The notes beneath the pieces are model-generated. The model was given only the letters and a program-made list of their open reading frames with translations, was not told where the DNA came from and made no database searches. A stretch of DNA of 56,197 nt from Sandaracinus sp. (GTDB lineage Bacteria; Myxococcota_A; Polyangia; Polyangiales; Houyiibacteriaceae): assembly GCA_002699025.1 (NCBI GenBank), contig PABA01000134.1:1-56197 (forward strand). Direction: 5' to 3'. The position numbers and the translations under genes are program-made. Positions 1 through 56,197 of this stretch are shown piece after piece; the stretch's first letter is position 1, and each line of letters starts with the position of its first letter.

Positions 1-280
1 CGACCCCCGCGGCGACAGCCGCCCCGCCGAAGCCAGGAGGGGCCGACGAGCCATCCACTCGTGCGGACATGCCTCGGTTCCCTGTCCCCCGCGGTCGAAG
101 GCCGCTCGTCGCCTGTGGCGACGAAACCCCGACCCCCGCGGCGACAGCCGCCAGGCCGAAGACAGGAGCGGCGGACGAGCCATCCACTCGTGCGGACATG
201 CCTCGGTTCCCTGTCCCCCGCGGCCGAAGGCCGCTCGTCGCCTGTGGCGACGAAACCCCGACCCCCGCGGCGACAGCCGC

Positions 281-282
<2 letters not shown>
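1..282. repeat. 129-bp direct repeat, about 2.2 copies
   Basis: The block 61-189 is repeated at 190-282 (partial), and the left part matches 1-60, giving a 129-bp period. The copies differ at only a few bases over 61-150 versus 190-279. Each unit contains a 7-bp inverted repeat (CGTCGCC tgt GGCGACG), so it could form a small hairpin. It lies directly downstream of the minus-strand gene ending at 281 and continues off the left edge. No gene is supported here; both strands are open only because stop codons are rare at this GC content. Confidence 0.85.
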
Positions 283-5686
<5,404 letters not shown>

Positions 5687-5693
5687 GCGTAAC

Positions 5694-5699
5694 TTTGTA
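5694..5699 (-). promoter_or_regulatory. putative -10 box TACAAA for the giant surface protein gene
   Basis: TACAAA ends 7 nt before ATG 5686. There is no Shine-Dalgarno in between, so a leaderless transcript is plausible. Confidence 0.4.
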
Positions 5700-5757
5700 G
5701 CAGAGCCGGACCGGTGCGGATCGCCCGATTTTCGTGTGCTATCAGCGGATTTCGTCG

Positions 5758-6093
5758 TCAGCGGAACACGAGCGAGCCGCGGCTGGCCTCGTGCTCGCCC
5801 TTGGCGATGCGGAAGCCGACCTTCTCGCCCTTGCGCTCGAAGCGGAGCGTCAGCGCGTCGCCCGGCCGGATGGCGCGGGTGAACTTCACGCGGCGGAGCC
5901 CGGCGACGGGGCCGAGGTCGGGCCAGCCGAGGCGGGCGCCGGCCTCGGCGAGGGCCACGACCTGCGCCACGCCGGGCACGATCGGGTCGCCGGGGAAGTG
6001 GCCCTCGAAGAACTTCAGGTCCTCGGGCACCTTCACCGGCAGGGTCGCGGTGTCGCCCTCGCGGGTGATCTCGCCGAGCTCGAAGTCGCGCAT
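5758..6093 (-). CDS. ApeI/FabZ-like hot-dog 3-hydroxyacyl-ACP dehydratase
   Basis: This is a 111-residue single hot-dog domain. The motif FFEGHFPGDPIVPGVAQ contains the catalytic His-containing HFPGxPIxPGV signature of FabZ-type dehydratases; the PIVPGVAQ form is closest to ApeI-family enzymes of aryl-polyene-type pathways. It would dehydrate a 3-hydroxyacyl-ACP in the cytoplasm. I chose ATG 6093 over an upstream in-frame TTG at 6111 because TAAGCC sits 7 nt before the ATG, the spacing seen at many genes here. It lies downstream of the DUF3261 lipoprotein gene on the same strand, a combination known from aryl-polyene clusters. No ketosynthase or ACP gene is in the window, so the full pathway is not shown. 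Confidence 0.75.
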   Translation of the reverse strand: MRDFELGEITREGDTATLPVKVPEDLKFFEGHFPGDPIVPGVAQVVALAEAGARLGWPDLGPVAGLRRVKFTRAIRPGDALTLRFERKGEKVGFRIAKGEHEASRGSLVFR

Positions 6094-6100
6094 CCGCGAC

Positions 6101-6106
6101 GGCTTA
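6101..6106 (-). promoter_or_regulatory. putative -10 box TAAGCC for the ApeI-like dehydratase
   Basis: TAAGCC ends 7 nt before ATG 6093. The same hexamer at the same spacing precedes the OPT transporter at 51223. Confidence 0.35.
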
Positions 6107-6194
6107 GCCAATCCGGCGCCAGAGCTCCAGCCGGAGGGGCCGCGCCACCTCTTCGCGCGGGCCGTGGGCTCGGGGAGAGCGGGGGCGCCCGGCG

Positions 6195-6223
6195 GCGGAG
6201 GAGCCTCTCCGAGGCGGCTCCGC
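6195..6223 (-). terminator. possible hairpin after the DUF3261 lipoprotein gene
   Basis: GCGGAG(gag)CC and GGCTCCGC can pair across a short loop, with a bulge. The structure sits just downstream of the stop codon at 6228 on the minus strand. There is no clear T-run. Confidence 0.25.
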
Positions 6224-6227
6224 GGAG

Positions 6228-6845
6228 TCAGAGCGGCTGCCAGCTCAGCGTGCGGATGGTGGCCGTGTAGCCGAACCAGCCGTTCTCCAGCACGACCTCG
6301 TCCGGCGGCTCCGCGCTCAGGGGGGCGCCGGCCGCCAGCCCCTCGCCGAAGCGGACCGTGATCGTGCCGTCCGGCGCGCCGTCGAGGCGCTCGAAGCTCC
6401 GTTCGACGACGCGGCCGCCCTCGAGGCGCTCCGTGATGCGCTCCCCGTCCCGCTCCACGGTGGCGCCGTCGCTCCCGAGGAACCAGGTGCGGTGCACGTC
6501 GTGGAGGATGTACTCGGGCGGGAAGGGCAGCTCGAAGGGCATGTAGCTCTCGAAGGAGACGCCCTCGGCGTCCTGCCGGAGGAGGAAGGCGCGCCCCCCG
6601 TGCGGCGCCAGGCCGAGGAGGAGCAGCTCGCCGCCGCGCTTCTGTAGGACCGCCCGGAAGGTGTCCTCGCCGCGCGGGTGCCGCATGGTGACCTCCTGCT
6701 CCATGGCGAAGTCGCCCTCGAGGCTCGCCGGGTCGACCATCTCGGTGGGGTAGCCGGGGCCTTCGCCGGCGTTCGGCGGGGGGCCGCCCCCGCGGGGACC
6801 GCAGGCGGCGAGGAGGAGGGCGGCGAGCAGGGACGCGCGCGTCAT
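6228..6845 (-). CDS. DUF3261-like outer-membrane lipoprotein
   Basis: This is a 205-residue lipoprotein with N-terminus MTRASLLAALLLAAC and a perfect LAAC lipobox (Cys15). The body is short beta-strand-like segments (FRAVLQKRGGELLLLGLAPHGGRAF, split here only by my reading), and the C-terminus NGWFGYTATI resembles the DUF3261 family. Those proteins accompany ketosynthase, dehydratase and LolA-like genes of aryl-polyene-type clusters, which fits the ApeI-like gene just downstream. The reading frame stays open upstream to 7454, but the compact lipoprotein signal and the TACATC box 6 nt before ATG 6845 fix the start. Probable role: lipid or polyene product handling at the outer membrane (inference). 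Confidence 0.7.
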   Translation of the reverse strand: MTRASLLAALLLAACGPRGGGPPPNAGEGPGYPTEMVDPASLEGDFAMEQEVTMRHPRGEDTFRAVLQKRGGELLLLGLAPHGGRAFLLRQDAEGVSFESYMPFELPFPPEYILHDVHRTWFLGSDGATVERDGERITERLEGGRVVERSFERLDGAPDGTITVRFGEGLAAGAPLSAEPPDEVVLENGWFGYTATIRTLSWQPL

Positions 6846-6851
6846 CGCGAC

Positions 6852-6857
6852 GATGTA
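6852..6857 (-). promoter_or_regulatory. putative -10 box TACATC for the DUF3261 lipoprotein
   Basis: TACATC ends 6 nt before ATG 6845. No Shine-Dalgarno is visible in the gap. Confidence 0.4.
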
Positions 6858-6960
6858 GCGGATGCGCGGCGCCACCGCGACCGGGAGCGGGCGCGCGCGC
6901 TCGGGCCGGCGCGCGCGGGCTCGGCTCGGTCGGAGGCGGCCGTCCCCCTCCGACGGGCTC

Positions 6961-7080
6961 GGCCGCCTGCTCGCGCGCCCGCTCGACTCGCTCGGCCGCC
7001 TGCTCGCGCGCCCGCTCGACTCGCTCGGCCGCCTGCTCGCGCGCCCGCTCGACCCGCTCGGCCGCCTGCTCGCCCGTCTT
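6961..7080. repeat. 33-bp tandem repeat (3 full units plus a partial) with coiled-coil-like reading frame
   Basis: Units at 6961-6993, 6994-7026 and 7027-7059 are almost identical; a diverged partial unit follows. The period is 11 codons. In one minus-strand frame the unit reads as an acidic/basic heptad-like EQAAERVERAR. That frame has no start codon and is +1 to the end of the upstream hydrolase gene. The rest of 6858-7105 holds nothing else I can support. Confidence 0.8.
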
Positions 7081-7105
7081 CTCGATCGCCCGCTCGAAGG
7101 CCCGC

Positions 7106-7942
7106 TCATCGCTCCACCGGCTCGCCCGCGAGGAAGCGCAAGGTGGCCGACTGAGCGCGCGGGTGGTTCATCACGAAGGTGTGGATCGAGCTCACGAGGA
7201 CGTGGCCGGCCATCCCCTCGAGGCGCGTCTCGTCGACGGCCACGATGCCGTCGTCGTCGCCGGGGATCGCCGGGTTGTAGCCCTCGGGCCGGCCGCGGGC
7301 GCCGGCGATCACGAGGAAGGGCACGGGCGGCGGCGGGTAGGGCGGCCCGGCGGCGACCTCGCGGCCGGCGGGGCCCATGACGGCGTGGAAGAGCGGCGCG
7401 GCCCGATCGTCCAGGAGGCGCGCGAGGGCGGCCCCGCGGCTCGGCGGGGCGCACATGACGACGCGCGTGGCCGTGAGCGAGGCGGGCCAGCGCGCGTCGG
7501 CGAGGAGGCCGCGGGTGACGATGCCCCCGAGCGAGTGGGTGACGAAGGCGACGCGCTCGGCGCCCTCGAGGTGGGCGAGGAGCTCGGAGAGCTGGGCCAC
7601 GTGGTCGTCGAGCCCGCGACGGGTGCTCGGGTAGTCGAGGGCCACGGGCGTGTGGCCGGCACCGGCGAGGGCTTCCTCCATGCCGCGCATGGAGCGGCGG
7701 CTCCGGCCGAGCCCGTGGAGCAGCACGACGACCTCGGCCGGGGCGGCTGGGAGGCCCCGGGCGCGCAGGGCCTCCTCGCAGGCGACGAGGTCGCCGCTCG
7801 CGTGGCGCCGATCCTGCGGGTCGAGGAGCCGGTGGTGTCCCGTGAGGACGTGGCGCTGGATGCGCCAGCCGGCGCGCCAGCGGCGGTCGGCCCAGAGCTG
7901 GGCGCCACCGAGGGTGGGGAGGGCGAGGCTGGGGCGCGGCAT
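7106..7942 (-). CDS. alpha/beta hydrolase (lipase/esterase-like)
   Basis: This 278-residue protein has an alpha/beta-hydrolase core. The oxyanion-hole segment LLHGLGRS lies at ~74-81 and the nucleophile elbow THSLGG carries Ser137. The late region has Asp residues (DDDGIVAVDET) and a candidate catalytic His in SSIHTFVMNHP. There is no signal peptide, so it is probably cytoplasmic. PGAP1/lipase-class-like folds share this layout; the substrate is unknown. It is transcribed divergently from the lipoprotein at 8205. The stop codon overlaps an ATGA into a repeat-encoded frame that I do not call a gene. Confidence 0.8.
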   Translation of the reverse strand: MPRPSLALPTLGGAQLWADRRWRAGWRIQRHVLTGHHRLLDPQDRRHASGDLVACEEALRARGLPAAPAEVVVLLHGLGRSRRSMRGMEEALAGAGHTPVALDYPSTRRGLDDHVAQLSELLAHLEGAERVAFVTHSLGGIVTRGLLADARWPASLTATRVVMCAPPSRGAALARLLDDRAAPLFHAVMGPAGREVAAGPPYPPPPVPFLVIAGARGRPEGYNPAIPGDDDGIVAVDETRLEGMAGHVLVSSIHTFVMNHPRAQSATLRFLAGEPVER

Positions 7943-7951
7943 GGCGTCAGG

Positions 7952-7957
7952 ATGCTA
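7952..7957 (-). promoter_or_regulatory. putative -10 box TAGCAT for the alpha/beta hydrolase
   Basis: TAGCAT ends 9 nt before ATG 7942. Confidence 0.35.
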
Positions 7958-8045
7958 ACGCCGGGCGGGGCGGCTCGGTTCCTGCGGAAAGGCCGAAGGG
8001 AGCTTTCGTTCGCGTTTGCGTGGGGAAACGCACTGGCCGGCTTGC

Positions 8046-8061
8046 TGGACCGGCCTTTGCA
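8046..8061 (+). promoter_or_regulatory. candidate sigma-54 (-24/-12) promoter
   Basis: TGG at 8046-8048 and TTTGCA ending at 8061 give GG and GC separated by exactly 10 bases, the spacing required by sigma-54. The -24 half (TGGACC) departs from TGGCAC. It points toward the lipoprotein at 8205, with a predicted transcript start near 8072. Confidence 0.3.
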
Positions 8062-8204
8062 CTTTGGCCCGGCGAGCACGGAGGATCCTGACCGGGGCTG
8101 CTCCCGGGGGGCGTCCGTGTACCCTCGATGTGGGATCGAGGGCCCCGCCTGGCGGCGGGAGAGGACATCCGGGCGCGGGCGTCGACCCGCGGAGGAGGAG
8201 AGCG

Positions 8205-8771
8205 ATGAGGAGCACGATGAGGACGATGGGGGTGGCCTGCGTGGCCGCGCTCCTGGGGTTGGGTTGCGCGTCGGCCGGGCCGACGGGCGAGGGCGCGGCC
8301 CTCGACGTGGTGGAGCAGGGCACGCTCGAGAGCAGCCTCCACTACCTGGACTTCGATCTCGCGCCCGGGCCGCTGACGGAGAGCGAGCTGCTCGAGCTCG
8401 GCGGCGACCTCGACTCGGCGACGCCCGTCGGCGTGCGCGTGCACGACGGCTTCGCCGTGGCCTGGCACGCTCCGCTCGGGGAGCCGCGCATCGGTCACCA
8501 GCCCTCGGCCCTGGCGGCCTGGCGCGTGACGCCGATCCGCGGCGATCTCGATCCGCGCGAGGGTCGCGGCGACGTGGCCGATCCCTCGGACCCGGGGACG
8601 GTGCGGACGCCGGGCATCTACGTGCCGCCGGTCGAGGTCGGCGAGGACCTGCGCGAGCGCCTCGACATCGGCGAGCTCCGCAGCAACACGCCGGAGCTCC
8701 AGGTCGACTGGATCGACGAGATCATCGACGAGTTCATCGAGTACTGGCTCTTCCACCCGGAGTGCGTCTGA
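8205..8771 (+). CDS. small lipoprotein of unknown function
   Basis: This 188-residue protein has N-terminus MRSTMRTMGVACVAALLGLGC with an LGLGC lipobox (Cys21), so it is probably an outer-membrane lipoprotein. It starts after a purine-rich ribosome-binding site (GGAGGAGGAG) 4 nt upstream. The mature part is acidic, with two halves: a strand-rich region around residues 40-110 and an acidic helical C-terminus (DWIDEIIDEFIEYWLF). No family recognised. It is a single-gene unit, followed by two hairpins. Confidence 0.75.
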   Translation: MRSTMRTMGVACVAALLGLGCASAGPTGEGAALDVVEQGTLESSLHYLDFDLAPGPLTESELLELGGDLDSATPVGVRVHDGFAVAWHAPLGEPRIGHQPSALAAWRVTPIRGDLDPREGRGDVADPSDPGTVRTPGIYVPPVEVGEDLRERLDIGELRSNTPELQVDWIDEIIDEFIEYWLFHPECV

Positions 8772-8791
8772 GCCCGGAGCCGCCTGCCTGA

Positions 8792-8870
8792 AGCCACCCG
8801 CTCGAACGCGTGGCTCCCGGCGGTGGCGAGAGAACCTGGCGCGGGGCGCTCCTCTTCGGGGGCGCCCCGC
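8792..8870 (+). terminator. two hairpins after the 8205 lipoprotein gene
   Basis: AGCCAC/GTGGCT (8792-8815) is followed by a stronger stem, GCGGGGCGC/GCGCCCCGC (8841-8870, 12-nt loop). Both lie between the stop at 8771 and the next gene. There is no T-run. Confidence 0.4.
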
Positions 8871-8964
8871 CGCCGTTCCGTCCGCCGAGCCCGCCGCCTG
8901 GTCGTTTCGTCGACGCCCGTGTGGGGCATCCGATACTTGCCTGAATTCGGAGAGATCCCCGACC

Positions 8965-11430
8965 ATGGCGCTGGCCATGGCAAAGGGGGACGATCGCTCG
9001 GACATGTTCTCGGTGCGCAAGAGCGCGCCGGAGAGCATCGCGCCGGTGGCGGAGGTGCTCACCCCGCCGGAGGAGCTCCGCAAGCAGCGGCTGCAGAAGA
9101 TCGCCATCGCGACCGTGCTGGCGCTCCTCCTCGCCGCGACCGCCTGGACCGTCTGGCACTTCGTCCACGCGGCCGGCGTCGAAGAGGCCGCGATCGCCGC
9201 GGGCGACACCGGGCGGCCGGCCGACGTCGAGGTGGCCCTGGGGACGCTCGGGGAGGGCGAGATGCCGGGGCTCCGGGCGCGCCTCTTGGCCATGGACGCG
9301 CTCGCCGGTGTGCGCCCGATCGACGAGGTGGCCGCCGCCCTCGAGCGCGTGCCCGAGGACGAGGAGCACCTCTCCGAGCGCCTGAAGGCCGAGACCTACC
9401 TCCGCCTCGCCGAGGGGGAGCCGGCCGCCGCGCAGAGCGTCGCCGGGCGTCTGATCGCCATCGGCACCTACGCGGCCGAGACGGCGAACGCCAAGTCCCT
9501 CGCCGCCTTCGCGAACGGCGACCTCGGCACCGCGGCCAACGAGGCGCGCGGCGCGACCAGCGTGCACCCGGAGGCCCCTCGCTACGCGGCGCAGCTGGCG
9601 CTCTCGCTCTCGCTCTCCGGGGACGCGGACGGCGCCCTGGCGGCCCTCGACGCCGTCGCCGCGCCGGAGGCCCCCGCCATCGCCCTCGCCCGCGCTCGGA
9701 CCCTCGCGCGCGCTCGCCGGGAGGGCGCCGCGGAGGCGGCCGCCGCGGCGAAGGCGAGCGAGGCGGCCACGCCCACCGAGCGCGCCTGGGCGACGCTCGT
9801 CGAAGCCTGGGTCGCGGCCGTCGCGGGCGATCACGCCCAGGCCCGGGAGACCGCCGCCGCGGCCCTCGAGAGCCCGCCGCCCGGCGACTCCCTCTTCCGC
9901 TGGCGCGCCGCCGAGGTCCTGCTCCGAGCCGGCGACGCCGAGGCCGCGCGATCGGCCGTCGCCGGGCTGAGCGGCCCGACCCCCGACCCGAGCCTCGCGG
10001 GCCTCGTCGCCGCCGGGCTCGCCGTGGCCGCGGGGGACGGCAGCGCGGCCATCGAGGCGCTCGGGCGCGTCCCGGCCATCCCCGCGGCGCTGGTGCTGGT
10101 GGCGCGGGCGCAGGAGCTCGCCGGCGACGCGGAGGCGGCGCGGGCGGCCTGGGCGCGGGCCGCCGAGGCGGCGGGCTGGGAGGCCGAGGCCTTCGCGGGC
10201 CGCGCCGCGCTCGAGCTCGCGGAGGACGAGCCGGAGGCGGCGGCGGGCTTCGCGCGTCAGAGCCTCGAGGCGGATCCGGAGCACCCGGCCCACGTGCCCG
10301 TCGCGGTGGCGGCGCTCCTGGCCGTGGACGCGGACGACGAGGCGCTCCGGGTGGCGAGCGCGGCGACCGAGGCGCGCCCCGAGGACCCGCGGCTCCTCCG
10401 CGCGAAGGCGGACGCCCACCTCGCGAAGGCGCAGTGGGCCGAGGCCCTCGAGGCGCTCCGCGGCGCGGTCGAGCAGGGCGCCACCGGGGCGGCGCTCCAG
10501 GCCAAGCTCGGGGAAGCCGCCCGGCAGGTCGGCGAGGAGGAGGCGGCCGTGCGCGCCTTCGAGGCGGCCCTCGAGGAGAAGCCGGACCAGCCGCTGGCGC
10601 TCGTCGGGCTCTTCCGCATGCACGTGGAGGCGCACCGGCTCGACGAGGCCGCCGAGCTGCAGGAGCGCATCGACGAGGAGGACCTCGATCGGGGTCGCGA
10701 CACGGAGGTGGCGCCGCTGGTGATCGACCCGGACGAGGTGCGCCGCGTGGTGACGCGCTTCCTGGTCGATTGGGGCGCCGGGCTCGGCGGGACGCGCTAC
10801 GTGATCCGCTCGACGCGGCGGCGCGCGCTCCGGCGGGAGGCCTCGCTCCGGGGGGCCATCGCCGAGCTCTACCTCCAGGGCGAGCTCTATCGGCCCGCCG
10901 TCGGCATGTTCGGGCAGGTCATCCGGCTCCGGGGCGATCGGCTCCAGGCCCAGCTCGGCAAGGCCTACGCCCACGCCCTGGACGGCCGGAACAACCTCGC
11001 CTCGCTGGCGCTCCAGGCGGCCGTCGACGCGGCGCCGCCCGATGAAGAGGGCGGCGAGTCCCCGGCGACGAGCCAGCCGCGCTACCTGGTGACGCGCGGG
11101 CGGGTCGAGCTGAACCTGGGCCGCGTGCCCTCGGCCCGGCGCTTCGCGGAGCGCGCTCTGGCCGCCGAGCCCGGGAACACGGCGGCGCACCTGCTCCTCG
11201 CGCAGGCGACGATCCGCATGCGGCGCGACCCGACCGACGAGCTCCGGGCGGCCATCGCGTACCCGCGCCCGCAGCCGCTCGCCTGGGCGCTCCTGGCCGA
11301 CCGGCTCGGGCCGACCGAGGAGGGCTGCCGCCTGGCGGAGCGCTACCTCGACGCGACGAATCGGAACGCCGCCGAAGCCGACGCGATGGAGCGGCTCCGG
11401 GAGCGCTGCGCCGAGCGCGAGGAAGAGTAG
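8965..11430 (+). CDS. membrane-anchored TPR-repeat protein
   Basis: This 821-residue protein has a short cytoplasmic N-terminus, one transmembrane helix (~46-66, IAIATVLALLLAATAWTVW) and then ~750 residues of Ala/Glu-rich helical repeats typical of tetratricopeptide solenoids (for example the AxxLAxxGDxxAAxxA pattern). A GGAGAGATC ribosome-binding site precedes ATG 8965; ATG 8977 is an alternative. The Ala-rich composition is extreme. Such proteins scaffold complexes at the periplasmic face; the partner is not identifiable here. The gene converges on the LysR gene. Confidence 0.8.
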   Translation: MALAMAKGDDRSDMFSVRKSAPESIAPVAEVLTPPEELRKQRLQKIAIATVLALLLAATAWTVWHFVHAAGVEEAAIAAGDTGRPADVEVALGTLGEGEMPGLRARLLAMDALAGVRPIDEVAAALERVPEDEEHLSERLKAETYLRLAEGEPAAAQSVAGRLIAIGTYAAETANAKSLAAFANGDLGTAANEARGATSVHPEAPRYAAQLALSLSLSGDADGALAALDAVAAPEAPAIALARARTLARARREGAAEAAAAAKASEAATPTERAWATLVEAWVAAVAGDHAQARETAAAALESPPPGDSLFRWRAAEVLLRAGDAEAARSAVAGLSGPTPDPSLAGLVAAGLAVAAGDGSAAIEALGRVPAIPAALVLVARAQELAGDAEAARAAWARAAEAAGWEAEAFAGRAALELAEDEPEAAAGFARQSLEADPEHPAHVPVAVAALLAVDADDEALRVASAATEARPEDPRLLRAKADAHLAKAQWAEALEALRGAVEQGATGAALQAKLGEAARQVGEEEAAVRAFEAALEEKPDQPLALVGLFRMHVEAHRLDEAAELQERIDEEDLDRGRDTEVAPLVIDPDEVRRVVTRFLVDWGAGLGGTRYVIRSTRRRALRREASLRGAIAELYLQGELYRPAVGMFGQVIRLRGDRLQAQLGKAYAHALDGRNNLASLALQAAVDAAPPDEEGGESPATSQPRYLVTRGRVELNLGRVPSARRFAERALAAEPGNTAAHLLLAQATIRMRRDPTDELRAAIAYPRPQPLAWALLADRLGPTEEGCRLAERYLDATNRNAAEADAMERLRERCAEREEE

Positions 11431-11503
11431 GGCCCGAGGCCCTCTCGAGGCTCTCGCTTCGCTCACCGGCGAGGCGCGCGCAGGCCGCGACTGTCGGCCT
11501 CGC

Positions 11504-12415
11504 TCAGAGCGGGGCGCTTCCCACGCGGCGGCTGCGCGCGCGGGCGCCGGCGACGAGCTCCTGGAGGAGCGGGTTCGGGCGGCGCCGCGGCACGGTGATC
11601 GCGAAGAAGGTCTCCACGAGGTCGGGCAGCCGGGCGAGCTCGACCAGGCTGCCCTCGTCGAGCTCGTCCTTCACGACGATCGGGGGGATGACCGAGAGCC
11701 CTTCGTGGGCCCGGGCGGCGAGCCGGAGCATGGCCATGTCGTCGATCTCGGCGACGATGCGCGGCTTCGCGCCGAGCTGCTCGACGAGCGCGTCGAAGCC
11801 CGTGCGGATGCTCGACTCGACCGTGGGGACGACGAGGGGCTCGTCCGAGAGGAGGGTCCGGAGGCGGCGCCGACGCCGGCGAAGCTCCGGGTGCGCGATG
11901 AGGCTGACGGGCTGCTCGTCGATGCGATGCGGCACCCAGGCGCTCTCGTCGTCGCGGGCTGGCGCCTGCGTCGCGAGCACGACGTCCAGCTGGTGGGCCT
12001 CGAGGCGGCGGATCAGCTCCTCGAGGCCGCCCGAGCGCACGACGAGGTCCACGTCCTCGCGCCCGAAGGCCGGGCCGAGGAAGCCGACCTGGAAGTTGCG
12101 GGAGAGGGTCGCGAGGACGCCGACGCGGAGCCGCTGTCGCTCGGCGCTCGCGCGCTCGTCGAGGACGCCGACGAGCTCCCCGCCGAGGTCGAAGATCGTG
12201 TCGGCGTAGTCGAGGGCGAGCCGGCCCGCCTCCGTGAGGTGGAGCTGGCGTCCGCGTCGCTCGAAGAGCGCGTGGCCGAGGTCCTCCTCGAGCTTCTTGA
12301 TCTGCACCGAGACGGCCGACTGGGAGACGTGCAGCTGCTCGGCGGCGCGGGTGAGGTTCCCCTCGTGGGCGACGGCCCAGAAGTAGCGGAGGTGATGGAA
12401 GTTCAGGTCGCTCAT
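11504..12415 (-). CDS. LysR-family transcriptional regulator, probable regulator of dabBA
   Basis: This 303-residue LysR-type regulator has an N-terminal winged helix-turn-helix at ~5-65 (LRYFWAVAHEGNLTRAAEQL, VSQSAVSVQIKKLE). The effector-binding domain (~95-300) has the RVGVLATLSRNF opening. The start is ATG 12415, where the helix-turn-helix sits at the usual distance; an in-frame upstream TTG/ATG extension adds nothing conserved. The sequence looks NhaR-like within the family. It is divergent from dabB-dabA, and the shared 234-bp region has an AT-rich palindrome, so autoregulation and control of carbon uptake are likely (inference). Confidence 0.85.
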   Translation of the reverse strand: MSDLNFHHLRYFWAVAHEGNLTRAAEQLHVSQSAVSVQIKKLEEDLGHALFERRGRQLHLTEAGRLALDYADTIFDLGGELVGVLDERASAERQRLRVGVLATLSRNFQVGFLGPAFGREDVDLVVRSGGLEELIRRLEAHQLDVVLATQAPARDDESAWVPHRIDEQPVSLIAHPELRRRRRRLRTLLSDEPLVVPTVESSIRTGFDALVEQLGAKPRIVAEIDDMAMLRLAARAHEGLSVIPPIVVKDELDEGSLVELARLPDLVETFFAITVPRRRPNPLLQELVAGARARSRRVGSAPL

Positions 12416-12448
12416 CGCTCGTCTCGTCCGGGGCGGGGAGACAAATGA

Positions 12449-12463
12449 TTCTATCATATAGAA
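12449..12463. promoter_or_regulatory. LysR-box-like operator in the LysR/dabB divergent promoter
   Basis: TTCTAT-CAT-ATAGAA is a perfect 6-bp inverted repeat that satisfies the LysR T-N11-A pattern. It sits in an AT-rich island (~12441-12500) that is striking in this GC-rich window. TATGAT or TAGAAT on the minus strand could be the LysR -10. Confidence 0.55.
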
Positions 12464-12649
12464 CGTTATTCAGAAAACTATGCATTGGATTCAAGTTGTC
12501 CCGGCGGCTAGAAAGGTCTCCGTGGCGCCGGGGAGCGCGTGCTCCCCCGAGGGCGGCGGGCGGCCGAGGACGGCCCCCGCCCCGGCCGCTCCGACGTGCC
12601 CCTGCGGCGCGGTGGGGGTGGTGCGCCTCCGTCACGAAGAGAGCTTCCG

Positions 12650-14221
12650 ATGCACCCGAGCTTCTACCCCCTCCTCGCGCTCGCCTCCCCGCTGGCGCTC
12701 CTCGCCGTCGCCCTCCTCGCCTGGCGTCGCCCCGGCGCGCGCCCCACGGCCGTCCGCCGCCTCGGCGCGGCCGCGAGCTTCTTCGGCTTGCTGGTCGCCG
12801 CGGGCTGCGGCGCCCTCGTCGCCGCGCAGGGCAGCCTCGCGACGCCGCTCCTCGGCGTCGGCGGCGTCGGCCTCTCCATCCGCCTCGACCCCCTCGCCGT
12901 CGTCATGCTCGGCATGGTCGCGCTCCTCGCGGTCGTCATCTTCCGCTTCAGCGCGACCTACCTCGAGGGGGACCCGCGGCACGGGGCCTTCCTCGGGCGC
13001 CTCGCCGCGACAGTCGCCTCGGTCTCCCTGCTCGTCGTCGCCGGCAACCTCGGCCTCTTCTTCCTCGCCTGGGTCGCGACGAGCCTCACGCTGCACCGCC
13101 TCCTGCTCTTCTACCCGGAGCGCCGCGGCGCTCGCATCGCGGCCCGCAAGAAGTTCCTCGTCGCCCGGCTCGGCGACCTCGCCCTCCTCGGCGCTTTCGC
13201 GCTCCTCGTCGAGCGCTTCGGCACGGGCGAGCTCGGCGCGCTCTTCGAGGCCGCCGCGGGCGCCGCGCCCGGCCCGGCGCTGACCGGCGCGACGCTGCTC
13301 ATCGCCTTCGCGGCGCTCCTGAAGTCGGCCCAGTTCCCGACGCACGGCTGGCTCCTCGAGGTGGTCGAGACGCCCACGCCCGTCTCCGCGCTCCTCCACG
13401 CGGGCATCCTCAACGCGGGCCCCTTCCTGGTCGTCCGCTACGCCGCCCTCATGGAGCTCGGCGGCGCCGCCCAGGCCCTGCTCGTGGTCGTCGGTGGCTT
13501 CACGGCCCTCTTCGCCTCGTCCGCGCTCACGACCCAGCCGCGCGTGAAGGTCGCCCTCGGCTACTCGAGCGCCGCCCACATGGGCTTCATGCTCATGGTC
13601 TGCGGCCTCGGCGCCTACGCGGCCGCCATCCTCCACCTGGTCGCCCACTCCTTCTACAAGGCCCACGCCTTCCTCAGCTCGGGGAGCGCCGTCGAGCAGG
13701 CCAGCGCGGCGCGCGTCCCGGGCCCGCGCCGCACGCGGAGCGCCGTCCGCATCGCCCTCGGCATCGGGCTCGCCCTCGCGGTCTACGCGGGCCTCGGCCT
13801 CGCCCTCGGCGTCTCCCTCGACACGGACCCGACCACGCTGGCCATCGGCGCCATCCTCGTGATGGGCCTCGCCCAGCTCCTCACGCCGGCCCTCGACGGC
13901 ACGGGCGGGCTCCCGGTCGCCCTCGCCGCCGCCGTCATGGCGCTCTCCGTCGCGCTCGCCTTCTTCGGCCTCGAGGCCGGCACGGCCGCGCTCCTCCACA
14001 CCGCGCTCCCGGATCGCGGCCCCCGCGACGCGCTGACCCTCGGCCTGACGGTCGGCGTGCTCGGCGCCTTCGGCCTGGCGGTGCTCGCCCAGATCGTCGG
14101 CGCGCGCCGCCCCGACGCGCCCTTCCTCCGGGCCTTCTACGTGCACCTCCGGAACGGCTTCTACGCGAACGCCCTCTTCGACCGGCTGGTCGGCGCGCAG
14201 CGCCTGCCGACGCGGCGCTGA
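12650..14221 (+). CDS. dabB: DabB, NADH-quinone-oxidoreductase subunit 5-like proton-translocating subunit of the inorganic-carbon pump
   Basis: This 523-residue multi-pass membrane protein is related to NuoL/MrpA-type ion-translocating subunits. The conserved core LLKSAQFPTHGWLLEVVETPTPVSALLHAG (two motifs read together, each under 20 residues) has the Lys and His of the antiporter-like family, followed by GYSSAAHMGFM and HLVAHSFYKAHAFL. It ends shortly after that core, as DabB does, and lacks the long C-terminal helix of NuoL. It lies 56 bp upstream of dabA and is predicted to couple a cation gradient to CO2 hydration by DabA. I chose ATG 12650 because the membrane region begins directly after it. 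Confidence 0.88.
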   Translation: MHPSFYPLLALASPLALLAVALLAWRRPGARPTAVRRLGAAASFFGLLVAAGCGALVAAQGSLATPLLGVGGVGLSIRLDPLAVVMLGMVALLAVVIFRFSATYLEGDPRHGAFLGRLAATVASVSLLVVAGNLGLFFLAWVATSLTLHRLLLFYPERRGARIAARKKFLVARLGDLALLGAFALLVERFGTGELGALFEAAAGAAPGPALTGATLLIAFAALLKSAQFPTHGWLLEVVETPTPVSALLHAGILNAGPFLVVRYAALMELGGAAQALLVVVGGFTALFASSALTTQPRVKVALGYSSAAHMGFMLMVCGLGAYAAAILHLVAHSFYKAHAFLSSGSAVEQASAARVPGPRRTRSAVRIALGIGLALAVYAGLGLALGVSLDTDPTTLAIGAILVMGLAQLLTPALDGTGGLPVALAAAVMALSVALAFFGLEAGTAALLHTALPDRGPRDALTLGLTVGVLGAFGLAVLAQIVGARRPDAPFLRAFYVHLRNGFYANALFDRLVGAQRLPTRR

Positions 14222-14277
14222 GCCTGCTCCCCTCCCCGCTCCCACCGACTGCCCCTCCCGAACCCATCGAGAACGCC

Positions 14278-16764
14278 ATGACCGCCCCCACCGAATCGAC
14301 CGCCTCGATCCTCCCCGCCCTCCGCCGCGCCGCCGCCCAGGTGGCGCCGGCCTGGCCCCTGGATCGCTTCGTCGCCGTGAACCCCTACTTCGGTGTCGCC
14401 GACCGCCCCTTCGAGGAGGCGGCCGCTCGCCTGGCCCGCGCGGCCGGGGCGCGCGTGACCATGCCCCGCGCGTTCTACGCGGAGGCCGTGCGGAGCGGCG
14501 CGATCCGTGCCGAGGATCTCGCGGCGGCCCTCGAGCAGCTCGGCGCCCCGGCCAGCGTCGACGAGGTGCTCGCGCTGCTCGAGCGCGGCGAGGAGTCGAG
14601 TGCGCCGGCCCCCGCGCCGACGGTCGCCGACGTCGCGGCGAGCGAGACCGGGCGGGACTGGCCGACGCTCGTCGTCGAGCGCGTCGCCTTCTGGGCCGGC
14701 GCCTACTTCGACCAGGGGCAGGCGGCATGGGCGTCGCCCGATCGGGGCGCCGGCCTCTGGGAGGCCTGGCGCCGGGAGGCGGAGATCGACCGGGCGCCCG
14801 AGGTGAGCGGCGTGCGCGGTTTCCGCCGCGTCGTGCGCGCACTCCCGGCGTCGCCGGTGGCGGCGGCCGAGGTCGCCCTGCGCCGCCTCGAGGTGCCCGC
14901 GGACGGCCTCGACCTCTACCTCCACCGCCTGCTCATGCGCGTCGGCGGCTGGGCCGCCTTCGCCGCCCGGCGCCCCTTCGAGAGCGCGCTCGAGGGGCGC
15001 GAGGACGACACGCTCGTCGAGCTCCTCGCCGTGCTCCTCACCTGGGAGCTCGCGCTCCTCGAGGCCTTCGGCGCGCCGGTGCAGGCTGCCTGGGCCGAGG
15101 CTCGCCACGGGCTCGGCGTGCCGGACGCCCTGCCCGCCGGGCGCCGCGTCGACCTCGCGCTCCAGGTCGCCTTCGAGCGGGGCGCCCTCCGTGAGCTCGT
15201 GGGCACGCTCGAAGGAGCGCGCGCCGACGCGGAGCTCAGCGAGCGCCCGCGGGTGCAGGCCGTCTTCTGCATCGACGTGCGCTCCGAGGTGTTCCGCCGC
15301 GCCCTCGAGTCCGTGGACTCGCGCGTCGAGACGCTCGGCTTCGCCGGCTTCTTCGCCTTCCCCATCGAGTACGTGCCCCTCGCCCACGAAGAGGGGGGCG
15401 CCCACTGCCCCGTGCTCCTGACGCCGGGCCACCGCGTGCACGAGGCCCTGCCCGAGGCGGAGGCACACGCCGCCGCCGTCGAGCGTCGCCGGCAGAAGCG
15501 CGGCGCCAAGGACGCCTGGACCGCCTTCAAGATGGGCGCCATCTCCTGCTTCAGCTTCGTCGGCCCCGTGGGCCTGGCTTACGCGGCCAAGCTCTTCACG
15601 GACGCCTTCGGCCGGAGCCGGCCCGTCCCGCATCCGTCGACGGCCGGCCTCGGCGCCGACGCGTCGCGCGCCAAGGGGCCGCGCCTCGCGCCCTCGGAGG
15701 CGGATGACGCCGCGAGCGGCCTCGACCTCGAGGCGCGCGTGGAGCTCGCCGCCGGCGCGCTCGGGGCCATGTCGCTCACGGAGGGGTTCGCGCGCATCGT
15801 GCTCGTCACCGGGCACGGCTCGAGCACCGTGAACAACCCGCACGCCACCTCCCTCGACTGCGGCGCCTGCGGTGGCCGCACGGGCGAGGCGAGCGCGCGG
15901 GTCGCCGCGGCCGTGCTGAACGACCCGGCCGTGCGCGCCGCGCTGGTCGAGCGCGCGATCGCGATCCCCGAGGACACGGTCTTCGTCCCGGCGCTCCACG
16001 ACACGACGACCGACGAGGTCACGCTCTACGACCGGGCGGCGGTGCCGGAGAGCCATCGCGGCGAGCTCGCCGAGCTCGAGGGGTGGCTCACGGAGGCCGG
16101 CCGGCGGGCCCGGGCCGAGCGGGCGTCGCGCCTCGGGCTCGAAGGGGCGCCGGACGTCGACGGCGCCGTGCGCGCCCGGAGCCGGGACTGGGCCCAGACG
16201 CGCCCCGAGTGGGGCCTCGCGGGCTGCTCGGCCTTCGTGGTGGCGCCGCGCCATCGCACGCGGGGCCGGGACCTCGGCGGGCGGGCCTTCCTGCACTCCT
16301 ACGAGTGGCGGCAGGACGAGGGCTTCGACGTGCTCGAGCTGATCATGACGGCGCCGATGGTCGTCGCGAGCTGGATCGGGCTCCAGTACTACGCCTCGTC
16401 GGTCGAGCCGAAGGTCTTCGGCGCGGGCAACAAGACGCTCCACGATGTGGTCGGCGCGGTCGGCGTGTACGAAGGGGCCGGCGGAGATCTGCGCGTCGGT
16501 CTGCCCTGGCAGTCCGTGCACGACGGGGAGGCGCTCGCGCACGACCCGCTGCGGCTGCAGGTCGTCATCGAGGCGCCGCGGGAGGCCATGAACGAGATCA
16601 TCGCGAAGCACGAGCACGTGCGGCACCTGGTCGACCACGGCTGGCTCCAGCTCTTCGCGATGGACGAGGAGGGGCGCGTGTCGCACCGGTACGTGGGGGG
16701 GCTTCGCTGGGAGGCGCTCGAGGGGTACGCGGAGCTGGAGCGGCGGGAGGAGCAGGCCGCCTGA
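14278..16764 (+). CDS. dabA: DabA (DUF2309), carbonic-anhydrase-like subunit of the energy-coupled inorganic-carbon pump
   Basis: This 828-residue protein matches the DUF2309/DabA family. Zinc ligands expected from the family are visible: Cys331 and Asp333 in FCIDVRSE, His513 in TGHGSST and Cys528 in SLDCGACGG. The 15-residue His-to-Cys spacing equals that of the characterised Halothiobacillus enzyme as I remember it. DabA hydrates CO2 to bicarbonate in a one-way reaction driven through DabB, raising cytosolic inorganic carbon. The start is ATG 14278, just after dabB; the longer open frame upstream to 12445 overlaps dabB and is spurious. In a presumed heterotroph it probably feeds anaplerotic or biosynthetic carboxylases (inference). 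Confidence 0.92.
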   Translation: MTAPTESTASILPALRRAAAQVAPAWPLDRFVAVNPYFGVADRPFEEAAARLARAAGARVTMPRAFYAEAVRSGAIRAEDLAAALEQLGAPASVDEVLALLERGEESSAPAPAPTVADVAASETGRDWPTLVVERVAFWAGAYFDQGQAAWASPDRGAGLWEAWRREAEIDRAPEVSGVRGFRRVVRALPASPVAAAEVALRRLEVPADGLDLYLHRLLMRVGGWAAFAARRPFESALEGREDDTLVELLAVLLTWELALLEAFGAPVQAAWAEARHGLGVPDALPAGRRVDLALQVAFERGALRELVGTLEGARADAELSERPRVQAVFCIDVRSEVFRRALESVDSRVETLGFAGFFAFPIEYVPLAHEEGGAHCPVLLTPGHRVHEALPEAEAHAAAVERRRQKRGAKDAWTAFKMGAISCFSFVGPVGLAYAAKLFTDAFGRSRPVPHPSTAGLGADASRAKGPRLAPSEADDAASGLDLEARVELAAGALGAMSLTEGFARIVLVTGHGSSTVNNPHATSLDCGACGGRTGEASARVAAAVLNDPAVRAALVERAIAIPEDTVFVPALHDTTTDEVTLYDRAAVPESHRGELAELEGWLTEAGRRARAERASRLGLEGAPDVDGAVRARSRDWAQTRPEWGLAGCSAFVVAPRHRTRGRDLGGRAFLHSYEWRQDEGFDVLELIMTAPMVVASWIGLQYYASSVEPKVFGAGNKTLHDVVGAVGVYEGAGGDLRVGLPWQSVHDGEALAHDPLRLQVVIEAPREAMNEIIAKHEHVRHLVDHGWLQLFAMDEEGRVSHRYVGGLRWEALEGYAELERREEQAA

Positions 16765-16817
16765 GGGGCAAAGCTGACGCTGGCGCTGGAGCGACCGCTG
16801 GAGCGACCACTCGACGC

Positions 16818-18236
16818 CTACGGCTCCCCCGACTCCGACTCCGACCCGCCCTCCTCCGCTCCCAACCGGAACGTCGCCGAGAGCGACAAGAACCAGCTGT
16901 CCACGTCGTACGTCCCCGCGCACCCGCCCTGCGCCGTCAGCGTCCGCCGCGCCCCGACGCCCTCCGTGCGCTCGTCCGCGTCCACGCAGAGCGCCCCGTT
17001 CTCCGTCCGCGTGTACGCCGGCCCGCCACCCCAGCCGAAGGCCATGTCGACCTGCAGCGGCCCGGCCAGCACGCCGAAGCCACCGTACATCCCGTACTGG
17101 ATGCCGGGCGGCGGCGAGAAGGGCGTCAGCGTCTCCGGCTCCGACGCGCTCCGCGCGAGCGTGACGCCCAGCCGGATCGGCCAGCGCGGCAACGCCCAGA
17201 GCTCGGCGGCCAGGTTGCCGAAGTAGACGTTCTTCCACCGGAACTCGGCCCGCGTGTCCGGCGCGAGGGGGTTGTCCAGCTCGAAGACCTGCGCCTCGTT
17301 CGCCTCGTCGTGGAACTGGATCTTGAACTCGCCCGTCACCGTGAGCCGATCGCGCCAGGTCGTGTAGGCGACGCCGAGGCGCAGCATGTGGGGCACGTCC
17401 CAGCGCGTGCTCGTGTCGACCAGGAGCGGATCGGCGCCGGGCACCAGCGGCGGCGTCGTCGTCGTCCCGTCGAGGTTCACCCAGACCTTCGAGCGGTAGG
17501 CGAGCCCGATGTGGAGCCCGTCGATGGGCTCCACGTTCACGCCGAGGAGCACCCCGGGGATGCCGAAGCCCGAGAGGGTCTGCTCGGCCTGCCCGAGGAA
17601 GGGCGTGTCCGGGTTGCTGTTGTTGATGTCCTGGTGCGCGCGCACGTCCTGGCGCCCCCAGGGCAGGCGCAGCGTCACGCCGAGGCTCACGCGCTCGTGC
17701 ACCTTCACCTGCACGGGGATGGCGAACTCGGCCACGAAGAGCGTGACCTCCTGATCGGCGGGCGGATCGATGCGGTAGGGCGAGTCCGGGGCCTCGCAGT
17801 CGACCGGGTCCCCGTTCGCGATGCAGTCGACGTTCCGGAAGCCCCCACCGAAGCCCGTGTAGACGTAAGCGCCAGCCCCGACGACGACGCGTTCGTGCAC
17901 GCGCCCGGCGCCGCCGAGGAAGAGGAGCGGCGCGTAGATCAGCCCGCTCTCCTGCTCCGTGCCCGGCCCCGCGAAGGGCGCCTGGAGGTTCACGAGGAGC
18001 GAGGTCGCCACCGCCGTGATGGCGAAGCGCTCGATCTGATCGAGGCGCGCGGGGTTGTGGAAGAGCGCCGACGGATTGTTCGCCGTCGCCACGGCGGCGC
18101 CGCCCATGGCGGCCACGCGGGCGTCGTAGTTGGCCGGCGGCTCCGGGTTGGCGCGAGCCGGGCGGGCGGCCACGAGCGCGAGCAGCGCAGCGAGCGCGAT
18201 CACACCCCCGCGACACGTGCGACCCCGGACCGACAC
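16818..18236 (-). CDS. OmpP1/FadL-family outer-membrane transporter
   Basis: This 472-residue beta-barrel protein has a signal peptide (~1-30, ending RPARA). The N-terminal plug motif GGAAVATANNPSALFHNPARL corresponds to the AxxANNPSxxxxNPAxL signature of FadL proteins. Amphipathic strands follow, with NVEPIDGLHIGLAYRSKV typical of the family. FadL proteins admit long-chain fatty acids and other hydrophobic molecules. The start is GTG 18236, with TAGGCT 7 nt upstream. It is divergent from a TetR regulator, a common arrangement for lipid-responsive control. The C-terminus is Ser/Glu-rich (EEGGSESESGEP) instead of ending in an aromatic residue, which is unusual for a barrel. Confidence 0.85.
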   Translation of the reverse strand: MSVRGRTCRGGVIALAALLALVAARPARANPEPPANYDARVAAMGGAAVATANNPSALFHNPARLDQIERFAITAVATSLLVNLQAPFAGPGTEQESGLIYAPLLFLGGAGRVHERVVVGAGAYVYTGFGGGFRNVDCIANGDPVDCEAPDSPYRIDPPADQEVTLFVAEFAIPVQVKVHERVSLGVTLRLPWGRQDVRAHQDINNSNPDTPFLGQAEQTLSGFGIPGVLLGVNVEPIDGLHIGLAYRSKVWVNLDGTTTTPPLVPGADPLLVDTSTRWDVPHMLRLGVAYTTWRDRLTVTGEFKIQFHDEANEAQVFELDNPLAPDTRAEFRWKNVYFGNLAAELWALPRWPIRLGVTLARSASEPETLTPFSPPPGIQYGMYGGFGVLAGPLQVDMAFGWGGGPAYTRTENGALCVDADERTEGVGARRTLTAQGGCAGTYDVDSWFLSLSATFRLGAEEGGSESESGEP

Positions 18237-18243
18237 GGCGCGG

Positions 18244-18249
18244 AGCCTA
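18244..18249 (-). promoter_or_regulatory. putative -10 box TAGGCT for the FadL-like gene
   Basis: TAGGCT ends 7 nt before GTG 18236. The same hexamer occurs before the rhodanese gene at 26832. Confidence 0.4.
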
Positions 18250-18392
18250 CCACCGGGCGCGAGTCGCGCCGGCTCGCGCGGCACCCTCGATGCAGCCTTT
18301 TCCGCGAACCGTCGCTGGGCCACCGCGAACGGGGGATGGACGCGGGCGAACCGCGCGCGGCAGCCGTCAGCGGCGCGGGCCTGGAATCGTGG

Positions 18393-18398
18393 TAGCCC
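18393..18398 (+). promoter_or_regulatory. putative -10 box TAGCCC for the TetR gene
   Basis: TAGCCC ends 6 nt before GTG 18405. Confidence 0.35.
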
Positions 18399-18404
18399 TC
18401 CGCC

Positions 18405-18968
18405 GTGGACGAGCGGTCCAAACGCATCATCGACACGGCCATCGAGCTGGCGACCCGCGACGGCTACGCCGCCGTGCGCCTCCGCGAGGTCGCCGCCCGG
18501 GCCAAGGTCGCCTTGGGCACGGTCTACAAGCGCTTCGACTCGAAGGAGCAGATCCTCGTCGCGGCGATGATGCAGGAGGGCGAGCGCCTCCTGACCGACT
18601 TCGGGGCCGTCCCCGGCGAGACGCCCGCCGAGCGGGCCATCGGCTTCTTCGAGGTCGCGACCAGCCACTTCACGCGGCGGCCGAAGCTGGGCAAGGCCAT
18701 CCTCCGCGCCATCGCCGCGGGCGAGGGCATGACCGAGCGGGTCGCCAGCCTGCACGCGCTGACGACCGCGATGCTGGTCGCGGCGATCGGCGGACACCCG
18801 CCGACCGAGCACCGCGAGTGGGGCGGCGACGTGGACGCGGACGTGCGGGAGATCGCGCAGATCCTCCAGCAGGTCTGGTTCGCCGCGCTGGTGGGCTGGG
18901 CCGGAGACGCCTTCGACGCCGACGAGGTCGTCGAACAGGTCGCTCGCGCCGCCCGCCGCATGCTCTGA
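18405..18968 (+). CDS. TetR-family transcriptional regulator
   Basis: This 187-residue protein has a TetR N-terminal DNA-binding domain at ~5-55: IIDTAIELATRDGYAAVRLREVA, then AKVALGTVYKRFDSKEQIL with the VxxGTxYxxFxSKExL signature. The C-terminal ligand domain is all-alpha. The start is GTG 18405. It is divergent from the FadL-type porin (168 bp apart), so it probably represses that gene and/or itself in response to a fatty-acid or sterol-like ligand (inference from context). Confidence 0.85.
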   Translation: MDERSKRIIDTAIELATRDGYAAVRLREVAARAKVALGTVYKRFDSKEQILVAAMMQEGERLLTDFGAVPGETPAERAIGFFEVATSHFTRRPKLGKAILRAIAAGEGMTERVASLHALTTAMLVAAIGGHPPTEHREWGGDVDADVREIAQILQQVWFAALVGWAGDAFDADEVVEQVARAARRML

Positions 18969-19364
18969 CCCGAGCCCGAACGGCAAGACCGGACCACCGC
19001 TCGGCGGGCCCCCCGGCTCGAGCTGCCGCTTCGCGCTGCCGCTTCCGCTCGAGCTCTTCAGGCTCGAGGGGCCGCTTCAGGCTCGAGGGGCCGCTTCAGG
19101 CTCGAGCTGCCGCCGGAGCTCGAGCTCGGCCGTGCGCTGTGGCTCCAGCCGCGCGGGGCGCCCGCCCTCGGGCGGCCCCCGCCGAAGTCGATTCAGCCCT
19201 CGCCTGGAAGACTTTCTGCGCGCCCCGCGTCGACGGCTCACCCCAGGCTAGAACCGGTTCACGTGTCGTCAGAGACGCTTCGCGGCCCTCGAGCCGCGTT
19301 TCGCGGTCGATCGCGCTGCCTCCCGACCTTGACCGCCTCGCCCCCGCGGCGAGAATCGTTGCCG
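18969..19364. other. intergenic region between TetR and Rieske genes
   Basis: This 396-bp stretch has no supported gene. It holds the 19-bp repeats at 19057-19113 and a TAGAAC hexamer at 19249-19254 that could be a -10 box for the Rieske gene about 110 bp downstream. Confidence 0.5.
19057..19113. repeat. 19-bp tandem repeat, 3 copies
   Basis: TTCAGGCTCGAGGGGCCGC occurs at 19057-19075 and 19076-19094, and with two changes at 19095-19113. Each contains the palindrome GCTCGAG(G/C). Confidence 0.75.
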
Positions 19365-20378
19365 ATGGCGCGCTTCGATCCGACCCGCTCCCGCTACCCC
19401 TTCCCATCCTACCCGCGTGGTTGGTTCGCGGTGGCCTTCTCCCACGAGGTGGGCGAGGGCGACGTGCTCACGCGGCAGGCGTTCGGCGAGGAGCTCGTCC
19501 TCTTCCGCGACGGCGAGGGGAAAGTCGCCGTCCTCCATCCCCACTGTCCCCACATGGGCGCCCACCTCGGGCGCGGCGGTTGCGTCGAGGACGGGGCCAT
19601 CCGCTGCCCCTTCCACGGCATGCGCTTCGACGGCACGGGCGCCTGCGTCTCCATCCCCGGCGAGGTGAAGATCCCGCCGGCCATGAAGACGCCGGCCTGG
19701 GAGGCGCGCGAGGTCGATGGGGCGGTGCTCGTCTGGCACGACCCCGCGGGGGCGCCGCCGAGCTTCGAGCCTCCCGCCTACTTCGAGCTGCGCGGGAGCG
19801 AGGGCTGGACCGAGATGCAGTGGCACACCTGGGAGGAGCTGAAGGCGCACCCCCAGGAGACGAGCGAGAACAGCGTCGACCTCGCGCACTTCTCGATCGT
19901 CCACGGCTACTCGGGCGTGGAGATCGTCGACCCGCTCGAGATCGACGGGGACACGCTGCGCATCAGCTACAAGATGACGCGCGGCCTCGACAACGTCGGC
20001 ATGCCCGGCCAGACGGTCGAGTCGATCTTCCGCGTGCGCGTGCACGGGCTCGGCTACTCGGTGGTCGAGGTCGACACGCCGACCTTCGACACGTCCTTCC
20101 GCACCTACGTGCTCTCCACGCCGCTGGACGAGGGGCGCGTGATCCTGCGCGGGGGCGGCACGATGAAGGCGCTGCCCGATCCCAACATGACCGAGATGGT
20201 CGGCAAGATGTTCTTCGAGGGCTTCGTCGCGGACGTCGAGCAGGACTTCCAGATCTGGGAGAACAAGGCCTACTTCGACCGGCCCGTGCTCGCGGCGAAC
20301 GACGGACCGATCGGCGCGTACCGCAAGTGGTGCCGGCGCTTCTACGACTACCCGGAGCAGGCCGAGGCCGCCGAGTAG
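19365..20378 (+). CDS. Rieske non-heme iron oxygenase, KshA/DAF-36-like
   Basis: This 337-residue oxygenase has a Rieske [2Fe-2S] domain at ~15-125 with ligands Cys61/His63 (HPHCPHMGAH) and Cys81/His84 (RCPFHGMRF). The catalytic domain has SENSVDLAHFSIVH, giving mononuclear iron ligands His175 and His180 and the bridging Asp172; Asp294 (ADVEQD) is the probable third ligand. The C-terminal EQDFQIWENK...PIGAYRKW pattern resembles KshA (3-ketosteroid 9-alpha-hydroxylase) and DAF-36/Neverland (cholesterol 7-desaturase). A sterol or steroid substrate is therefore plausible, as is an SdmA-like sterol demethylation role. It needs a separate reductase, which is not in the window. The start is ATG 19365, where the conserved domain begins. 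Confidence 0.82.
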   Translation: MARFDPTRSRYPFPSYPRGWFAVAFSHEVGEGDVLTRQAFGEELVLFRDGEGKVAVLHPHCPHMGAHLGRGGCVEDGAIRCPFHGMRFDGTGACVSIPGEVKIPPAMKTPAWEAREVDGAVLVWHDPAGAPPSFEPPAYFELRGSEGWTEMQWHTWEELKAHPQETSENSVDLAHFSIVHGYSGVEIVDPLEIDGDTLRISYKMTRGLDNVGMPGQTVESIFRVRVHGLGYSVVEVDTPTFDTSFRTYVLSTPLDEGRVILRGGGTMKALPDPNMTEMVGKMFFEGFVADVEQDFQIWENKAYFDRPVLAANDGPIGAYRKWCRRFYDYPEQAEAAE

Positions 20379-20415
20379 GGGCCCGCGCCCTCGGCCGCCG
20401 AGCGCGTCGCGGACG

Positions 20416-20520
20416 GTTCATCCGCGCACGGCTCATCCGCGCACGGCTCATCCGCGCACAGCTCATCCGCGCACGGCTCATCCGCGCACAGCTCATCCGC
20501 GCACGGCTCATCCGCGCACA
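20416..20520. repeat. 15-bp tandem repeat, 7 copies with alternating last base
   Basis: The unit GCTCATCCGCGCAC(G/A) repeats seven times (first copy G-T-T variant) between the convergent ends of the Rieske and P450 genes. From copy 2 to copy 7 the last base runs G,A,G,A,G,A, so the true amplified unit is probably 30 bp. No gene is supported in 20379-20600. Confidence 0.9.
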
Positions 20521-20600
20521 GCCCGCCGGTGCGCGACCCGCGCCCCCCGCTCCGGGAAGGGCTGCGAACCGCCGAGCCGAGAGCATGGAAACGGGCGGCG

Positions 20601-21830
20601 TCAACCGAGCCGCGCGTGGACCGGACCGCGGCGCTGGGCGAGCGTGGCCCGGGTGAAGTCGAGGGGCGGCGGCGCGCCCTGGAGCGTGAGCCCGCGCGCC
20701 GCGACCGCCGCCGCGAGCTCGCGGATCAGGCGGAGCGCCACGCTTCGACCTGGGCAGCCGTGCGGGCCGGCGCCGAAGGGGATCCAGGCGAAGGGCGCGG
20801 CGGGCTCGGCGAAGCGCGCGGGCCGGAACACGTCCGGCTCGTCCCAGAGCGCCGGGTCGCGCGCGAGGAGCTGATGGCTCACGGCGACGAGGCGGCCAGG
20901 CGGGAGGCGCCAGGGGCCGAGGGGGAAGGGCGCGCCGCGCACCTGCCGGAGGCTGCCGAGGCCGAGCGCGCAGAGCCGGAGGGTCTCGCGGATGGCCCGG
21001 TCGAGCGCCTCACCCTCGGGTGGCGTGCCGGCGGTGAAGCAGAGGAGCTGGGCGGCGCCGATGGCGACGTTCTTGTGGGCGGCGAAGAGGAGGCCGAGGA
21101 CGATCTCTCCGAGCGCGTCGTCGTCGCCCGGGTCGGGGAGGCGCGCGCGGAGCGCCGCGAGGTAGGGCGCGAGCGAAGCCCCGCGGAGCAGGCCCACGAC
21201 CTCGCGCACGAGCGCCCGGCCGCGCCGGTGCACCGGCTCGTAGACGAGGGGGCGCGCGACGAAGCCGGGCAGGGCGGCGCCGCGGGCGGTCGCCTCCTCG
21301 AGGACGTCCTGGAAGGCGGCGAAGCGAGCGAGGAAGGGCTCGGCCGCGAGGGCGTCGCTCCCGAAGGCGCGGGCCGTCGCGCGGAGGGCGACGCGGCGTA
21401 GCGCGGCGAAGAGCTCCACCTCGCCGGACGGCTCGGCGTCCAGGGCGCGGGCCACGGCGTCGCGCAGGCGCGCCTCGAGGTCGCCGTCCCAGCGCCGCCG
21501 CTCGCGCACGAGGAGCGTCTGGTGGAGGTCCGTGCCCACGTGGAGGGCGATGGGGCCGAGCGTGCGCTCGAAGCCGAAGCGTGCCTGCGCCGCGCGGGCG
21601 CCGAGGCGTGTGTCGGGCGCGCGGAGGACGGGCTCCGCCTCGGCCGGGCCCGCGACCACGGTCATCTCCACGCCGGCGAGGGAGAGGGTGAAGACGGGGC
21701 CGAGGCGCGCGCGCCAGCGCCGGAGGAAGGCGGGTGGGTCGCGCCGGTAGGCGAGGGCGCCGGCGAGCCCGCCGATCAGGGGAGCGGCGGGGACGCGGGG
21801 CGGCTCGGCGATATGGCGGACGGCGCGCAC
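20601..21830 (-). CDS. cytochrome P450, clan-7-like (CYP7/CYP8/CYP51-type layout)
   Basis: This 409-residue soluble P450 has the heme-binding loop PFGAGPHGCPG with Cys359, the ExxR motif E282-TL-R285 and the PxRF segment RPARF at 336-340. The I-helix core is unusual: residues 250-254 read AAHKN where most P450s have AGxD/E-T, so both the acid and the Thr are replaced. An Asn at the Thr position is typical of CYP7/CYP8-type enzymes, which act on sterols and prostanoids. The N-terminal GPVFTLSLAGVEMTVVAGP also fits that group. The start is GTG 21830, with TAGAGC 6 nt upstream. It is convergent with the Rieske oxygenase; a shared lipid or sterol substrate is inference. Confidence 0.85.
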   Translation of the reverse strand: MRAVRHIAEPPRVPAAPLIGGLAGALAYRRDPPAFLRRWRARLGPVFTLSLAGVEMTVVAGPAEAEPVLRAPDTRLGARAAQARFGFERTLGPIALHVGTDLHQTLLVRERRRWDGDLEARLRDAVARALDAEPSGEVELFAALRRVALRATARAFGSDALAAEPFLARFAAFQDVLEEATARGAALPGFVARPLVYEPVHRRGRALVREVVGLLRGASLAPYLAALRARLPDPGDDDALGEIVLGLLFAAHKNVAIGAAQLLCFTAGTPPEGEALDRAIRETLRLCALGLGSLRQVRGAPFPLGPWRLPPGRLVAVSHQLLARDPALWDEPDVFRPARFAEPAAPFAWIPFGAGPHGCPGRSVALRLIRELAAAVAARGLTLQGAPPPLDFTRATLAQRRGPVHARLG

Positions 21831-21836
21831 CGGAGG

Positions 21837-21842
21837 GCTCTA
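21837..21842 (-). promoter_or_regulatory. putative -10 box TAGAGC for the P450 gene
   Basis: TAGAGC ends 6 nt before GTG 21830. Confidence 0.35.
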
Positions 21843-21967
21843 TCGCGCGGCGGGGTGGGGCGCACGGCGGAGTGGAAGAGAGGTCCGGTTCGCGGGTTCC
21901 GGTTCGCGTCGCCCGCCTCGAGCAGCCACTTCGGGCGCCCGCTCTCCGCTCGTCGTTCGTGCCCCGC

Positions 21968-22011
21968 GCCGCAACGCCCTCGTCCATCGAGCGGGACGAG
22001 GGCGTCGCGGC
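21968..22011 (-). terminator. strong hairpin downstream of the protease genes
   Basis: An 18-bp stem with one mismatch (21968-21985 with 21994-22011) closes an 8-nt loop. It sits 70 bp past the stop of the 22082-23860 protease and upstream of the P450 gene. It is among the longest perfect stems in the window; there is no T-run. Confidence 0.55.
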
Positions 22012-22081
22012 GCGTGCGAAGCGCGGGAGCATGGGCCGGACGCGGCCGCGAGCGAACGACGCCGCGGCCGTCGCGCCGCGC

Positions 22082-23860
22082 TCAGAACGTCGTGCCGAGC
22101 ATCAGCCCCGGCGTCACCACCACGTCCGGGTCGCGCAGGCCGAGGCGGAGCCCCAGGTGGAAGCGCCCGAAGGCCACGCCCACCGAGAAGCGGCCCGCCC
22201 TCAGGGTCTCGCCTTCCACGGCCACGCAGACCGTGTCCTCGCTCCCGTAGTAGCTGCGCTCGTCCCAGCAGCCCCAGTCGCGAGCCCAGCCGGGGGTCCA
22301 GGCGGCGCTCGCGACGAAGGCGACGCGCGGGCCGCCGAGCCGGAGCGCCAGGCCGGCCAGGGCGTGCACGTGGAAGGAGTACTTCTCGCTCGTGTCCCAG
22401 AGCTCAAGCTCGTCGGCGCGGCCGTTCAGGAAGCGGTTCATGGAGAAGCCGGCGCCGGCGAGGATGCCGAGGCGCGCCTTCGAGCGGCGGCTCCCCGTGA
22501 GGTAGGCGGGGAAGGCGAGCTCGACGGCGAGGCCCGGGGCGGGCTCCCCCGGCGTGACGAGCGCCATGGTCGGACCGACCGTGAGCATCGGGAACCAGCC
22601 GCGCCCCTCGGGCGGCGGCACGACGCGCGCGCCTTCGGGCTGGCCGAGGGGAGTGGGCGCGCTCCCGGCCTGCGGCGCCTGCGAGCTGGCCTGTGCTCGC
22701 GCCTGCACCAGCTGGCTCAGGAAGGGCGAGCGCTGCACCACGCTCGGGTCGGTCCGGACGGCGCGCTGGGCGAGGTGGAAGGCCCAGCCGGCGGCGCGCC
22801 GGGCGAGGTCGCGGGCGGGCCCCTGGGGCATCTGCTCGGGTCGCAGCCAGCCGCCGGCGCGCTCGAGGGCGACCAGCGTCGCGTCCCAGAAGTAGCCCGA
22901 GAGGAGCGCCATCACGTCCGGGTCCGTGGCCGTGCGCGCGAGCTGGGCGAAGTAGCGGAGCCGCTCCGGCGCGACGGCCCCGTCGGCGGCCTGCGCGGCC
23001 TCGGCGAGCACGTCGGGCCCGCCGAGCCGCACGATCGCGTCGACGGCCTCGGCGATGTGCCGCCGCTCGACGGGGGCTTCGCCGAGCGCGGTCCAGGCCC
23101 GGCTCATGGCGCCGCCGCGCGTGCTCTGCTCGTAGGCCGCGCGGATGGGCGCGATGGGCACGGCGACGCCGATGCCCTGGACGCCCGCCTCCGGGTTGCC
23201 GCGCGCGACGACGATGCCCACGAGCCGCTCCTCTTCGTCGATGAGGGGGCCGCCCGAGTTGCCCGGGTTCACCGAGATCCCGAGCTGCACCAGGCCGCCG
23301 TCCATGCCGGCGCTCACGATGCCGCGCGTCGACTGGGGCTGGTCCCGGTTCGGGTCCAGGGGGTAGCCGATCGCGTCGACCGTCTGACGCACGCGGAGCG
23401 GGGGCGCCTCGGCGAGGGGGAGCGTGGCCGGGTGCTCGCTCCCGGTGCGCACGAGCAGGAGCGCGAAGTCGAGGGCGTCGTCGCGATGGACGACGACGGC
23501 CGGGTGGACACCGCCGCCGCGGGGCAGCCGGACGGCGACGTGGCGGGCGTCGGCGACGACGTGCGCGGCGGTGACGATCACGCCGTTCGGGTCGACGAGG
23601 ACCCCGCTCCCGTGGCCGGCCTCCGGGACGGCGACGACCCGGCGCACGCGCTGCCCGGCGACCTCCGTCGCGCGCACCCCGCGCACGGCGAAGACGCGCA
23701 CGGTGGCCTGGTCGACGCGCCCGTAGGTGACGTCGTCCAGCGGGGCGATGCGGCTCGAACCCGGGGCGGCCGGGCGGGCCGCCTGCGCGGCGGCGAGGGC
23801 GGGGAGGAGGGAGCTGCCCGCGAGGGCGAGCAAGAGCGCGAAGGCGTGGAGGCGCGACAT
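22082..23860 (-). CDS. S1C (DegP-like) serine protease with C-terminal beta-barrel-like domain
   Basis: This 592-residue secreted protein has a signal peptide (~1-26, ending ALAAAQA). The trypsin-like fold spans ~45-245, with His in VTAAHVV, Asp in DDALDFALLL and Ser in NPGNSGGPL. A helical segment (~250-390) follows. The C-terminal ~170 residues are alternating polar/hydrophobic strands (GPTMALVTPG, HVHALAGLALRLGG, GVAFGRFHLGLRLGLR) ending in TTF, as expected for an outer-membrane barrel. It is a paralogue of the next gene upstream, which lacks the barrel part. Likely envelope-located; no PDZ domain is evident. The start is ATG 23860, behind a G-rich stretch. Confidence 0.82.
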   Translation of the reverse strand: MSRLHAFALLLALAGSSLLPALAAAQAARPAAPGSSRIAPLDDVTYGRVDQATVRVFAVRGVRATEVAGQRVRRVVAVPEAGHGSGVLVDPNGVIVTAAHVVADARHVAVRLPRGGGVHPAVVVHRDDALDFALLLVRTGSEHPATLPLAEAPPLRVRQTVDAIGYPLDPNRDQPQSTRGIVSAGMDGGLVQLGISVNPGNSGGPLIDEEERLVGIVVARGNPEAGVQGIGVAVPIAPIRAAYEQSTRGGAMSRAWTALGEAPVERRHIAEAVDAIVRLGGPDVLAEAAQAADGAVAPERLRYFAQLARTATDPDVMALLSGYFWDATLVALERAGGWLRPEQMPQGPARDLARRAAGWAFHLAQRAVRTDPSVVQRSPFLSQLVQARAQASSQAPQAGSAPTPLGQPEGARVVPPPEGRGWFPMLTVGPTMALVTPGEPAPGLAVELAFPAYLTGSRRSKARLGILAGAGFSMNRFLNGRADELELWDTSEKYSFHVHALAGLALRLGGPRVAFVASAAWTPGWARDWGCWDERSYYGSEDTVCVAVEGETLRAGRFSVGVAFGRFHLGLRLGLRDPDVVVTPGLMLGTTF

Positions 23861-23973
23861 GGGCCCCCCATCGACCCGCGCCCGAGCGGGTTGCGTCTTC
23901 GAGCTCATCTCGGCGAAGGGCGCGTCGAGAGGATGGCCACGCGGTCGATGCACGCGCGCGCAGCGCGTCCCAG

Positions 23974-25149
23974 CTAGGGCCGCCGCGGGGACGCGGGGGC
24001 TCCGAGGAGTCGCCGCAGGAAGGGCGAGCGCTCCGCGACGCTCGGGTCCGCCTCCATCGCCCGCTGCGCCAGGTACGACGCCCAGCCCGCGGCGTTCTGC
24101 GCCGTCTCCCGCGCCGGGCCTGCGGGCATCCGGTCGGGGCGAAGCCAGCCCCCGGCGCGCTCGAGGGCGACCAGCGCGGCGTCCCAGAAGAGCCCGGAGA
24201 GGAGCGCCAGCACGTCCGGGTCGCGGGCCGTGCGGGCGAGCTCGGCGAAGTGGCGGAGGTTCGAGGGGGCGGCGGCTCCCTCGGCGGCGCGCGCGGCCTC
24301 CTCGAGGATCGCCGGGCCGCCGAGCCGGACGATCGCGTCCACGGCCTCGGCGATGGCGCGGCGCTCGTCCCCTTCGCTCCCCAGCGTTCGCCAGGCCCGG
24401 CTCATGGCTCCGCTCCGCAGCATCCGCTCGTAGGCCGCGCGGATCGGCGGCACGGGGACGGCCACGCCGATGCCCTGGACGCCGGCGCCCGGATCGCCGC
24501 GGGCGACGACCAGGCCGACGAGCCGCTCCTGCTCGTCGATGAGCGGGCCGCCCGAGTTGCCGGGGTTCACCGAGATGCCGAGCTGGATCGCCCCCGAGCC
24601 CATGCTCGCGCTGACGATGCCGCGGGTGGACTGGGGCTCGTCGCGGTTCGCGTCGAGGGGGTAGCCGATGGCGTCGACGGTCTGGCGCACGCGGAGCGGC
24701 GGCGGGTCGTCGAGGGGGAGCACGTCGGGGTGGGGCGCGTCCGAGCGGATCAAGAGGAGGGCGAAGTCGTGCGCCTCGTCCTGATGCACCACGATGGCCG
24801 GGTGGACGGCCCGCCCCCCGGGGAGGCGGACGGCGACGTGGCGCGCGCCGTCCACGACGTGCGCGGCCGTGGCGATGACGCCGCGCCGGTCGACGAGGAC
24901 GCCGCTCCCGTGGCCGGCCTCGGGGACCGCGACCACGCGCCGCGCCCGCCGGCCCTGCACCTCGATGGCGTTCACACCGCGTATGGCGAAGACGCGCACC
25001 GTGGCCCGGTCGACGCGCCCGTAGGACACGGTCGCGGAAGCGGGCGTGGGCTCGGGAGTGGGCGGAGCGGGGACGTCCTGCGCGACCGCCCCGTGCAGCG
25101 GCACGAGCGCGGCGGAGCCCAGGAGCAGCGCATGGAGGAGGAGGCGCAT
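23974..25149 (-). CDS. S1C (DegP-like) secreted serine protease, paralogue of its neighbour
   Basis: This 391-residue protein has a signal peptide (~1-24, ending GAVAQ). The catalytic triad is His in ATAAHVV, Asp in AHDFALLL and Ser in NPGNSGGPL. It aligns along its whole length with residues ~40-410 of the protease at 22082-23860, including YGRVDxATVRVFAxRGV and the C-terminal helical segment, so the pair arose by tandem duplication. It ends at APASPRRP without the barrel domain. It is followed after 113 bp by its paralogue on the same strand. Confidence 0.85.
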   Translation of the reverse strand: MRLLLHALLLGSAALVPLHGAVAQDVPAPPTPEPTPASATVSYGRVDRATVRVFAIRGVNAIEVQGRRARRVVAVPEAGHGSGVLVDRRGVIATAAHVVDGARHVAVRLPGGRAVHPAIVVHQDEAHDFALLLIRSDAPHPDVLPLDDPPPLRVRQTVDAIGYPLDANRDEPQSTRGIVSASMGSGAIQLGISVNPGNSGGPLIDEQERLVGLVVARGDPGAGVQGIGVAVPVPPIRAAYERMLRSGAMSRAWRTLGSEGDERRAIAEAVDAIVRLGGPAILEEAARAAEGAAAPSNLRHFAELARTARDPDVLALLSGLFWDAALVALERAGGWLRPDRMPAGPARETAQNAAGWASYLAQRAMEADPSVAERSPFLRRLLGAPASPRRP

Positions 25150-25191
25150 GGGCCCACCCAGCATGCCGGGCCGCGCCGCCTCCCCGCATCC

Positions 25192-25201
25192 CCCAATTGG
25201 G
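25192..25201. promoter_or_regulatory. palindrome CCCAATTGGG upstream of the protease pair
   Basis: A perfect 10-bp palindrome lies 43 bp before the ATG at 25149, in the 97-bp gap after mvaS. Its AATT core is rare at this GC content. It is a possible operator. Confidence 0.3.
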
Positions 25202-25246
25202 AAGCGTCGTGGCGCGCGACGGACCTCGCCGCCGCGCGCCCCGCGC

Positions 25247-26314
<1,068 letters not shown>

Positions 26315-26831
26315 GGCGCGCACCTTGAACGGCGCTCGCGGGGTGCCGGCGCGTCATCTGGGTGAGGCGCCTCACGGATCGGGTGAACGGCGGTCGTTGG
26401 GGCGCGAGCCGGCGGCTCAGAGCCCGAGCGGGAGCAATGAGCTTCGTTCACGGCCTCTCGCCCACGAAAACACGGCGCTTTTTCCCGATGGGCGGCGTCC
26501 CTCGATGGGCCCCCGGGCGCTCTCGAAGCGCTCTGGACACCGGTGAATCGTGCGAGAGGGACCCCGACCCGGCGGCGGGCTTCGCTGAGTCGCCGTTCGG
26601 CGCCCCGAACGAGCCAGCGACCGTACGAAGCCTCCTCGCGGCGGACCCCGACCCGTCACTCCCCGCGGCCTCCTCGCTCCCGACCGGTGCTTCGTTCGGG
26701 CTCGCGCCTGGCCTGGAGAGCGCTCCGGGCCCGCGTCCGATGCTGTGGTCAGGGCTTGGTTTAGTTTTGGTATTTACGAATCGATTGCGCGCCCATGTTG
26801 GCCTGCTCGAATCCCACGTTAGGCTCGACGC
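26315..26831. other. 517-bp intergenic region with an AT-rich island
   Basis: No gene is supported. The right part (~26755-26785, around TTAGTTTTGGTATTTACGAA) is strongly AT-rich and probably regulatory for the rhodanese gene. The rest is GC-rich and shows no repeat or strong hairpin that I can see. Confidence 0.5.
26798..26825 (+). promoter_or_regulatory. putative promoter of the rhodanese/carbonic-anhydrase-like gene
   Basis: TTGGCC (26798-26803), a 16-bp spacer and TAGGCT (26820-26825) form a sigma-70-like promoter. Its -10 ends 6 nt before ATG 26832, predicting a leaderless or near-leaderless mRNA. Confidence 0.5.
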
Positions 26832-28235
26832 ATGCCGCTGAGCGATCTCTCCGACCCGGACGTGCTCCTCCGCAAGAACTGGGAGGCGCGCGTCACCCAG
26901 GGGGCCGATGGTACGCCCACCCTGCGCCCCCACTTCGTCGCCGAGCTCGGCCCTCGCGTCTGGCTCGTGGACGTGCGCGACGACGAGGAGCTCGTCGGCT
27001 CCCTGGGTCATATCCCGGGCGTCTGGCGCGCTCCGATGGCGCGCGTCGGCGAGGTCGCCGAGAAGCTCCCGCACGACACGCCGGTGGTCCTCGTCTGCAG
27101 CGACGGACGCCGCTCCGGCACGGCCGCTCGCTACCTCGGCGCCCTCGGCATGACCACCGTCGCGGCGCTCACCGGCGGCATGGCGCTCTGGCGCTCGAAG
27201 GGGTTCGGCGCCTCGCGGGACCGCACGGTGCTCGATCGCTTCCTGCGCGCGCCCGAGCCCGGCCACGGCTCGGACGGGCGCCCCCTCGACGCGGGGCGCG
27301 GAGCGGCGCACCTCACGAAGGAGGCCATCGAGGGACACGTCGGTGACCCCGGCAAGGTGCGCTCGGTGAAGCTCGCCGCCCTGCTCCTGGTCGAGCACAC
27401 CTCCTGCGTCGACGGTCGCGAGGACCGCGCGATTCTCGGCACGCCAGGCGGGGACGCGGGGGAGCTCGTGCTCGGGCTCGCCTGCGTCGAGAAGGCCGGC
27501 GGGAAGGTCGACACGGGCAAGATGCCGAGCCTCACGCGGGCCTTCGCGGACACCTTCGGCGGCATCTATCTGCACACGGACAACACGGCGCTCAACCGGC
27601 TCGCCCGGGCGCTCCAGGAAGACCGGCGCCTCGAGGGCGCCGTGGCGCACCTGCACACGGTCCACGACTGGACGACCTTCCTCCGCCGCCCGCCGGAGGC
27701 GCTCCGCACCGCGCTCCTCGATCACCTCCTCCAGCCCGAGCACGTCGGCTGCGGGCACCTCGCCCTCGCGATGCGCAACGCGGACCAGTACCAGGTGCGC
27801 ACCGAGCTCATCACCTCGTTCTTCGAGGCCTTCTACACGGAGCTCTGGGAGGGCGCGCCCGACCTCGAGTGGGTCGTGCTCGGCGGCAGCCACGCCGAGG
27901 GCGCGGTCGCGAACGTGACCGTCGAGGGCGAGCTCTGGCCCTTCACGGAGGTGCCCATGCTCGCGCCCTCCGTCGAGGGCGTGCAGATGTTCGTGAACCA
28001 CCCGCAGGTCGTCGCCTACATGCGCGAGCAGACGGCGCGCTTCTTCACGAGCCGCGTCGATCACCTGCTCCCGCTCGGCAAGGACGACGCGAGCGCGATG
28101 GGGGAGCTGCTCCCCGAGCTCGGCGCGACCCAGGCCGGCGCCACGCTCTCGGCGCTCGCGAAGGGGCTCCCGCTCTTCGGCATCCACTTCGCGCCCGACG
28201 GCACGGTGAGCGTCGAGGCGTCCGGCACGGTCTGA
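26832..28235 (+). CDS. rhodanese domain fused to a zeta (cadmium) carbonic-anhydrase-like domain
   Basis: This is a 467-residue cytoplasmic protein. Residues ~30-130 form a rhodanese domain: WLVDVRDDEE, then the active-site loop VLVCSDGRRSG with Cys89, then GGMALWRSKGF. Residues ~155-467 resemble diatom cadmium carbonic anhydrase repeats. They have HTSCVDGRED with Cys192/Asp194/Arg196, GTPGGDAGE, PEHVGCGHLALA with Cys307 and His298 or His304 as candidate metal ligands, and a late VLGGSHAEGAVANVTVEGEL segment. That assignment is from memory of the family, so it is tentative. If right, it would interconvert CO2 and bicarbonate, with dabBA 10 kb away in the same window. A lipoprotein gene follows after 7 bp. 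Confidence 0.65.
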   Translation: MPLSDLSDPDVLLRKNWEARVTQGADGTPTLRPHFVAELGPRVWLVDVRDDEELVGSLGHIPGVWRAPMARVGEVAEKLPHDTPVVLVCSDGRRSGTAARYLGALGMTTVAALTGGMALWRSKGFGASRDRTVLDRFLRAPEPGHGSDGRPLDAGRGAAHLTKEAIEGHVGDPGKVRSVKLAALLLVEHTSCVDGREDRAILGTPGGDAGELVLGLACVEKAGGKVDTGKMPSLTRAFADTFGGIYLHTDNTALNRLARALQEDRRLEGAVAHLHTVHDWTTFLRRPPEALRTALLDHLLQPEHVGCGHLALAMRNADQYQVRTELITSFFEAFYTELWEGAPDLEWVVLGGSHAEGAVANVTVEGELWPFTEVPMLAPSVEGVQMFVNHPQVVAYMREQTARFFTSRVDHLLPLGKDDASAMGELLPELGATQAGATLSALAKGLPLFGIHFAPDGTVSVEASGTV

Positions 28236-28242
28236 GGCTCGG

Positions 28243-28737
28243 ATGGCGTCACCGGGCGTTCGTCGAGCTCTCCTTCCGCTCGCAGGGGCTCTCACGCTCG
28301 CCACGAGCGCGGCCTGCGGCTCGAACCCCGTGCTGAGCTGGGAGTGCGATCTGGTCGAGCCCGCGGGCGACTTCGCGGACTGCAACCCGCTCAACGGGCC
28401 GCCCGCCACCTACCCGGCGACCGTGGAGCTCACGGTGCGCGCGTCGGAGCCGGGGGACGAGCCGGGCGCGGAGACCGGCGCCTTCATCGAGACCCTCGAG
28501 GCCTCCATCGACGACGCCTCCGACCCGGTCTGCGCCGTCGGCGCCGTGGACTGCGCGGGAGGCGTGCTCTGCACGGTCGCGGTGACGATCGCGGGCGACG
28601 GCACCTGCGGCGTACGGCTCGACGCCGAGACGAGCCTCGGGCGAGCGCGCGACTGCGAGATCGTGGGCTGGGACCCGGCGGCCGTCACGGACGTGGATGC
28701 CCTCATCGAGCGCACCGACGCGCTCTGCTTCGACTGA
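28243..28737 (+). CDS. lipoprotein of unknown function
   Basis: This 164-residue protein has a signal ending TLATSAAC (lipobox SAAC, Cys25). The mature part is acidic and has eight or so Cys residues (for example WECDL, ADCNP, PVCAVGAVDCAGGVLC, TCGVR, RDCEI, ALCFD), probably forming disulfides in the periplasm. It starts 7 bp after the rhodanese gene's stop codon, so it is co-transcribed. No family recognised. Confidence 0.7.
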   Translation: MASPGVRRALLPLAGALTLATSAACGSNPVLSWECDLVEPAGDFADCNPLNGPPATYPATVELTVRASEPGDEPGAETGAFIETLEASIDDASDPVCAVGAVDCAGGVLCTVAVTIAGDGTCGVRLDAETSLGRARDCEIVGWDPAAVTDVDALIERTDALCFD

Positions 28738-28842
28738 CGCGCGCCGGCCCGGCGAAGCGCGGGGAGCGAGCGGCGCAGGCGGGGCCGGCGACTGGGAACG
28801 GCCGAGGCGTGCCTTCCCCTCTCGCGGCGAGCCGGGCTGTGG

Positions 28843-28848
28843 TACGCC
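28843..28848 (+). promoter_or_regulatory. putative -10 box TACGCC for the SLC13-type permease
   Basis: TACGCC ends 8 nt before ATG 28857. Confidence 0.3.
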
Positions 28849-28856
28849 AGCCCTCG

Positions 28857-30620
28857 ATGAGCGCGAACGGCTGGATCACGGTCGGCGTCGTCGTCGCCAT
28901 GGTGGCCGCGATGGCTCTGAGCCTCGCGGGGCCGGACATGGTGCTCGCCGCCGGCCTGACCCTCCTCGTCGCGACCGGCGTGCTCGGGCCCGACGAGGCC
29001 TTCCAGGGCTTCGCCAACCCGGCCGTCGTCACCATCGGCGCGCTCTTCGTCGTCGCCGCGGGCGTCCGCGAGACCGGCGCCCTCGACTACGTGGGTCGTC
29101 GGGTCCTCGGCACGCCGCGCAACGTCCCGGGGGCCCAGCTCCGCGTGATGCTCCCCGTGGGCGCGCTCAGCGCGTTCCTGAACAACACGCCCGTCGTCGC
29201 GATGTTCGTGCCGCTGCTCCAGCGCTGGGCCAAGCAGACCGGGCTCCGCGCCTCGCTCCTGCTCATGCCCTTGAGCTACGCGGCGATCCTCGGCGGGACC
29301 TGCACGCTGATCGGGACGAGCACGAACCTGGTCGTCGCCGGCATGGCCCAGGCCCGCGATCCGAGCCTCGACTTCGGCGTCTTCGAGACGAGCCCGCTCG
29401 GGCTGCCGGCGCTGGTCGTGGGCGTGCTCTGGGTGCTCTTCGCCTCGCGGCGCGTCTTGCGCGACCGCACGGGCGTCGACACGAGCTCGCAGGCCTCGCG
29501 CCAGTACCTCATCGCGCTCCGCGTGGAGAAGGGCTCGCCGGTCATCGGGCAGACCATCGAGGCGAGCGGCCTCCGTCGCCTCCCGGGCCTCTACCTGGTG
29601 GAGCTCGAGCGCGACGGGCAGGTCTTCCCGGCCGTCCCGCCCTCGGCGCGGCTCCAGGAGGGCGACGTGCTCCGCTTCACGGGCGTGGTCGAGACCGCCG
29701 TCGATCTGCGCAAGCTGCGCCTGCTGCCGGAGACCGATCAGGTGGACAAGCTCGAGGGGCGGCCCGAGCGGCGCTGGGTCGAGGCGGTGGTCGCGGCGCA
29801 GTCCTCGCTCGTCGGGCGGAGCGTGCGCGAGGGGGGCTTCCGCACGAAGTACAACGCGGCGATCATCGCCGTGCATCGGCAGGGCGAGCACGTCGAGGGG
29901 CGCGTCGGCGACATCGTGCTCGCGCCGGGCGACGTGCTCCTGCTCGAGACGCACCCGACCTTCGCGCGGAAGCACCGCGGGGACCCGGCCTTCGCGCTGG
30001 TGAGCGAGATCGAGGGGAGCGCGCCGCCCCGGCACGAGAAGGCCGGGCTCGCGTCGCTGATCCTGCTGACGATGGTCGGCGTGAACGCGGCGGGGCTCGT
30101 GCCGCTGGTGACGGCGAGCCTGGTGGCGGCGGGGGCGATGCTGCTCTGCCGTTGCCTGAGCGGGGCGGAGGCGCGTGGGAGCCTCGACGTGCGCGTGCTG
30201 CTGACCGTGGGGAGCGCGCTCGGCGTGGGGCTGGCGATGGAGCGGAGCGGCGCGGCGCAGCTGATCGGCGAGGCGGTGGTGGCGCTGGTGGAGCCCTACG
30301 GGAGGGTCGTCTTCCTGGCGGGCATCTACGCGGTGACGGCCCTGCTCGCGGGGGCGGTCTACACGGCCACCTCGGCGGCGCTGATGTTCCCGGTGGCGGC
30401 GAGCGCGGCGGCGGAGCAGGGGCTCCCGCTGATGCCCGTGGCGCTGCTGGTGATGATCGCGGCGTCGACGGCGTTCAGCACGCCGGTGGGCTACGCGGCG
30501 AACCTCATGGTCTACGGGCCGGGCGGGTACCGCTATGCGGACTTCCTGCGGCTCGGGTTGCCGCTGCAGGCGCTCGTGGGGACGTCGACCGTGATCGTGC
30601 TGGAGACGTTCTACTTCTGA
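28857..30620 (+). CDS. SLC13/DASS-family permease with two RCK_C (TrkA-C) domains
   Basis: This 587-residue inner-membrane protein has an N-terminal membrane half (~1-200) with FLNNTPVVAMFVPLL and GGTCTLIGTSTNLVV, the SNT-type substrate loop of the DASS family. Two cytosolic RCK_C-like domains follow (~215-300, ending EGDVLRFTGV; and ~305-385, ending PGDVLLLETHP). A second membrane half has ATSAALMFPVA and STPVGYAANLMVYGPGGY. This architecture is typical of SAC1-like sodium/sulfate or anion symporters. With a rhodanese two genes upstream, sulfur-anion uptake is one possibility (inference). The start is ATG 28857, directly before the first helix. Confidence 0.85.
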   Translation: MSANGWITVGVVVAMVAAMALSLAGPDMVLAAGLTLLVATGVLGPDEAFQGFANPAVVTIGALFVVAAGVRETGALDYVGRRVLGTPRNVPGAQLRVMLPVGALSAFLNNTPVVAMFVPLLQRWAKQTGLRASLLLMPLSYAAILGGTCTLIGTSTNLVVAGMAQARDPSLDFGVFETSPLGLPALVVGVLWVLFASRRVLRDRTGVDTSSQASRQYLIALRVEKGSPVIGQTIEASGLRRLPGLYLVELERDGQVFPAVPPSARLQEGDVLRFTGVVETAVDLRKLRLLPETDQVDKLEGRPERRWVEAVVAAQSSLVGRSVREGGFRTKYNAAIIAVHRQGEHVEGRVGDIVLAPGDVLLLETHPTFARKHRGDPAFALVSEIEGSAPPRHEKAGLASLILLTMVGVNAAGLVPLVTASLVAAGAMLLCRCLSGAEARGSLDVRVLLTVGSALGVGLAMERSGAAQLIGEAVVALVEPYGRVVFLAGIYAVTALLAGAVYTATSAALMFPVAASAAAEQGLPLMPVALLVMIAASTAFSTPVGYAANLMVYGPGGYRYADFLRLGLPLQALVGTSTVIVLETFYF

Positions 30621-30878
30621 GGGGGGCGCCGCTCGCTTCGTGGGTGGGGCGCGTCGCTGTGCGATGCGCGGAGCGAGGGCACGACGGCGCTGGGCGGCCG
30701 TCGAGGGGCGCCGGGGCCCTCTTCCTGCGGGCAGCGCGACGGGAAGGGAGGTCGCCGGGGCCGAGGTGGCTCGGGCCGTCCGTCGCGGGCTTCAGGTCCG
30801 TTCTCCTACGGGCACGGGCAGGGGCACGGGTTCGCTCGGGCAAGGGCACGGGTTCGCTCGGGGCTCTCTGCCCCTCGC
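30621..30878. other. 258-bp convergent intergenic region with a short direct repeat
   Basis: It lies between convergent gene ends. GGGCACGGGTTCGCTCGGG occurs at 30822-30840 and 30844-30862. I see no gene or clear terminator. Confidence 0.55.
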
Positions 30879-31898
30879 TCACTGCTCCGGGATCTGGAAC
30901 AGGATCTGCGGGTCCGGGGAGCCGTTCGGGAAGGCGGCGCCGATGAAGCTGATGATGCGCATCGTCGCCGTCTGGCCCTCGGCCTCGATCACCGCGCCGC
31001 AGCCCTCCGCGCCGCAGAGCGGACGCATGGTCGCGGAGATCGGCGAGTCGTCCTCCGTCGCGGCCCGCGCGCGCCAGGTGAAGGTGGCGTCCGTGGCGGG
31101 CGGCGCCTCCTCTTCCTCCCCGGCCTGGGGCGCCGGCGCGATCCCCTCGATGAGCTCGGGGCCGCCACCCCCGCTCGGCTCGGGGTCCGGGCCGCCGAAG
31201 CGCACCAGCTCCACCTTCATGGCGTTGCCGCGCGCGAAGAGGTTGATCTGCATGTTCCCGCCCTCGGCGACGTTCTGCGACTCGTAATCGCAGTTCACCT
31301 GGTGCCCCGCCTCGCAGGCCTCGCGCATCTGTTGCCAGATGGGCTTCAGCACGTCCCAGGGGCGCTGGTGCGTCGCCGGGAACTCGTGCGGCTCCTGGCT
31401 CTGTGGGCGCGAGTCGAAGCCCGCCAGCTTCAGCCAGCCGACCTCCGTGCCCTGGCCGCGCCGGACGGCGATGGCCGCCTCGCGGACGTTCTTCTGCTTC
31501 AGGGTCGCGAAGATGCGCGCCGTCGTGGAGTAGGGGAGGCTCGCGTAGAGGCGGAGCGCGGCGACCGAGGCCGCGGGCGCCGCGTCGATGGCGGAGGCGA
31601 GCGCGGGGATGCTCTCCCCCTCGGACTCGGCCGCGGGGAGGCTGCCGCCCTCGAGCTCGAGGACCGTGCGACCGTTCACGCGGAGCTTGGTCGGCGACGC
31701 CTCGACGCGCAGGGCGTTCTGCGGCTCCGAGTCGAAGCGAAAGGAGATCGGCAGCTCCATGACGCCGACGACCGGCTCGGGGGACTCGGCCTCCGCCTCC
31801 TCGGACTCGTCGTCGCAGCCCAGCGCGAGGCTGAGCACGGCGAGGGTGGAGGCGAGCGTGAGCGCGAGCGTACGGCGTCGGGAATCGAAGGACGACAT
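30879..31898 (-). CDS. lipoprotein with ExbD/TolR-like periplasmic region
   Basis: This 339-residue lipoprotein has N-terminus TLALTLASTLAVLSLALGC (Cys28). It has an acidic linker (DDESEEAEAESPEP), then residues ~50-150 resembling the periplasmic domain of ExbD/TolR: LRVNGRTVLELEGG, ALASAIDAAP, LRLYASLPYSTTARIFATLKQ and VREAAIAVRRG. The usual TolR N-terminal transmembrane helix is replaced by a lipid anchor. The C-terminal half has a Pro/Glu-rich linker and a small Cys-paired domain (PLCGAEGCGAVIEA). Function unknown. Confidence 0.65.
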   Translation of the reverse strand: MSSFDSRRRTLALTLASTLAVLSLALGCDDESEEAEAESPEPVVGVMELPISFRFDSEPQNALRVEASPTKLRVNGRTVLELEGGSLPAAESEGESIPALASAIDAAPAASVAALRLYASLPYSTTARIFATLKQKNVREAAIAVRRGQGTEVGWLKLAGFDSRPQSQEPHEFPATHQRPWDVLKPIWQQMREACEAGHQVNCDYESQNVAEGGNMQINLFARGNAMKVELVRFGGPDPEPSGGGGPELIEGIAPAPQAGEEEEAPPATDATFTWRARAATEDDSPISATMRPLCGAEGCGAVIEAEGQTATMRIISFIGAAFPNGSPDPQILFQIPEQ

Positions 31899-31906
31899 GG
31901 CGCCGG

Positions 31907-31912
31907 ACCATA
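31907..31912 (-). promoter_or_regulatory. putative -10 box TATGGT for the ExbD-like lipoprotein
   Basis: TATGGT ends 8 nt before ATG 31898. Confidence 0.45.
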
Positions 31913-31998
31913 CCTCTTTCGCGGTCGCTTCGCGACGGCGCGGCGTCCTCCCGCGTGAGCCCGGTTCGCGCCGGGCGGGCCCCCTCCTCGGGTTGATC

Positions 31999-32004
31999 TA
32001 TGCT
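31999..32004 (+). promoter_or_regulatory. putative -10 box TATGCT deciding the start of the Cys-rich lipoprotein
   Basis: TATGCT ends 7 nt before ATG 32012. It overlaps the alternative ATG at 32000, which argues that 32012 is the real start. Confidence 0.45.
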
Positions 32005-32011
32005 GTCGCGC

Positions 32012-34294
32012 ATGGTCCTTCGCTTCCTGCTCGCGGCAACCCTCCTGCTCGTCGCCTGCGGCCGTTCGCGCCTGGTCCCGCCGACGCCCCCGGTGGACGC
32101 GGGGCCCTCGGACGCGAGCTCGAGCTTCGACGGAGACACGCCGGACGCCTTCCTTCCGCGGCCCGACGGCGGGGAGTGCGCGAGCGACGACGACTGCCTC
32201 GGCGACCGCGTCTGCGAGGGCGGCGTCTGCGTCGCGGGGGTCGAGTGCCGGACGGATCTCGACTGCCCGGCGGGGGAGATCTGCGAGGACGCGACCTGCG
32301 AGCGCGAGGTGGAGTGCGCGAGCGACGGCGACTGCCCGGCCGGGAGCGCCTGCGTGCGCGGCGTCTGCGAGCGCGAGGTGGAGTGCGTCGAGCGCGCCGA
32401 CTGCGAGCCGGGCTTCGACTGCGTGGGGGGCACCTGCGAGGCGCTGCCCGAGTGCGTGGTCGACGGCGACTGCGGCGCCGCGGGCTTCACCTGCGAGGGG
32501 GGGACCTGCGCCTTCACCGGCGAGTGCCGGAGCGACGCCGAATGCACCGTGGGCTTCGCCTGCGAGGGCGCGCGCTGCACCTTCGTCGGCGAGTGCCTGG
32601 CGGACGGGGACTGCGCGCCGGGCTTCCGCTGCGACGCGGCGAGCTGCGTGCCGACCGGCTGCCTGACCGATCGGGACTGCGAGGAGGGCGAGGTCTGCGA
32701 CGCGCTCTCGCGCCGCTGCGTGCCGGCGAGCGAGTGCGAGCTCGACGCGGACTGCCCGGTGGGCGAGCTCTGCTTCTTCGGCCGCTGCTCGCCGCTCCGC
32801 CGCTGCCGCGACAGCTCGGACTGCCCGCCCGACGAGCGCTGCGACGGCTTCCGCTGTGTGGGCGACGACGCCTGCCGGGAGGACGCGGACTGCCCCGATG
32901 GGCTGCGCTGTGACTTCGGCTTCTGCCAGCCGACCGAGTGCATGGGCGACGCGGACTGCCTCTTCGGCTGGGAGTGCGTCGTCGGCCGCTGCTGGCCCGG
33001 CTCCTTCTGCGAGTCCGACGCGGACTGCCCCTTCCCGGGCCAGATGTGCGTCGGGCGCACCTGCCAGGGCTCGGAGTGCGAGGTCGCCGCCGACTGCCCG
33101 CCGGCCCTGCCGCCGAACGAGCCGGCCTGCATCGACGGGGCCTGCGTGCCGCTGCCGCCGCCGAGCTGCGGCGTCGACGCGGACTGCCCGGCCGGCCAGG
33201 TCTGCAACCTCGGCTTCTGCGGCGAGCCGGACCCGACCTGCCCGGAGGTGCCCTGCCCGGACGGTCAGGTCTGCGAGGACGCGGTCTGCGTGCCGCCGCC
33301 CGAGTGCGCGCGCGACGTCGACTGCATGGGCTCGGGGCTGGTCTGCGACGACGGGCGTTGCGTCTTCGGCGGCGAGTGCGTCGCCGACGCGGAGTGCCCC
33401 GAGCTCTACCGTTGCCGGGACGCGGCCTGCGTCTTCGTCGGCGAGTGCGCCCGGGACTCGGAGTGCGAGGAGGGCTTCGAGTGCGTGCTCGGGAGCTGCC
33501 GCTTCGTGGGCGAGTGCCGGAGCGACGCCGACTGCGCCGCCGGGGAGAGCTGCGTGACCGGGAGCTGCCAGAGCGAGCCCTGCCGCGAGAACACGGACTG
33601 CCCCGTGGGCACCGTCTGCAACATCTCCACGCGGGCGTGCATCCCGGACCAGGGCTGCGCCGACAGCCTCGACTGCCCGCTCGGATGGACCTGCCTCGGC
33701 GACCAGTGCTACGCGCTCCAGGCCTGCGCGCCGCCGGGCGAGATGGGCGGCTGCCCCGAGGGGACGTTCTGCGCGGACTTCGGCGCGTGCTTCATCGCCC
33801 CCGAGTGCACGCGCGACGACGACTGCGCCGGCGGGGAGGTCTGCGAGAGCCAGTTCTGCCAGCCCCCGCGCTGCGACGGGGATCGAGACTGCAACCACGG
33901 CTGGGAGTGCGTCGCCGATCGCTGCTTCCCCTGGCTCTTCTGCGGCACGGACGCGGACTGCGGACCTGGGCGCATGTGCATCAACAACCAGTGCACGGTC
34001 GAGGGGGGCTGCGTGGAGGACGAGGACTGCCCGCCCATGCAGAGCTGTCTCGCGGGCTTCTGCGTCTTCGTGCCCCCGAGCGAGTGCGAGGTCGACGCCG
34101 ACTGCGGCGCCGGGGAGATCTGCAACTTCGGCTTCTGCGAGGAGAGCACGCGCTGCCGCATCACGGCGGACTGCCCGGAGCCGGAGCAGGTCTGCATCGA
34201 CGAGTTCTGCCGGACGCCGATCGAGTGCCGCGTCGACGAGGACTGCGCCGGGAGCGAGATCTGCGACGAGCGGGGGCAGTGCGTGCCGCGCTGA
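32012..34294 (+). CDS. lipoprotein made of 30 tandem Cys-rich ECxxDxDCxxGxxCxxGxC modules
   Basis: This 760-residue lipoprotein has the signal MVLRFLLAATLLLVAC (Cys16) and an Asp/Ser linker (PVDAGPSDASSSFDGD). I count 30 modules of about 24 residues with the pattern [E/x]CxxDxDCxxGxxCxxGxC, for example ECASDDDCLGDRVCEGGVC. Each has four Cys, expected to form two disulfides. The module resembles Dickkopf-type Cys-rich repeats found in many myxobacterial surface proteins. The protein is probably an extended, rigid, surface-exposed rod. It is followed after 12 bp by a transmembrane Ser/Thr kinase on the same strand. The start is ATG 32012; ATG 32000 is an alternative. Confidence 0.85.
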   Translation: MVLRFLLAATLLLVACGRSRLVPPTPPVDAGPSDASSSFDGDTPDAFLPRPDGGECASDDDCLGDRVCEGGVCVAGVECRTDLDCPAGEICEDATCEREVECASDGDCPAGSACVRGVCEREVECVERADCEPGFDCVGGTCEALPECVVDGDCGAAGFTCEGGTCAFTGECRSDAECTVGFACEGARCTFVGECLADGDCAPGFRCDAASCVPTGCLTDRDCEEGEVCDALSRRCVPASECELDADCPVGELCFFGRCSPLRRCRDSSDCPPDERCDGFRCVGDDACREDADCPDGLRCDFGFCQPTECMGDADCLFGWECVVGRCWPGSFCESDADCPFPGQMCVGRTCQGSECEVAADCPPALPPNEPACIDGACVPLPPPSCGVDADCPAGQVCNLGFCGEPDPTCPEVPCPDGQVCEDAVCVPPPECARDVDCMGSGLVCDDGRCVFGGECVADAECPELYRCRDAACVFVGECARDSECEEGFECVLGSCRFVGECRSDADCAAGESCVTGSCQSEPCRENTDCPVGTVCNISTRACIPDQGCADSLDCPLGWTCLGDQCYALQACAPPGEMGGCPEGTFCADFGACFIAPECTRDDDCAGGEVCESQFCQPPRCDGDRDCNHGWECVADRCFPWLFCGTDADCGPGRMCINNQCTVEGGCVEDEDCPPMQSCLAGFCVFVPPSECEVDADCGAGEICNFGFCEESTRCRITADCPEPEQVCIDEFCRTPIECRVDEDCAGSEICDERGQCVPR

Positions 34295-34306
34295 GCGGGC
34301 CTCGGG

Positions 34307-36214
34307 ATGAGTGAGTACGCGGCGTCGCGGCTGGGGGAGACCCTGGACCGCTACCGGCTCGAGGCCGTGCTCGGGGAGGGGGGCTTCGGCGCCGTCTACC
34401 GGGCGCGGCACGTGATGATGGATCGCGCCGTGGCGCTGAAGCTGCTGCACCCGCGCATGGCGCACCAGGAGGTGCAGGAGCGCTTCGTGCGGGAGGCGCG
34501 GACGCTGGCGCGGCTCGGGCACCCGCACATCGTGGGCATCCACGACTGCGGAGTGGCGGCGACCGGGGAGATCTTCCTGGCGATGGAGCTGCTCGAGGGG
34601 GAGGACCTCGCGGGCGTGCTCGAGCGGCGCGGGGCGCTGCCGCCGGCGGAGGCGGTGGGGCTGATCGTGCCGGTGCTGGAGGCGCTCGAGGCGGCGCACG
34701 CGGCGGGGGTCGTGCACCGCGACCTGAAGCCGGCGAACGTGTTCCTGGCGCGGGTGCGCGGGGAGACGGTGCCGAAGCTCCTCGACTTCGGGATCAGCAA
34801 GGTCGAGGGGGCGGGCGCGGAGCGGAAGCTGACGCGGACGGGCTCGGTGATGGGCACGCCGCACTACATGGCGCCGGAGACGCTGCGCGGGGCGGGGGAG
34901 GTGGACCACCGGGCGGACCTCTACGCCGTGGGGGTGATGCTCTACGAGCTGATCGCCGGGCGGACGCCGCACGAGGCGGAGAGCTACGAGGCGCTGGTGG
35001 TGCGCATCGCGACCGACCCGGTGCCTCCGCTGGGGACGGTGGCGCCGGCCGCGGCCCCCGCGCTGGCGGCGGCGGTGGACCGGGCGCTCGCGCGGGAGCC
35101 GGGGGCGCGCTTCGGGAGCGCGGCGGAGATGGCGGCGGCGCTCCGGGCGGCGGTCGGGGCCGGCGGGGAGATGGCGCACGCGGCGACGGCGGCGAGCGGG
35201 GACTGGCAGCCGGTGGCGGCGGAGGGGCGGCGGGGCACAGGGCGGCGGGGCACGGGGCGGCGGGGAACCGGGCCGCTCACGGATCCGCGCGACGGCATGC
35301 CTTCGACGGCGGTGGCCACGCCTTCCTCCTGGCGCCCGCCTACGCCTCCGCCCGGGGCTGGGCCCGTCGCGCCCTCGCCCGTCGCGCCCTCGCCCGTCGC
35401 GCCCTCGCCCATCGCGTCCACGACGCCGCTGAAGCGCCGCGGGCGCGGGCCGGTCGTCGCCATGGCGCTCGGAGCCGTGCTCCTGGCCGGCTTGGCGGGG
35501 GTCGGCGTGTTCGTCGCGCTCGAGGGTCGAAGCGAGCCCGCGGGGGCGCCGCCGACCGCGCCGGTCGCCGCGGGACCGCCCGCCGGGCCGACGGCTCCGG
35601 CCGCCTCTGGATCCGTCGTCGTGCGGAGCGCCGAGCCGCCCAAGCCGCCGGCCGTGACCGACGCCCTCGGTGCGCGCCTCCCCGGAGCAGCGCGTGCCGC
35701 CGGGAGCTCGGGCGCAGCGAGCGCCGCCGCATCGAGCGCCGCCGCACCCAGCGTTGCACCGAGCGCCGCCGCACGGAGCGCCGCTGCACCGAGCGTTGCA
35801 CCGGGTGCTGGCGTGGCTGCACCGAGCGCGGAGCCGTCCAACGAGTCGGCGGCGTCGGGCGGGCCGGCGGCGCGCGTGGACTCGCGACCCGCTCCCACGC
35901 AGGCGCCGGCGGCCGGGGGGCGGATCCGGGTGCACGAGCCGCGCGTCGTCGGGGAGGTGCCGACGGACGCGATCTTCGATCTGGTGGAGCGGCGCCGCTC
36001 GCGCCTCGAGCGCTGCCGGCGGGACCGGGCCCATCGCGTCGCCATCCACCTCCACGTGCACGCGGGGCGCATCACGCTCGCCGGGCCGAACCCGAACGTG
36101 GACGCGGGGGATCCGGAGGTGGCGCGCTGCGTGGCGAACGTGCTGCGGGAGGGAGGGCCGCTGCCGGCGGGGCAGGGGATCGTGCAGCTGACGGTGGACG
36201 TGCCGCCCGGGTAG
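34307..36214 (+). CDS. transmembrane Ser/Thr protein kinase (PknB-like) with AgmX/TonB-like C-terminal domain
   Basis: This 635-residue protein has a kinase domain at ~15-285: the P-loop GEGGFGAV (23-30), Lys45 in AVALK, Glu63, the catalytic loop HRDLKPAN with Asp139, DFG with Asp160, and GTPHYMAPE. All key residues are present. A low-complexity segment follows (three GRRGT repeats and VAPSP repeats), then a transmembrane helix (~383-405), a long Ala/Ser/Pro linker, and a C-terminal domain of ~95 residues with one Cys pair (ERCRRD ... ARCVANVL). That domain resembles the C-termini of AgmX/PglI-type proteins. It lies 12 bp after the 30-module lipoprotein, so it may sense or regulate that surface protein (inference). 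Confidence 0.88.
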   Translation: MSEYAASRLGETLDRYRLEAVLGEGGFGAVYRARHVMMDRAVALKLLHPRMAHQEVQERFVREARTLARLGHPHIVGIHDCGVAATGEIFLAMELLEGEDLAGVLERRGALPPAEAVGLIVPVLEALEAAHAAGVVHRDLKPANVFLARVRGETVPKLLDFGISKVEGAGAERKLTRTGSVMGTPHYMAPETLRGAGEVDHRADLYAVGVMLYELIAGRTPHEAESYEALVVRIATDPVPPLGTVAPAAAPALAAAVDRALAREPGARFGSAAEMAAALRAAVGAGGEMAHAATAASGDWQPVAAEGRRGTGRRGTGRRGTGPLTDPRDGMPSTAVATPSSWRPPTPPPGAGPVAPSPVAPSPVAPSPIASTTPLKRRGRGPVVAMALGAVLLAGLAGVGVFVALEGRSEPAGAPPTAPVAAGPPAGPTAPAASGSVVVRSAEPPKPPAVTDALGARLPGAARAAGSSGAASAAASSAAAPSVAPSAAARSAAAPSVAPGAGVAAPSAEPSNESAASGGPAARVDSRPAPTQAPAAGGRIRVHEPRVVGEVPTDAIFDLVERRRSRLERCRRDRAHRVAIHLHVHAGRITLAGPNPNVDAGDPEVARCVANVLREGGPLPAGQGIVQLTVDVPPG

Positions 36215-36620
36215 GGCGGCGGTGGGAGCGCGAGCGCGCCGCGTCCAAGCTCCGAGCGGGAGCCCGAGCCCCAGCGCGAGCCCGAGCCTGAGCCCGAGTC
36301 CGAGCCCAAGCCTCAGCGCGAGCGGGAGCCCAAGCCCAAGCCCCAGCGCGTCGGAGTCCCAGCGGGAGCGGGAGCCCCAGCGTGAGCCCAAGCGCGAGCT
36401 GGAGCCCGAGCCCGAGCTCGAGCTCGAGCGCGAGCGGGAGCCTGCGCGGGAGCGGGAGCCCAAGCCCAAGCCCCAGCGCGAGCGGGAGTCCGAGCCCAAG
36501 CCTCAGCGCGAGCGGGAGCCCAAGCCCAAGCCCCAGCGCTAGGCGCGAGCGAGAGCCCGAGCCCCCAGTGGGAGCAGGAGCTCTCGCCGAAGCGGGAGCG
36601 GGGACCGCTCCGCGTCTCGC
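36215..36620. repeat. low-complexity GAGCCC/AAGCCC hexamer array
   Basis: From about 36247 to 36590 the sequence is built of GAGCCC, AAGCCC, GAGCGG and CAGCGC hexamers. A longer copy (about 50 bp beginning TCCGAGCCCAAGCCTCAGCG) occurs at ~36299 and again at ~36489. The plus strand is open for 106 codons (Glu/Arg/Lys/Pro-only), but I do not call it a gene. It separates the convergent kinase and coiled-coil genes. Confidence 0.7.
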
Positions 36621-37682
36621 TCAGTCCGTGCGGGCTTCGCGGTCTGCGTTCAGGGCGAGCTCGAGCTCTCGGCCGAGCGCGGCCACGGCGGTCTCGGCGC
36701 CGCGGGCGCGGTCGTGCTCGGCGGCGGCGGCGGCGAGCTGGGCGGCGACGCCCTCGAGGCATTCCACGATCTCGCCGGCCTCGCCGAGGACGCGCTCGGC
36801 GTCCCGCTCGAGCTCCTTCCGGCGCTCCTGGGCCTCGGCCGCGGCGCCGGTGATGCGCGCGGCGGCGGCGCGCAGGCTCGCGGCCTCGGCCTGCTGCCGG
36901 GCGACGAGCGCCTCGAACTCCCGCGCCCGCTCCTCCACGTCCACGTAGGCCGGGCCGAGCCGGTCGACCTCCTTCTCGACGGCCGCGCGCGCCTTCCGGG
37001 CGCGGCGAAGAAGGAGGCCCCAGCGGTCCCGGCGACGGCCCACGAGGCCGAGCGCGAGGAGCGGGAGGAAGAGAGCGCCCAGCCCCGCGAGCGCGAGGCC
37101 GAGACCGCTGGGGCCCGGGTCGGAAGAACGATGGGAACGGGGGGGCGCGGCCGCGGCGCTCGGCGCCACCGCCGCCACGGGCGGGGCGACGACGAGCACC
37201 TCGATGCGCCCCCGAAGCTGGGAGGCGGCCTCGCTGCGCGTCTGGAGCTGGCGCGCGGCGAGGCGGGCGATGGCGAAGGCGACCCGCGCGTCCCCGGCGG
37301 GGAGGCGGACGCGGTAGCGGTGCGCGAGCCGGTCCTCCTCGAGGAGCTCGCTCCCCGGGGGGAGGAGCACGAAGGGACCGTCCGCCTCGAAGCGGGCGCT
37401 CTCGGCCTTCCGCGCGAAGGCGTCGAGCTCGGCGCCGTCGAAGGTGCTCGAGACCGTGCCCCGGAGCTCGACGACGCGGCCCTGGCCGAGCATGGGCTCG
37501 AGATCGAGCGGCTGGCCATCGAGGGGGAGGGCGAGCCGGTCGGTCACCCGCTCGGCCGCGGTGTCGGCTGCGGTGTCGGCTGCCGGGTCGGCCGGGGCCT
37601 CGGCGCCCTGCTGCGCCTCCGCAGAGGCCGCGACGCCGCCGAGGGCGAGCGCCGCGAGCCAGAGCAGCGTGCGGCGGGTCAT
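36621..37682 (-). CDS. coiled-coil membrane protein coupled to the VWA lipoprotein
   Basis: This 353-residue protein has a signal peptide (~1-24, MTRRTLLWLAALALGGVAAS then AEAQ) and a periplasmic region (~25-185) with strand-like segments (VVELRGTVSSTFDG, AHRYRVRLPAGDARVAFAIA). A transmembrane helix follows (~190-212, GLGLALAGLGALFLPLLALG), then a basic stop and ~135 residues of Ala/Glu/Arg-rich cytosolic coiled coil. Its ATG overlaps the TGA of the upstream VWA gene by one base (TGATG), so the two are translationally coupled. No family recognised. Confidence 0.75.
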   Translation of the reverse strand: MTRRTLLWLAALALGGVAASAEAQQGAEAPADPAADTAADTAAERVTDRLALPLDGQPLDLEPMLGQGRVVELRGTVSSTFDGAELDAFARKAESARFEADGPFVLLPPGSELLEEDRLAHRYRVRLPAGDARVAFAIARLAARQLQTRSEAASQLRGRIEVLVVAPPVAAVAPSAAAAPPRSHRSSDPGPSGLGLALAGLGALFLPLLALGLVGRRRDRWGLLLRRARKARAAVEKEVDRLGPAYVDVEERAREFEALVARQQAEAASLRAAAARITGAAAEAQERRKELERDAERVLGEAGEIVECLEGVAAQLAAAAAEHDRARGAETAVAALGRELELALNADREARTD

Positions 37683-39595
37683 CAGCGCATCCTCTTGTCG
37701 CCGAAGTAGTTCATCGCCATGACCAGCGTGTTCCGGGAGCTCCCGTCCCACTGGCCGCCGAGCACGCGCTCGTAGCGAGCCAGCAGCTCGGCGTCCTGGC
37801 GCAGGCTCGGGTCCCGCCAGAGGTCGGCGGCCGCCTCGAGCAGCTCGCGTCGCTCGGCGAGCAGCCGCCGCGCCTCGTCGTTCGCCCCCCGCTGGAGCGC
37901 GTCGGCCGCCCGCTGGAGCACCTCGCCAGCCTGGAAGGCGAGCACCGTGCGCTTGGCCACGCGGCTCACCGACGCTTGCGCCTCGGCCGGGTCCGCCACG
38001 CGCGGCGCCTCGACCTCGCGCGTGATGGTGGCGTTTCGCCGCCGGACGAGGTCCTTGTAGTCGAGCTCCACCTCGGCGACGCGCGCCGTCGCCGTCCCGG
38101 GCGGCACCTCGAGCTCCATGAGGATCACGTGCTGGTCGCCGCGCCGGAAGGTCGGCAGGTGGATGCGCAGGCCCTCGTCCTCCTCCCGCTGGCGCGTGCG
38201 CGCCACGCCGAGCTCGCGGGCGATGCGCCGGTCCGTGGCGACCTCGGTCGCGCGCACGGCGGCGTGCTCGGCCTGGCTGAGCAGGCGCGAGCCGTAGACC
38301 CGGCGCGCGACGACGCCCTCGCCGAGGCGCACCCGGACGCGGAGCGCCTGGGCCACCGCCTGCACGCGCGCCTCGAGCTCGTCCTGGAGGATGTCGCTCA
38401 CGTCGGCGGCGCGGCGGACGAAGTGGTAGCTGCCGCTCCCCTCGCGGGCGATCTCGAGCATGGTCTGCTCGTCGAAGTCCGTCCCGAGGCCGATGGCCGT
38501 CGTGAGCACGCCCGTGCGGTCGAAGAGGCCGCGCGCCGTCGCGCCGAGCTCGCGCGGGTGGGTCTGGCCCACCGTCGCGCGGCCGTCGGAGACGAGCACG
38601 ACCAGGCCGACGCGCTCGCCGGAGCGGGCCCGGGGCGCGTGGGCGTCGGCGAGGGCGAGCGCCTCCCCGATGTTCGTGCCGCCGCCCGGGGCGAGGCCGT
38701 CGATGGCGCGGTGCGCGGCGCGCCGGTTGCCGATGCGCTGCGGGCGCAGGTCCAGGCTCGCCTCCTCGGCGTAGCTGATGAGCCCGAAGGTGTCGCCGGG
38801 CGCGAGCCGGTCGACGAGCGCGTGGGCTGCCGCGATCGCGTGGCCCCACTTCTCGCCCTGCATGGAGCCGCTCCGGTCGAGCACGAGCCGCACGTCCATC
38901 TCCGGCCGCCGCGGGGCCTCGCCCTGGCGACCGAGGAGCGCGATCTGCAGGTGCACCCGATCGCGGCCGGTGCTCAGCTTCGCCCGCTCGAGCTCGGCGT
39001 ACATGGCGACGCCCTCCCGGCTCGGCACGGCGTAGGGCAGGGGCTCGCGATCCTGGAAGGCCTCGAGGCGCACGAGCTCGCCGTTCACCATCACGCCGCG
39101 GTCGAGCAGATCGTCGAGGCGCGCGCGAACGCCGCCGCCGCCGACGAAGGTGGAGGCGAGCACGCCGCTCCGGGGCAGGGCGGCCTGGGCCGGCGCGGCG
39201 AGGGCCGCGCGCGGGCCGGCGCTCGCGCTCATCGCCGACGTCATCGTGGAGCGTCCGGTCGGGCGGCGGCGGGTCCGGCCGGGGCGCGCCGCCTCGCGGG
39301 CGCTGCCGCCGAGCGCGAGATCCGCGTAGCCCTGCTGCGTGACGGGGGAGGCGGGCGAGGGCGTCGGGGCCATCTCGCCCTCGGCCTCCTCGGCCGCTTC
39401 GTCCAGCCCGGCGGTGGCCCGCGGCTGCTCGCGGGGCGCGAAGAGCCCCTCCGTCGGCTCCTCCTCGACGTCGACGGCGGCGCTCTCGAAGATCGGCTCG
39501 ACGGAGGCCGCGGGGGCCTCGTCGGCGCCGTGGCAGGCGACCAGCGTCAGCGCGGCGAGCCAGGTCCAGGGGCGGGGTCGGATCGTGTTCGGCAT
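37682..39595 (-). CDS. von Willebrand factor A-domain lipoprotein
   Basis: This 637-residue lipoprotein has the signal WTWLAALTLVAC (lipobox LVAC, Cys21). An acidic linker and a Pro/Ala-rich region precede a VWFA domain at ~230-420. The MIDAS motif is complete: DRSGSMQG (DxSxS, around residue 240), Thr in GGGTNIGEAL and Asp in VSDGRATVG. A Ca-activated/YfbK-like middle and C-terminal helical region follow, with ELDYKDLVRR and RNTLVMAMNYFGDKRMR at the end. A strong GGAGGAG ribosome-binding site precedes ATG 39595. It probably acts in metal-dependent protein adhesion or complex assembly at the outer membrane. Confidence 0.85.
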   Translation of the reverse strand: MPNTIRPRPWTWLAALTLVACHGADEAPAASVEPIFESAAVDVEEEPTEGLFAPREQPRATAGLDEAAEEAEGEMAPTPSPASPVTQQGYADLALGGSAREAARPGRTRRRPTGRSTMTSAMSASAGPRAALAAPAQAALPRSGVLASTFVGGGGVRARLDDLLDRGVMVNGELVRLEAFQDREPLPYAVPSREGVAMYAELERAKLSTGRDRVHLQIALLGRQGEAPRRPEMDVRLVLDRSGSMQGEKWGHAIAAAHALVDRLAPGDTFGLISYAEEASLDLRPQRIGNRRAAHRAIDGLAPGGGTNIGEALALADAHAPRARSGERVGLVVLVSDGRATVGQTHPRELGATARGLFDRTGVLTTAIGLGTDFDEQTMLEIAREGSGSYHFVRRAADVSDILQDELEARVQAVAQALRVRVRLGEGVVARRVYGSRLLSQAEHAAVRATEVATDRRIARELGVARTRQREEDEGLRIHLPTFRRGDQHVILMELEVPPGTATARVAEVELDYKDLVRRRNATITREVEAPRVADPAEAQASVSRVAKRTVLAFQAGEVLQRAADALQRGANDEARRLLAERRELLEAAADLWRDPSLRQDAELLARYERVLGGQWDGSSRNTLVMAMNYFGDKRMR

Positions 39596-39785
39596 CGGTT
39601 CTCCTCCTTCGGCGGGCGCACCTCGACCGTCCCGTCGCCCCGCTCTCCCGGCCGGGGCGACGGCGCCCGCCGTCCTCGGGGGGTGGAACCCGGCGCCCGG
39701 CGCGAGCCTTGGGGGCGGGCGCGAGTTTTTTTCGCCGCGCGGCGCCGACGCGGGCGCGGGGGTAGGCAAAGCGCCGCCCAACCGC

Positions 39786-39791
39786 TATGCC
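39786..39791 (+). promoter_or_regulatory. putative -10 box TATGCC for the crotonase gene
   Basis: TATGCC ends 9 nt before ATG 39801. Confidence 0.4.
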
Positions 39792-39800
39792 TACGGCCCC

Positions 39801-40508
39801 ATGACGAGCACCCCGGTCGAGGTCGAGATCCGGGACGGCGTCGCCGTCCTCCGCATGGACGATGGTAAGGCCAACGCCCTCTCCCCCGCCATGCTCACGT
39901 CCCTCTCGGTGGGTCTCGAGCGCGCCCAGGCCGAGGCCCGCGCCGTCGTCATCGCCGGCCGCGAGGGCCGCTTCTGCGCGGGCTTCGATCTCAAGATCAT
40001 GGGCTCCGGCCCGCAGGCCGCGACCGAGCTCGTCCGCACCGGCTGCGACTTCTTCATGCAGCTCTACGAGCACCCGCAGCCGGTCGTCCTCGCCTGCACC
40101 GGTCACGCCATGGCCGGCGGGGCCGTGATGCTCCTCTGCGGCGACCTCCGCGTCGGGGCCGCGGGCGAGCACCGCATCGGCCTCAACGAGGTCGCCATCG
40201 GCCTGCCCATGCCCGCCTTCGTGAGTGAGCTCGCCCGCGACCGGCTCTCGCGCCGCGCCTTCCAGGCTGCGACCGTCTGCGCGACCATCTACGGCCCGGC
40301 CGAGGCCGCGGAGGTCGGCTACCTCGACCGCGTCGTCCCGCCCGAGAAGGTCCTCGAGGAGGCCGAGGCCGAGGCCCGGCGCCTCGCGGCGCTCCCGGGC
40401 GCGGCCTTCGCCAGCACCAAGCGCTCGATCCGCGGGCCGCTCGTCGCCGAGGTCCGCGCCACCGTGGACGACGACCTCGAGCGCGTGATGCGCGACGGCC
40501 AGGGCTGA
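39801..40508 (+). CDS. crotonase/enoyl-CoA hydratase family protein
   Basis: This 235-residue protein has the crotonase fold. The CoA/oxyanion segment GREGRFCAGFDLKIM and the second oxyanion segment CTGHAMAGGAVMLLCGDLR are present. In this family the position equivalent to crotonase Glu144 falls in AVMLL, so that acid is absent, while NEVAIGLPMP keeps Glu at the position of Glu164. Activity could therefore be hydratase, isomerase or hydrolase; the substrate is unknown. The start is ATG 39801, with a -10-like box 9 nt upstream. The longer open frame upstream is not supported. Confidence 0.82.
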   Translation: MTSTPVEVEIRDGVAVLRMDDGKANALSPAMLTSLSVGLERAQAEARAVVIAGREGRFCAGFDLKIMGSGPQAATELVRTGCDFFMQLYEHPQPVVLACTGHAMAGGAVMLLCGDLRVGAAGEHRIGLNEVAIGLPMPAFVSELARDRLSRRAFQAATVCATIYGPAEAAEVGYLDRVVPPEKVLEEAEAEARRLAALPGAAFASTKRSIRGPLVAEVRATVDDDLERVMRDGQG

Positions 40509-40606
40509 AGGCCCCGCTCCACCCCATCGCGCGGCCGCGCCCATCGCGCCGCCGCCCCCGACTCGACCCTCGGCGCGCCGCGCGCGCCTCCAGGAGAAAG
40601 AACGAC

Positions 40607-41173
40607 ATGACCCTGCGAAACGACACCCCCGCCCCGCCCGTCGCGGAGATGGTCCCCGGTGACGGCGAGCTCCGCTGCAAGATCGTGACGAACATGGGCG
40701 AGATGACGGCCCGCCTCTTCGAGAAGGAGGTGCCTCGCACCGTCGCGAACTTCGTCGCCCTCGCCCTCGGCAAGGTCGAGTGGACCGACCCGAAGGGCCA
40801 GAAGACGAGCGCGCCCCTCTACAAGGACCTCGTCGTCCACCGGGTCATCCCGGACTTCATGATCCAGCTCGGCTGCCCTCGCGGGAACGGCACCGGCGGC
40901 CCCGGCTGGCGCTTCGACGACGAGATCCACCCGCAGCTCCGCCACGACGCGCCGGGCAAGCTCTCCATGGCCAACGCGGGCCCGGGGACGAACGGCTCGC
41001 AGTTCTTCGTCACGGAGGTCCCGACGCCGCACCTCGACGGCCGCCACGCGGTCTTCGGCGAGCTCATCGACGGGCTCGACGTGGAGAAGAAGATCGCCCG
41101 CGTGGCGACGGACGCGCGGGACCGGCCGCGCCAGGACGTCATCCTGCAGCGCATCGAGGTCTTCCGGGCCTGA
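40607..41173 (+). CDS. cyclophilin-type peptidyl-prolyl cis-trans isomerase
   Basis: This 188-residue cytoplasmic cyclophilin has the catalytic segment VVHRVIPDFMIQLG (active Arg in HRVIPDF), GTGGPGWRFDDE, then SMANAGPGTNGSQFFVT and LDGRHAVFGELIDG. No signal peptide. An AGGAGAAAG ribosome-binding site lies just upstream of ATG 40607. It is followed by a compact hairpin terminator. It accelerates proline isomerisation during protein folding. Confidence 0.92.
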   Translation: MTLRNDTPAPPVAEMVPGDGELRCKIVTNMGEMTARLFEKEVPRTVANFVALALGKVEWTDPKGQKTSAPLYKDLVVHRVIPDFMIQLGCPRGNGTGGPGWRFDDEIHPQLRHDAPGKLSMANAGPGTNGSQFFVTEVPTPHLDGRHAVFGELIDGLDVEKKIARVATDARDRPRQDVILQRIEVFRA

Positions 41174-41207
41174 TCGGCCATCGCGCCGCCGCTGGAGCGC
41201 CGGGGTC

Positions 41208-41225
41208 GCCGAGGGCGGCCTCGGC
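41208..41225 (+). terminator. hairpin terminator of the cyclophilin gene
   Basis: GCCGAGG-GCGG-CCTCGGC is a perfect 7-bp stem with a 4-nt loop, 34 bp after the stop codon, followed by GTT. Confidence 0.45.
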
Positions 41226-41333
41226 GTTCACGCGTGGGGCGCCGCGGGCGTTCGTGCCCCCGCCAGTCTGCTATCGTCCCCGGCGACGGGAGGGTCGGCG
41301 CGCGCGACCGGATCGGTGTATGAGGGAGGGGAG

Positions 41334-42242
41334 ATGGCCAAGCGTAGAAAGGCGGCCTGGCTCGCGCTCGGGGCCCTCGCGCTCGTCGTCGCGAGTGTCC
41401 CGGCGGCGGCACAGGACCTCGACGAGTCGTTGGACGAGGAGGCGCGCGCGATCTTCCAGGCGGGCCGCACCGCCTACGACGCGGCCCGCTACGAGGACGC
41501 GCTCCGGCACTTCCAGCACGCCTACCGGCTGAGCACGCGCCCGGAGCTCCTCTACAACGTCGCGCTGGCGGCCGATCGGCTGCGGCGCGACGAAGAGGCG
41601 CTCGACGCCTTCGAGAAGTACCTCGACTCGGTGCCGGATACGCCCCACCGGGCGCAGGTGGAGGAGCGGATCCGCTTCCTCCGCGCGTCGCTCGCGCGAG
41701 GGGGCCCCGCCGACCCGCCCGAGACCCCGGCGGAGCCCGAGACCCCCTTCGGTCCCGGGACCGAGCCGACGACGGAGGAGGCCGGGCTGCCCGAGCCGCC
41801 CCCGCTCGCCGAGCCGAGCGCGAGCCCATCCTCGAGCGCGCCTTCGACGGCGTCCGAGAGCGCGACGTCGTCGAGCACGACGTCCTCCAACGCGCCGCCG
41901 TCCAGCGAGCCGGGGGAGGGCCGGGTGGTCACGCCGCGGAGCCCTGCGCTCGGCATCGCCCTCGCCGCCGGCGGCGGCGCGCTCGCGCTCGGCGGCGTCG
42001 GCCTGGTCGTGCATGGCCTGGCGCTCGGCGAGGACGTCGAGGAGACCAACGCCATCGACTGGCGAGAGGTCGAGGACGACGCCGACGCCGCGCCCCGGCG
42101 CTACCACGCGGGCTGGGTGCTCGTCGGCGCGGGGATCGCCGCCGGCGTCTCGGGCCTGCTCTATCTCCTCCTCCGCGGGGAGGAGCGCTCGGTGGCGCTC
42201 GACGTCGGGCCCGGCCACCTCCAGCTCCGGGGGCGCTTCTGA
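41334..42242 (+). CDS. secreted TPR protein with C-terminal transmembrane hairpin
   Basis: This 302-residue protein has a signal peptide (~1-28, ending SVPAAAQ). TPR motifs span ~35-115 (AGRTAYDAARYEDALRHFQHAY, LYNVALAADRLRRDEEALDAFEKYL). A Pro/Ser/Glu linker follows (~120-195), then two hydrophobic segments (~200-220 and ~250-268). A GGGAGGGGAG ribosome-binding site precedes ATG 41334. The layout is common in myxobacterial periplasmic TPR proteins of unknown role. Its stop codon overlaps the start of the next lipoprotein gene (TGATG). Confidence 0.8.
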   Translation: MAKRRKAAWLALGALALVVASVPAAAQDLDESLDEEARAIFQAGRTAYDAARYEDALRHFQHAYRLSTRPELLYNVALAADRLRRDEEALDAFEKYLDSVPDTPHRAQVEERIRFLRASLARGGPADPPETPAEPETPFGPGTEPTTEEAGLPEPPPLAEPSASPSSSAPSTASESATSSSTTSSNAPPSSEPGEGRVVTPRSPALGIALAAGGGALALGGVGLVVHGLALGEDVEETNAIDWREVEDDADAAPRRYHAGWVLVGAGIAAGVSGLLYLLLRGEERSVALDVGPGHLQLRGRF

Positions 42243-42700
42243 TGCGCCGTCGCCTCGCTTGCCTCGCGCTCGTCTTCGCCGCCGGTTGCCTCGAGGTGGA
42301 GCCGCCGGCGGGTCAGTTCTTCTGCGCCACACCGGCCGACTGCCCGGACGGCTGGGTCTGCGGCAGCGACGCGCTCTGCTACCCGGAGCCGCTCGCCTGC
42401 TATCCCTACGACCAGACGAGCTGTCCGGCTGGGCAGGGCTGCTACCCGCTCGGCGGCGGCGCCGGCACGATCTGCTGGCCCGCGGGCCCGGTCGCCGAGA
42501 ACGCCCCCTGCGACGACTCCATGCAGGCCACCCGCTGCGGCATCGGCTTCCGCTGCGTGAGCCGCGCCGACGGCGTCGGGCGCTGCTCGCGCCTGTGCCG
42601 CTCCGACGCCGACTGCGGCGTGCTCGAGTGCAACAACTTCCTCGCCGACGAGGACCTCATCGCCATGGCCGGTCGCATCGGCGTCTGCACGTATGAATGA
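42242..42700 (+). CDS. Cys-rich lipoprotein
   Basis: This 152-residue lipoprotein has the signal RLACLALVFAAGC (Cys16). It carries Cys-rich modules similar to those of the 30-module protein: FCATPADCPDGWVCGSDALC, CGIGFRC and LCRSDADCGVLEC. It starts on the TGATG overlap with the TPR gene, so the two are co-translated. Its own stop codon lies in the first unit of a short tandem repeat. Probably disulfide-rich and surface-exposed. Confidence 0.78.
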   Translation: MRRRLACLALVFAAGCLEVEPPAGQFFCATPADCPDGWVCGSDALCYPEPLACYPYDQTSCPAGQGCYPLGGGAGTICWPAGPVAENAPCDDSMQATRCGIGFRCVSRADGVGRCSRLCRSDADCGVLECNNFLADEDLIAMAGRIGVCTYE

Positions 42701-42736
42701 GCCCGCGCGAATGAGCCCGCACGAATGAGCACACCC
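42695..42736. repeat. 14-bp tandem repeat, 3 copies
   Basis: GAATGAGCCCGCGC, GAATGAGCCCGCAC and GAATGAGCACACCC follow head to tail. The TGA in the first copy is the stop codon of the upstream lipoprotein gene. Confidence 0.7.
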
Positions 42737-42747
42737 GCGAGCGACGC

Positions 42748-43614
42748 ATGAGGCACCCCTTCGAGCATCCGCTCGTGCGCGGCCTGGTGGGCGGCCTCGG
42801 CGCGGCCCTCGACGCGCTCGTCGACGACGAGATCGAGGACCTCGTCCGCCGCCTCCCCATGCACACCAACCCCTGGGGCTACGACGGCTGGGGCACCTCG
42901 AAGGCCGCCGCGCGCCGCTCCCTCGCGCTCGTCCGGTTCTTCTACCGTCGCTACTTCCGCGTCGAGACCGAGGGCATCGAGCACATCCCCGAGGGGCGAG
43001 TGCTGCTCATCGGCAACCACAGCGGGCAGCTGCCCATCGACGGGGTGCTGGTCGCGGCCGCGCTCGTGCTCGACCGGGAGCCGCCGCGGCACGTGCACGC
43101 CATGATCGAGCGCTTCTTCGCCGGCGTGCCCTTCGTGAACGTCTTCATGATGCGCATGGGCCAGCAGATCGGCCTGCCGCAGCACTGCGAGCGCCTCCTC
43201 GAGCGCGACGACGCGGCCGTGCTCGTCTTCCCGGAGGGCGTGAAGGGGAGCGGCAAGGTCGTCTGGAAGCGCTACCGGCTGATGGGCTTCGGCCAGGGGT
43301 TCATGCGCCTCGCCATGCGCACGAACACGCCCATCGTCCCCTTCGGCTTCGTCGGCGGCGAGGAGATGGCCTTCAGCTTCTCGCGCATGCGCCCGCTCGC
43401 GAAGCTCTTCGGGCTGCCCTACCTGCCCCTCAGCCCCACCGTCGCGCTCCCCTTGCCGGTCCGTTGCCACCTGACCTTCGGGGCGCCGCTCCACTTCGAG
43501 GGCACGGGCAACGAGGAGGACGAGGCGATCCTCGAGAACGTCGCCCGCGTCGAGGACGCCGTCTCCGAGCTCATCGCCCGCGGCCGCCAACGCCGCGGCC
43601 GCCGCCTCCTCTAG
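42748..43614 (+). CDS. lysophospholipid acyltransferase (PlsC/LPLAT family)
   Basis: This 288-residue protein has the LPLAT motif I in a variant form, NHSGQLPID (His and Asp further apart than the usual HxxxxD). Motif III is FPEGVKG and the late motif is PIVPFGFVGGEE. It is predicted to transfer an acyl chain to a (lyso)phospholipid or similar acceptor at the inner-membrane face. The NHSGQxPxD form is seen in DAGAT/TMEM68-like relatives, so neutral-lipid synthesis is possible. It lies 47 bp after the lipoprotein gene on the same strand. Confidence 0.82.
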   Translation: MRHPFEHPLVRGLVGGLGAALDALVDDEIEDLVRRLPMHTNPWGYDGWGTSKAAARRSLALVRFFYRRYFRVETEGIEHIPEGRVLLIGNHSGQLPIDGVLVAAALVLDREPPRHVHAMIERFFAGVPFVNVFMMRMGQQIGLPQHCERLLERDDAAVLVFPEGVKGSGKVVWKRYRLMGFGQGFMRLAMRTNTPIVPFGFVGGEEMAFSFSRMRPLAKLFGLPYLPLSPTVALPLPVRCHLTFGAPLHFEGTGNEEDEAILENVARVEDAVSELIARGRQRRGRRLL

Positions 43615-43620
43615 CGACGG

Positions 43621-43668
43621 CCTCCCGGCCGCCGCTCTGGCGAAATCCACGGATTTCGCGAAGGGAGG
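43621..43668. terminator. nested palindrome between convergent genes (bidirectional terminator candidate)
   Basis: GCGAAATCC-AC-GGATTTCGC (43640-43659) is a near-perfect inverted repeat, nested inside CCTCCC (43621-43626) and GGGAGG (43663-43668). It sits just after the acyltransferase stop and before the convergent immunity-like gene. The AAATCC/GGATTT core is unusually AT-rich. Confidence 0.45.
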
Positions 43669-43763
43669 CTCGGCGCCGTCGGCTGGAGATGATCCCGTCG
43701 GTCGCGTCCGCGACGCGCGAAACCCGACGGCGAGATTCGCTCCGAGCCCGAAGGTGGGGCCAG

Positions 43764-44408
43764 CTAGCGGAGGCGCATCAGGGTGCGGGAGGTGACGGGC
43801 TGGAGCGGCCGGCTCCCCGTGCTCGGGCCCTCGGGGGCGGGCGGGGGCGGGGTCGTCGCGCGGCGGGCGAGCTCGAGCAGCCCGCGCTCCACCTCCACGC
43901 CCGAGAGGCGTCGGCGGATGTAGTCGCTCAGGGCGGCGCGCTCGTCGACTCGCAGGGCGGCCGCGTGCTGGACCGCCTCCGCGGCGTGGGCCCGCGAGGC
44001 GTAGTAGCCGGCGTCGGCCTCGTCGTCGCAGGCGAAGGCGGCGGCGGCGCTCGCCTGGAGCAGCGCCCGCACGGCGGGGTCGCGCTCGGCGGCGGCCTCG
44101 GAGGACGCGCGGAAGCCCGCTGCCCAGCAGGTCCGTCCGTCGGTTGAGCCCCGGGTCCAGCTCTTCGCGATGTGGAGCGCCTCGGGGAGCGAACGCCCCC
44201 GGCCCGCTCGCTCGATGCACTCGCAGGCCACGGCGACCACGGCGGGGCGCGCCAGCCCGGCGGCGATGGCCATGGCGACCATCCACTCGGGGCGGTCGCA
44301 GCTCCCCCACGCGTCCTCGAAGCGACCGTGGCTTCGAGCCCAGACCTGAGCCTCGGTGCCGAGGCCGGCGCGAGCGACGAGACGGGCGGGGTCGAGCTCA
44401 ACGTGCAT
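43764..44408 (-). CDS. putative immunity protein family member (Imm-like)
   Basis: This 214-residue helical protein opens with a segment containing AWGSCDRPEWMVAMAIAAGL (W34, C37, W42), then VAVACECIERA and EALHIAKSW, and later DYIRRRLS. This order (AWxxCxxxxWxxxxA, ACxCxxxA, AIxxAxxW, CADxxRxxI-like end) resembles the putative immunity protein family often annotated in myxobacteria and actinobacteria. No toxin or secretion gene adjoins it. The start is ATG 44408, in an AT-rich stretch; the frame upstream to 44639 is not convincing. Function in toxin neutralisation is family inference only. Confidence 0.6.
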   Translation of the reverse strand: MHVELDPARLVARAGLGTEAQVWARSHGRFEDAWGSCDRPEWMVAMAIAAGLARPAVVAVACECIERAGRGRSLPEALHIAKSWTRGSTDGRTCWAAGFRASSEAAAERDPAVRALLQASAAAAFACDDEADAGYYASRAHAAEAVQHAAALRVDERAALSDYIRRRLSGVEVERGLLELARRATTPPPPAPEGPSTGSRPLQPVTSRTLMRLR

Positions 44409-44635
44409 GGAAAAATGAACTTCCGTGAAAGTGAAAAACTTCACCCATGGTGGACCTTTTGCACGTCGAAAGCAAGAGCTGAAGAGTCGTGGGGTCGTCA
44501 GAGGGCTCGCGAGAGCCTCGGAGCCGAATCGAAGCAAGTCGCGTTCCGCGGGCGAAGACTGGCGTTTTTCGGTGAGCGCCTGGGGTGTGGCCCCCCCAGC
44601 GTCCACGCGCTGGGTGTGCGGGACCCCATGGGAGG
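44409..44635 (-). promoter_or_regulatory. AT-rich promoter region of the immunity-like gene
   Basis: In this 227-bp gap, about 44405-44460 is AT-rich and includes the inverted repeat GTGAA-AAAC-TTCAC. I see no canonical -35/-10 pair with confidence. Confidence 0.35.
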
Positions 44636-45802
44636 TCATTTCGCCAACACGGGCGCGAGCGCCTCGAGCGCGGCGTCGAAGGTCTCCGGATCCAAGGTGG
44701 TGAAGCAGAGACGCACCCAGCGGCCGAACCGTTCACCGCAGGACGCCCCGGGCGTCAGCAGCACGCCGTGGTCGAGGGCCCGCTCGAGGAAGGGCATCGC
44801 GTCCGTCTCGCCTTCGCGCAGGTAGGGGGCCGCGTCGAAGAAGAGGAAGGTGCCGCCCGCCGGAGGCTCCAGCCCGAGCAGCTCGGCGGCCCGCCGTCCC
44901 ATGGCGCCGAACTCCGCCCGCCGCGCGGCGAGGAACGCGTCCCCCTCGTCCAGGGCGTGCACCGCCCCGAGCTGCATGGGCCGCGGCGCGCAGTAGGTCG
45001 AGAAGGTCTGCACCCCCTGCACGGCGGGCATGGCGGCGCCGCCGCCATGCACGTAGCCGACCCGCGCCCCGGCCAGCCCGTAGCTCTTCGAGAGCGTGTG
45101 GCACGCCACGTAGCGATCCGCGACCTCGGGGTGCGCCCAGATCGGCGTCGGCGCCGCCTCGCCGAACCAGAGATCCTGGTAGGCCTCGTCGGCGATCAGC
45201 CAGAGGTCGTGGCGCGCGGCGACCCGCACCATGGCCTCGACCTGCGTGTCCGAGAGCATGCGCCCGGTCGGGTTGTGCGGCGTGTTCACGTAGAGCGCGA
45301 CGGTCCGCTCAGTGACGGCGGCCTCGAGCGCGGCCTCCACGTCGATCCCGGCTTCGTGCCAGACGGGCACCTGCACGGGCGTGGCGCCGCGCTTGGCGAG
45401 GATCCCTCGGATGAGCGGCCAGAACGGGGCCGGGAGGAGCACCTCGTCGCCCGGGTCGAGGAGCGCCTCGGCGATGACGCTCAGACCGCTCGTCGCGCCG
45501 CTGACGACCTGCAGCCGCTCGCGCGCCACCGGGTGGCCGAGGCGCTCGAGGCGACGCTGGATGGCGTCGAGGAGCGCGGGCTCGCCTTGCACGGGCGCGT
45601 ACTTGTGGAGCCCCGGGTGGTCGGCCGTGAGCTGGGTCTCGGCGCGGGCGGCCGCGGGCGGCTCCATGTAGGTGTCGCCGACGTGGAGGGGGAAGACGCG
45701 CTCGCCGCGCTCGGTCTTGGCGCGGGCGCGCGCCGCCAGCTGGCTGAAGACGCGGGTCGAGAGGGTCTCGGTGGACGCTGCGACGTGGGGCGGGCGCGGC
45801 AT
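44636..45802 (-). CDS. PLP-dependent aminotransferase, class I/II
   Basis: This 388-residue fold-type-I aminotransferase has the Schiff-base Lys239 in HTLSKSYGLAGARVGY, Asn177 in TPHNPTG, Asp205 in IADEAYQD and a C-terminal Arg in WVRLCFTT. It would transfer an amino group between an amino acid and a 2-oxoacid in the cytoplasm; the substrate cannot be read from sequence. The start is ATG 45802, with TAGACG 6 nt upstream. Confidence 0.9.
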   Translation of the reverse strand: MPRPPHVAASTETLSTRVFSQLAARARAKTERGERVFPLHVGDTYMEPPAAARAETQLTADHPGLHKYAPVQGEPALLDAIQRRLERLGHPVARERLQVVSGATSGLSVIAEALLDPGDEVLLPAPFWPLIRGILAKRGATPVQVPVWHEAGIDVEAALEAAVTERTVALYVNTPHNPTGRMLSDTQVEAMVRVAARHDLWLIADEAYQDLWFGEAAPTPIWAHPEVADRYVACHTLSKSYGLAGARVGYVHGGGAAMPAVQGVQTFSTYCAPRPMQLGAVHALDEGDAFLAARRAEFGAMGRRAAELLGLEPPAGGTFLFFDAAPYLREGETDAMPFLERALDHGVLLTPGASCGERFGRWVRLCFTTLDPETFDAALEALAPVLAK

Positions 45803-45808
45803 TCGGCG

Positions 45809-45814
45809 CGTCTA
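45809..45814 (-). promoter_or_regulatory. putative -10 box TAGACG for the aminotransferase
   Basis: TAGACG ends 6 nt before ATG 45802. GTGACG lies 18 bp further upstream as a possible -35. Confidence 0.4.
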
Positions 45815-45968
45815 GCACGGGCGGCGCGGTGCCGTCACCGGGGGTGGGGGCGGCTCGGCGCCGCGGGCCGGCTCCGGTGGGGCCCGGCCCCGTCGGCTCT
45901 CGCGGAGCACGAGCGTGTCCTCCAGGCCTGCGCGGTGGGCGAGCGTGGCCCGGATGCGGAGCTCCGCG

Positions 45969-46754
45969 TCAGGCGGGCGAAGGCAGGCCGAAGAAGCTCC
46001 GCGCGGTGCGCGTCGTGTGGGCCGCGAGCGCGTCCGGGGTCTCACCGCGCGCTGCGGCGACGGCCGCGCCGACGTGGGGGAGGAGCGCCGGCTCGTTGCG
46101 CTTGGGGCGGGGCCGGATGTCGCGGGGCGTCAGGAAGGGCGCGTCGGTCTCGACCATCAGGCGCCCGGCGGGGATGCGCGGCACGAGCGCCTTCAGGTGG
46201 GTCCCCCGGCGCTCGTCGCAGATCCAGCCCGTGATGCCCACGTGGAGGTCCCGCGCCAGGTAGGCGTCGAGCGCGTCGCCCTCGCCCGTGAAGCAATGCA
46301 CGACGGCCGCGGGGAGCTTCGGCAGCCAGGGCTCGAGGAGCGCCAGGAAGCGCACGTGGGCGGCGCGCTCGTGCAGGAAGACGGGCAGCTCCAGCTCGGC
46401 GGCGAGGGCGAGCTGCGCTTCGAAGCAGCGCTCCTGGGCCGGTCGCGGGGAGAAGTCCCGGTCGAAGTCGAGGCCGCACTCGCCGATGGCGACGACCTCG
46501 GGGCGCGCGGCGAGGGAGCGGAGCGCGTCGGCGGCCGCGTCGTCCCAGCTCGCCGCGTCGTGGGGATGCACCCCGGCCGTCGCCACCTCCCCGAAGGCGC
46601 GCGCCAGCTCGGCGGCCCGCTCCGACTCCGCCACGCTCGTGCCCGTCAGCACCATCGCCTCCACGCCGGCCTCGCGGGCCCGCGCGATCACCGCCTCCCG
46701 GTCCCGGGCGAAGCGCCGATGGCCGAGGTTCACGCCGATGTCGATCCAGCTCAT
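45969..46754 (-). CDS. tatD: TatD-family metal-dependent DNase
   Basis: This 261-residue protein closely resembles Escherichia coli Tat[18 protein letters not shown] at the start, STAGVHPHD-type ([15 protein letters not shown]), [45 protein letters not shown] and [11 protein letters not shown]. The metal-ligand residues Glu, His, His and Asp are therefore in place, and the GVNL form in place of HTH at the N-terminus is the genuine TatD subtype. It is a 3'-5' exonuclease/AP-endonuclease type enzyme in DNA repair or turnover. Divergent from a TetR gene (71 bp). Confidence 0.92.
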
Positions 46755-46825
46755 CGCCGGCGCGCCTCGCAGCGGCGACGGAGCCCCTTTCGGAGTCGCG
46801 GCTTTCGCTCCATCATGGCCGGACG

Positions 46826-47434
46826 ATGGGTCGTCCGAAGGGGCGTCGCAACGAGGACTACGGCGCGAGCCGCGACGACCTGCTCCAGCGGGTCGAGGCG
46901 GAGCTCCTCGCCCCCCGAGGGGCGCGGCTGAGCTTTCGTGCGCTCGCGCGGGCCGCCGACGTGACGCCCCCCACGCTGCGCCACTACTTCGGCACGCACG
47001 ACGGGCTGATCCTCGCGGTGCTCGAGCGTCTGCGCGCCAGCTGGAGCGCGGAGCTCCGGGCGCTCGCGCGCTGCGAGGGGCCGCCGGAGGAGTCGCTGGC
47101 GGAGGTGATCGCCGTGCTTTGTCGGGCCTGGGGCGAGCGCCTCGGCGCGGCGCACGAGCTCGGCCTCCGGCTCGGGCCACAGCTCTCGCCGCGCTTCCTC
47201 GAGGAGATCCTCGAGCCCTGGCTCCAGGCCGTCGAAGCCCGGGTGGCCGGTCACATGGCCGCGGGGGCCTTGCGGCGCGGGGACGTGCGCCACGCGACGC
47301 TCTCCTTCGTCGGGCCGGTCGTCTTCGCGCTCGTGCATCAGACCGCCCTCGGCGGCGCGCGGAGCCGGCCGCTGGATCTCGACCGCTTCGCCGAGGACCA
47401 CCTCCGCGCCTTCCTCGCCGCCCACGCGCCTTGA
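46826..47434 (+). CDS. TetR-family transcriptional regulator
   Basis: This 202-residue protein has an N-terminal DNA-binding domain at ~15-65: [43 protein letters not shown] (GTxxHYFGxxDxL signature). The C-terminal all-alpha ligand domain is not assignable. It is divergent from tatD. A hairpin (CGCCCGC...GCGGGCG, ~47438-47463) follows the stop. Confidence 0.82.
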
Positions 47435-47478
47435 GCGCCCGCCGTCGCGGAGCCGCGGGCGGCCTCGTCTCGGCGACG

Positions 47479-47695
47479 CGACGACCCGCCACGGCCCGAA
47501 GGATCGCGGGGGAGCGCCTCGGCGGGTGACTCATCGGGGCTCGCCCGGATGAATCGAGGCGCAGCGTGATGAGCGTGCAAGGTCTCGGGATCGCGATGGA
47601 TTCTCGCGCAGCAAGGAAACCGGGCCGCCCTTCGACGAAGCGACGACCCGCGACGGGCCCGAAGGATCGCGGGAGGGGGCGCTTCGACGGGCGAC
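47479..47695. repeat. degenerate ~54-bp direct repeat in the TetR/aminopeptidase gap
   Basis: 47479-47530 and 47640-47695 share GCGACGACCCGC(C/G)ACGG..CCGAAGGATCGCGGG and similar ends. The 283-bp intergenic region (47435-47717) otherwise shows no gene. Confidence 0.6.
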
Positions 47696-47705
47696 GGATG
47701 CGGGC

Positions 47706-47711
47706 TAGGAC
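47706..47711 (+). promoter_or_regulatory. putative -10 box TAGGAC for the aminopeptidase gene
   Basis: TAGGAC ends 6 nt before GTG 47718. The intervening GGGAGG is too close to the start to act as a normal ribosome-binding site. Confidence 0.35.
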
Positions 47712-47717
47712 GGGAGG

Positions 47718-49064
47718 GTGACCGATTCGCCCTTCGCCGCCCGCCGTGCGCGCCTCGCCGAGCGCTTCGCCGGCCCCGCCCTCGTCTTCGCCGGCGCCCC
47801 CAGCCCGCGGAACTACCCGGCGAACCCGCACCACCCCTTCCGCGCCTCGAGCCACTTCCTCTACCTCGTCGGCCGCCCCCTCGCGGGCGGCGTGCTGCGC
47901 CTGGAGGGCGGCGAGGCCACGCTCCACCTCCCGCCGCCTCCGCCGGGTGATGCGCTCTGGCACGGGGAGACGCCGAGCTTCGACGCGCTCGGCGAGGCGC
48001 TCGGTCTCCCGGTCCGCTCCCTCGACGCGCTCGAGGTGCCGCCCGATGCGGCGACCATCCCGGCGCCGGATCTCGCCACCCGCCTGGCCCAGGAGGCCCG
48101 CCTCGCCCGCCCGCTCGCTCCGCCGACGGAGGCCGACCTCGCCCTCCAGGACGCGCTCATCGCCCTCCGCCTGATCCACGACGCCCACGCGCAGGCGGAG
48201 CTCCGCCGGGCCGCCGAGGCCACCGTCGCGGCGCATCGCGCGGGCATGGCCGCCACCCACCCCGGCGCGACCGAGGCCGCGGTGCACGGCGCCATGGTGG
48301 GGGCGCTCCTCGCGCGCGGCGCCACGACCGCCTACCCGCCGATCCTCAGCGTGCGCGGCGAGGTGCTCCACAACCCGCACCACGACGGGACCTGCGCCGC
48401 GGGGGATCTGCTCCTCGCCGACGTGGGCGCCGAGACGGCGGGCGGCTGGGCCGGGGACGTGACGCGGACCTGGCCCGTGAGCGGCGCCTACTCGTCGACC
48501 CAGCGGGCCGTCTACGAGATCGTCCTCGCCGCCCAGCGCGAGGCCATCGCGCTCTGCCGGCCGGGCGTGCGCTACCGCGACGTGCACCTGGCGGCGAGCC
48601 GCGCCCTCGCCGCGGGCCTCGTCGACCTCGGGGTCCTGCGGGGCGATCCGGAGGAGCTGGTCGCCGACGGGGTCCACGCGCTCCTCTTCCCGCACGGCGT
48701 CGGCCACCTGATCGGCCTCGACGTGCACGACATGGAGGACCTCGGCGATCGCGCCGGCTACGCCCCCGGGCGCTCCCGGAGCGCGCAGTTCGGCCTCGGC
48801 TACCTGCGCCTCGACCGCGACCTCGCGCCCGGCATGGCCGTGACGATCGAGCCGGGCTTCTACCGTGTGCCCGCGATCCTCGAGGACCCGGAGCTCGCCG
48901 CCGTGGCCGGGGATCGGCTCGACCGCGCCGAGCTCGCGAAGCTCGCGGACGTGCGCGGCGTGCGCATCGAGGACGACGTGCTGATCACGGAGGGCGAGCC
49001 GGAGGTGCTCACGGCGGCGCTCGAGAAGGAGCCGGACGCGGTCGAGGGCTGCGTCGGCGGCTGA
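47718..49064 (+). CDS. aminopeptidase P / Xaa-Pro peptidase (M24B)
   Basis: This 448-residue metallopeptidase has the N-terminal AMP-N-like domain ([15 protein letters not shown]) and the M24 pita-bread domain. Metal ligands are visible: Asp in LLADVGAE, Asp in GDVTRTWPV, His in [14 protein letters not shown], Glu in [10 protein letters not shown] and Glu in [13 protein letters not shown]. It removes N-terminal residues before proline. The start is GTG 47718. Probably cytoplasmic. Confidence 0.9.
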
Positions 49065-49136
49065 GGGCCGCGCGGCGCGGAGGAGGCGGTCGGACCGATT
49101 CGTCGCTCCTCGCCTGGACGAGCGTCGAGCAGGCCC

Positions 49137-49142
49137 TAGGAC
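49137..49142 (+). promoter_or_regulatory. putative -10 box TAGGAC for the 158-residue protein
   Basis: TAGGAC ends 9 nt before TTG 49152. A GGGGGAG stretch in the gap could instead act as a ribosome-binding site. Confidence 0.3.
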
Positions 49143-49151
49143 TGGGGGAGC

Positions 49152-49628
49152 TTGCGCCCCGCTCCGCCCTTCGACGACTGGCCCGTCCAATACGAGCACC
49201 CGGAGTTCGGCTACGCCTGGTACGCCGCCCCCGCCGTGTTCGTGAACCAGCTCCACGCCGAGCGAGGCACGGCGAGCGTGGCGAACACCCTCCACGACCT
49301 CGTCGACGACATCCTCGCGCGACGCGGCGACGAGCTCCGGGAGCACGGCGGGCTCCTCATCGTGCACGACTGGCGTCGCATGAAGGGCTACGACGCGGAG
49401 GCGCGGAGGGTCTTCCTCGGGCGCATGAAGCGGCGCGAGCCCGGCTACCTGCGCGCGGCGGTCGCCGTCGTGCGCGACACACCGCTGCTGCGCATGGCCG
49501 TGCAGACCGCCAACATGCTCATGGCGCTCCGCGTGGGCGGCGATCTGGAGATGGCCATCGAGCCGCGGGCGGCGCTCCGCGCGCATGGCGTGGTCGCGCC
49601 GATCCGGCGCGGCTGGCTGATGGACTGA
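49152..49628 (+). CDS. hypothetical protein, possibly SpoIIAA/STAS-like
   Basis: This 158-residue protein starts at TTG 49152 after GGGGGAG. It has alternating helix and strand segments: [39 protein letters not shown] and [24 protein letters not shown]. The order resembles SpoIIAA/STAS-like small proteins common in myxobacteria, but I do not recognise a family with confidence. No signal peptide. It ends 27 bp before the convergent sugar dehydrogenase gene. Confidence 0.65.
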
Positions 49629-49655
49629 CTCCAGCGGCGAGGCGCGCCGCCGCCC

Positions 49656-51005
49656 TCACTCGCCGGCGACGACGCGCGCGACCCGTCCGTCGCCGATGTA
49701 GGCCACGTAGAGCTCGCCGTGTCCGTCCTCGCCGAACGAGACGAGCCCCGAGCCCTGGAAGGAGAGGTCGCCCACCCGGACGTGGTCCTGGACGGCGCCC
49801 TCGCACCAGCGCACGGCCGCCACGTTCGGGCTGCAGTAGTCGCCGTAGAGGTACCAGCCCCAGAGCCCCGGGACGGCGCTCCCGCGGTAGACGTTCCCGC
49901 CGGTGATCGAGCATGCGCTCGCGACGGGCACCTCGGCCGAATCGTGCGGCACGACGATCTGTGGCGCCGCGTGGTCCGGCACGAGGTCCGTCAGGTCCGC
50001 GTCGAACACCTCGTCGGCCTCGTAGGCGCGCCAGCCGAGGTTCGCGCCCGGCGCGGTCCCGGCCGGGAGCACGGTCACCTCCTCGAGCCGGTTCTGGCCC
50101 ACGTCGGCCACCCAGAGGTCGTCCGTGAGCCGGTCGAAGGAGAAGCGCCAGGGATTGCGCACGCCGTAGGCCCAGATCTGCGGCTGACCGTCGGGCAGCG
50201 TGAAGGGGTTCCCGGCGGCCGCGTAGTCGTCCCCGGCCGCGTCGACGTCGAGGCGCAGGATCGAGCCGAAGAGGGTGGTCGTGTCGAGGCCGTTGCCGAT
50301 CTCGCCGTGCCGGTCTCCGCCGCCGCCCTCGTCGCCCATGGCCACGTAGAGGAAGCCGTCCGGGCCGAAGGCGATCATGCCCCCGTTGTGGTTGGGCTGC
50401 GAGTCTTCCTCCTCCACGAGCCGGGCGACCTCCTCCGCGTCGGCCACCAGCGGATCGGCGGCGCTCCGCCGGTACTCGGCGACGACGTTCCGCCGCGGGC
50501 TGCCGGGCGTGAAGTAGACGAAGAAGCGCCCGTTCGAGGCGTACTCCGGGTGGAAGGCGAGCCCGAGCAGCCCCTGCTCTCCGTCCGTGTTGATCGTCCC
50601 GCGGATGTCGAAGAAGGGCGTGTCGAGGACGGCCCCCTCCTGCACGACGCGGATCCGGCCGGCCTTCTCGACCACGTAGAGCGTGTCCGCGTCCCCGGGC
50701 GCGCTGGTCACGAAGACGGGCGCGGCGAAGCGGTGGCCCTCCACGATGTCCTCGAGCGCGAGCGCTGGGAGCTCGGCCGCGGCGCAGGGGTCGACCGGGC
50801 CGGCGTCGGGCGTCATCGCGGCGTCGTCGCGCGCTCCGCCGTCCTCGGCACCGCCGGCGTCTTCGCTCCCGCCACCGTCCCCCGCCGAGCCGTCCGGCGC
50901 GGCGGCGTCGGTGGAGGCGTCGGGCGAGCCCCCGTCGTCGTCGCCGCAGCCGAGCGCGAGGAGGGACGACAGGAGCGAGCAGGCGAGCAGGGCGGTCCAG
51001 CGCAT
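49656..51005 (-). CDS. PQQ-dependent sugar dehydrogenase-like lipoprotein (GSDH family)
   Basis: This 449-residue lipoprotein has the signal ALLACSLLSSLLALGC (lipobox ALGC, Cys20) and an Asp/Ala/Gly-rich linker (~21-70). It then has a six-bladed beta-propeller of the glucose/sorbosone dehydrogenase type: QGLLGLAFHPEY, QPNHNGGMIAFGPDG, GVRNPWRFSFD and WVADVGQN. His in PNHNGG corresponds to the catalytic His region of soluble glucose dehydrogenase. It would oxidise sugars or related alcohols in the periplasm with PQQ, or be a non-catalytic HHIP-like relative. The start is ATG 51005. It is divergent from the OPT transporter. Confidence 0.85.
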   Translation of the reverse strand: MRWTALLACSLLSSLLALGCGDDDGGSPDASTDAAAPDGSAGDGGGSEDAGGAEDGGARDDAAMTPDAGPVDPCAAAELPALALEDIVEGHRFAAPVFVTSAPGDADTLYVVEKAGRIRVVQEGAVLDTPFFDIRGTINTDGEQGLLGLAFHPEYASNGRFFVYFTPGSPRRNVVAEYRRSAADPLVADAEEVARLVEEEDSQPNHNGGMIAFGPDGFLYVAMGDEGGGGDRHGEIGNGLDTTTLFGSILRLDVDAAGDDYAAAGNPFTLPDGQPQIWAYGVRNPWRFSFDRLTDDLWVADVGQNRLEEVTVLPAGTAPGANLGWRAYEADEVFDADLTDLVPDHAAPQIVVPHDSAEVPVASACSITGGNVYRGSAVPGLWGWYLYGDYCSPNVAAVRWCEGAVQDHVRVGDLSFQGSGLVSFGEDGHGELYVAYIGDGRVARVVAGE

Positions 51006-51012
51006 CCCGTCC

Positions 51013-51041
51013 GTTGTAGCCGCGTCCGCTGCCCGGGTCAT
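51013..51041 (-). promoter_or_regulatory. putative promoter of the sugar dehydrogenase gene
   Basis: ATGACC (51041-51036), a 17-bp spacer and TACAAC (51018-51013), whose end lies 7 nt before ATG 51005. Confidence 0.5.
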
Positions 51042-51185
51042 CTCCGCCGACCCCCACACGCCGCCGGCGGTGCTGCCAGCGCCACTACCCGCGCCGCTGC
51101 CAGCAGCGCTGCCAGCAGTGCTGCACGAATCCCCCCACGTCACCATCGGCCCGCCACGGGTCGGGCGCTTCTCCGGCGCGGCGTC

Positions 51186-51215
51186 TTGCCAGGGCCGGGA
51201 CGGGCGGGTTAAGCC
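51186..51215 (+). promoter_or_regulatory. putative promoter of the OPT transporter gene
   Basis: TTGCCA (51186-51191), an 18-bp spacer and TAAGCC (51210-51215), whose end lies 7 nt before ATG 51223. Confidence 0.5.
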
Positions 51216-51222
51216 CGCGCGC

Positions 51223-53016
51223 ATGGCTTCCGCACCCGCCGCCGCCGAGGCCGCGCCGAAACCGTACCGCGAGGTCACCTTCGGCGCCGTCTTCCTGGGC
51301 GTCATCCAAGGCGCCATCATGACGGCGGCCTTCGTCTACATCGGCCTCCGCCTCGGCTTCGGCCTGCCGGGCTCGACCGTCGCCGCCATCCTCGGCTTCG
51401 CGCTCCTCCGCGGCGTCGGCCGGAACGCCCTCGGCATCGAGGGCGCGGGCTCGATCGTCGAGAACAACATCAACCAGACGATCGCCTCCGGCATCAACAC
51501 GGCCTCGGCGGGCGTGGTGTTCACCTTCCCGGCGCTGCTGCTGCTCGGCGAGGACTTCGACGTCGGCACGATCATCCTCAGCGCCATCGCCGGCTCCTTC
51601 ATGGGCATCGTCGTGATCATCCCGCTGCGGAAGCAGATGATCGAGATCGAGCGCCTGAAGTTCCCCTCGGGCGTCGCCGTCGCGACCATCCTCAAGTCGC
51701 CCGGCGCCGGCGCGGCCAAGGCCATCCGCCTCGGCATCGGCTTCGTCATCGCCGTCGGCATCACGCTGCTCACGAAGTTCGAGGTCGTCCCGGAGACCCT
51801 CACCATCGGCGCCTGGTTCCTCGACGATCCGGAGCAGGCGAGCGGCGGCCTCGGCATCCTCGCGCTCGGCACGAGCCTCTCGCTCTCCATGGCGAACCTC
51901 GGCGCGGGCCTGCTCAGCGGCAAGGGCGGGCTGCCCTTCGCCCTCGGCGGCGCGCTCGCCTGGTGGGTCATCGCGCCCTTCGTCGTCGGCCAGGGCTGGC
52001 TCCCGGCGGGGCCGGACGGCGCGCTCCCGAGCGGCGAGGCGCTCTGGGGGGCGGTCTACGGCGCCATGCTCCGCCCGGTCGGCATCGGCGTGCTCATCGG
52101 CGGCGCCCTCAGCGGCGTGGTGCTCTCCTTCCCGGCGCTCAAGGGGGCCATCAAGAGCCTCCGCGCGGCGGCCAAGCTCGCGAAGCAGGGCGACGCGGCG
52201 AGCGCCGACGAGCTCCCGCCGAAGGTGCTCCTCTTCGGCCTCGCCGGCGCCTTCCTCGCCCTCTTCGGCGTCGCCATCGTCGGCTCGGACGGCGCCATCT
52301 CCATGGCCATCAGCGTCGCGGTCGCGGGCACCATCTGGCTGGCCCTCGCCGGCCTCATCGTCGCCCAGGCCACCGGCGCGACGGACATCTCGCCCCTCTC
52401 CGGCCTCGCGCTCATCGCCGTCACGCTCATGCTCGCGCTCACGGCGAACAACGTCGTCCTCGCGATCACCATCGGCGTCGCCGTCTGCGTCGCGACGAAC
52501 CAGTGCGCGGACATGATGAGCGACCTCAAGACGGGCCACCTCATCGGCGCCGTGCCGCGCCGCCAGCAGCTCGTGCAGTTCGGCGTCGCCTGGATCGGCC
52601 CGGCCATCGCCGTCGGCACGGTCCTGCTCCTCTGGTCCGGCGGCGAGGGCGGCGCGAACGGCTTCGGCCCCGGCACCTCCCTCCCGGCGCCCCAGGCCGG
52701 CGCGCTCCAGGGCATGGTCGAGGGCGTCGTCAGCGGCGACGCGCCCCTCGACAAGTACGTCTCCGGCGCGGCCATCGGCGGCTCCCTCGCGCTCTTCCCG
52801 ATCAGCGGGCTCGGCGTGCTGGTCGGCCTCGCCATGTACCTCCCCTTCGAGATCACGCTCGGCTACGGCATCGGCTGCGTCGTCTCCATGGGCCTCGAGA
52901 AGAAGAAGGGCCGCCGCTTCTACGGCGACTACCTCGTCCCCATCGCCGCCGGCTTCATCGTCGGCGAGGCCCTGACCTCCCTCACCCTCACCATGATCGA
53001 GCTCGCCGGAGGCTGA
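51223..53016 (+). CDS. OPT-family oligopeptide/metal-chelate transporter
   Basis: This 597-residue inner-membrane protein has about 14-16 hydrophobic segments. Family hallmarks include REVTFGAVFLGVIQGAIMTA, SIVENNINQTIASGINTASAGVVF, PLRKQMIEIERLKFPSGVAVA and NQCADMMSDLKTGHLIGAVPRRQQ. OPT/YSL proteins import peptides or metal chelates with protons. The start is ATG 51223. The next gene begins 1 bp after its stop codon, so the two form a tight operon. Confidence 0.9.
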   Translation: MASAPAAAEAAPKPYREVTFGAVFLGVIQGAIMTAAFVYIGLRLGFGLPGSTVAAILGFALLRGVGRNALGIEGAGSIVENNINQTIASGINTASAGVVFTFPALLLLGEDFDVGTIILSAIAGSFMGIVVIIPLRKQMIEIERLKFPSGVAVATILKSPGAGAAKAIRLGIGFVIAVGITLLTKFEVVPETLTIGAWFLDDPEQASGGLGILALGTSLSLSMANLGAGLLSGKGGLPFALGGALAWWVIAPFVVGQGWLPAGPDGALPSGEALWGAVYGAMLRPVGIGVLIGGALSGVVLSFPALKGAIKSLRAAAKLAKQGDAASADELPPKVLLFGLAGAFLALFGVAIVGSDGAISMAISVAVAGTIWLALAGLIVAQATGATDISPLSGLALIAVTLMLALTANNVVLAITIGVAVCVATNQCADMMSDLKTGHLIGAVPRRQQLVQFGVAWIGPAIAVGTVLLLWSGGEGGANGFGPGTSLPAPQAGALQGMVEGVVSGDAPLDKYVSGAAIGGSLALFPISGLGVLVGLAMYLPFEITLGYGIGCVVSMGLEKKKGRRFYGDYLVPIAAGFIVGEALTSLTLTMIELAGG

Positions 53017-53017
53017 G

Positions 53018-53617
53018 ATGAAGCACCTCGGATTCCTGCTCTTCCTCGGTGGCCTGACGGTCGCCTCCTGGTACGCCTCGAAGGTCGTGCCCGTCCCCGA
53101 AGGCGAGCCGGCCGGCCCGGTCGAGCGCCTCGTCGTCTGGGGCAAGGACGCCGGTGGCCTCTTCGGCGTCGGCCTCGCGGCCATGGTGGTCGGCGGGCTC
53201 CTCGCCCGGCGCGCGCGCCACGCCTCGGCGGCGGTCGCGAAGAAGGCCGGCGAGGGCAAGCACGAGGAGGACGGCGTCGGCGTCCTCGGGCTGCTCGACC
53301 ACATCGACGAGAAGCTCGCCCCCATGGAGGCCGGCGCGCTCCCGGAGGGGGCCCAGGCGCTGGCCGACACGCTCGACGAGCTGCTCACGGACACGGTGCC
53401 GGACTTCCTCGACCATCGGGAGGAGCTCATCGAGAAGCTCGGGCTCGAGACCTTCGCCGAGCTGATCGGCCAGTTCGCGTCCATGGAGCGCGGCGCCGCG
53501 CGGGCCTGGAGCGCGATCACGGACGAGGCCTGGGGCGAGGTCGGGCCGAGCCTGGACAAGGCCAAGTCGAGCCTCGCCGCGGCGCGCGACATCGCCCGCG
53601 CCAAGCTCGAGGCCTGA
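53018..53617 (+). CDS. small membrane protein, partner of the OPT transporter
   Basis: This 199-residue protein has an N-terminal hydrophobic helix (~3-20, LGFLLFLGGLTVASWYA) and a second one (~47-65, LFGVGLAAMVVGGLLA) followed by RRAR. A cytosolic helical, acidic domain follows (DGVGVLGLLDHIDEKLAPMEA, ELIEKLGLETFAELIGQFAS). It starts 1 bp after the OPT stop codon, so translation is probably coupled. No known family; an accessory or regulatory subunit of the transporter is a fair guess. Confidence 0.72.
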   Translation: MKHLGFLLFLGGLTVASWYASKVVPVPEGEPAGPVERLVVWGKDAGGLFGVGLAAMVVGGLLARRARHASAAVAKKAGEGKHEEDGVGVLGLLDHIDEKLAPMEAGALPEGAQALADTLDELLTDTVPDFLDHREELIEKLGLETFAELIGQFASMERGAARAWSAITDEAWGEVGPSLDKAKSSLAAARDIARAKLEA

Positions 53618-53623
53618 AGGCCG

Positions 53624-53655
53624 CGGCCGGGCGCGCGCTTGCCCGCGCCCGGCCG
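53624..53655 (+). terminator. terminator hairpin of the OPT operon
   Basis: A perfect 12-bp stem CGGCCGGGCGCG/CGCGCCCGGCCG with an 8-nt loop starts 7 bp after the stop codon at 53617. Confidence 0.6.
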
Positions 53656-53680
53656 ACTGACTACACCGCCCCGGATTTCA

Positions 53681-53706
53681 CGACCGCTCCGCCCCCGGGG
53701 CGGTCG
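53681..53706 (+). terminator. second hairpin upstream of the POT transporter
   Basis: CGACCGCTCC pairs with GGGGCGGTCG (one G-T wobble) around a 6-nt loop. CTTTT follows about 7 nt later. It is either a second terminator or a leader hairpin of the next gene. Confidence 0.4.
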
Positions 53707-53733
53707 TCGCCGCTTTTCGCCCAGGAGCTCCGC

Positions 53734-55236
<1,503 letters not shown>

Positions 55237-55514
55237 GGCGCGGAAGCGGGCCTGCTGCTGCTCCTGCGGACGCCGCTGCTCGAGCGCCGGATGCACGGCC
55301 GGGGCTGAGCCGCGGAAGCGGGCCTGCTGCTGCTCCTGCGGACGCCGCTGCTCGAGCGCCGGATGCACGGCCGGTGCTGAGGCGCGGAAGCGGGCCTGCT
55401 GCTGCTCCTGCCCGCTGCTCGAGCGCCGGATGCACGGCCGGGGCTGAGGTGCGGAAGCGGGCCTGCTGCTGCTCCTGCCCGCTGCTCGAGCGCCGGATGC
55501 ACGGCCGGGGCTGA
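55237..55514. repeat. tandem array of the POT gene's own 3' end: 72, 72, 67 and 67 bp
   Basis: Directly after the POT stop codon four units follow: 55237-55308, 55309-55380, 55381-55447 and 55448-55514. Each re-creates the end of the gene. In the first two units (72 bp = 24 codons) the frame is kept and translates to GAEAG then LLLLLRTPLLERRMHGRG and a TGA, nearly the same as the gene's C-terminus. The last two units share a 5-bp deletion (GGACG). The repeated stop codons mean none of these tails is expressed as an extension. Confidence 0.9.
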
Positions 55515-55633
55515 GGCGCGGAAGCGGGCTCCTCGGCCGAGCCTGGTGTCCTCCCGTCCGGACGCTTCGGTTCCGCTTCGGCCGGACCCGGGGCTCGGCA
55601 GCCCGCCGTCGCGGAGCGGCCTCCGAGACGCGA

Positions 55634-55665
55634 AACGCCGCGCTCGCTCGGGGCGGGCGCGGCGT
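55634..55665 (-). terminator. hairpin terminator of the 55-residue protein gene
   Basis: ACGCCGCGC (55635-55643) pairs with GCGCGGCGT (55657-55665). Read on the minus strand it is followed by TTTCG, a short T-run, 26 bp after the stop codon at 55691. Confidence 0.55.
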
Positions 55666-55690
55666 TCGTCGCGGGTCGGTCTCAGGGGAG

Positions 55691-55858
55691 TCAGCCGAAG
55701 AGGTCGATCTCCACGATGCCTCGAGGGGCTTCCTCCTCGGCGGGGGCGGAGCGGTCGATCTCCGGGAGCGGGAGCTCGACCCGGGCGCGCTCGCGGACGG
55801 GCTGCTCACGGGCGCGCTCGCGTTCCAGGATGTCGCGGATGATGTGCGGGGGCAGCAT
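55691..55858 (-). CDS. small conserved-looking protein (55 residues)
   Basis: This small protein starts with MLPPHIIRDILERERAREQ and ends with GIVEIDLFG. In between is a charged region with LELPLP-like (VELPLPEID). It matches, from memory, short conserved proteins seen in myxobacteria and planctomycetes that begin MLPPxxI and carry a Glu/Arg-rich helix plus an ELPLP motif; their role is unknown. The ATG at 55858 is preceded by an excellent AGGAGGTC ribosome-binding site, and a terminator follows, so it is a real single-gene unit. Probably soluble. Confidence 0.7.
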   Translation of the reverse strand: MLPPHIIRDILERERAREQPVRERARVELPLPEIDRSAPAEEEAPRGIVEIDLFG

Positions 55859-56075
55859 GAAGACCTCCTGAGGATGAGACCCTGGGGGCGGGTCGAGCCT
55901 TGGGCGAGGGGAGCGGCGCCCACGACCTCTGCAAATCATACGTGCATTCTACGTGCCGGATCCCTCGTCCTGAAACTATTGAACAATTCGCCGCCGCCAT
56001 TGGGGGCTCGCGTTCCCATCCGGACATTCGTGCCCCACTTCTGAAACGAAACGGGGTTCGCGGCAGGACGCGCAA
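55859..56075 (-). promoter_or_regulatory. AT-rich leader and promoter region of the 55-residue protein gene
   Basis: The stretch 55930-56050 is AT-rich for this window. It has two CTGAAAC copies (~55970 and 56041), an ATTG-aa-CAAT inverted repeat (~55978) and TACGTGCATTCTACGTG, a doubled TACGTG. TAGAAT on the minus strand is a possible -10. No other gene is seen. Confidence 0.4.
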
Positions 56076-56197
56076 GACACCCGGGAAGGGGTCCGGAGGA
56101 CACCCGGGAAGGGGTCCGCAGGACACCCGGGAAGGGGTCCGCAGGACACCCGGGAAGGGGTCCGCAGGACACCCGGGAAGGGGTCCGCATGACACCC
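56076..56197. repeat. 23-bp tandem repeat, 5 copies and a partial at the right edge
   Basis: GACACCCGGGAAGGGGTCCGCAG repeats at 56076, 56099, 56122, 56145, 56168 and 56191, with one change in the first copy and one in the last. The units abut directly with no spacers. The array runs off the window end. Confidence 0.92.

Follow-up and report, generated by a model that had tools for sequence, protein, structure and literature searches.

The window analyzed here, a 56,197-nucleotide stretch of Sandaracinus sp. DNA, carries on its forward strand, at positions 26,832–28,235, an open reading frame that starts with ATG and encodes a 467-residue protein with an N-terminal rhodanese domain and a C-terminal domain resembling zeta-type carbonic anhydrase (CA) (Table 1). 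The frame opposite this gene is likewise open; the gene is assigned to the forward strand because of homology and an in silico gene call. The fusion of the two domains is real and not a product of chance: 73 homologous loci have essentially invariant motif residues, and the domain order is conserved in nearly all untruncated myxobacterial copies.

Table 1. Features of the fusion gene and its downstream neighbor, in coordinates of the window.
Feature	Position	Strand	Basis
Rhodanese/zeta-CA-like fusion gene, 467 aa	26832..28235	+	Architecture kept among homologs
N-terminal rhodanese domain, residues about 18–137 (Pfam stretch 45–122)	26883..27242	+	PF00581 and structural match to BpPRF
Rhodanese active-site loop CSDGRRSG, including Cys89	27096..27119	+	Translation; Cys present here
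C-terminal zeta-CA-like domain, residues 164–467	27321..28232	+	Model and CDCA fold match
CVDGR: predicted ligand Cys192, Asp194/Arg196 dyad	27405..27419	+	Conserved 72/72; aligns with CDCA CVDGR
GTPGGDAGE glycine loop	27438..27464	+	G206, G207 and G210 invariant, n = 73
HTD: predicted ligand His248, and Asp250	27573..27581	+	73/73; aligns with CDCA HGD
Helical insertion, residues about 251–299, between His and second Cys ligand	27582..27728	+	Secondary structure against CDCA spacing
GCGH: predicted ligand Cys307; His309	27747..27758	+	73/73; aligns with CDCA GCGF/Y
G-x-H-x-E motif: Gly352, His354, Glu356	27885..27899	+	His354/Glu356 73/73; aligns with CDCA GSHxE
Downstream anion transporter: CitMHS, two TrkA-C, DASS-like	28839..30620	+	PF03600 E 1e-64; TIGR00785 below cut-off

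A preliminary description of this gene had proposed an intact rhodanese joined to a domain like the cadmium carbonic anhydrase (CDCA) of diatoms, an interpretation that is partly supported. All of the motifs that it quoted (VLVCSDGRRSG, CVDGRED, GTPGGDAGE, VGCGHL, and GSHAEGAVANV) are found in the translation of the 467-residue frame. The rhodanese domain is indeed intact: residues 45–122 match PF00581 (E 8.3e-12), and Cys89 is in place within the catalytic loop CSDGRR, which fits the CxxGxR-type rhodanese pattern. The best structural match of this domain is BpPRF (5ve3; Z 16.9, rmsd 2.0, 114 aligned residues).

The assignment of the second domain was borne out in fold and active-site motifs and failed at the level of profile membership. 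Residues about 155–467 matched nothing in Pfam, in NCBIfam, or among PDB sequences, and a HMMER profile search of the PDB found nothing for this domain. The CDCA profile PF18484 gave no match to residues 155–467 at E values up to 10, and none in the query protein, the family members, or the remainder of its own genome; the domain is also without a match to PF00484 (Pro_CA). Because rhodaneses dominated the structural matches of the full-length model, AlphaFold2 was run on the C-terminal domain alone, with 61 aligned sequences as input, yielding a model with a pLDDT of 94.9 and a pTM of 0.92. The best Foldseek match of this model in the PDB was CDCA 3uk8 (prob 0.98, E 0.055). In VIA-align comparisons, five CDCA entries scored Z 11.4–12.3 (rmsd 3.2–3.7, 176–184 of about 210 residues), followed by the weak matches beta-CA 1ddz (Z 4.0, 168 aligned, rmsd 5.0), truncated haemoglobin (3.9), and CsoSCA (3.5), so that only CDCA entries stand out; the full-length model agrees (CDCA 3boh, Z 10.8). 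Given a related fold without a profile match, we file the modeled domain as a new, distant branch with the zeta-CA fold, a sister of CDCA and not a member of it.

Profile–profile alignment of the family with CDCA gave a score of 29.5 (E 0.0019), a value not attained by any of 100 CDCA profiles with shuffled columns (maximum 24.2); the hhalign probability, taken by itself, is low (16%). Global hhalign over the whole domain produced a meaningless end alignment because of an insertion, whereas local and half-domain alignments worked; half by half, CVDGR, HTD, GCG, and GSHxE of the family pair with CVDGR, HGD, GCG, and GSHxE of CDCA. Cys192, His248, and Cys307 thereby align with the CDCA metal ligands and are predicted to form an intact metal site, a set matching the two Cys and one His of zeta-CAs (PMC4730368). 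Both cysteines had been named as ligands in the preliminary description, and profile alignment and invariance uphold them; its histidine candidates, His298 and His304, are unconserved (position 304 is N, Y, C, F, T, etc. in relatives), and the invariant histidine is instead His248 of the HTD motif. Residues invariant or nearly so among the 73 loci are C192, D194, G195, R196, G206, G207, G210, E220, G243, H248, D250, G306-C307-G308-H309, R323, H354, and E356, and the Asp-Arg dyad of the CxDxR motif is kept in all 72 scored sequences. Counted from the CVDGR cysteine, the histidine and second cysteine lie at +56 and +115 in the window protein; in CDCA the first histidine of HGDH lies at +52 and the GCG cysteine at +62, spacings that fit C263, H315, and C325, which we take to be the published ligands. 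The longer second spacing (115 versus 62) is attributable to the helical insertion; with roughly 50 residues added between two of the ligands, the substrate could be a different one.

Diatom CDCA1 (PF18484; 3bob, 3boh, and 3uk8) is thus the closest known system, sharing the fold, the order CVDGR, GG, HxD, GCG, GxHxE, the (here predicted) Cys/His/Cys ligand set, and a similar Cys-to-His spacing. The new family differs from it in the missing PF18484 match, in the insertion before the second cysteine ligand, in an invariant His309 where CDCA has Phe or Tyr (GCGH versus GCGF/Y), in having a single domain against three repeats, and in the fused rhodanese. As the preliminary description had supposed, no characterized fusion of this kind came to light: literature searches, covering few subscription papers, found no description of a CDCA–rhodanese fusion. 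The beta-CAs and CsoSCA also use two Cys and one His as ligands together with an Asp-Arg dyad; the likeness of the new domain to them lies in these features, whereas the structural matches are weak and a Pro_CA match is absent. On the rhodanese side, BpPRF is the closest-matching structure and its relatives occur in the same operons as family members, but the catalytic partner of the rhodanese in BpPRF is an MBL-fold dioxygenase and not a CA fold.

To our knowledge, zeta-CAs are usually described as a class found almost exclusively in diatoms and other protists. Bona fide CDCA homologs (L018–L026) were observed in nine of 284 sampled Myxococcota genomes above the Pfam cut-off, with E values down to 3e-82; a further marginal match (L027, 17 bits) proved to be an RtcB-like frame and was rejected. 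These homologs share phylum and fold family with the new domain, and genome G008 carries both kinds; unlike the new family, they match PF18484 and are short, stand-alone, and rhodanese-free.

The 73 loci were obtained by scanning 84,980 species genomes for the C-terminal domain. Almost all are in Myxococcota, including Nannocystis, Corallococcus, Polyangium, Archangium, Labilithrix, Minicystis, and many metagenome-assembled genomes (MAGs); the remaining carriers are a few Gemmatimonadota and one member of Rhodothermales. The domain is found in 15 of 58 relatives' genomes and in 23 of 284 genomes of a phylum sample, and twice in the genome of the window itself. A plasmid search returned rhodanese-only matches. 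The nearest homolog (L028; about 65% identity) belongs to a MAG labeled Candidatus Binatia, reflecting either transfer or a misbinned contig.

An N-terminal rhodanese is present in nearly all untruncated myxobacterial copies, and solo domains without rhodanese also occur (L081, L092, L094, L097, L098, and L099). One protein, L095, has its rhodanese at the C-terminus (PF00581, E 2e-13); the nearest relative of this C-terminal rhodanese, at 72% identity, is encoded at L099, where it has a gene of its own immediately downstream of the solo domain. The two domains were therefore joined at least twice, the second, C-terminal fusion being located in Gemmatimonadales. A quick family tree, in which the deepest branches are weakly supported, sets an exported/lipoprotein group apart from 55 cytosolic members that form one clade (support 100). 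The rhodanese catalytic Cys is kept in all 14 scorable rhodaneses of the exported group; of 52 cytosolic members, 40 have Ser at this position, 11 have Cys, and one has Asp, and the window protein lies in a three-member subclade that retains Cys. With the cysteine so often lost, we rejected the rhodanese as an invariant partner. The best-supported reading of these sequences is that the rhodanese would be catalytic in the sulfur-operon branch and the window subclade and degenerate in most cytosolic members.

At 12 exported or solo loci, the neighbors include at least one of YeeE-type/DUF6691 pairs, SulP, and an MBL-fold persulfide dioxygenase with rhodanese; YeeE is a thiosulfate importer (PMC9774590). 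The second copy in the genome of the window repeats this arrangement: a sulfide-oxidation-type cluster (L101:5378–13963, contig C50) contains a zeta-like lipoprotein fusion, with SulP (PF00916, E 6e-116), DUF6691 (E 3e-42), YeeE, and two MBL-fold-like frames, one of them a BpPRF-like persulfide dioxygenase–rhodanese (E 1.5e-116). Across this 9.2 Mb genome DUF6691 is single-copy and SulP is present in four copies. In sampled members, the N-terminal rhodanese of the exported group is about 44–54% identical to the rhodanese of the persulfide dioxygenase–rhodanese, which suggests that the domain was taken from a protein of this type in a sulfide-oxidation operon. Such company would equally suit a hydrolase of COS or CS2 built on the zeta-CA fold, the released H2S passing to rhodanese and persulfide dioxygenase. 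An enzyme with a beta-CA-type fold acts as a COS hydrolase elsewhere (PMC8209446), and the twofold origin of the rhodanese fusion is in keeping with the same idea. We nevertheless consider it unlikely, as the largest clade mostly lacks the rhodanese cysteine and is found alongside bestrophin, whose CA partners in this order are otherwise ordinary beta-CAs.

Bestrophin is encoded at 14 cytosolic loci, in nearly all of them as the direct neighbor and in two orientations, lying either upstream (same strand) or downstream of the zeta-like gene; the two tested belong to PF25539 (E 7e-64 and 2e-94). Its presence requires at least seven changes on the family tree, and, as a control, bestrophin-bearing genomes hold one to six bestrophins each. 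Of 58 relatives, 13 carry a bestrophin and a beta-CA no more than 1 kb apart, where about 0.07 would be expected; 12 of these genomes are of one genus and the other, G051, is from another family. These represent an apparent bacterial bestrophin–CA pair in their own right (in G051 at L109:1122–2638, contig C26). Both kinds of pair are present in G051: a classical beta-CA gene shares four bases with one of its bestrophins, and the other bestrophin lies 91 bases from the zeta-like match. Since bestrophin also pairs with beta-CA, the zeta-like gene fills the slot of a CA, which is the strongest argument for CA activity. The pairing mirrors the partnership proposed for algal CO2 concentration, where, in the Chlamydomonas model, bestrophins deliver bicarbonate to CA (PMC6708349). 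The copy in the window adjoins neither bestrophin nor SulP; a CitMHS/DASS-type anion transporter 0.6 kb downstream is a possible partner.

The complement of other CAs was also considered. The genome of the window (95.9% complete) contains no alpha-, beta-, iota-type (PF08332), or canonical zeta-CA and has one YrdA-like gamma homolog (L108; G000:C84:13549–14049) with 44% identity to E. coli YrdA. Carriers G008 and G054 are likewise without alpha- and beta-CA, G008 having a canonical CDCA. As 11 of 14 well-assembled carrier relatives also have some PF00484 match (short and weak in G003), replacement of other CAs is not general.

The computed fold, ligand alignment, conservation, recurrent fusion, and gene contexts, together with the absence of the other main CA classes from the genome of the window, are best read as indicating a new zeta-like CA family that has anion transporters as partners and a connection to sulfane sulfur. 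The C-terminal domain would be a metal-dependent zeta-fold hydratase and is probably a genuine carbonic anhydrase. From these data we infer the metal, CO2 as substrate, the coupling to transport, and the role and origin of the rhodanese. Cys192, His248, and Cys307 would hold Zn (or Cd), with Asp194/Arg196 positioning the metal-bound water for interconversion of CO2 and bicarbonate. Cytosolic members may serve the neighboring bestrophin channel, and exported lipoprotein or solo members the SulP exchanger within a sulfide-oxidation operon: oxidation of sulfide to sulfate yields acid, and a CA beside SulP could supply bicarbonate to be exchanged for sulfate. Where the rhodanese bears its cysteine, as in the exported members and the window clade, it may carry persulfide and so couple or regulate the hydratase through sulfane sulfur; the Cys-less rhodanese of most cytosolic members probably serves in docking or regulation.

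The constant company of transporters, and a metal-site domain that carries a fused pseudo-rhodanese, would also fit a non-enzymatic sensor, its site binding Zn/Cd or persulfide and regulating the adjoining transporter. We judge this quite improbable, as the Asp-Arg dyad and the catalytic-type residues are invariant down to about 31% identity and would be needless in a sensor. Delivery of sulfur by the rhodanese to the second domain's metal site, or a single coupled sulfur–carbon reaction, accords with the catalytic cysteine of the window protein and the scorable exported members but is very improbable, and delivery unlikely as a general mechanism, since Ser replaces Cys in most cytosolic relatives while the metal motifs never vary, and solo domains exist.

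Returning to the zeta-like CA family, we advance its widest form only tentatively, holding it somewhat more doubtful than not: that an unrecognized zeta-fold CA family extends across Myxococcota and has outlying members in Gemmatimonadota and Rhodothermales; that it fuses CO2/bicarbonate chemistry to sulfane-sulfur chemistry; that with SulP or bestrophin it forms a bicarbonate–sulfate transport unit of sulfide oxidation; and that it replaces alpha- and beta-CA in some genomes. A 2026 survey of microbial CAs found many genomes apparently CA-less after BLAST-based searching (PMC13098186). If the proposal is correct, a zeta-like family invisible to sequence searches in common soil and marine myxobacteria, here in a genome lacking alpha- and beta-CA, would fill part of this gap, and sulfide oxidation would be connected with the supply of bicarbonate through the recurrent association with rhodanese, persulfide dioxygenase, and SulP.

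Two further regions of the window were noted. On the reverse strand, positions 22,082–25,164 hold, by eye, two adjoining paralogous secreted trypsin-like proteases, apparently a tandem duplication, with the stretches TVRVFA-RGV and NPGNSGGPLIDE in common. On the forward strand, positions 32,000–34,294 contain a lipoprotein-like reading frame built of many Cys-rich DxDC..G..C repeats.
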